Below the pieces are notes generated by a model. The model was not told where the DNA came from and ran no database searches. It worked only from the letters and a program-made list of their open reading frames with translations. From Chloroflexota bacterium (lineage in GTDB: Bacteria; Chloroflexota; Dehalococcoidia; Lucifugimonadales; UBA3495), in the NCBI GenBank assembly GCA_022562475.1, contig JADFPD010000016.1:1-32640 (forward strand): a stretch of 32,640 bases of DNA. Reading direction: 5' to 3'. Position numbers and translations under genes: made by a program. Of the stretch, positions 1 through 32,640 are shown piece by piece (the stretch's first letter is position 1; each line of letters starts with the position of its first letter).

Positions 1-458
1 TTGGGCCAGAGTATAACCCGGAATCGTACGAGCCGTCATGCTGGATAATGAAGAGCTGTTATCACAGTCCAAGAAGCCGAGCCGGCCACTTTAACGCAAA
101 AAGCCCCGACCAAATTGACCGAGGATTCTCAAGAATTACGCCAAAAATCTGCGTAAAATGAGAGCACATAACCGTACAGGTTTTGCTTGGGTCCGCAGCT
201 ACGGAAGCACAGCGTTTACAGCGGTGGGCTTGGGAAGCAATCACTCTACCCCTGGGTTACGCCCGCTCGAGGGTAGAATGCAGGCCGGGACGCCTGCCGG
301 GTAAGTATCACAAAAGGTAAACTATGGGTCAGGCGTCGCCGCGGTGGCGGACCGCGGGCTTCGTCGATACCTGGAAACCCGCCGGGAGCCGCGGCACAAC
401 GTCCGGGCAATGACCAGCCCTCGATACCGCTCACGCCGGGTGGAGAATGGAGTGGAAC
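1..458. other. Left-edge non-coding stretch
   Basis: I see no supportable gene here. The short minus-strand frame at 62-244 has no recognisable family and no good ribosome-binding site. The long minus-strand frame covering 246-1292 is antisense to the NHL gene. The right part (about 280-446) is GC-rich and must hold the leader and promoter of the lipoprotein gene, but I could not pick a convincing -35/-10 pair. Confidence 0.5.
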
Positions 459-1517
459 ATGAGACACTTTCGGACGATTCTCTGTGTAGCCGCCGGCCTG
501 GCAGTTTTCATACTGGCCTGCGGGCAGGACGCGAGGCCCACTGCTGAGCCTGTTGCAGAAGCGGCCGTAGAGCCTGCAGCAGGACCCACCGAAAGGCCCA
601 CGGTTGGGCCCACCGAAAAAATGCCCATCGTGGTCCTCACGATAGAGCCCGCAGTTGAAATTCAAGTTGGAAGTTCCATCTACGAGATTGAGAGTATCTG
701 GGGGAATACTCCCGCCTCTGGAGTCAGCTTTGCATCCCCAAATGGAATCGCCATCGATTCCTTGGACAATGTCTATGTCACCGAGTTTCGCGGAAACCGG
801 GTGCAAAAGTTCTCTCCCGACGGTGTGCTGCTGACCGGATGGGGCTCCGCAGGAATTGAAGACGGGCAATTTCAGAATCCAACTGGTATCGCCATCGATG
901 GTCAAGGAAACGTTTATGTCTCCGAGAGCGGCAACCACCGAGTCCAGAAATTCACCTCGGAAGGCGAATGGCTGGCATCTTGGGGCTCGCGAGGGTCCGG
1001 CGACGGGGAGTTTCTCTCGGCAATGGTCATCGCCGCTGACGCTGACGGCAATCTCTACGTGAGTGATTGGGGCAACGGCCGGATCCAGGTGTTCGACTCC
1101 GACGGCGACTATCAGGGTGAGATTGGGGATGGCGGCGCCGGGGACGGCGAACTGACCACGCCCACCGGCGTCAAAGTGGACCGGGCCGGCGATATCTGGG
1201 TCGTTGACCGCGGAAACAACCGGGTCCAGAAGTTCACTCGAGATGGAGAGTTTCTGGCTGTCTGGGGCTCTTTGGGTTTTGACGCCGGTCAATTCCGGGT
1301 GCCGACGAGCATCGCCATCGACAGTGAGGGCAATTTCTATGTCGCCGAGGTTGATAATTCCCGGGTGCAGATCTTCAGCCCGGAAGGCGAATACATCACC
1401 GAGCTTGCGCCCGGCATCCTATCCAGACCCCACGGCCTAGCCTTCGACAGCAAAGGCAACCTCTACGTAGGCGACACCGGCAACAACTCAGTGAAGAAGT
1501 TTAGGCTGGCGAATTAG
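459..1517 (+). CDS. NHL-repeat beta-propeller lipoprotein
   Basis: Predicted exported lipoprotein with an NHL-type six-bladed propeller. I chose the ATG at 459 over the one at 447 because GGAG sits 7-9 nt upstream of it. The N-terminus then reads as a lipoprotein signal peptide: MRHFR, a hydrophobic core, and lipobox LAC with Cys21. A Pro/Thr/Glu-rich spacer follows to about residue 60. After that come about six repeats with the pattern hydrophobic-A-I/V-D-x-x-G-N-hydrophobic-Y-V, then GN-x-R-V-Q-K-F and WGS (for example GIAIDGQGNVYVSESGN). NHL propellers often bind proteins, sugars or lipids; some have lyase activity. No catalytic residues can be assigned, so the ligand is unknown. The gene appears monocistronic, with 460 nt before the next gene. 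Confidence 0.9.
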   Translation: MRHFRTILCVAAGLAVFILACGQDARPTAEPVAEAAVEPAAGPTERPTVGPTEKMPIVVLTIEPAVEIQVGSSIYEIESIWGNTPASGVSFASPNGIAIDSLDNVYVTEFRGNRVQKFSPDGVLLTGWGSAGIEDGQFQNPTGIAIDGQGNVYVSESGNHRVQKFTSEGEWLASWGSRGSGDGEFLSAMVIAADADGNLYVSDWGNGRIQVFDSDGDYQGEIGDGGAGDGELTTPTGVKVDRAGDIWVVDRGNNRVQKFTRDGEFLAVWGSLGFDAGQFRVPTSIAIDSEGNFYVAEVDNSRVQIFSPEGEYITELAPGILSRPHGLAFDSKGNLYVGDTGNNSVKKFRLAN

Positions 1518-1977
1518 AGGTCTGGCGATTAAGTAGGTTGCGACGGGGGTGTCGGCGCACCGTCCGGCCAGGTGCCAGGTGTAACAAGGCCAACGGCGCC
1601 GATTGGACACGCTAAAAACATATTCGCGAATCTGCCGATTGCTTTCTGGGACCGAATTCGATGTTGGGCCGAGCCGATACCTGATCACCGCCTGCTCATT
1701 GATCCCTGTTCGCCAAGGTGGGTCCAGGCGTGACGTAACCGCACTTTGTGATCATCGACGAATAAATAAGTATAAATTTTTTTGGTTTTGAGAATAACCC
1801 GGCAGGCGCCCCTTCTACCGCAGAGCATGTCCCCTAACCCCACCGGCGAAATGAGACGCACCGAAATGAATTCCTCTGCTAAACTATCTCATAACTAAAA
1901 TCGGTCGATTCGGTAGGCGGTGCGGGGATCGATGGTTGATCTGACCTATTAGCGGGCGGTCTGGGGCCGGACACACA
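1518..1977. other. Intergenic region upstream of histidine kinase
   Basis: No gene is supportable; short frames here have no family resemblance. A markedly AT-rich patch at about 1755-1797 contains TTGTGA at 1746-1751 and TATAAA at 1771-1776. The 19-nt spacer is long, so this is only a weak promoter candidate. The kinase start at 1978 lacks an obvious Shine-Dalgarno sequence. Confidence 0.4.
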
Positions 1978-3093
1978 ATGCGGTTAATTAAAGACAACAT
2001 CCTCCTCCAATTCTCCATCGTGAGCCTCGTGGCAATCGTTGCCATCGGAGCGGTCTCAATCACAGTTCTTACCATTTGGTTGAACGGTGGTATTGATTTA
2101 TTGGTACGGCATGGCGACGCGATGGACGCTATGGCAAATGGCGGCCCGATGATTCAATCCAGCGATCCATATTCCATCCCCAGCCTGACAGACAAAATCA
2201 ACCAACTCCGTTGGGTGATCATCGGCGTTTTTACCGGTGGACTTCTGTTGTTGTACATCTCGTTGGTCAACATCGTCAGGAGCGGCTGGACCACCATTCA
2301 ACGTCAGAGAGAGCGATTAACGACGCGTATACAAGAAGTCGAAGAAGCGCAGGAAGTTTTAAAAGAGATCGACCGTTTGAAAGATGAATTCATCGCGACC
2401 GTTTCCCACGAGTTTCGCACTCCACTGACCGCGATAAAAGGCGCTGCCGAGATATTAATCACCTACAGAGATGATGACGAGGAAACTCAGATGCAATTCC
2501 TTGAGATCATCGACAGCGAAAGCGACCGTTTGACCCGCCTAGTCGAAGATATGCTGGACCTCGCACGCATCGAATCCGGGCAGATGAACTGGGTCTGGGA
2601 GGACGTCGACATTAAATCGGTCGTTGGAATGGCGGTCGACGGGACTCAGTCGTTGGCGATGCAGAAGGACTTGTCTATCAACGTGGACTTGGAGCCAGAC
2701 CTACCCATTCTTTGGAACGACCGTGACCGCTTGGTCCAGGTCGCGACCAACCTGCTGAGCAACTCGATCAAGTTTACCCCGGAAGGTGGGACCGTCTCGA
2801 TCAACGTTAAGAAGCTCGACGACGATTCGAACGGGTTAGGCGAGAGGGTAGAGGTCTGCGTCAAAGACTCTGGCATTGGAATCCAGAAAGCGAAGCACGA
2901 AATCATTTTCAAGAAATTCGAACAAGTAAATGATGAATATTCAGAGAAACCAAAAGGCACCGGCTTGGGACTTCACATCTGCAAGGAGATCGTTGAGCGT
3001 TTCGGCGGAAAGATATGGGTGGAAAGCACGCCAGGCGAAGGCGCCTCTTTCTATTTCACTGTACCGGTATCCGCAAGAGAGTTAATAAGTTGA
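1978..3093 (+). CDS. Membrane sensor histidine kinase (two TM, HisKA-HATPase)
   Basis: Autophosphorylating sensor kinase in the inner membrane. Transmembrane segments lie at about residues 11-35 and 79-100, with a loop of only about 43 residues between them, too short for a full PAS or Cache sensor. A coiled linker (about 105-135) leads to HisKA with the H-box VSHEFRTPL (phospho-accepting His144). The HATPase domain follows with N-box NLLSNSIKF, G1 DSGIGI, F-box FKKFEQV and G2 GTGLGL. The kinase core is clearly paralogous to that of the 644-residue kinase at 24046-25980. No intact response regulator is adjacent. A decayed receiver lies antisense immediately downstream (3094-3226). TGA is a true stop here. 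Confidence 0.95.
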   Translation: MRLIKDNILLQFSIVSLVAIVAIGAVSITVLTIWLNGGIDLLVRHGDAMDAMANGGPMIQSSDPYSIPSLTDKINQLRWVIIGVFTGGLLLLYISLVNIVRSGWTTIQRQRERLTTRIQEVEEAQEVLKEIDRLKDEFIATVSHEFRTPLTAIKGAAEILITYRDDDEETQMQFLEIIDSESDRLTRLVEDMLDLARIESGQMNWVWEDVDIKSVVGMAVDGTQSLAMQKDLSINVDLEPDLPILWNDRDRLVQVATNLLSNSIKFTPEGGTVSINVKKLDDDSNGLGERVEVCVKDSGIGIQKAKHEIIFKKFEQVNDEYSEKPKGTGLGLHICKEIVERFGGKIWVESTPGEGASFYFTVPVSARELIS

Positions 3094-3226
3094 GGAAAGC
3101 GCCTTGTCCGTAGTGGCGGCCAGATTTTTCAATATCGCATAGCTTGGTGACGTAAGCAAAAACGCCATGGCCAATTCCGGCAGAGATGTCGTGCGGCCGG
3201 TTCTTGGCAGACAACATGATCGCACA
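3094..3226 (-). pseudogene. Remnant of a response-regulator receiver domain (C-terminal part)
   Basis: Reading the minus strand from about 3226 down gives IMLSAKNRPHDISAGIG, then HGVFAYVTKLCDIEKS. This aligns with the intact receiver at 23510-23881 (IMLSAKGQQHDIAAGIE, then KGVFDYITKPFNIPN). The active-site Lys of the TK motif is kept. The invariant Pro after it is replaced by Leu, and the N-terminal half with the phospho-Asp is absent. Upstream sequence no longer matches. The fragment abuts the stop codon of the histidine kinase in convergent orientation. I infer decay of a partner regulator after duplication of a kinase/regulator cassette. Confidence 0.75.
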
Positions 3227-3381
3227 ACCCCCGTTATTTATTAAGCCTGGTCACGCCTGCGCCTGTCATCAGTGGGTCAACTCCTAGGGTAGCTGGGCTA
3301 TTGGTTGCCTGTATTCCACAGTTTGCCGATAGGAACGTTTAGATACTTGCGAGAGCGGTCGAAAGCGTTTAGGTTACTTCC

Positions 3382-3546
3382 ATGGAAGACCCAAACTACC
3401 CCGATCGGTTCCAGCCCGATGAACCCGGCAAGTACGACCCAACCCAGCCAGAAGGCCGTCCATTAGGTGTGCCGATCCTCGCCTTGTTGCTCTCCCTAGC
3501 GGTAATGGGGATCGGGTGGGCGGTGATTGCATACGTCGTCTCTTGA
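3382..3546 (+). CDS. Small single-span membrane protein (54 aa)
   Basis: Short frame beginning MEDPNYPDRFQPDEPGKY. It has an acidic, Pro-rich N-terminal half (about 28 residues) and then a hydrophobic segment at about residues 30-53 (VPILALLLSLAVMGIGWAV), ending YVVS and TGA. The layout, a soluble acidic tail plus one C-terminal transmembrane helix, is that of small tail-anchored or N-in membrane proteins. There is no family match that I recognise, and the upstream Shine-Dalgarno is weak. Codon choice resembles that of the neighbouring real genes, which supports a coding call. Confidence 0.55.
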   Translation: MEDPNYPDRFQPDEPGKYDPTQPEGRPLGVPILALLLSLAVMGIGWAVIAYVVS

Positions 3547-3664
3547 TCAGGCCGGACCCCGGGCATTTGTTCGCACACCCCCTGATGTTTTGCCGCCAGC
3601 ACCAAATGGCCCCGGGCACATAGCGAGCAAACGTTGGACCATAAAACGCACCAACCCACCCAGC

Positions 3665-4219
3665 CTAAGTCTCTTTACGGTCCATCAGCCAAGCCATTGC
3701 CTGAACGTCTGCCGACATCCAGCCTTTGGCGGCTTCGAAGCGGGGTTCTTGGATCTCCACGCCCAGGCCGTCGGCCAGGCGGGTCATGAAGTTGAAGCAG
3801 CAGGTTATCAGGACCGTGGAGAGTATCTGTTGATCGCTTAGGCCCAGGCTCCGCAGGCGTTCGACGTCGGCCTTCCTGTTGCCCGACGGGTCCTTGGTGA
3901 GTTTCACGGCGAAGTCCAACATGCCCCGGGTCTGGTCGTCCAGGTCGGCCTTTGTGTAGTCATGCATCATGTGGCTGGAGAACTCGGGGTCGTCGGAATG
4001 CTGACGGAGGAACCCTCCGTGAGCCATGGTTCAATACCGGCAATTATTGGCCGCGGACACCACGGTGGCGATGGCCTCTTCCTGCACCCGAGTCAGGGCG
4101 GATGCGCCGAAGGTGATGGCGGCGTTCATCGCCTGCACCCCTTCCATGGCCTGCTTGTTGATGGACATGCAGGAGATCACCGGGGGCAGGTCTATGCTGG
4201 TTTCTTCGATCCAAGACAT
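3665..4219 (-). CDS. Selenocysteine-containing AhpD-like (CMD family) protein, CxxU
   Basis: Peroxidase-related CMD/AhpD-fold protein of 184 residues, read through an in-frame TGA at 4033-4031 as selenocysteine (U63). Start ATG at 4219 (MSWIEETSIDLPP) is fixed by AGGAG 7 nt upstream. The active site reads N-N-C60-R-Y-U63-T-M-A-H67. AhpD and related proteins have C-x-x-C-x-x-x-H, so TGA falls exactly on the second Cys and the His spacing is right. The rest of the helical fold continues in the same frame without interruption (LGLSDQQILSTVLI, FNFMTRLADGLGVEI) to a TAG stop. A hairpin 10 nt after TGA fits a bacterial SECIS. Likely a thiol/selenol peroxidase or peroxide-linked disulfide reductase in the cytosol; the substrate is unknown. 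It follows the PPOX gene (4309-4785) on the same strand by 89 nt. Standard gene callers would report only fragments. Confidence 0.9.
4004..4020 (-). promoter_or_regulatory. Putative SECIS hairpin of the first CxxU protein
   Basis: On the minus strand, 10 nt after the TGA (4033-4031), ACGGAGG-GTT-CCTCCGT forms a perfect 7-bp stem with a short G/U-rich apex. The apical G is 18 nt after the TGA. Bacterial SECIS elements are hairpins immediately 3' of UGA with a G(U)-containing apical loop at roughly this distance, recognised by SelB. The 3-nt loop is tight; opening one pair gives a GGTTC-like loop. The same ACG/CGT pairs (nt 11-13 with 25-27 after TGA) recur in the second selenoprotein gene. Confidence 0.7.
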
Positions 4220-4308
4220 GGAATCACTCCTAAATTTGGGCATTAATTCGAGATTTTAGATGCACGGAGGCTAAATCGGATTGTCGCTCTAGCCAGGTAG
4301 CCTGCGGG

Positions 4309-4785
4309 TCAAGAATTAGCCTTCTGCACCTCGGCCCAATATCCCGTCCACTCTTCCCGCATCGCTTCCTCGGTCTTGCCTGGCGTGTATCCCGGAGAAA
4401 CCAGGGCCGCGGCCTTGGTCACGGTCATCAGCACATACCGTTCGGCCGGCAGTCCGGACCTTCGGATACCGTGGCTGCCGGTGGCGTAAGCCTTATGGAT
4501 CTGATCGAAAAGCTCCCCGCCGGTCAACACTTCAGCGGTCCCCTTGAACCGGTAGCCCTTGCGGAGAAAGGTGTCCACGACGTTTATCTCGCAGGCAGGG
4601 TTGTGGCCCAGGTTCTCGATGGTGACCGGAGATCCAAGGTCGGCGAAGACCAGGTGATCGTCATCCCAGACCGTGGCGGTGCCCTTGGGCGAAAGGTTGG
4701 GCGAGCCGTCGGGACAGACGGTGGCCATGAATCCCATGCGCTGCTGCCGGACCACTCGTTTCATGTCATCGGTCAGGATTCCCAT
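4309..4785 (-). CDS. PPOX-class (pyridoxamine 5'-phosphate oxidase-like) FMN-binding split-barrel protein
   Basis: 158-residue split-barrel flavoprotein. The N-terminal part (DDMKRVVRQQRMGFMATVCPDGSP in outline, then NLSPKGTATVWDDDHLVFAD) is the usual PPOX entry: a helix, an ATV-x-P-DG-x-P strand-turn, then a strand with S-P-K-G. FMN or F420 binding and reduction of small substrates is known for the family; the exact substrate cannot be read. ATG at 4785 has GAGGAG 5 nt upstream. It lies between, and on the same strand as one of, two CxxU AhpD-like genes. That context suggests a shared redox role (inference). Confidence 0.85.
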   Translation of the reverse strand: MGILTDDMKRVVRQQRMGFMATVCPDGSPNLSPKGTATVWDDDHLVFADLGSPVTIENLGHNPACEINVVDTFLRKGYRFKGTAEVLTGGELFDQIHKAYATGSHGIRRSGLPAERYVLMTVTKAAALVSPGYTPGKTEEAMREEWTGYWAEVQKANS

Positions 4786-4977
4786 GGTTGCTCCTCAGGG
4801 CCGCTCCCAGGCGGGAAATTGGACGCCAGTATACCCAGGCCGACCGGCAGACGGCAACCATGACCGTCCCACGGCTTGAAGGCGCACGTGGCCGGTGCTA
4901 ACCTTCCCAGATACAAAACCCTTATCCGATGATCGTCATCCAAACCTGATGACCGGCACACAGATTGGAGGCAAGAG

Positions 4978-5613
4978 ATGCCCTACGTGAGGACCATTCC
5001 CTACGAGGATTCCCAAGGTGAACTGACCGAAGCATACGACATCATGATCAAGACGCGGGGACGCATCCCCAACGTCCAGGCCGTGAGCAGCCTCAAGCCC
5101 AACATCATGAAGACCCTGATGGCCCACGTTGGCTCGGTGATGTTCGACGAGTCGGGCGTGTCCCGGGCCGAGCGGGAGATGGTGGCCGCGGTGGTGTCGG
5201 CGACCAACAAGTGCCAGTATTGAACCCTCGCCCACGCACAGGCCCTCCGTGGCGAGGACCCCGAATCGAAACTGGCCGAGCAACTGGGCGAGAATTTCCG
5301 CGATGCCGGTCTGCCGGCCAAACAGATGGCCATGCTGGGGTTCGCCGAATTCCTGACGACCACTCCGTCAGGCATCACACAGGACTGGGTGGATGAGCTC
5401 CGCGGCGTCGGCTGGGATGACGCCGACGTGGTGGACATCGTCCATGTGGTGGCGCTGTTCAATTACATGTGCCGCATCGCCGACGGTCTGGGCGTTGATC
5501 TGGACACCGACCGAGGCTGGGAGGACCAGGTGGACAGGCTATCGTTCAAGGACGATACCCCACCCAAGGTCTTCGGCAAGATAGCTCCCACGCCCAAAAC
5601 GACGGCTGCGTAA
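4978..5613 (+). CDS. Second selenocysteine-containing AhpD-like (CMD family) protein, CxxU
   Basis: 211-residue peroxidase-related CMD/AhpD-fold protein with an in-frame TGA at 5221-5223 as selenocysteine (U82). ATG at 4978 is set by GGAGG 6 nt upstream. The active site is N-K-C79-Q-Y-U82-T-L-A-H86, the same C-x-Y-U-T-x-A-H pattern as in the other gene. The frame then runs open for 130 codons (QALRGEDPESKLAEQLGEN, GLPAKQMAMLGFAEFL, VALFNYMCRIADGLGVDL) to TAA. The N-terminal part contains ELTEAYDIMIKTRGRIPNV, a typical peroxidase-related start. Ending at TGA would delete the catalytic His and half the fold. It diverges from the PPOX gene across 192 nt, which must carry its promoter. Role: probable peroxide or organic-hydroperoxide reduction via a selenenyl-sulfide (inference). 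Confidence 0.92.
5226..5257 (+). promoter_or_regulatory. Putative SECIS hairpin of the second CxxU protein
   Basis: Starting 2 nt after TGA (5221-5223), CCTCGCC (5226-5232), a bulged C (5233) and ACG (5234-5236) pair with CGTGGCGAGG (5248-5257). This gives a 10-bp stem with one bulge and an 11-nt loop (5237-5247) containing adjacent G's at nt 18-19 after TGA. Stem, bulge, loop G and distance all match the general architecture of bacterial SECIS elements. It is coding sequence as well, so the structure constrains codons here. Confidence 0.75.
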
Positions 5614-5640
5614 GTCGTTCGACAAGCTCAGGACGAGCGG
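5614..5640. repeat. Short interspersed repeat motif (TTCGACAAGCTCAGGACGA type)
   Basis: Directly after the TAA of the second selenoprotein gene is GTCG, TTCGACAAGCTCAGGACGA, GCGG. From memory this motif, or its complement, recurs between genes in many GC-rich bacterial genomes as part of a REP-like element. Only one copy is in this window, so the repeat status cannot be shown here. Confidence 0.45.
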
Positions 5641-5687
5641 GGGATGTCTTTGCTTCGAACCGACTTCCTAACTGAAAGGGAGCCTAA

Positions 5688-5722
5688 AGAGGGCCGCTAG
5701 CTGATCCAGCCGGCGGCCCTCT
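5688..5722 (-). terminator. Hairpin at the 3' end of the GMC oxidoreductase gene
   Basis: AGAGGGCCGC (5688-5697) pairs perfectly with GCGGCCCTCT (5713-5722) around a 15-nt loop. It overlaps the last codons of the GMC gene and lies between two convergent genes. On the minus strand the stem is followed by TTTAGG, a weak T-tract. Possibly a bidirectional terminator. Confidence 0.5.
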
Positions 5723-7247
5723 CTGCTATCACGATGGCCGTGGCGTTGGTGTTGGCCCGGACGACGTTGGGGCAGATGGATAGGTCCACCACCCGCAAGC
5801 CCTGCAGCCCACGGACCCGGCAGTATTGGTCGACCACCGCCATGGGGTCTGAGTCCGGCCCCATCTTGCAGGTCCCGGATGTGTGCTGGGTGGTGGCAAC
5901 GTTCTGCCGCATCCAGGCGTCGAGCGCTGCGTCGGTGGCAAGGTCTTCGCCGGCGGGCGAAAGCCGGCGCTCCACCAGAGGTCCAAAGGCGGGATGCTCC
6001 AGGAATTTCAGTGATAGGCGAATGGCATCACGCATGCGCTGCCGGTCCCACTCAGTCTCGAAGTACCGGTACTCCAGGCGGGGCGGCCTATCGGGGTCGG
6101 CCGAGTTCAACGTCAACTCTCCGGCGCTGTCGGCCAGCTTCAAGATGCAGGTGATCCTCATGCCTTGGGGGCGGTCTGGACTCCGGCCTTGCAGGGGGTC
6201 GCCGGCCCGCAGACCGGTGAACGACGAAGGGAAGACCTGGATGTCGTTCCGCGTTTTCGATCCCTGGGCGGTGTAGCGCAGCCCGCTCTGGATACGCGGC
6301 TCGACGGTGGCCAATTTTACCCCGGTCCTGGGTTCGAGTTCGATGTTGATCAACGGGTGGTCGCGCAGGTTCTGGCCGACTCCGGGCAGGTCCTTCACCA
6401 CCGGGATGGCCAAATCGCTCAGGTGAGTGGCGGGTCCAACACCTGAAAGCAGCAGCAACTGGGGAGATGCTATCCCGCCGGCGCAGAGGATGATCTCCGA
6501 CCCTTCCACGGTGAACTTCTCGCCGCCGCTCTCCACCTCCACACCCACGGCCCGGCCGCCGTCGAACACCACCCGGTGCACCAGCACGTCGGCCTTGATG
6601 GACAGGTTGAGCCGGTGGCGGTTGGGGTCCAGGTAGGCCAGGGAGGCGCTCATCCGGATGCCGCCGGGGTTGTTCATAGGCAATGCGCCCGTCCCGGTGG
6701 AATCTGGGTTATTCATGTCCGGGTCTTCCGGGAACCCAGCGGCGACCGATGCCTGGTGGAAAGCCTCGTTCACCGGCAAGAATTCTTCCCTGGGCAGCCG
6801 CCAGACCGGGATGGGCCCGTCGGTCCCGTGAAAGTCGTCTCTCACGTCCAGGTCGGTCTCCAGTTTACGGAAGAATGGCAGCAGTTTTACGAAGCTCCAT
6901 TCATCGTTGCCCTCAGCGGCCCAGTTGTCGTAGTCCTCGGGCACGCCCCGGAGGAACACCTGGCCGTTGACCGAGCCGGAGCCACCGATCACCTTGCCCC
7001 GGGCCACCTGCATCGGGACCTTCTGCTCGGGAGTGCCCTGGCCTCGGTAGGCCCAGTTGAACGGCGAGTCGATATCCGTGGCTTCCTGGCGGTATCCCAG
7101 CTTCAGCTCGTCGGGAAGGTGCTCCAAGCCGGTGTAGTCGGGGCCGGCTTCCAGTAGCAAGACCGACCGGTCGGGGTCTTCGCTCAGGCGGGCGGCCAGA
7201 GTGCAACCGGCGGAGCCACCGCCGACGATGACAACGTCGTATCTCAA
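5697..7247 (-). CDS. GMC-family FAD oxidoreductase (choline dehydrogenase-like)
   Basis: 516-residue flavoenzyme oxidising an alcohol-type substrate. Start codon is TTG (MRYDVVIVGGG); AAGGCGAG lies just upstream and overlaps the TAA of the preceding gene. The FAD dinucleotide-binding motif GGGSAG is at residues 9-14 with acidic LLLEAG near residue 33. The GMC signature RGKVIGGSGSVNGQVFLRG lies near residues 82-100. The C-terminal catalytic block carries TQHTSGTCKMG (His455) and, 44 residues on, Asn499 in RANTNAT, the His/Asn pair seen in choline-type members. The substrate is not determinable from sequence. It is co-directional with a luciferase-like oxidoreductase 9 nt upstream, so the two are almost surely one operon. 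Confidence 0.93.
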   Translation of the reverse strand: MRYDVVIVGGGSAGCTLAARLSEDPDRSVLLLEAGPDYTGLEHLPDELKLGYRQEATDIDSPFNWAYRGQGTPEQKVPMQVARGKVIGGSGSVNGQVFLRGVPEDYDNWAAEGNDEWSFVKLLPFFRKLETDLDVRDDFHGTDGPIPVWRLPREEFLPVNEAFHQASVAAGFPEDPDMNNPDSTGTGALPMNNPGGIRMSASLAYLDPNRHRLNLSIKADVLVHRVVFDGGRAVGVEVESGGEKFTVEGSEIILCAGGIASPQLLLLSGVGPATHLSDLAIPVVKDLPGVGQNLRDHPLINIELEPRTGVKLATVEPRIQSGLRYTAQGSKTRNDIQVFPSSFTGLRAGDPLQGRSPDRPQGMRITCILKLADSAGELTLNSADPDRPPRLEYRYFETEWDRQRMRDAIRLSLKFLEHPAFGPLVERRLSPAGEDLATDAALDAWMRQNVATTQHTSGTCKMGPDSDPMAVVDQYCRVRGLQGLRVVDLSICPNVVRANTNATAIVIAERAAGWIS

Positions 7248-7256
7248 TCGCTCGCC

Positions 7257-8204
7257 TTAATCAACCGTGGCCGCGGCCTGTCCCAATAGCCTCATGGTCC
7301 GGTCGAGTGACGCCGCCCGGTCGGCGCCGGCGGTGATGGGCGAGGCCAGCACCTCCGTCGCGCCCATGGCGAACAGCTCTTGGATGCCCTGGGCGCAGGT
7401 CTCTTCATCGCCCCAGATGACCACGCCGTCGATCATGGCGTCGCTCCATTCGCCGCTCTTGGCCTCGGGAAACCCCGACTCGATCAGCATGTTCTGGTAG
7501 TAGGGCAGCCTGGGGTTCATGATCTGTTCCCGCACCGCGGCCCGGACCTCTTCCGGGTTGTCGTGCACGCACACCGGGGCGTGGGCGATGAGCGGCGGCA
7601 CGGAGCGCCCGGCCTCTTTGGCGCCCTTCTCCATGGCCGGAATAGCCACATCTCTCAGGAAGCTTCCGGGGCAGATCCAGCTTATCGCTCCGTCGGCGGT
7701 GGCCCCGCAGAGCTCGAAGGAACCCTTCCTCAGGGCCGAACCCATCACCTGGATGTCCAACGGACCGGGGATGGCCGCGTGGGCGGTATAGTGCTCTCCG
7801 TCGAAGTCCACCGAGCCGGTCTGGAGGATGCTCTTCAGTATCTGGATATATTCCCTGAGATGGGCCAAAGGTGCGTCGAACTCGATGCCCATCGACTCGA
7901 TGGTCGGGCGGTGGCTGGGTCCAACCCCCAACCGGAAACGGCCCGGCGCCAATTGGGCCACCACCTGGGCCTGCTGCACCATGACCAGCGGGTGGCGCGG
8001 GTAGGTGGGAACGATGGAGGTGCCCAGCTTGATCTTGGTGGTGGCAGCCGCCGATGCCGCGAAGCAGGTCATGCTGTCCAGGCTAACGCCGCCGGAGGTC
8101 ATCCAGGCGGCGTGCACGCCCAGTTCCTCGGCCCGCTGGATCTGGCCTTGGACTTCGGCAATCGTGTTGCCCCTCACCGCCGCGCCGACCAGTTTATCTG
8201 CCAT
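7257..8204 (-). CDS. LLM-class (luciferase-like) flavin/F420-dependent oxidoreductase
   Basis: 315-residue TIM-barrel enzyme of the bacterial luciferase/F420-dependent superfamily. Typical marks are AEELGVHAAWM early, TTKIKLGTSIVPTYPRHP (the strand with the cis-peptide region), LAPGRFRLGVGPSH, and TADGAISWICP. Whether FMN or F420 is used cannot be settled from the sequence. ATG at 8204 has CGGAG about 7 nt upstream. First gene of a two-gene operon with the GMC oxidoreductase. This is one of four luciferase-like proteins in the window; they are divergent paralogues, not recent copies. Confidence 0.92.
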   Translation of the reverse strand: MADKLVGAAVRGNTIAEVQGQIQRAEELGVHAAWMTSGGVSLDSMTCFAASAAATTKIKLGTSIVPTYPRHPLVMVQQAQVVAQLAPGRFRLGVGPSHRPTIESMGIEFDAPLAHLREYIQILKSILQTGSVDFDGEHYTAHAAIPGPLDIQVMGSALRKGSFELCGATADGAISWICPGSFLRDVAIPAMEKGAKEAGRSVPPLIAHAPVCVHDNPEEVRAAVREQIMNPRLPYYQNMLIESGFPEAKSGEWSDAMIDGVVIWGDEETCAQGIQELFAMGATEVLASPITAGADRAASLDRTMRLLGQAAATVD

Positions 8205-8466
8205 GGTTGCACTCCGTAATTATTGGTGTTGTCTCAAAAATAGATTTGGCCGCGTGATTGGTCCATTTATGCCCCATTCTGTCACCCTGAGAGAAGCGAA
8301 GGGTCTCATTGTTCTCGGTTAGTACTAAATTTAGCAACGAGATTCTTCGGCTGCGGTCTCAGAATGACAGTTTTAAGGCAACTCCGTTCTTATGCGATGT
8401 TTGGTTCGGGCCAAGGAAACCATGCCTGGAGTGGGGTGTCAAGCGTGGGGAGGCAGCTGACAGCTA
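8205..8466. other. Intergenic region holding a REP-like inverted repeat
   Basis: No gene is supportable. The stretch holds the inverted repeat at 8279-8370. Near its right end a run of CAGCTGACAGC / TATCAGCCGTCAGC / TTTCAGC-like near-repeats leads into the stop codon of the sugar dehydrogenase gene. Confidence 0.5.
8279..8370. repeat. REP/MITE-like imperfect inverted repeat
   Basis: The left arm begins CTGTCACCCTGAG, then GAAGCGAAGGGTCTC. The right arm ends with the near-complement GAGATTCTTCGG..GGTCTCAGAATGACAG. Both arms are about 30 nt and enclose about 30 nt of unrelated, AT-richer sequence. From memory, elements with TCATTCTGAG..GAAGAATCTC arms are common intergenic repeats in several bacterial groups, including Chloroflexota. 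No transposase is inside, so if mobile it depends on an enzyme elsewhere. Confidence 0.65.
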
Positions 8467-9648
8467 TCAGCCGTCAGCTTTCAGCAGGTAGATGCCGCCG
8501 CGCAGGGTGACGACGTAGATCTCGCCGCCTCGGTCTTCCCCGAAAGACGTGATCATGATTCCGGAGTCAATCAACAACGAGTGCCCAGTCACTTCGCCGT
8601 TCTCGAACCGGAAGCCGAGCACCTCTCCCGAGCAGAAATCTCCGTATATGTAGGTCCCTGTCAGAGAAGGTATGTCCTTTCCCCGGTACACGTACCCGCC
8701 GATCACCGAACAACCTTTGTCGGCGCTGTACTCGATCACCGGCAGCAGAGTGCCGGTAGGGTCGCATCCGGTGCGTGGGGAGAAGCAGTGGGCGCCTTCG
8801 AGGGTGTTCCAGCCGTAATTGCCGCCCCTTTGGACCAGGTCAACCTCTTCGTAACTGTTCTGGCCCACGTCGCCGGTCCAGAGGTCGCCGTTCTCCCGGT
8901 CGAAGGAGAACCGCCAGGGATTCCTTAGCCCATAGGCCCAGATCTCCCCTCTCGCGTCCGTGGCGTCCACAAAGGGGTTGCCGGGCGGCACCCGGTAGCC
9001 CTGGTCCGGCCCGATCCCTGAAACATCGATTCGCAAGATGGACCCCAGCAAGGTGGATGTGTTCTGGCCGTTGCCCCGCGGGTCGCCGCCCGAGCCGCCG
9101 TCGCCCAGAGCGATGTACAACATGCGGTCCGGTCCAAAGCCGAGCTGCCCGCCGTTGTGGTTCTGAAACGGCTGGGGAACTACCAGCACCTTCAGCTCAC
9201 TTTCCGCTTCCGCCAAGCCGGCGGGGGACACCGTGAACCTTGAAATCACGGACCGACGGGGGCTGGCGGCCGAATAGTAGACGTAAAAGTGACCGTTGGC
9301 CTCGAAATCGGGGTCGAAGGCCAACCCCAAAAGGCCCTCCTCATTTCCAGCGGTGCTCACCTGGCTTCGAATGTCCAAAAACACCGCGGCGGCCGACGGT
9401 TCCGGTCTGATGGTGAAGGACATCACCCGGCCGGTCTGCTCGGTCACGAAAAAGCGCTCGCCCGCCTGGACCAGATTGGTCAACCGGCTGAACTCCAAGT
9501 CCTCAAAAACCCTTTGCAGGCGCAATTCCGGCAGGCCGGCCGAAAGAGTGGGTCCTGTGGTCGAAGCCCCGCCGCAGGCCACAGCCAACACCAGCGCCGT
9601 GACGGAGACGGCGATTGCCAAGAGAGTTCTGCGCTTACGATCGGCCAT
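8467..9648 (-). CDS. PQQ-dependent aldose sugar dehydrogenase-like lipoprotein
   Basis: 393-residue six-bladed propeller of the soluble glucose dehydrogenase/aldose sugar dehydrogenase family. The N-terminus is a lipoprotein signal (KRR, hydrophobic stretch, lipobox AVAC, Cys25), which places it outside the membrane. Family motifs are GNEEGLLGLAFDPDF (residues about 101-115), FQNHNGGQLGFG (His164, the presumed catalytic base), and ALGDGGSGGDP. The later block is GLRNPWRFSFD, DVGQNSYEEVD and NYGWNTLEG. Known members oxidise sugars with PQQ; some homologues are only structural. No pqq genes are nearby. It diverges from a methyltransferase gene. Confidence 0.9.
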   Translation of the reverse strand: MADRKRRTLLAIAVSVTALVLAVACGGASTTGPTLSAGLPELRLQRVFEDLEFSRLTNLVQAGERFFVTEQTGRVMSFTIRPEPSAAAVFLDIRSQVSTAGNEEGLLGLAFDPDFEANGHFYVYYSAASPRRSVISRFTVSPAGLAEAESELKVLVVPQPFQNHNGGQLGFGPDRMLYIALGDGGSGGDPRGNGQNTSTLLGSILRIDVSGIGPDQGYRVPPGNPFVDATDARGEIWAYGLRNPWRFSFDRENGDLWTGDVGQNSYEEVDLVQRGGNYGWNTLEGAHCFSPRTGCDPTGTLLPVIEYSADKGCSVIGGYVYRGKDIPSLTGTYIYGDFCSGEVLGFRFENGEVTGHSLLIDSGIMITSFGEDRGGEIYVVTLRGGIYLLKADG

Positions 9649-9769
9649 AGAGGGTATTCTACCCGCATCGTCCCGGGAATCGTGAGATTGAGCCTACAGC
9701 CAGGCACGGTTACAATCTCTAAGAATACGAAAACGCAACGAGTCGCCAACGAGTTGCTAAAGAGGAAAC

Positions 9770-10585
9770 ATGAGCGCAACCCAACGCTGGACAGAAATGA
9801 TTCGGGCGGAGCATGCCCAATCGGACAGTATGCGCAAGGATGAGCCGCCCGCGGACTCATGGAGCAACTCTGCCCAGCAGTTTCGGGCCGATCCCAGGCG
9901 CACCGACGACGGTCTGTTGAACCATCTTCGGCAGTTGGTCACGCCGGAACAGGTGGTCCTGGACGTGGGCGCCGGCGGCGGGCGGCTGGCGCTGCCATTG
10001 GCCCTCGTCGCCCAGAAGGTGATCGCCGTTGAGCCGTCGCCCAGCATGTGCCGGGTACTGCGGGAAACGGCTGCCGAGTTCGATGTCCGAAACGTGGATG
10101 TGGTCGAGTCGGGTTGGCTGGAAGCCGAGGTGGGGCAGGCGGACGTGGCTATCTGCGCCCATGTTCTCTACGTCATCCAGGACATCGAGGCCTTCGTCAG
10201 AAAAATGGAAAGACATGCCGGTCTGGTGTTGGCCGTGCTGTACCAAGCGCCTCCCCAGTCACAGGTCTATCGCCTCTGGGAGCCGGTGCACGGCGTGCCG
10301 CGTCTTCCCCTGCCCAGCCTTCCCGAGTTTTTGGAGGTGCTGGAGCAGTTGGGGGTCGCGCCGGACGTCGAAGTGGTCCGCACCGAGCGTAACCGGGGGT
10401 ACGACAGCCTGGAAACGGCCAAAGAGCAACTGGCCCGCCGCCTATACGTCACCCCCGAGTCGCCGGAGATGGCACGCCTGGAGGCGCTGCTGCCCCAAGT
10501 CCTGGAAGAAAAAGACGGCGGCTTCTCGATCAAAGGCGCGATTCACCTAGAACCGCGGGTGATCTCTTGGCGGCCCGGAGCCTAA
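9770..10585 (+). CDS. Class I SAM-dependent methyltransferase
   Basis: 271-residue Rossmann-fold methyltransferase. Motif I VLDVGAGGGRLALPLA lies at about residues 63-78, followed by VIAVEPSPSMC (acidic residue at the end of strand 2). DVAICAHVLYVIQDIEAFV is the post-II/III region of the methyltransferase-11/25 type. ATG at 9770 is preceded by AGAGGAAAC. No substrate-specific features are visible in the C-terminal part. It is a single gene, divergent from the sugar dehydrogenase and convergent with the epoxide hydrolase. Confidence 0.9.
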   Translation: MSATQRWTEMIRAEHAQSDSMRKDEPPADSWSNSAQQFRADPRRTDDGLLNHLRQLVTPEQVVLDVGAGGGRLALPLALVAQKVIAVEPSPSMCRVLRETAAEFDVRNVDVVESGWLEAEVGQADVAICAHVLYVIQDIEAFVRKMERHAGLVLAVLYQAPPQSQVYRLWEPVHGVPRLPLPSLPEFLEVLEQLGVAPDVEVVRTERNRGYDSLETAKEQLARRLYVTPESPEMARLEALLPQVLEEKDGGFSIKGAIHLEPRVISWRPGA

Positions 10586-10646
10586 CCGGCGGGGGGTTTG
10601 GTGGGTGTATCGATTCTCATGAGACCCGTAGCGGATTCGGTGGGGG

Positions 10647-11798
10647 TTACCGCAGCGGCCGGAAGAAGTCGCGGATATCCTCCACCAACCTGGCCGGTTC
10701 CTCCAACGCGGCGAAGTGTCCGCCGGCGGGCATGACCGTCCATTGCCGCACGTTGTAGGAGCGCTCGGCCCATTCCCGGGGCGGAACGCTGATCTCGGCG
10801 GGGAATACAGCGATGCCGCAAGGCACCTCGATCTTTTCGTCCTTAGCCATGTCCCAGGGTTTTCGGAGCGTCTCGTAGTAGAGCTTAGTCGACGAGCCGA
10901 TCGTTTGGGTGACCCAGTAGATGGTGATGGTGGTTAGAAGTTCGTCCTTGGTGAACCGCTTTTCCACGTCGCCTCCGCAATCGCTCCACGCCCGGTACTT
11001 CTCCACGATCCAGGCGGCCAGCCCGGCGGGTGAGTCGTTCAAGCCGTAGGAGAGGGTCTGGGGCTTAGTGCCCTGGATGTGGGAGTAGCCTCCCTCGGCG
11101 GCCAGCCAGTCTCTCCTCTGCTGGATCAGGCCCTTCTCTGCTTGCGAGAGTTCCCGCGAGCCGGGACCCAAGTATGGATTTGGCCGGGTGACTGATGTCG
11201 AATGAATACCGATGACCTTGTCGCCGTGGGAGAGACCCAGTTTGGCGGTGACGCTGGCGCCCCAGTCGCCGCCTTGGGCCCCGAACCGCTGATAACCCAG
11301 GTTCTCGGACATCAATTTGGCCCAGATATCACCAACGGCGAGTACATCCAGCCCGCGTTCGGTGGCGTGGCCGGAGAACCCGTAGCCGGGCATCGACGGC
11401 ACCACGACATCGAAGGCGTCGGCCGGCTCGCCGCCGTGGCCGGCCGGGTCGCTGAGGAGTGGGATGATCTTGTGCATCTCGAAAAAGGTGCCGGGCCAGC
11501 CGTGGGTGACCACCAGCGGGATGGGGTCCGGTCCCTTGCCCTTCTCGTGGATGAAGTGGATGTCCAGGCCGTCGACCTCGGTCTTGAAGTGGGAGAAAGA
11601 GTTGATCAGCCTTTCTTGGGCACGCCAATCGAACTTGGTGCGCCAATATTCCACCAACTCCTTGACGTAGTCCAGATTGCTCCCATAGTCCCAATCCGTG
11701 CCGGGCAGTTCGTCCGGCCAACGGGTGTGCTCCAGCCGGGACTTCAGGTCGTCTAAGACCGAGTCCGGCACATCAATCTTGAACGGTTGGACCGCCAT
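10647..11798 (-). CDS. Epoxide hydrolase, microsomal/juvenile-hormone type (EHN domain plus alpha/beta hydrolase)
   Basis: 383-residue protein starting at ATG 11798 (MAVQPFKIDVPDSVLDDLKS), where AGGAGGG lies a few nt upstream. A longer in-frame start at 11900 has no such site and would overlap the previous gene. The N-terminal EHN region (residues 5-110, RLEHTRWPDE, WDYGSNLDYVKELVEYWR) is followed by the hydrolase fold. Key elements are oxyanion motif HGWPG (99-103), nucleophile Asp178 in AQGGDWGA, and His361 in AGGHFAALE. The family opens epoxides to diols through an alkyl-enzyme ester. Last gene of the minus-strand run SRAP-MFS-CMD-epoxide hydrolase, 22 nt after the CMD gene. Confidence 0.93.
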   Translation of the reverse strand: MAVQPFKIDVPDSVLDDLKSRLEHTRWPDELPGTDWDYGSNLDYVKELVEYWRTKFDWRAQERLINSFSHFKTEVDGLDIHFIHEKGKGPDPIPLVVTHGWPGTFFEMHKIIPLLSDPAGHGGEPADAFDVVVPSMPGYGFSGHATERGLDVLAVGDIWAKLMSENLGYQRFGAQGGDWGASVTAKLGLSHGDKVIGIHSTSVTRPNPYLGPGSRELSQAEKGLIQQRRDWLAAEGGYSHIQGTKPQTLSYGLNDSPAGLAAWIVEKYRAWSDCGGDVEKRFTKDELLTTITIYWVTQTIGSSTKLYYETLRKPWDMAKDEKIEVPCGIAVFPAEISVPPREWAERSYNVRQWTVMPAGGHFAALEEPARLVEDIRDFFRPLR

Positions 11799-11820
11799 CT
11801 CTGCTCCCTCCTGAATCGGG

Positions 11821-12378
11821 TTAAGCGGGTAGCACCGGTTCGGTGCGGTTGGCCGGCAACTCGGAGTCAAAGGCGTTGACGGCGAAGGCCAGAAGGGCAT
11901 AGTTGCCCATCGTCAGTGTGAGCTCGATCAGGCCCTGCGTGCCGAACTGTTCTATCCCCGATTGGAACGCGCCGCGGCTCACGCGGTGGGTGCGGAAGTA
12001 TTCCTGGCCGTAGTTGATGACGGCGGCTTCGTCGGGGGCCAAGGAGGGAAGCTCTTTCCGGTCTCTAAGGGCGTCCACCACGGCGTCGGGCACTCCGGCG
12101 GCACGGGCGGCGGCGGCATGGGCATTCCAGATGTACATGCAGTCGTTCTCTCGGGCCGTGACCAGCATAGCCAGTTCCAAAACCTTGGCCGACAATGAAG
12201 AATCGTTGCGAAGGTATTGGTTCAGCGCCGTGGCCAATTGTTGGGCTTTAGGCACGTGGAACAATATTGAACCGGGTCCGACCAAAGGCACCGAGCCCGC
12301 ATTTGCGACGATCTGGTCAAATTCGGCGGTCTGGTTGCTGGGAACGGTCTCTCTGGTTGCGGCTGGGATCCTTGCCAT
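11821..12378 (-). CDS. Carboxymuconolactone decarboxylase (CMD) family protein without second active-site Cys
   Basis: 185-residue CMD-fold protein. The motif region reads TARENDC80MYIWNAH87. The Cys-to-His spacing of seven matches AhpD-type proteins, but the position of the second Cys (or Sec in the two CxxU proteins of this window) is Ile83. It therefore cannot form a CxxC disulfide, and is closer to decarboxylase/hydrolase-like CMD members. ATG at 12378 is preceded by AGGAG with a 6-nt spacer. Between an MFS carrier (85 nt upstream) and the epoxide hydrolase (22 nt downstream), so probably in a catabolic operon (inference). Confidence 0.88.
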   Translation of the reverse strand: MARIPAATRETVPSNQTAEFDQIVANAGSVPLVGPGSILFHVPKAQQLATALNQYLRNDSSLSAKVLELAMLVTARENDCMYIWNAHAAAARAAGVPDAVVDALRDRKELPSLAPDEAAVINYGQEYFRTHRVSRGAFQSGIEQFGTQGLIELTLTMGNYALLAFAVNAFDSELPANRTEPVLPA

Positions 12379-12463
12379 ATCAGTCTCCTGGGGTGGGCGG
12401 TTTGGGCGTGAACATGGAGCTCAAGCGTGACGGCCTTAAAGGTACGCGCCAGGTTTTGGGTTG

Positions 12464-13723
12464 TCAATCTGGCTTGGAGGGCGCCTGTGACGTTCTGACG
12501 GAGGATTCTGAGACGTTCCGGGGCAGCAGGACGCCCGCCAGAATAAGAGCCCATGAGGCGGCGGAGGCGATGGCCAACCCCGGGATGAACGAGCCTGACA
12601 GATCGCGCAGGCCGCCCACCAGGATGGGCGAAACGAACATGGCGAAGCCTGAAAAGGTCAGGATCGAGCCCCAGATCACGGCCACTCTTTCCGGCGTAAT
12701 TCCGGCCATTCGCATGGGCAGGGTAAGCAGCGTGGGCACGTAGAACCATGAACCGATGCCCAAGATGATGACTGCCGGATAGATCAGGGCCGGCCCGGGG
12801 AGTAGAAATGCGCCCAGCCCGCCCAGTCCGGCCAGCAGGCCTGAGGCGACAAATAGAGGTCTGGGCGACGACACCCGTAACGCAACGACCCCGCCGGCCA
12901 AGACGGCGAACACGCCAACCAAGGGCAGCATGCCGGTGATGAACCCAGCCTGGGACCGGGAGATGCCCCTGACTTCATAGTAGAAGGTAGGCAGCCAGCC
13001 GGTGAAAGCGGCGTATTGGACGAAGATGCCGGCGTCGGCTACCAGCAGGAGCACCACAGTGCGGTTGCGCAGCACCGCTCCGACCTCCCGAAGGGATATG
13101 CCGGCGCCGGTCATCGGGATGCCGCCCGAGTCCCTGGCCAAGACAAGCCAGGCCAAAAGACCGGCAACGCCGGGAAGGGCAAACATTGTCAGCGTCATCT
13201 GCCAGTCCATGACCTTCGCCAGCGGCGCGGCCGTGGCCACCGACAAGGCTATCCCCAGGCTCAATATAGCGGTGGTGAGGGCGTTCATCACCGTCACTTC
13301 CTTGGGCCGGAACCACTGCATCAACAAGGGGCCGGTGGCCGTGAAGATGAAGGCAATTCCCAGACCGGTCCCGGACCTGAGCAACAACAGGGTTATGAAA
13401 TTGGGGGCCCACCCAGACAGGGACACCAGGGACAAGGCAGCCCAACCGATGATGAACGACCGGCGCAGGCCGATGCGTCCGATCAGGATGCCGCCGGGCA
13501 GTCCCACCGCAGCCGCGACCAGAAGGGGCAAGGCCACCAGCAGTCCGGCCGTCGCCCGGTTGATGCTGTAGTCGTCAATGGCCAGGGTCAGGAGCGGCGA
13601 GACCGCAAAAAGATTGAGACCCACGCACAGGTGCCCAGCCAGCACCAATGCCGCCATAACGAACCGGTATCTGCTGTAGGGCGTTTCAGTCTCCGTGGTT
13701 ATGTCTTTGGAATCGTTGACCAT
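12464..13723 (-). CDS. MFS transporter (CynX/NimT-like)
   Basis: 419-residue major facilitator with about twelve hydrophobic spans. It starts with a short polar tail (MVNDSKDITTETETPYSRY) and then membrane segments. A motif-A-like loop is present between TM2 and TM3: GGILIGRIGLRR. No Shine-Dalgarno is obvious before the ATG at 13723; 8 nt separate it from the upstream SRAP stop, which fits translational coupling. The substrate is unknown. Position ahead of CMD and epoxide hydrolase genes suggests import of an organic compound (inference). Ends in TGA. Confidence 0.92.
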   Translation of the reverse strand: MVNDSKDITTETETPYSRYRFVMAALVLAGHLCVGLNLFAVSPLLTLAIDDYSINRATAGLLVALPLLVAAAVGLPGGILIGRIGLRRSFIIGWAALSLVSLSGWAPNFITLLLLRSGTGLGIAFIFTATGPLLMQWFRPKEVTVMNALTTAILSLGIALSVATAAPLAKVMDWQMTLTMFALPGVAGLLAWLVLARDSGGIPMTGAGISLREVGAVLRNRTVVLLLVADAGIFVQYAAFTGWLPTFYYEVRGISRSQAGFITGMLPLVGVFAVLAGGVVALRVSSPRPLFVASGLLAGLGGLGAFLLPGPALIYPAVIILGIGSWFYVPTLLTLPMRMAGITPERVAVIWGSILTFSGFAMFVSPILVGGLRDLSGSFIPGLAIASAASWALILAGVLLPRNVSESSVRTSQAPSKPD

Positions 13724-13731
13724 GGGATGAG

Positions 13732-14475
13732 CTAGGAGAATAAACGGCCGTTGGGAGGCGGTCCTTGGCGTTGCTCGCCGGGACCATTTGGACCGTCAGG
13801 CAGAGGCACGATGCACTCTGGTCCCTGGTTCTTCACCGAATTGACCGTTTCGGCCACGGGATGGGAGGTCAGGAGTTCGATGGGCGCCGGTATCAGTAAA
13901 GGCTCCAGGTTCTTGGGGTCTTCAGTCAGCGGGTCCAGCCACAGGGCCTGCGTCTCGTCGGACAAGATGACCGGCATGCGGTTGTGCAACGGTTGGATCA
14001 GTGGATTGGCCTCAGTTGTGATGATGGTGCATGACTTGACCACCTGTCCCTCAGGGGATTTCCACGTCTCCCATAGTCCGGCGAATGCCATGGGTTCGCC
14101 GCTCTTGGGGTAGATATAGCTTGGCAGCTTCCGGCCGCCCTCTTTCTTCCATTCGTAGAAACCGTTGGCCAGGACCAAGCAGCGCCGTTTTTTGAACGCC
14201 GCCCTAAAGGCCGGCTTGGTCGAGGCCGTTTCTCCAACGGCGTTGATCATACGTGCGCCAACCTTCAATTCTTTGGCCCAAAAGGGCACCAGGCCCCAGC
14301 GCATCAGCTCTCCGCGCCGTTGGCCGTCGTTGGTGACCGTCAACACAGACTGCGTGGGTGCGATGTTATATCTGGGCCCGTGATCGAAGAACTGGGGATC
14401 GGTGAACTCGGATAAAAACCCGAACCGGCCCTGAAGGTCGTCCAGGTTTGAAGTAAGGGTAAATCGGCCGCACAT
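13732..14475 (-). CDS. SRAP-domain protein (YedK/HMCES type), abasic-site DNA-protein crosslinker
   Basis: 247-residue SOS-response-associated peptidase family protein. The initiator Met is followed directly by catalytic Cys2 (MCGRFTLTS). The other signature residues are in place: Asn78 in MINAVGET, Glu108 in NGFYEWKK, and His164 in LHNRMPVIL. The family protects single-stranded DNA by forming a thiazolidine crosslink between Cys2 and abasic sites. The C-terminus has a Pro/Gly/Gln-rich tail (about 25 residues) beyond the domain. It is co-directional with the MFS gene; the link may be physical only. Confidence 0.95.
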   Translation of the reverse strand: MCGRFTLTSNLDDLQGRFGFLSEFTDPQFFDHGPRYNIAPTQSVLTVTNDGQRRGELMRWGLVPFWAKELKVGARMINAVGETASTKPAFRAAFKKRRCLVLANGFYEWKKEGGRKLPSYIYPKSGEPMAFAGLWETWKSPEGQVVKSCTIITTEANPLIQPLHNRMPVILSDETQALWLDPLTEDPKNLEPLLIPAPIELLTSHPVAETVNSVKNQGPECIVPLPDGPNGPGEQRQGPPPNGRLFS

Positions 14476-14896
14476 GATTTCAGGTTCCCTAATTACGAAT
14501 GAATAGGATTCCCAAAAAATAATAATCTCGCCGCGCTAGGTAAGCAACCCCGAGCCTTCGCCGCCCCTATCTGGCCCAAATGGGCCGGCGTGGCGAGCTT
14601 TCAAGGCCAACAAATGGACCATTATGGGTCACCATCCGGGTCCCGTGGAACTTCGGCGTTGCAACTATCGGTGTAACAATTACGTGGAGGGAGTGTGTAC
14701 TATTTTTGCCCTGGGTTGGGCACGAGGAATAGGCTACCAGTCGGCCTGTATATTATTACCAAATTGGCAGAGTGCCACAAATGAGATCGATGCTCTTTCG
14801 GGCGCATTCCTTAATGGCATTGGACATCACCACCGCATCCGCCGTTGACGGCAGTATCGTTTTCAACTGGCTATCCGAGTGCCCAGTGGCTGTCGG
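14476..14896. other. Intergenic region between divergent SRAP and kinase genes
   Basis: I find no supportable gene. A plus-strand frame at 14624-14848 has no family resemblance, odd composition and no ribosome-binding site. AT-rich patches at about 14510-14530 and 14750-14765 may hold the divergent promoters, but no clear -35/-10 pair stands out. Confidence 0.4.
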
Positions 14897-16828
14897 ATGA
14901 ACCTTCCACACCTGCCCCACCGCCTGAGCAGAGATTTTCGTTCCCGTTCAGGTTTTAGATGGCCCAGGGTCTCCATCAGGCTGGATTTTTCTTTGTCCAC
15001 CAAGTTAACTTTATTGGTGGTTATACCCCTGGCCATGACGTTGGCGGTCACCCTGCCTCTGACTGTGACTGGGCTCAACAAATTGGCATCGGTTACCAGC
15101 ACCGAAAGGCTGGAAGACGAGGTCCTGCTCGTCGACAAAAATATCGGCTTATTTGAAACAGAGCTGAATAGAGTGGCCGACGATTTCTCTCAAGACCCAA
15201 TCTTGCTGGCCATGGCCCGGGAATCCAACGGTGTGGCGATCAAAAACATCCTGATGGCTGCCAAGATAAGGTTGGGAGTCGAACACTTGGAGGTCGTCGA
15301 TGGGATGGGTATGAGTTTGGGTCACGAACACGAGCCTGGAGCTGCACTCGACTCGCAATCGATGAATGAATTGAACGCATTAGGTTTGGCCAAGATCGGC
15401 AAAACTGAGTTGGTCCAGACCCCCGGAGGTTGGTTCTTGGCGTCAGCACGCCCCCTTGTGGACGCGGATGGAATCATGGGGGCAGTAGTCGTGGGTCGGT
15501 TGATCGATAATAAAGCGTTGGCGGAGATGAATCTAAACCGCTCTGACCCGATCATGGTTCTATTGGGTGACGATGATGAGGTAGTCTCCGCGTCATTTTT
15601 ATCTGGCGAAAAATCAACGCGGTTCTCAATGGTTCCTGACTCTGAATCTGTCCGGGCCGCTCGGATGGGCCAGATCGTCATTGGCTCAGCGATTATCGAT
15701 GGGACTAATCATCGGACGGCATATGTGCCGGTGGCATTGGGCAGCGGCTCCAGCAGTGTTTTTGCGGTTTCCTTGACCAAATCGCCGGTCGTAGGTCTTC
15801 GCGATGAACTCATTGCGGATCAGGTCATGGTGACAGCCGCATTGTCGCTGTTGGTATTGGGTGTTGGCTATGTGGTGACCCGGACGATCACCAGGCGGAT
15901 CATGCGGCTGCGGGACGGGGCGGTTGAGATTGGCAACGGCAATCTTTCATTCAGGATCGAAGAAAGCGCCCACGACGAGATGGGCACGCTGGCCCGCGAG
16001 TTCAACCGTATGTCCGACCGCCTCAAAGAGAAAAACAATCAACTGGAAGAGGCCAACCGGGACTTGGAACAGCGAGTTTCCGAACGCACCGAGGAGTTGC
16101 AGCAGGCCAACATTCAACTGATCGACGCGCAGATCCAATTGGTCCGCACCGAGAAATTCGGAGCGCTCGGCGAGTTTTCCGCCGGCGTCGCCCACGATCT
16201 CCGCAATCCATTGGGCGCCATCAGGAACGGGATATATTTCCTGAAATCGAGGATGGCTAGGTCCGGCTGGCTGAACACAGAGCCCAAGGTATCCGAATAC
16301 CTCACCGTGATGGACGAGCGGATAACCCAATGTGACAAGATCATCGAAGACCTGATCTCCTTCACCCGAATATCAACCCCGGTCTACTCGTCAGTGACCC
16401 TCTTCGAAGTGCTGGAATCCACCCTTTCCGGGATCGAAACCCCGGACGGCATATCGGTCATAACCGACTATGGAGATAGTCCAGTGGATGTTCAGGCAGA
16501 CCCGCTCCAATTGCGCAGGGTGTTCACAAATCTGATCGTCAACGCCTATGAAGCCATGTCCGATGGCGGTGAGCTGACGGTCGCCGTGAAAGCCGAGGGA
16601 CCGTCGGCGGAGGTCATGATCAAGGATACGGGACCGGGGATAAGTCCGGAGGGACTGGAGAAGATATTCGAGCCGCTCTACACGACCAAGATTCAGGGCA
16701 CCGGTCTCGGGCTGTCGGTCTGCCAACACGTTATATCGAAACACAACGGAATTCTGGATGTCCACAGCAAAGTGGGAGTTGGCACCACCTTCACTGTCGG
16801 CCTCCCCCTAACCGCGGTGGGGAGGTAA
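14897..16828 (+). CDS. Membrane sensor histidine kinase with extracytoplasmic Cache-like domain and HAMP
   Basis: About 643 residues from ATG 14897; a GTG at 14879 is an alternative, and neither has a clear Shine-Dalgarno. Numbering here is from the GTG. TM1 is about 41-66. The extracytoplasmic sensor of about 250 residues looks like a single/double Cache domain (LEVVDGMGMSLG, GWFLASARPLVDADG). TM2 is about 315-335, HAMP 336-388, and a coiled coil with QRVSERTEELQQAN. HisKA H-box VAHDLRNPLGAI has His439, and the HATPase has NLIVNAYEAM, DTGPGIS and GTGLGLSV. The core belongs to the DHNP (NtrB/ZraS-like) subtype, different from the other two kinases. No regulator gene is adjacent, so its partner lies elsewhere. 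Confidence 0.93.
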   Translation: MNLPHLPHRLSRDFRSRSGFRWPRVSIRLDFSLSTKLTLLVVIPLAMTLAVTLPLTVTGLNKLASVTSTERLEDEVLLVDKNIGLFETELNRVADDFSQDPILLAMARESNGVAIKNILMAAKIRLGVEHLEVVDGMGMSLGHEHEPGAALDSQSMNELNALGLAKIGKTELVQTPGGWFLASARPLVDADGIMGAVVVGRLIDNKALAEMNLNRSDPIMVLLGDDDEVVSASFLSGEKSTRFSMVPDSESVRAARMGQIVIGSAIIDGTNHRTAYVPVALGSGSSSVFAVSLTKSPVVGLRDELIADQVMVTAALSLLVLGVGYVVTRTITRRIMRLRDGAVEIGNGNLSFRIEESAHDEMGTLAREFNRMSDRLKEKNNQLEEANRDLEQRVSERTEELQQANIQLIDAQIQLVRTEKFGALGEFSAGVAHDLRNPLGAIRNGIYFLKSRMARSGWLNTEPKVSEYLTVMDERITQCDKIIEDLISFTRISTPVYSSVTLFEVLESTLSGIETPDGISVITDYGDSPVDVQADPLQLRRVFTNLIVNAYEAMSDGGELTVAVKAEGPSAEVMIKDTGPGISPEGLEKIFEPLYTTKIQGTGLGLSVCQHVISKHNGILDVHSKVGVGTTFTVGLPLTAVGR

Positions 16829-16861
16829 CTGCGCCAGTCCAACGGAAGACCTTCCCCCTCC

Positions 16862-17746
16862 CTAGCCGATCACCTCTTTGAATCGCTGAACTGCGTTGAT
16901 GTGGTCTTGAGGTGAATTCAGCCCCGCCCTCATTGTGTTAACCGAAACGTGGGTTGCCCCCATCTCCTGCCAGGCCATTGCTTGTTCCTGCCAGAACTCA
17001 GGGTCGCCGTCGGCCAGGTTGATGCGGGCTTCCATCCCGATGGCCGCGCCGTCCCGGCCGGCCTCGGATGCGAACGCCATCAGTCTTTCCACGGTGGCCT
17101 TGGCCTCGTCCCCGGGCTGCATCTGGGGGAACCAGCCGTCGGCAAGGCGCGCCACTCGACGTAGCACCCGGTCGGTGGGCACAGGGTTCGCCCGCGCCCC
17201 AGCCCCCATCCAGATTGGGATCGGCCGCTGCACCGGCTGCGGGTTAACGCCGGCGTAGTCGACTTTGTGGTACCGGCCCTCGAATCCGACCACCTCCTTG
17301 GTCCAGAACTCCCTTAGCAGGGTGATCTGCTCAGCGTAGCGGCGGCCGCGATTCCCGAAGTCCTGGTCCAGCGCTTCGTATTCCACTTGGTTCCAGCCCA
17401 CGCCGACCCCCAAGCGAAGCCGCCCCCCAGTCAATACGTCCACCTCGGCAGCCTGCTTGGCCACCAGGGCGGTCTGCCGCTGGCCCAAGATCAACACCGC
17501 CGTCACCAGTTCCAGCTTGGCGGTGATTCCGGCCAGGTAGCCGAAGAGCACGAAAGGCTCGTGAAACATGGACTCGGAGGTATAGCTGCCCTGCCAATCA
17601 GCGTGGTGGCTGGTGTCCGCGCCCAGAACGTGGTCATAGACCAGCATGTGGGAATAACCCATCTCCTCTACGGCCTGCACGTAATCGCGCACCGCGGCCG
17701 GGTCGGCGCCGATCTCGGTTTGGGGAAACACAACCCCTATTTTCAT
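16862..17746 (-). CDS. LLM-class F420/flavin-dependent oxidoreductase
   Basis: 294-residue luciferase-like TIM barrel. It has MKIGVVFPQTEIG at the start, EEMGYSHMLVYDHVLG, TAKLELVTAVLILGQRQTA, LTGGRLRLGVGVGWN and GRRYAEQITLLREFW. The LRLGVGVGWN segment is typical of actinobacterial/chloroflexal F420-dependent members. ATG at 17746 follows GGGAGAGG. It lies 39 nt downstream of, and co-directional with, another luciferase-like gene, so they are probably co-transcribed. The substrate is unknown. Confidence 0.92.
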   Translation of the reverse strand: MKIGVVFPQTEIGADPAAVRDYVQAVEEMGYSHMLVYDHVLGADTSHHADWQGSYTSESMFHEPFVLFGYLAGITAKLELVTAVLILGQRQTALVAKQAAEVDVLTGGRLRLGVGVGWNQVEYEALDQDFGNRGRRYAEQITLLREFWTKEVVGFEGRYHKVDYAGVNPQPVQRPIPIWMGAGARANPVPTDRVLRRVARLADGWFPQMQPGDEAKATVERLMAFASEAGRDGAAIGMEARINLADGDPEFWQEQAMAWQEMGATHVSVNTMRAGLNSPQDHINAVQRFKEVIG

Positions 17747-17785
17747 GGTACCTCTCCCTCTGGAAAGCGGTGGATAGACGGCCGG

Positions 17786-18931
17786 TCAATCGTTGGCTGC
17801 CGATGGCATGGTTGAGGAAGCCTGGGCCTTCTCTTTTGCCCGGAAGTGGGGAATCACATGCTTGCCGAACATGGTCAGCGTGTTCATCACTTCTTCGTGC
17901 CTGGCCGGGCCGATGGCCGACAGCAAGAATATCTGCTCAACTCCCATCTCCTCGTAGCGCTCGAAGAACTTGATGCATTGGTCGGGAGTGCCCACGCAGA
18001 AAGACGTGCCCTTCTTCACCGTCTCGGCGGCGGTGGCGTCTCCCGGATGGGGGCCGGCCGCCAATTTCATGTCCCGCTCGTAGTAACCCTGGTAATCGGG
18101 CGGCACGGTGGCCGGGTCGACACCCTGCCAGACCAGCCGCGCCCGTTCCCGCTGTTGGTCCGTATACCAGCCGATCAGTTCCGTGCCCCTGCCCTCGATC
18201 TCCTTGGGGTCTTCGTGGCAGAAGCCGGCGGTCATCAGGGCGTTTTGGCTGTTGGGCGACACGCCGGAGGGAGTTGCTGCTTTCAGGGCCTGTTGATAGA
18301 GCTGAAGGACTTCGCCCACCTTATCGGGGCCGCCCTCGCTGCCGACCAGCGCGCCCAGGCCAAGCTGGGCGGCGGTGCGGGTGGTGGCTTCGCTGGAACA
18401 GGCCGACCAGAGCGGCGGATGGGGCTTCTGGATCGGCTTGGGAAGGACTTCACGGGGCGGAATCTGGTAGTACTTGCCCTCGTGGGAGAACACTTCCTCG
18501 GTCCAGATCCGGGGCAGGACCTGGGCGAACTCTTCCCACATTCCCCGGGTGTCTTCCAACTTTGTCCCGAAGGGGGTTAGCTGGTACGGATACCCCGTGC
18601 GGCCCAGGCCGACGTCCACCCGGCCGTTGCTGAGGATGTCCAAGGTGGCCATTCGGACCGCGGTGTGCAGGGGATGATGTATCGGCGCCAAGACGACACC
18701 CACGCCCAGGCGGATGCGCGAGGTGCGTTGGCTCACAGCGGCCAGGGTCAGGTCGGGAGCGCTGTTGTGCGACCAGACGGGCCTGAAGTGGTGCTCTGAG
18801 AACCACACGCTGTCGTAGCCCATCTCTTCGGCGTAGGCGATCTGGTCCAGGGCTTCCCAGATGCGCTTGGCTTCGCTGTCGTCGTCCCACGGCTTCGGGA
18901 CCTGTATCTGGTAGAACAGTCCAAACTTCAT
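17786..18931 (-). CDS. LLM-class flavin-dependent monooxygenase (bacterial luciferase alpha-like)
   Basis: 381 residues from ATG 18931 (MKFGLFYQIQVPKPW), chosen because GAGAGGAA lies about 6 nt upstream; the longer frame from 18952 has no such site. Motifs are YAEEMGYDSVWFSEHHF (a signature of the FMN-using luciferase-like class), TSRIRLGVGVVLAPIHHP, ILSNGRVDVGLGRTGY, and the C-terminal GTPDQCIKFFERYEEMGVEQ. FMN dependence with a separate reductase is usual for such proteins. First gene of a two-gene luciferase-like operon. Confidence 0.93.
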   Translation of the reverse strand: MKFGLFYQIQVPKPWDDDSEAKRIWEALDQIAYAEEMGYDSVWFSEHHFRPVWSHNSAPDLTLAAVSQRTSRIRLGVGVVLAPIHHPLHTAVRMATLDILSNGRVDVGLGRTGYPYQLTPFGTKLEDTRGMWEEFAQVLPRIWTEEVFSHEGKYYQIPPREVLPKPIQKPHPPLWSACSSEATTRTAAQLGLGALVGSEGGPDKVGEVLQLYQQALKAATPSGVSPNSQNALMTAGFCHEDPKEIEGRGTELIGWYTDQQRERARLVWQGVDPATVPPDYQGYYERDMKLAAGPHPGDATAAETVKKGTSFCVGTPDQCIKFFERYEEMGVEQIFLLSAIGPARHEEVMNTLTMFGKHVIPHFRAKEKAQASSTMPSAAND

Positions 18932-19036
18932 GAGATTCCTCTCGGTGGCCACTCCCGATGCTGGCGATGGGTTGTGGCTTAAAATTTCCTGCGGGGTCCG
19001 GTTGACGCCATTATAGAGAGTGGGTGAATACCGTCA

Positions 19037-19633
19037 ATGCGGTGCCCGGGCGGACCTTTCAGGCAGGAAGTGGACGCTATTCCAGCGCGCGACTTCTTGA
19101 TTAAATCCGCGAGTTGGAGCAACCTTCATCAACAATTGGCCGGCAAGCCGGAGAGATTGCGACAGATGAGGACCATTAGCTTTGGCGAAAGAATCGGGAA
19201 AGAAGGCGTATTGCGGGTCGGCGCCTCGGCGTTGATCTTCGATGAATCCAGGGGAAAGATCTTGATGACTCAGCGGGAAGACAACGGCCGCTGGTGCCTG
19301 CCCGGAGGCGCGATGGACCCCGGAGAGAGCGCGGACGAGACCTGTGTCAGGGAGGTATTGGAGGAGACGGGCCTGCAGGTGCGGGTGACCAAACTGGTGG
19401 GCATATATACAACTCCGGACCTGCTCATCGAATACCGTGACGGAAACAAGGTCCAGCCTGTGACCTTCAGCTTTGAGGCGGAGATCACCGGCGGCGAATT
19501 GGTGCTCAGTAATGAGACCATCGACTTCGGGTGGTACACGGTGGCCGAGATCGATGCCATGGACACCCTGGAGCATCACCTCACCCGCATTCACGATGGG
19601 GTGAATAACTTGCCGGCGGCGTTCTTTCGGTGA
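19037..19633 (+). CDS. NUDIX hydrolase
   Basis: 198-residue (from ATG 19037) nucleoside-diphosphate-linked hydrolase. The NUDIX box is complete: Gly91, then Glu97 and REVLEETGL (105-113), which ligate the divalent metal. It is preceded by WCLPGG. The first 43 residues look helical. A second ATG at 19166, with GGAGAG further upstream, would remove them, so the start is uncertain. Substrate class cannot be set; the fold fits NADH/ADP-ribose or dinucleotide-type pyrophosphatases. First gene of a plus-strand run that ends at the hairpin at 21376. Confidence 0.92.
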   Translation: MRCPGGPFRQEVDAIPARDFLIKSASWSNLHQQLAGKPERLRQMRTISFGERIGKEGVLRVGASALIFDESRGKILMTQREDNGRWCLPGGAMDPGESADETCVREVLEETGLQVRVTKLVGIYTTPDLLIEYRDGNKVQPVTFSFEAEITGGELVLSNETIDFGWYTVAEIDAMDTLEHHLTRIHDGVNNLPAAFFR

Positions 19634-19637
19634 CATC

Positions 19638-20072
19638 GTGACCAAGACCATCGTGTTCATATTAAAGTCGTTGTGGCAGATGCTGCGGCTGATCTTTTGG
19701 CTACTGGCAGCGGCGCTACGCCTGACCGTCGGCTTGGTGTGGCGGCAGACCCTAGGCCGGTCTACAGTCTACGTCCGGCGGGACTGGGACGACCGCGGCG
19801 TGGGCCGGGTCCGGTGGTCTGACCTCCATAGCCCACGCTGGGACACGGTGTCCGGAGGCGCCCAGGTGGAAAACCCACTGCCCCTGCTTCACGCCTACGT
19901 TTGGTGTGATAAAGTCCGAGGCAAGATCGGCCATTCCTGCGCCTACGGGCCGGGCCCCCACAACATCAAAATATGCATGCTGCGCGACGACAATAGCCGC
20001 CGCATCTGGGGGCGGTTGTTGGAAATTGCCGGGCCCGACCGTAGGCTGGCTGATCAAGGTCTAACGGAATAA
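19638..20072 (+). CDS. Membrane-anchored hypothetical protein
   Basis: 144-residue frame with a GTG start 4 nt after the TGA of the NUDIX gene, which suggests translational coupling. An N-terminal hydrophobic, weakly basic segment (MTKTIVFILKSLWQMLRL, FWLLAAALRLTVGLVW; residues about 4-35) may be one long or two short membrane spans. The rest is soluble and rich in Arg, Trp and Gly (DRGVGRVRWSDLHS, YVWCDKVRGKIGHS). I do not recognise a family. An 18-nt gap with a strong GGGGAGGAG leads to the ketopantoate reductase gene. The opposite-strand frame here is judged a shadow. Confidence 0.55.
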   Translation: MTKTIVFILKSLWQMLRLIFWLLAAALRLTVGLVWRQTLGRSTVYVRRDWDDRGVGRVRWSDLHSPRWDTVSGGAQVENPLPLLHAYVWCDKVRGKIGHSCAYGPGPHNIKICMLRDDNSRRIWGRLLEIAGPDRRLADQGLTE

Positions 20073-20090
20073 TCCTGGGGAGGAGATTGC

Positions 20091-21020
20091 TTGCGTATCG
20101 CGATTTTCGGCGCCGGAGGGATCGGCGGCTACCTTGGCGGGCGATTGTCCCAAGCGAGGGAGGAAGTGGTCCTAATCGCCAGAGGCGAACACCTTCAGGC
20201 GATCCGGGAGCACGGCCTGAAAGTTGACAGCATCAAGGGCGATTTCGTCGCGACCCCGGCCCTGGCCACCGACAACCCCGCCGAGGCCGGCATAGTCGAT
20301 GCGGTGATACTGGGGGTCAAGGCTTGGCAGGTAGTCGATGCCGCCGAGGCAATGCGCCCGATGATCGGCCCCAACACATTTGTCGTTCCCCTTCAGAACG
20401 GCGTGGAAGCCCCCGGCCAGTTGGCGTCCGTGCTGGGCGAGCAGGCCGTGGTGGTTGGATTGGGCGGTCTGGTTAGCTATATCGTCGGACCGGGACACAT
20501 CCGTCACGCGGGCGGTGAGCCCTTCGTTTCTTTTGGCGAGTCCGACGATTCGACCAGCGAGCGGACCCAGAATCTATTGCAGGTATTTCATAATGCAGGC
20601 GTCCAGGCAGATATCCCGTCCAATATCCACGCGGCTCTGTGGTGGAAACTGGCGTTCATGTCCGCCAACAGTGGAGTGGGCGCCATTACCCGCGTGCCCA
20701 TCGGCCAATGGCGCAGCGTGCCCGGGTCCTGGGAGATGGCCCAACGGGTGGTCCGGGAAGTCTTGGCGGTGGCCGCTGGACGCGGGATTGAGATGCCGGG
20801 CGACGCATTAGCTTCGACCATCGCCAGGTTGGAGAATTCACCCGCCGGTATGACGACTTCGATGCAGCGGGACTTGATGGAGGGACGCCCGTCGGAATTG
20901 GAGGTCCAGAATGGGGCCGTGGTCCGGCTGGGACTGGAAGCCGGCGTGCCGACTCCAGTGAATACCTTTATCTACCACAGCCTCCTACCCCAGGAGATGA
21001 AGGCCCAGGGCAAGTTTTAG
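20091..21020 (+). CDS. 2-dehydropantoate 2-reductase (ketopantoate reductase family)
   Basis: 309-residue NADP-dependent reductase, TTG start (MRIAIFGAGGIGGYLGG) with GGGGAGGAG 6 nt upstream. The Rossmann motif GAGGIGG is at residues 7-13. QNGVEAP is at about 102-108. Catalytic Lys186 is in LWWKLAFMSANSG, and the C-terminal substrate-binding signature SMQRDLMEGRPSELE carries the expected acidic residue. The classical role is reduction of ketopantoate in pantothenate/CoA synthesis, but many paralogues act on other 2-keto acids. No panB or panC is nearby, so a gene symbol is not given. Confidence 0.9.
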   Translation: MRIAIFGAGGIGGYLGGRLSQAREEVVLIARGEHLQAIREHGLKVDSIKGDFVATPALATDNPAEAGIVDAVILGVKAWQVVDAAEAMRPMIGPNTFVVPLQNGVEAPGQLASVLGEQAVVVGLGGLVSYIVGPGHIRHAGGEPFVSFGESDDSTSERTQNLLQVFHNAGVQADIPSNIHAALWWKLAFMSANSGVGAITRVPIGQWRSVPGSWEMAQRVVREVLAVAAGRGIEMPGDALASTIARLENSPAGMTTSMQRDLMEGRPSELEVQNGAVVRLGLEAGVPTPVNTFIYHSLLPQEMKAQGKF

Positions 21021-21053
21021 GCACCGGACTCAGACTAAGTCAGCGGAGCAACC

Positions 21054-21347
21054 ATGTCGATGGCCGTCATTTTAACGTTTTCCATCAAGCCCGAGCGGGC
21101 GGAAGAGTTCAGATCCTTGCTCAAGCGATTGCTTCCCAACACGAGGGCCTTTGAGGGGTGCCATCGGGTGGACGTCTACAGCACCAGGACAATCCCGGCT
21201 ATATCTATGTGGTCCAAGAACTGGGAATCAAAGGAGCATCAACAGAGGTGCCGGGATTGGCGGGACGAGACTGGCATCGCTGAGACCCTGGGGCCATTCT
21301 TGGTGAGCGAGCCAAGAATCAATTACTTCTACAAGCAGGATATCTAG
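21054..21347 (+). CDS. ABM-fold (antibiotic biosynthesis monooxygenase-like) small protein
   Basis: 97-residue dimeric alpha/beta-barrel type protein. Strand 1 is MAVILTFSIKPE, followed by a helix RAEEFRSLLKRLLPNTRAF, then EGCHRVDVYS, and SMWSKNWESKEHQQR. The sequence matches the order seen in quinol monooxygenases of the YgiN/ABM family. ATG at 21054 follows AGCGGAGC. Last gene of the NUDIX-unknown-ketopantoate reductase-ABM run, closed by a hairpin terminator 28 nt downstream. Confidence 0.82.
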   Translation: MSMAVILTFSIKPERAEEFRSLLKRLLPNTRAFEGCHRVDVYSTRTIPAISMWSKNWESKEHQQRCRDWRDETGIAETLGPFLVSEPRINYFYKQDI

Positions 21348-21375
21348 CGGCCCTTAGACCGCTGAACCCAAAATG

Positions 21376-21408
21376 GACCCTCAGTCAGCGGCTGAGGGTC
21401 ATTTTATT
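21376..21408. terminator. Bidirectional intrinsic terminator
   Basis: GACCCTCAG (21376-21384) and CTGAGGGTC (21392-21400) form a perfect 9-bp stem with a 7-nt loop, followed by ATTTTATT on the plus strand. On the minus strand the same stem is followed by CATTTTGGG. It sits between the convergent ABM and zinc-ribbon genes, which fits termination in both directions. Confidence 0.85.
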
Positions 21409-21637
21409 CCCAATGCCAGTGCCGTGGCGGCATCTCATGGGCGGGAAGGATGCGTATCTGCAGCGCGGGTATCATGAACGCCCGGTCGCAACTGCGGCAA
21501 CGCCATCTGCCAAATGGATGAAACCCTTCCGTGGGGTCTATCTCCGTGCTCCTACATCGGGCACACGCCTTCACTTCGTAGGGGATCTCGTTGGGGGTCT
21601 CCCCGGAGGTCTCGTCAGGTTGGGAAGGTGTGCTCAT
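21404..21637 (-). CDS. Small zinc-ribbon protein
   Basis: 77 residues with two CxxC knuckles (Cys25/Cys28 and Cys47/Cys50) spaced as in zinc ribbons: ACARCRSTE, then WRCRSCDRAFM. An acidic, Pro-rich N-terminal arm (22 residues) and an aromatic/His-rich tail ending HWHWE flank it. Zn binding is likely; the partner (nucleic acid or protein) is unknown. It is 82 nt downstream of the cupin gene on the same strand. Confidence 0.7.
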   Translation of the reverse strand: MSTPSQPDETSGETPNEIPYEVKACARCRSTEIDPTEGFHPFGRWRCRSCDRAFMIPALQIRILPAHEMPPRHWHWE

Positions 21638-21681
21638 ATTTGCTGCTCTCGTTATTTATACGCATGCCGCATGGGAGCGGG

Positions 21682-21732
21682 CGTCGTCCGCCGCTACGGG
21701 AGCGGCCCGTCGTCCGCCGCTACGGGAGCGGC
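21682..21732. repeat. 26-bp tandem repeat, two copies plus a degenerate third
   Basis: The unit CGTCGTCCGCCGCTACGGGA followed by GCGGCC starts at 21682 and again at 21708. A decayed partial copy (GCCGCATGGGAGCGG) precedes it at about 21667-21681. The array lies in the spacer after the cupin stop and runs into the last codons of that gene, so the array supplies its C-terminal residues. Confidence 0.75.
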
Positions 21733-22046
21733 ATGGAAATGCTGACCGATGGCACCGGGAAGCGGGTCTTATGACCTTCCCCGGTCACGTCCTCCCACAG
21801 TCTCAGGTCGTTGGGGCCAAAACTGTGGACCGTGCCGTCGGCCAATTGGATATCGATCTGGCCGCTCAGCATGCTCATCCAGCGGCGGCGGGGAGCGGGG
21901 TGAAACTCCGAGAACTCTGTGGGCTCATTTATCTGAATGGAACAGCCGGTACAGGTCTTTAGAGTCTCCAAGATGGGGTCGTCCACCTGAAGTTCTTCCA
22001 TGACGCTCTTGCCGTCTTCGCCGGTGTACATCCGGAAGATGCCCAT
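21720..22046 (-). CDS. Cupin-like small protein
   Basis: 108 residues. ATG at 22046 has AGGAGGG 8 nt upstream. The middle and C-terminal part looks like a cupin barrel: RRRWMSMLSGQIDIQLADG, then HSFGPNDLRLWEDVTGEGHKT. GPND is the usual turn before the second cupin motif. Metal ligands are not fully recognisable; the first motif lacks the HxH pair. The last residues (SMPLP) are encoded in the edge of the 26-bp tandem repeat. It is 73 nt after the luciferase-like gene in the same direction. Confidence 0.72.
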   Translation of the reverse strand: MGIFRMYTGEDGKSVMEELQVDDPILETLKTCTGCSIQINEPTEFSEFHPAPRRRWMSMLSGQIDIQLADGTVHSFGPNDLRLWEDVTGEGHKTRFPVPSVSISMPLP

Positions 22047-22119
22047 GTTCGAAGCCCTCCTGAGTTGGTGGTTGCTGGGATTCCGTGCCTATTTTACCGT
22101 ATGAACTTCGGCCGGTCTA

Positions 22120-23448
22120 TCAGTCGGCTTGCCGGAAGTGGTCGCGCTGGGTTGTGCCGGTGTAGGCAGTCCGGAAACGGCCGCGGCGTTGGAGCTCCGG
22201 GACGACGAGGTCCACGAACTCTTCTATGGCGCCGGGGCAGTAGATCGGCGAGAGCATGAACCCGTCGCCGCCAACTTGGTCGAAGAACGCCTCCAATTGG
22301 TCGGCGACGGTGGCTGGCGTCCCCACGAATTGGGGAAGACCCACGCTTTCGCCGTGGCGTTGGGCAACTTCCCTGAGGGTCATCGATTCGCCGTTTTCCT
22401 TCTGATACACCCTGCGGGAGCGCTGAAGCTCCGGCTCTGTCCTGCTCATCATCTCGTCGTCTGGCGACAGCTTGGAAAGATCGAAATTGAGGTGGCCCGA
22501 GAGGATCGCCATGCCGCCCTCGAGGGGCACCAGACTGTTGTGTTCTTCCTGTTTCTCCAGCGCCTCCGCCTCACTGCTTCCGATGATCGGTTGGACTCCG
22601 AACAATATCGCGCAATGGTCCGGGTCGCGCCCGAAGTCGGAGATTCGGTCCTTTACGGCAGAATAGTATGCAGCGGCCTCTTCAACACGGGGGTTGATCG
22701 CAAATACCGCGTCGGCGTATTTCGCCGCGAGATCGATGCCCCTTGGCGAGGTCCCAGCCTGGAGCAAAGCAGGCCCGTTCTGCGGTGAGCGGACGACGTT
22801 CAAAGGACCCCGCGAGCTATAGAATCGGCCTTCGTATTCGATCCGGCGGACTTTCGATGCATCGGCGAAGATGGCGTTCTGGCGGTCCATCACCACCGCG
22901 TCCTCGTCCCAGCTATTCCATAATTGTTGGCAGACTTCGATGAACTCGTGGGCCTTCTCATACCGCAACTCTGAGGGCTCCAGGCCCGCCTGGCCGTAGT
23001 TGGCGGCTTGGTTGTGATTGAGCGAGGTAACCACGTTCCAGGCCGCCCTTCCACCCGTCAAATGATCAAGTGTGGCCCAGAGACGGGCAGCGTAAAACGG
23101 GTGCTGGTAGCTGATCGAGAACGTCGCCCCCAGACCGATGTGACTGGTCACTGCGGCGATCATGGTGAGCAGCGGGATGGGGTCGTGCTCGGGGGCCTGT
23201 GTGGCGTAGCGCAGCGCCGGTTCCAATGACCCTTTGTAAGAGTCGGAGATGTAATTGAGGTCGGCGAAGAAAACCGTGTCGAACAGACCGCGCTCACAGA
23301 CCTGAGCGATATGTTGGTAGAGTTCCGGCCGGCGCCAACTGTCCTCCGGCCAGTCGGTGCGGGGGTGACGCCACATGGCCAGGCTGTGGTAGGTGGGTCC
23401 GTGCACCAGGAACTGGGCGAGGTGAAATTTTTTCTTCCCTTTTTTCAC
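22120..23448 (-). CDS. NtaA/SnaA/DszA-type LLM flavin-dependent monooxygenase
   Basis: About 442 residues. I prefer GTG at 23448 (MKKGKKKFHLAQFLVHG) to TTG at 23466, because family members begin close to the KKFHL strand; neither has a clear Shine-Dalgarno. Diagnostic blocks of the NTA/DszA/pristinamycin-oxidase clade are ERGLFDTVFFAD, EPALRYATQAPEHDPI, SYQHPFYAARLWATLDHLT, GRAAWNVVTSLN, LLQAGTSPRGIDLAAKYAD, and the C-terminal GTPATVADQLEAFFDQVGGDGFML. These enzymes use reduced FMN to hydroxylate or desulfurise/dealkylate organic substrates. No reductase partner is adjacent. Confidence 0.93.
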   Translation of the reverse strand: MKKGKKKFHLAQFLVHGPTYHSLAMWRHPRTDWPEDSWRRPELYQHIAQVCERGLFDTVFFADLNYISDSYKGSLEPALRYATQAPEHDPIPLLTMIAAVTSHIGLGATFSISYQHPFYAARLWATLDHLTGGRAAWNVVTSLNHNQAANYGQAGLEPSELRYEKAHEFIEVCQQLWNSWDEDAVVMDRQNAIFADASKVRRIEYEGRFYSSRGPLNVVRSPQNGPALLQAGTSPRGIDLAAKYADAVFAINPRVEEAAAYYSAVKDRISDFGRDPDHCAILFGVQPIIGSSEAEALEKQEEHNSLVPLEGGMAILSGHLNFDLSKLSPDDEMMSRTEPELQRSRRVYQKENGESMTLREVAQRHGESVGLPQFVGTPATVADQLEAFFDQVGGDGFMLSPIYCPGAIEEFVDLVVPELQRRGRFRTAYTGTTQRDHFRQAD

Positions 23449-23472
23449 ACGGCAACGCTTGCGCAAAAGAGG

Positions 23473-23516
23473 CCGGTTATTCGCCGGCTATTCACCGGCT
23501 ATTCACCGGCTATTCA
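23473..23516. repeat. 11-bp tandem repeat, four copies, overlapping a stop codon
   Basis: Four consecutive units of CCGGCTATTCA (the first reads CCGGTTATTCG) fill the spacer between the receiver gene and the luciferase-like gene. Read on the minus strand, each unit contains GAATAGCCGG or GAATAACCGG. The first copy in transcription order supplies the final Glu codon and the TAG stop of the receiver gene, so the array looks like expansion of the gene end. Confidence 0.85.
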
Positions 23517-23881
23517 ATGGAGGCGAGGGCTTTTTCGATCCGTTCAGCCAGGTTGGGAATGTTGAACGGCTTGGTGATGTAATCGAAAACCCCTTTTTCA
23601 ATTCCGGCGGCGATGTCGTGCTGCTGGCCTTTGGCGGACAGCATAATCACCGGTATGCTGCTCGTGCTCTTATCATCTTGCAGGCTCCGGAGGACCTGAA
23701 ACCCGCCCATCACCGGCAGCATCACGTCCAACAAAACGAGGTCGGGACGGTCTGATTTGACCATGGCCAGAGCCTGCTTGCCGTCGGTTGCCACTTGAAT
23801 CTCGTGACCGATTCTTTTGAGTTGATATTCCAGCAATTTCTGTAGAGAAGGTTCGTCTTCTACTACTAATATCTTCGCCAT
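23510..23881 (-). CDS. Receiver-only response regulator (CheY-like)
   Basis: 123-residue single receiver domain. Acidic pocket Glu8-Asp9 (LVVEDEPS), phospho-acceptor Asp52 (LVLLDVMLPVMGG), Ser82 (IMLSAKG) and Lys104 with the cis-Pro (YITKPFN) are all present. There is no output domain, so it acts by protein contact or as a phosphorelay step. It follows the 644-residue kinase on the same strand by 164 nt and is its likely partner. It is the closest relative in the window of the decayed receiver at 3094-3226. Confidence 0.95.
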   Translation of the reverse strand: MAKILVVEDEPSLQKLLEYQLKRIGHEIQVATDGKQALAMVKSDRPDLVLLDVMLPVMGGFQVLRSLQDDKSTSSIPVIMLSAKGQQHDIAAGIEKGVFDYITKPFNIPNLAERIEKALASIE

Positions 23882-24045
23882 GATCGGGCCATTACCTCAA
23901 TGAAGAAGAATGATACTCGGCGGTCTGCTCTAAGATTTCAGCCGGTGCGACTCGCCGGTTGCCGGGCAATTATACTATCAAAATTATTGGTGATTTCGCT
24001 ATACAGGATATTTGCTGCTCCGTCTACTACCAACACAGACTTTTG

Positions 24046-25980
24046 CTAGATCGATTGGGCCGGGGAGTCACCCGCAGCATCGGCCGGCGGCGACTCGACG
24101 GCCACTTGATCGATCGGAAGTATAAATGTGAACACGCTACCTTTGCCCAGTTCGCTTTCGGCCCAGATTTTCCCGCCGTAGTGGCCGACTATTTCCTTGC
24201 AGATCGGAAGCCCTAATCCGGTCCCTTTACGAACATCCGAGGGTGCGTCTGAGACCTGCTTGAATTTCTGGAATATCTCGTCCAACTCATCTGTTGGTAT
24301 CCCAACTCCGTTATCGGAAACCTTGATCTCGACGATTCGGCCGTTTCGGGTGTCACCGGAGGTAGATGCCTCCTTGATCAATATCCCAATCTCACCGTGC
24401 TCAGGCGTGAATTTAATGGCGTTGCTCAAGAGATTGGTCAGCACTTGATTGATCTTGTCCTGGTCGCACCAGACATTGGATAGATCTGGGTCAAGGTCCA
24501 CACTCACGTTAAGGAATTTTTGAATCGCGAGAGACTGGATGCCTGCGACGGCCGATTCGACGATATCGCTCATGGAATTCGGAGCGTCATTCCAGATCTC
24601 CTGACCGGCTTCGTAGCGGGCCAGGTCCAAAACATCGTTTATCAGGCGGGTTAACCGGTCGCTTTCGACGTTGATGATCGTAAGGAACTCTATCACGACC
24701 TCTTCGGGTGCGTTTCGATCGTCCAATAGGATCTCAGCCGAGCCCTTGATCGCCGTCAACGGAGTCCTCAGTTCATGGGAAACAGACGATATAAAATTAT
24801 CCTTTAGCTCGTCCAATTGCGCCAACTCCGCGTTCCGCGCGGCCAGTTCTGCGATCAGTGTCACGCGTTGCGCCTCTGCCCTCTGGCGCGCGGCGGCCAT
24901 CTGATTGAAAGAATTAGACAGGCTTCCGATCTCGTCTTTGGTGTTGGCGGTCGCCCTTACCCCAAGGTTCCCCTGGCCCAGTTCGAATGCAACATTCGTT
25001 AACCTCACGATGGGGTTGACGATCTGCCGCGCCACGATCACCGCCGTTCCCACACCGACGACGGCTCCCAGAGCGATCAAAACAAAGACCGCTATCGTGG
25101 CAACCTCTACCGACGCTTCAGCGCCATCCAGCGCTTCAAAGGTTTCGGCTAGGATGAGCGGCTGAACATCCTCAGTCACGATATGGTCGATCTCCTCTAT
25201 GTCATCCGCGAGATTCCCCAGGAGAATACGCTGTACATCTACTTGGTCCATAACCCTTGTGCCCAAGGCGACAGTATCTAAAAAGACACCATCGATAACA
25301 CCGACCATCAACTCCTCATTCAATGAGAGTTGGCTAGAACGGAACACGGCTTCGAATTCTTTGAAGCCCTCTTGTTCCACTCTCACAGTCTCGCGAAACT
25401 TTGGATCTGGACTGGCCAAGTAAGACTGAACGGCTAGGAAGGCCTTATCGACACGTGTGCCCATATTCAGCACGGCTTCTAATTTCGATAGACCATCGGG
25501 AGCTTCCCGGTCGATCAATACTTCCAATTGTTCGTTGAGGATCCGGTCTATGTTCGCCACGCCCTGGCTCAGTCTCGTTAGATTGGCCTGCAGGTTATTG
25601 GTTACTCCGATGATGTTGTCACTGATCTCTTCGAATCCGCCATGGATCTGACCGACTCTTCGGCCGGCTACCTTTTCTTCATCGGTCTCCGCCAGCCGAT
25701 TGAATTCTTCCAAGGCATTCTCAAATTCAATATTGGACTCCAAGAAACGCTTGATGTGCCGGTCGTCTCGGTCGATGGAATATTGAATAATCGATTTGTT
25801 GCCTTCACCGATGCTGATCTGCATCTCCAATACTGCTTCTTTCAGAGGCGCCACTACTCTTCCCAGATTCTGCACATCGCTGTCGATCCGTCTCACCAGC
25901 ACATACGACAGGGCCGCGCTCACGATCAGTAGGAAGGTCAATGACCCGATAAGCAGTCCTAGTTTTGTTTGGAGATTCAT
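24046..25980 (-). CDS. HAMP-containing membrane sensor histidine kinase
   Basis: 644 residues. TM1 is about 7-29. A long, helical extracytoplasmic region (about 30-290) is rich in Glu/Leu/Ile heptads, like a four-helix-bundle/CHASE3-type sensor duplicated in tandem. TM2 is about 294-316 and HAMP 317-370 (NPIVRLTNVAFELGQGNL). A coiled coil leads to HisKA with VSHELRTPLTAIKG (His402), then NLLSNAIKFTPE, DNGVGIP, FQKFKQV and GTGLGLPICKEI. The core closely resembles the kinase at 1978-3093 (shared SDRLTRL, DLARYE/IE, IQSLAIQK/TQSLAMQK), so the two are paralogues with different sensor regions. The receiver downstream is its probable partner. Confidence 0.95.
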   Translation of the reverse strand: MNLQTKLGLLIGSLTFLLIVSAALSYVLVRRIDSDVQNLGRVVAPLKEAVLEMQISIGEGNKSIIQYSIDRDDRHIKRFLESNIEFENALEEFNRLAETDEEKVAGRRVGQIHGGFEEISDNIIGVTNNLQANLTRLSQGVANIDRILNEQLEVLIDREAPDGLSKLEAVLNMGTRVDKAFLAVQSYLASPDPKFRETVRVEQEGFKEFEAVFRSSQLSLNEELMVGVIDGVFLDTVALGTRVMDQVDVQRILLGNLADDIEEIDHIVTEDVQPLILAETFEALDGAEASVEVATIAVFVLIALGAVVGVGTAVIVARQIVNPIVRLTNVAFELGQGNLGVRATANTKDEIGSLSNSFNQMAAARQRAEAQRVTLIAELAARNAELAQLDELKDNFISSVSHELRTPLTAIKGSAEILLDDRNAPEEVVIEFLTIINVESDRLTRLINDVLDLARYEAGQEIWNDAPNSMSDIVESAVAGIQSLAIQKFLNVSVDLDPDLSNVWCDQDKINQVLTNLLSNAIKFTPEHGEIGILIKEASTSGDTRNGRIVEIKVSDNGVGIPTDELDEIFQKFKQVSDAPSDVRKGTGLGLPICKEIVGHYGGKIWAESELGKGSVFTFILPIDQVAVESPPADAAGDSPAQSI

Positions 25981-26161
25981 TCCAATGTGCCTTCACGGGC
26001 GCGCAACGGCTGACCCGGCATCAAGGACTCGATGGCGATTTAAGTCTTGCAATCATCGCAAATATCAGAGTAGACCCGCCTAAACTCTACTCCAATCCGC
26101 TGCTGAATGAGTCGACGCTAAACCGGCGGTTAAGATCCATTTGGGCTCATGCTAGCAGGTA

Positions 26162-26191
26162 TTGTCATCAAGGATAATTATTATCTATAAT
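26162..26191 (+). promoter_or_regulatory. Near-consensus sigma-70 type promoter for dodecin
   Basis: TTGTCA (26162-26167, 5 of 6 consensus) is followed after 18 nt by TATAAT (26186-26191, 6 of 6). A start about 7 nt downstream would give a leader of about 25 nt containing AGGAGG. This is the best promoter-like sequence I saw in the window and points to strong constitutive expression. Confidence 0.75.
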
Positions 26192-26221
26192 TCGCCTCCT
26201 GATGGAAGTAGGAGGAAGGCG

Positions 26222-26455
26222 ATGACTACTGGCAATACATACAAAGTTATCGAGTTGGTCGGTTCATCTTCGACCGGTGTCCAGGAGGCGATCGACAGTG
26301 CAATTTCCCGGGCCAGCCAGACGATCAGGAACCTGGACTGGTTCGAGGTTAAGGAGATACGAGGCAATATTCAGGAAGGCAATGTTACCTGGTACCAGGT
26401 CAAGGTGGCCATCGGATTTAGGGTCTTAACCCCCGAGGACCTTCAAAGGGAGTGA
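26222..26455 (+). CDS. Dodecin (flavin-storage protein)
   Basis: 77 residues from ATG 26222, set by AGGAGG about 6 nt upstream; a longer frame from 26162 would start inside the promoter. Shows the dodecin pattern: YKVIELVGSSSTGVQEAI, then SRASQTIRNLDWFEVKEIRG with Trp40, which stacks the paired flavins, and WYQVKVAIGFR with Gln59 at the flavin-contacting strand. Dodecins assemble as hollow dodecamers that bind and buffer riboflavin/FMN and protect against photo-reduction. A flavin buffer fits a genome stretch with four luciferase-like flavoenzymes (inference). Confidence 0.95.
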   Translation: MTTGNTYKVIELVGSSSTGVQEAIDSAISRASQTIRNLDWFEVKEIRGNIQEGNVTWYQVKVAIGFRVLTPEDLQRE

Positions 26456-26522
26456 GTCCCGGCTGGTAGATGGTTGAGAAGGACCCGAGGAATGGGCCGG
26501 CGCGCGATCGGCCGCGATTTCA

Positions 26523-27380
26523 TCAAGGCACATCCGCCACGATAAGCGTTCCGGAGAACCCGTGAATCTCGTGCAGGATCGTAAAGGCGCCGGTGGTGTC
26601 GGGCGTGAACTCGAAGCGCGTTAATTCACCGGGCAACACATTGATCTCTTCGCCCATCTCGTACCGCTCGATGGATACCTGATGCTCTGCGACTAGACTG
26701 ATGTTGTGGATCGTTACCGGTATGTCTTTGTAGACCACGATCGTTTCGGGAAACAGGCGGAATTGGTCTACGTCATGTATCAGCGCATACATCTGGACCC
26801 CGCGGTCGGCGATGTATGCGTTCGCTTCCGCCTGGGTCTCAACAACGATTAAGTCCGCATCGAAGCCGTGCCCAACATTGCTGATCTTGAATTCGCCTAT
26901 CTGGTCTGGGACGAACTCTATGACCCCCACCTCGCCGGGCAAGATCACCTCCGACGAGCTGAAAAACGGACTAATGGTGAACCGGTTTACATGCTCCCGG
27001 TGAAGTCGAGTCAGATACATCCTTACGGGGATGTCTTTGATCACAACGAAGTTTCTGGGCCAGAACTGGGTGGCCCTGTAGTTCTCGATGATGGATATTT
27101 CTTGCACCTCGGACATCTCTTGGTTCATGCCGGCCATCGCCTCAAGCGTTGGGCGGGGAGTTCTGGTTGGCAAAGGGGTTGCTGTCACCACCACGGTCTG
27201 AATGACCGGAGGCGAGGTAGGGCCCGGAGTCGCCGTTACCACCACGATCTGGATCACCGGTGTAGGATTTTGTTCCGGCGCCGGCGTAACATTTGTTGCC
27301 TCCGAGCATCCGAGGACCGCCAGCGCCGACAAGACCGGCAACCAACAGATCGTTAATCGTCGCATGGACCTCCCATTCAT
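26523..27380 (-). CDS. Lipoprotein with two cupredoxin-like domains
   Basis: 285 residues (ATG at 27380; a second ATG at 27365 has GGGAGG but only 3 nt spacing). Signal peptide ends with lipobox VLGC (Cys25). A Pro/Thr-rich linker holds a duplicated motif, PVIQIVVVTATP and PVIQTVVVTATP. Two beta-sandwich repeats follow: FVVIKDIPVRMYLTRLHREH..GVIEFVPDQIGEFKI..HGFDADLIVVE and TIVVYKDIPVTIHNISLVAEH..TRFEFTPDTTGAFTI..HGFSGTLIV. This matches cupredoxin_1/CuA-like folds, but the copper-ligand Cys is missing in both. Exact copper binding is therefore doubtful, though His residues remain. Convergent with the dodecin gene. Confidence 0.82.
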   Translation of the reverse strand: MNGRSMRRLTICWLPVLSALAVLGCSEATNVTPAPEQNPTPVIQIVVVTATPGPTSPPVIQTVVVTATPLPTRTPRPTLEAMAGMNQEMSEVQEISIIENYRATQFWPRNFVVIKDIPVRMYLTRLHREHVNRFTISPFFSSSEVILPGEVGVIEFVPDQIGEFKISNVGHGFDADLIVVETQAEANAYIADRGVQMYALIHDVDQFRLFPETIVVYKDIPVTIHNISLVAEHQVSIERYEMGEEINVLPGELTRFEFTPDTTGAFTILHEIHGFSGTLIVADVP

Positions 27381-27412
27381 TTATCACTTGCGGGGCTTAC
27401 CCGTAGACGGGA

Positions 27413-27598
27413 TCAGGCGCGGACGGCACGGAGTATACAACCGGCAGGACACTCGCCCACGATCACACCGCATACGGCGTTGGCATTGTTGAGATGGTAG
27501 TCCGAGACTGGCTTGGCCACTAATCCCGCGCCGCAGGCCGGGCACTCGCGCACCTGGCCGCGCCAGGACGCTTTGCACTTCGGACAATGAGCCTTCAT
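27413..27598 (-). CDS. Small zinc-ribbon protein (61 aa)
   Basis: 61 residues from ATG 27598 (MKAHCPKCKASWRGQ), preceded by GAGGGGAA. Two knuckles, CPKC and CPAC, form a rubredoxin/zinc-ribbon type site near the N-terminus. Two further Cys pairs (VCGVIVGECPAGC) occur in the C-terminal half, giving a possible second site. Function unknown. It lies just upstream of, and in the same direction as, the cupredoxin-like lipoprotein gene. Confidence 0.65.
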   Translation of the reverse strand: MKAHCPKCKASWRGQVRECPACGAGLVAKPVSDYHLNNANAVCGVIVGECPAGCILRAVRA

Positions 27599-27645
27599 CA
27601 CTTCCCCTCACTTCATTCTGGCTAAACGCTAAGAATTCTTCTGCC

Positions 27646-27674
27646 TTGTAAAAGCATCCCTAATCCGGTAATAT
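27646..27674 (+). promoter_or_regulatory. Candidate promoter for the small membrane protein gene
   Basis: TTGTAA (27646-27651) and TAATAT (27669-27674) are separated by 17 nt. Each matches 4 of 6 consensus bases. The start codon at 27704 would follow a leader of about 23 nt with GAGG in it. Plausible but not strong. Confidence 0.4.
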
Positions 27675-27703
27675 TCCATGAATTCTTTTAGTGAGGTAAC
27701 TGC

Positions 27704-28048
27704 ATGAATCAAACTGATCGCCAATGGGTAGTCCGGGCGCAGGAAGAAATTAGTTCGATAAATGGATCAATACTAACTATCAGCGGCGCAGTTTTGGGGT
27801 TCTCTATCGCACTCCTTAGCGGTAACGACCTAGAGTCGTCGGGCTTTCTGAAAACTGCCTGGATTGCGTTGGGAATTTCCATTGGCATAAACTCTTGGAT
27901 GATGCTGCACAAGGCTGTTGATACCATGATGCAATCGGAGCCGAGCCAAAATGTGAACAATTGGAAATACATTTATTTGTTGGTTTCCGTCTTGGCGTTC
28001 CTTACAGGGCTCGGTTGTTTGATATTCTTCGGGTATCAAAATGTCTAG
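27704..28048 (+). CDS. Small membrane protein, about three spans, function unknown
   Basis: 114 residues, ATG at 27704 with GAGG 7 nt upstream. A polar N-terminus (MNQTDRQWVVRAQEEISS) is followed by hydrophobic segments at about 22-40 (ILTISGAVLGFSIALLSG), 50-68 (AWIALGISIGINSWMML) and 88-110 (YIYLLVSVLAFLTGLGCLIFF). No enzyme motif. Codon choice is more AT-rich than in its neighbours, so it may be a later arrival. Confidence 0.65.
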   Translation: MNQTDRQWVVRAQEEISSINGSILTISGAVLGFSIALLSGNDLESSGFLKTAWIALGISIGINSWMMLHKAVDTMMQSEPSQNVNNWKYIYLLVSVLAFLTGLGCLIFFGYQNV

Positions 28049-28252
28049 GGGGATTACCTGTACGATCAGCTAACCTCCAACGCCATCTGCCCTTGCATGG
28101 CCAGGTGGGCGGGCGGTGGCGGCATGGGGATATTGGGCACGACCTTCATGTACTCTGCGTCCACTTCGGCGGAACCGAGTCGCCCATAAACCCGGGTGTT
28201 CATGTCGATGTCATGCCGCGCCGGGAGCGTCTGCTTAGTGAATGCTAAAACA

Positions 28253-28274
28253 CCCTGGCCATCGATGGCCAGGG
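28253..28274. terminator. Perfect 22-bp palindrome, terminator-like
   Basis: CCCTGGCCATC and its exact complement GATGGCCAGGG meet at 28263/28264. On the plus strand it is followed by CGTTTCTTT, and on the minus strand by TGTTTTAGC. It could act as a bidirectional terminator or a leftover of one for a lost gene. The stem is tight, with no free loop unless the central pairs open. Confidence 0.5.
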
Positions 28275-28288
28275 CGTTTCTTTGAGCG

Positions 28289-28495
28289 TTAGCGTTCGCC
28301 TGATCTGGTAATCTTCGGTGTTGTGGCTGTACCGCCACCCAATATATCAGCCTCCGTCACCGTCCCAACCCCTTCCCCGTTCAGCTGACAGATCACCTTG
28401 ACCAGGGAAGTCGGCGTCAGAATGTGGCTGTCCGGAGTCTCCGGCGCGCCGTCTAGCTCCACGTGCCCCGCTTCGCAGACGTTGCTGCCAGACCG
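28289..28495 (-). pseudogene. Unidentified C-terminal protein fragment
   Basis: 68 open codons without ATG after the TAA of the TPR fragment, in the same frame. The product (VCEAGHVELDGAPETPDSH, then ILTPTSLVKVICQLNGEG, then VGTVTEADILGGG) looks like real protein with normal codon use, but the only internal alternative start is GTG at the HV pair. It may be the 3' end of a truncated gene. Family not recognised. Confidence 0.35.
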
Positions 28496-28621
28496 TTATT
28501 TCTTATAATTCTGGATCATTTCGTCCCTGAAGCTGCGGTCAAATCCCAGTTCCACCGCCCGGTCGGCGTCCTCCTGGGCCGCCACGTCATTCCCGAGGCG
28601 GGTGTAGGCCAGAGCCGGGAA
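28496..28621 (-). pseudogene. C-terminal TPR-repeat remnant
   Basis: 41 codons between two stops on the minus strand read FPALAYTRLGNDVAAQED, then ADRAVELGFDRSFRDEMI, then QNYKK. ALAYTRLGNDVAAQEDADRAVEL fits the TPR consensus (A-L-A-Y..G-x-x-x-x-A-x-x-D..A-x-x-L). The region upstream (28622-28713) no longer resembles TPR sequence and has stops, so the gene body is lost. Confidence 0.6.
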
Positions 28622-28713
28622 TTAGAAGGCGGGAAGCCGGTTGGCTGGGGGATTGGTCACATGAGGAGCCGGCAACAGACCTACTCACAGGACGTTATTC
28701 GTTGCCAGAACGC

Positions 28714-29559
28714 CTAGCTAGTCAAATTTGGGCAACAAATATCCGCCACAACCCCATAGTGGTCACTCGCGTAGGTACCCGTCAGTGCCACGTCGCAGGC
28801 CATATAAGCGCCCAAAACTTGGCCCGATCGAATTTTCGGATTCTCACCCCCGCCCACGGGCGCCTTCGGTACACCGACAAATATGAAGTCGATGCGTCCA
28901 TCAAACAGGTAAGCCGAAGTAGTGTGCGGATTACGGTGGTCCCAGGTTATCCCAGGACCGTCGCCAGAAACCGCCCATGCGTCCTGATAGAATGCCCCAC
29001 GTCCGGACAAACCCAAATCTCCACACAGAAATCGTATCGCGCTGGACTCGGGTGGAGCGTTGAAATCGCCAGCGAGAATCGGTGGCACCAGAGATTGCTC
29101 GACGCTCCGCGAAGAGATAATGTCGTCGATAAACAAAACCTGACTCTCACGTACTGCCGCGCCCTTAGGATCGACGGTCAAGTGTGCACAGAACACGTCG
29201 ATCCCACCGGTGCGCACATAGAGCATCGACTTCGGGCGGCGATCGGCACACTCTAGCACGTACATCTCACTCGCCTCCACCGGCCATCTGCTCATCACAG
29301 CGTTTCCGGCAAGTAGACCATCGCTATCGAGTCTCCCTCCATATGCGACGCTCCATTCTCCGGTGCATTGCTCTGCCAGACGATCGGCCAATGTTGCCTC
29401 GTCCGCCGCTTTCCGGACTTCTTGCAGACAGGCAATGTGGGGATCGACGGCATCGATCCACGCCGCGATTTCGCGCGTTCGGTCTTCAAGTGGTGGTACA
29501 TACCACGTATTTAGCGTCAATATGCGCAGAACATCGTTCGGTCGCGGGAAGTTGGCCAC
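28714..29559 (-). CDS. Endonuclease/exonuclease/phosphatase-family hydrolase
   Basis: 281 residues, GTG start at 29559 (MANFPRPNDVLRILTLNTWY) set by AGGAG 6 nt upstream. The DNase I-like metal site is complete in order: LTLNTW, CLQEVR (Glu), FCAHLTVD (His), AGDFNAPP (Asp/Asn), RIDFIFV and SDHYGVVAD (Asp/His). Members cleave phosphodiester bonds in DNA, inositol phosphates or sphingomyelin. No signal peptide is seen, so it is probably cytosolic. The substrate cannot be determined. Confidence 0.92.
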   Translation of the reverse strand: MANFPRPNDVLRILTLNTWYVPPLEDRTREIAAWIDAVDPHIACLQEVRKAADEATLADRLAEQCTGEWSVAYGGRLDSDGLLAGNAVMSRWPVEASEMYVLECADRRPKSMLYVRTGGIDVFCAHLTVDPKGAAVRESQVLFIDDIISSRSVEQSLVPPILAGDFNAPPESSAIRFLCGDLGLSGRGAFYQDAWAVSGDGPGITWDHRNPHTTSAYLFDGRIDFIFVGVPKAPVGGGENPKIRSGQVLGAYMACDVALTGTYASDHYGVVADICCPNLTS

Positions 29560-29999
29560 GGTCTACTCCTAAATCAGCGTAATTTGACCATATTGTGAAC
29601 GCTATAAGCTCATGAAGCGAGTTTCCTCAATAACCGGGTATCAAGCCTGTCCCCAAATGGATGCAGCCCGCTGGTAATCGCCAGGCAGGCTACTAACCTT
29701 TTAGCTGTTGAAGGGCCTCCAACTGCAGCCGCTTGCCCCTATCGCTATGCTGGGACCCACAGATTGGGCGCCAGTGGCCGGCAGTTCGGTAATGAACACC
29801 GTTAGACCGCATCAGGCTTACCTTGGTGGCCCTTACAATCACCTTCTGGCCACCGTGCTCGTGGCAGACCGTGGTCCCCTTACGGCTCGATGAGGAGCTT
29901 CCTGAGGATACTCGAGGCATCTTCTCATTTTATGAGTGTGAAGCGCACCCCCTAATTGAATCATGTCATAATACCGGCAACTTTCCAGGCAGATACCGC
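29560..29999. other. Intergenic region before the multi-GAF gene
   Basis: No gene I can support. A minus-strand frame at 29693-29920 (VCHEHGGQKVIV.., ..WRPICGSQHSD..) has Cys/His pairs but a Ser-rich low-complexity start and no clear ribosome-binding site. I leave it uncalled. The region must contain divergent control sequences for the hydrolase at 28714-29559 and the GAF gene. Confidence 0.4.
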
Positions 30000-32640
30000 A
30001 TGAACGACCAGCGAAAAACCAAGAAGCAGCTATTGGAAGACTTGGCGCTAGAACGAGAGCGTTCAAATGCGCTTCAGGAAGTTTCCAAACGGGTGGCTGC
30101 CGCCCACGACACTGACGAAGTGCTGGACCTGATCGTGAACGAAGCCACGAGGCTTCTTGGTGCAACCGGCGCGTTTATGCGGTTGTTGGAAGGCGATGTG
30201 TTGGTGCCCAGTGCCGCGACGGATTCCGTGCCCGTTTTTTCCGCCCGGGACGGAGCGGCGGCGGCTCTGCTACGTGTTGGGGAAGGAACGAGCGCGACGG
30301 GGCATGTGATGGCCACCAAGGAGCCACTGGTAATCACCGATCTAGTGGAAGATTCTCAGGTTCATCCAAGCGGCCGTCTCACCTTTGAAGAGTTGGGATT
30401 CCATGGGTCGGCCTTTGTACCTCTATTAGCCAGCGGCCGGTCCGTTGGTGTGCTAACGGTCGTGGACACGCGCATCCGCCGCTTCACAGAGGATGAAGTC
30501 TCACTGTTGGCTGCCTTCGCCGACCAGGCGTCGCTTGCCCTAGAGAAGGCCCGGCTGTTGAACGAGGCGGAGCGGGAGAAGGAACGCGCTGAGACGGAGA
30601 GGGAACGCTCCGATGCCCTCTACCGAGTTTCCAATCTCCTGGCAGGAGCCCACGAGACGGACGAAGTTCTGGACCTGATCGTGAACGAGGCCGCCCGGCT
30701 TGTTGGCGCGACTGCCGCCTGGATCCGCTTGTTGGAAGGCGATTCATTGGTGCTAGCCGGGGCCGCGACGAAGTCTGTAGCCGGATTTCTGGCTGAGGAT
30801 GCCGAATCTAGGCCGGCCGTTTCAGTCGAAGAACAGGCAACCGTAATGGCTCAAGCTGTAGTCACCAAAAGACCCATTGTCGTAGAGGACGCCGCTGAGG
30901 ACCTATCGATTGAAGAAGTCCGTCTCAGGGCAAAAAAATACGGGTTCCACGGGTTCGCCGTGGTTCCTCTAATGGCCAATGACCGATCGATCGGCGTACT
31001 CAATGTGATGGACAAGCGCGTACGCCGCTTCACCGACGATGAAGTTTCCCTCCTCTCAGCCTTCGCCGACCAGGCGTCGCTGGCCTTGGAGAAAGCCCGA
31101 CTCTTGCACGAGGCTGAGCGGGAGAAAGAACGCTCCGACGCCCTCTACCGGGTCTCCAACTTACTTGCCGGCGCACACGACACGGGTGAAGTGCTGGACG
31201 TGATCGTGAACGAAGCGGCAAGACTTCTCAGTCTGCCCATCGCCTATATCCGCCTGGTAGCAGGAAAGGATTTGGTGGCCAGCGCCGCCACGACGGCAGC
31301 GGTTGACCTTCTAGCCGACCTCGGCTCGTCTACCGTGATTGGAGAGGGCACAACCCCGGCGGGACACGTCATGGCCACAAAAAAGGCCTTTGTCGTTGAG
31401 GAAATATCACAGGCGGAGTTTTTAACACCAGAACTGCGTTCCATAATGGAAAAACACGGTCTCCGAGGAGGTGCAATAGTACCCCTGGTAGCCAATGACC
31501 AATCTCTGGGGGTCCTAGTTCTGGCCGATACACGACCTCGCCGCTTCACCGAAGACGAAGTGTCTCTGCTCACTGCGTTCGCGGACCAGGCATCCCTAGC
31601 CCTGGAAAAGGCCCGGCTCCTGAACGAAGCGGAGGCCCGAGAACGGCAGGCCACCCAACTCTATGAGGTAACCACCCAACTGGCCTCCAGCCAGGATATG
31701 GACAGCGTACTGGACCTGATTGCTGCCAGGGCGGTGGATTTACTGGGGTGCGAGGCTACGGCGATCTTCGAGTACGACCCGGTTAGAGACGGCCTGGCGA
31801 TCGTCAGGACCTATAATTTCCCATTGGAGTTTGAGCAATCGATTTTCCTCAAACCGGGAGAGTCTACATCGGGTTTGGCGTTCCAGCAGCGCAAGCCCGT
31901 GTGGACTAGGGACCGTTTATCGTCTCAGGCTTTTACCCAAGCCATTGGCGAAACCATCGTGCGAAACTCAGGAGTCGGCGGCACTGCATCGGTGCCTATA
32001 ATAATTCGGGGCCAACCCTATGGCGTCCTCAACATATCATTCTTCGAAATCCATGACTTTACCGATGGCGAAATCCAACTCCTTCAAACTTTGGCCGACA
32101 GTGCCGCCGTGGCTATCGGCAACGCCCGGTTCATCAGGGAAACCCAGCAAGCACGTGACGAGGCCACCCAGTTATACGAGATTACGGAGCAGCTAGCCTC
32201 CGCCACTGACATGGATAGTGTCTTGGACCTTATCACCACCAAAGCGACCGAGATGCTGGGTAGTCTAGGCTCTTCAATCCTGAAGTTTGACGAGACCAAC
32301 GATTCGCTGTTGCTTGCAAGAACCTATAACGTAGCACCAGTCCTTCAAGATCGGTATTCGGTCAAACCTGGAAAGGGCGTCTCGGGGGTTGCATTTCTAG
32401 AAAGACGCCCTGTTTGGAGCAGTGATATCACCTCCGACCAGAGCTTGATCCGAACCGAAGGAGACGCAAGCCGTGCTCTCAGCGAGGCGGGTCTCAAAGC
32501 AGTGCTGGCAGTGCCAATCGTCGTGCGGGATGAGGCTTACGGCGTTTTGAACGTCATTTATCAAGAAACGCGCGACTTCACCGATGCTGAGATTCAATTG
32601 CTATCAACCTTGGCCGACAGCGCCGCCGTGGCCATCGGAA
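30000..32640 (+). CDS. Multi-GAF-domain signalling protein (partial, runs off the window)
   Basis: ATG at 30000 opens an uninterrupted frame of 880 codons to the window edge; the C-terminus is missing. A short basic/coiled N-terminus is followed by five GAF domains at about residues 30-185, 215-368, 385-540, 555-710 and 728-880. Each ends in the pattern RRFTEDEVSLL..FADQASLALEKARLL or FTDGEIQLLQTLADSAAVAIGNA. Repeats 1-3 are close to each other in protein and DNA, and repeats 4-5 form a second type. Coiled linkers (AEREKERAETERERSDALYRVS) join them. GAF domains bind cyclic nucleotides, haem, bilins or other small ligands; no Cys bilin site is obvious. A histidine kinase, cyclase or phosphatase output is expected beyond the edge but is not seen. 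Confidence 0.92.
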   Translation, partial: MNDQRKTKKQLLEDLALERERSNALQEVSKRVAAAHDTDEVLDLIVNEATRLLGATGAFMRLLEGDVLVPSAATDSVPVFSARDGAAAALLRVGEGTSATGHVMATKEPLVITDLVEDSQVHPSGRLTFEELGFHGSAFVPLLASGRSVGVLTVVDTRIRRFTEDEVSLLAAFADQASLALEKARLLNEAEREKERAETERERSDALYRVSNLLAGAHETDEVLDLIVNEAARLVGATAAWIRLLEGDSLVLAGAATKSVAGFLAEDAESRPAVSVEEQATVMAQAVVTKRPIVVEDAAEDLSIEEVRLRAKKYGFHGFAVVPLMANDRSIGVLNVMDKRVRRFTDDEVSLLSAFADQASLALEKARLLHEAEREKERSDALYRVSNLLAGAHDTGEVLDVIVNEAARLLSLPIAYIRLVAGKDLVASAATTAAVDLLADLGSSTVIGEGTTPAGHVMATKKAFVVEEISQAEFLTPELRSIMEKHGLRGGAIVPLVANDQSLGVLVLADTRPRRFTEDEVSLLTAFADQASLALEKARLLNEAEARERQATQLYEVTTQLASSQDMDSVLDLIAARAVDLLGCEATAIFEYDPVRDGLAIVRTYNFPLEFEQSIFLKPGESTSGLAFQQRKPVWTRDRLSSQAFTQAIGETIVRNSGVGGTASVPIIIRGQPYGVLNISFFEIHDFTDGEIQLLQTLADSAAVAIGNARFIRETQQARDEATQLYEITEQLASATDMDSVLDLITTKATEMLGSLGSSILKFDETNDSLLLARTYNVAPVLQDRYSVKPGKGVSGVAFLERRPVWSSDITSDQSLIRTEGDASRALSEAGLKAVLAVPIVVRDEAYGVLNVIYQETRDFTDAEIQLLSTLADSAAVAIG

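Follow-up and report, generated by a model that had tools for sequence, protein, structure and literature searches.

Two AhpD-like genes at a conserved locus

The window, the whole 32,640-nucleotide stretch of DNA analysed here, carries two related genes with in-frame TGA codons, referred to as gene a and gene b. Gene b (4978..5613, + strand) starts with ATG, contains one internal TGA at 5221-5223 (residue 82) and ends with TAA at 5611-5613, with a likely ribosome-binding site, GGAGG (4967..4971, +), 6 nt before the ATG. Sequence and translation bear out the first-pass annotation in that the frame from 4978 meets a TGA at 5221-5223, while the 130 open codons it had given beyond the TGA come to 129 sense codons when counted. 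Read through, the frame specifies a predicted AhpD-like selenoprotein of 211 amino acids with selenocysteine (Sec) at residue 82. Gene a (3665..4219, - strand) is a paralogous AhpD-like selenoprotein gene, whose in-frame TGA (4031..4033, -) lies in the context NNCRY-U-TMAH. A gene for a PNPOx_N-family protein (4309..4785, -) lies between the two, in a position kept among relatives, and gene b is followed by a GMC oxidoreductase (5697..7247, -), a syntenic neighbour in most relatives, and by a second syntenic neighbour, a luciferase-like monooxygenase-type (LLM-type) protein (7257..8204, -), the family of which was named by eye. Relatives largely preserve the arrangement a(-), PNPOx(-), b(+), GMC oxidoreductase(-), LLM-type(-).

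The read-through product of gene b scored 139.3 bits against TIGR01926 ("peroxidase-related enzyme", curated cut-off 81.8) and 43.8 bits against Pfam CMD (cut-off 23), and its predicted structure (4978-5610, pLDDT 90.8) has the all-helical CMD/AhpD fold, in keeping with its earlier description as a convincing CMD protein. The top PDB matches of the predicted structure were the AhpD-core proteins 2prr, 6k40 and 3c1l, and 2pfx matched as well. These and M. tuberculosis AhpD (1gu9/1knc) share with gene b the fold and the positions of a Glu, two Cys and a His, but have Cys where gene b has Sec, and in sequence gene b resembles 1gu9 only weakly (E 0.27). The structures of the debrominase Bmp8 (6ohi/6ohj) also match the predicted fold (E 1.4e-5) with only 14-15% sequence identity. 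The AhpD-related (seleno)protein profile NF041238 (CFYUT) has the CxYUT site and the CMD fold in common with gene b, but is longer (357 positions), and gene b falls far below its cut-off (73.3 against 175 bits).

Close matches were found to SAR202 cluster OSU_TB47, Dehalococcoidia UBA2158 and Chloroflexi casp150-mb.275, and sequence comparison places the host of the window in a marine SAR202-type Chloroflexota lineage. The host assembly (G000) holds eight TGA-bearing CMD genes, or six without contig C62 (L100), which bears a second a-PNPOx-b cluster. This contig is 93-97% identical to the relative G002, unlike other G000 contigs, which are 80-86% identical to it, and assembly contamination stands at 4.99%. 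We therefore dropped the C62 cluster as proof of a recent duplication, and the contig is probably bin contamination. A scan for viral contigs found nothing. Further CMD-family genes were seen in the window and beyond it. A third one in the window (11821-12378, -) has a single Cys at the site (CMYIWNAH) and overlaps an epoxide hydrolase gene. Two TGA-bearing CMD genes of the host assembly, G000:C1:2893-3396 (L151) and G000:C114:25709-26173 (L150), belong to other subfamilies, with the sites CATU-RLGR and CPFU-IDIN respectively, and their SECIS elements do not match the hairpin of the TIGR01926 family described below. Four CxxU selenoprotein genes of the TIGR01926 family stand in tandem at L109 (G041:C22). 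Paralogues of gene a in five genomes (L132, L139, L147 and L148 in G016, G025, G015 and G024, and L146 in G013) have Gly in place of Sec (CxxG), and several of these carry a long C-terminal tail ending LYIAYLRWCDDN...RHWWxGI which, by eye, resembles the winged-helix tail of phage-type primases.

The redox site and the predicted selenocysteine codon

The site of gene b reads NKCQY-U-TLAH (C79-Q-Y-U82-T-L-A-H86), with the TGA (5221..5223, +) exactly at the second Cys of a CxxC motif. The first-pass annotation had called for alignment with homologues, and in an alignment of 29 proteins C79 (5212..5214, +), the Sec/Cys column at position 82 and H86 (5233..5235, +) proved invariant. Residues 58-92 of gene b correspond at equal length to residues 109-143 of the 1gu9 chain, a weak match (E 0.27) which sets E67, C79, U82 and H86 against residues 118, 130, 133 and 137 of M. 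tuberculosis AhpD, its catalytic residues, and makes E67 (5176..5178, +) the positional equivalent of Glu118. The TGA-bearing members of TIGR01926 have their TGA at the codon equivalent to 5221-5223, including some 50 homologues from related genomes, and other members of the class have Cys at that codon. Because the site columns are invariant, the TGA codon is shared and the codons after it are conserved, the TGA of gene b is not a chance event.

Genes a and b match at C, Y, U, T, A and H of the site and are about 30% identical as proteins, as the first-pass annotation had it when it described two divergent genes agreeing at the key positions. It had further counted them as two independent genes with TGA at the catalytic codon. 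The conclusion drawn from this, that the codon is no accident, holds; the independence does not, given that a and b are paralogues, and their TGA codons are most likely homologous by descent and not two separate inventions.

Lack of any Sec machinery would have spoken against a selenoprotein, as noted at first pass, and the host assembly encodes SelA (448 bits), SelB (357 bits), SelD (376 bits, with a TGA of its own in HCAGUAAK) and a tRNA-Sec with the anticodon TCA (UCA). SelA scored above the cut-off in 58 of the 60 genomes searched, part of these matches being distant paralogues, and in G008 no SelA match was found. Of 20 window genes checked, 8 end in TGA as an ordinary stop, which indicates that there is no general change of the code. 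With the machinery added to the family, the TGA position, the homologues and the selection described below, the initial assignment of gene b as an AhpD-like selenoprotein gains support from several sides.

The family SECIS hairpin and its change in the focal clade

Published rules for bacterial SECIS elements give a loop of 3-9 nt, an upper stem of 4-16 bp, a spacing of 16-37 nt, a G among the first two loop bases and an energy of <= -7.5 (PMC13188914). The TIGR01926 selenoproteins share a hairpin which fits these rules, with 7 bp at +14..+30 from the TGA and a 3-nt loop beginning with G. In a gap-free alignment of 42 distinct homologues which bear the TGA and do not belong to the focal clade, 98.6% of cells are paired, 41 cells are changed on both sides, and covariation (0.356, against 0.122 in shuffles) exceeds that of all 500 shuffles. 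A separate count over 42 rows, the focal clade among them, found 284 pairs formed out of 294, while 1000 synonymous-codon shuffles reached a maximum of 201 of 294; the protein sequence is thus not the explanation for the pairing. Cys homologues form between 1 and 6 of the 7 pairs, mostly 3, and most do not keep the hairpin.

Gene a carries the hairpin in its family form (4004..4020, -; 7 bp, GUU loop) and scores 59.5 bits against the family SECIS model over the 42-nt stretch from its TGA, with paralogues at 52.8-58.9 bits and the G015 orthologue of gene b at 45.1. Gene b itself scores only 21.4 bits and lacks the regular family hairpin. The focal clade is the one group to have lost it: at the corresponding place (5234..5250, +) 4 of the 7 pairs are left, the other three being broken by the changes GAG->CAG and CTG->CTC relative to G015 and G024. 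The seven genus copies of gene b included in the tree group as a single clade and share the changed hairpin, so that the change is most simply taken as ancestral and as older than the losses of the gene described below.

The predicted lowest-energy fold after the gene b TGA is a stem-loop (5226..5257, +; CCUCGCC, C bulge, ACG; -15.4 kcal/mol) with a long lower stem, which departs from the published loop, stem and spacing rules in its 11-nt loop and its spacing of 13 nt after the UGA. An alternative candidate hairpin, CCUC[CGUGGC]GAGG (5244..5257, +; spacing 24, G at loop position 2), agrees with all of the published rules at -8.3 kcal/mol, as a suboptimal structure 7 kcal/mol above the best fold. 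In G008 the same hairpin belongs to the lowest-energy fold (-11.7), although few sequences are available for covariation. Folding energy alone was set aside as evidence for a SECIS, the z-scores of -1.8 for gene b and -1.3 for gene a not being decisive, and an Rfam scan of the window at gathering scores returned no match.

Selection on gene b and its loss in sister species

The first-pass annotation had proposed dN/dS downstream of the TGA as a check on coding. Against G008, the nearest intact relative (protein 84% identical), dN/dS is 0.06 before the TGA and 0.11 after it; against the copy C62b it is 0.55 before the TGA, where dS is low, and 0.17 after it, and the two downstream values point to purifying selection. 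Between gene b and G008 we observed 29 amino-acid-changing differences after the TGA, while neutral simulations with an equal number of randomly placed changes gave a mean of 56 and a minimum of 43 in 5000 trials. No stop or frameshift follows the TGA in focal gene b, C62b or G008, the lack of new stops after the TGA being not significant when taken alone (P about 0.13-0.17).

Elsewhere in the genus the gene is broken or gone. The orthologue in G003 has a TAG at codon 10 and other sequence from codon 129, that in G004 a TAG at codon 15, TGA->TTA and an 18-nt deletion, and that in G005 a TAG at codon 59 and deletions. In G002 the gene is interrupted by an insertion with inverted IS-like ends and is split over two contigs, at the end of C34 (L107) and the start of C13 (L106). 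Between its conserved neighbours at the locus gene b is absent from G007 and G009. In G002-G005 and G009 the frame of gene a is intact and its hairpin good; the G007 copy of gene a has 6 of the 7 hairpin pairs. Any one lesion in these draft assemblies could be an assembly error, but it is unlikely that four different lesions all are. We considered whether the three early TAG codons might be recoded and rejected this, as the copies concerned carry further lesions. Disruptive changes in related strains downstream of the TGA had been named at first pass as evidence against a selenoprotein, and four broken copies were indeed found. Their lesions fall on both sides of the TGA, however, which indicates loss of the whole gene and is not evidence of TGA as a plain stop. 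The earlier view that decay is very unlikely can accordingly be kept for the focal copy and not for the lineage, with its four broken and two absent orthologues and its lost hairpin.

We conclude that gene b very probably encodes an AhpD-like CxxU selenoprotein, in which UGA 5221-5223 is read as Sec under the guidance of a stem-loop, and which is still selected in the focal organism. The strongest competitor, in our view improbable, is that gene b is (nearly) non-functional, the SECIS having been lost in the genus ancestor, so that the UGA mostly terminates and the frame is a recent remnant. The weak SECIS score and the four broken and two deleted orthologues within the genus would fit such decay. 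Since the changed hairpin is common to all clade members, however, they diverged after it arose, and yet dN/dS after the TGA stays at about 0.11-0.17 and the three intact copies show neither stop nor frameshift there; the broken copies were also hit before the TGA, by the TAG codons at 10, 15 and 59. It is far harder to credit that the 81-amino-acid product ending at the TGA is itself the functional protein with the remainder untranslated. Other genes of this genome do end at TGA as an ordinary stop, but so short a product would break off before both the second residue of the redox pair and the His and would comprise less than half of the fold, and homologues conserve the codons after the TGA. 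Equally implausible is insertion of Cys or Trp at the TGA, whether through a different tRNA or an altered code, a reading which the Cys homologues at this position might suggest. Against it stand the complete Sec system with its tRNA-Sec(UCA), the many genes which use TGA as a stop, and the hairpin of the TGA-bearing members, which most Cys homologues have not retained.

If gene b is a selenoprotein gene, ribosomes would read UGA 5221-5223 as Sec via SelA, SelB, SelD and tRNA-Sec, guided by a stem-loop just downstream. C79 and U82 would form the redox pair of a CMD-fold thiol/selenol enzyme, in which E67 and H86 would assist as their counterparts do in AhpD, and which would likely reduce a peroxide or another small oxidised substrate. 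Activity on halogenated substrates, as a selenol version of a Bmp8-like fold, is a speculation from the predicted structure. Sec insertion at this UGA, its efficiency and the enzymatic activity are what we infer from the comparisons above; the gene with its family and site, the Sec machinery, the downstream purifying selection, the altered hairpin and the disrupted orthologues are what the data show. The family hairpin appears to have been replaced or weakened in the ancestor of the genus, with gene b remaining under selection in the focal organism and G008, and disrupted or missing in six or more sister species. A tentative explanation, possible though less likely than not, is SECIS turnover in the focal clade, in which Sec insertion would continue through a newly registered or atypical stem-loop, with either the long lower stem or CCUC[CGUGGC]GAGG in this role, and at a lower efficiency that would have eased gene loss in the sisters.

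A 2005 study of the Sargasso Sea selenoproteome (PMC1088965) reported AhpD-like CxxU selenoproteins, 299 AhpD-like selenoprotein sequences were found in the GOS data (PMC2398784), and CxxU TIGR01926 is listed as a selenoprotein family in a 2026 review (PMC13188914). Gene b is like these in its family, its site and a SECIS downstream of the UGA, and belongs to a protein family described before; what is unusual about it is its SECIS. It differs from the known members in that the regular apical hairpin, present in the paralogues, is missing from the focal clade, and in its setting, a SAR202-type Chloroflexota genome with several paralogues. In the literature searched no paper mentions SAR202 together with selenoproteins. 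Gene b adds a SAR202-type Chloroflexota paralogue set to a selenoprotein family known from marine metagenomes. At one locus, gene a has a textbook SECIS while gene b has lost its own and is selected in some species and broken in others, a contrast which offers a testable system for SECIS change and selenoprotein gene loss in bacteria.
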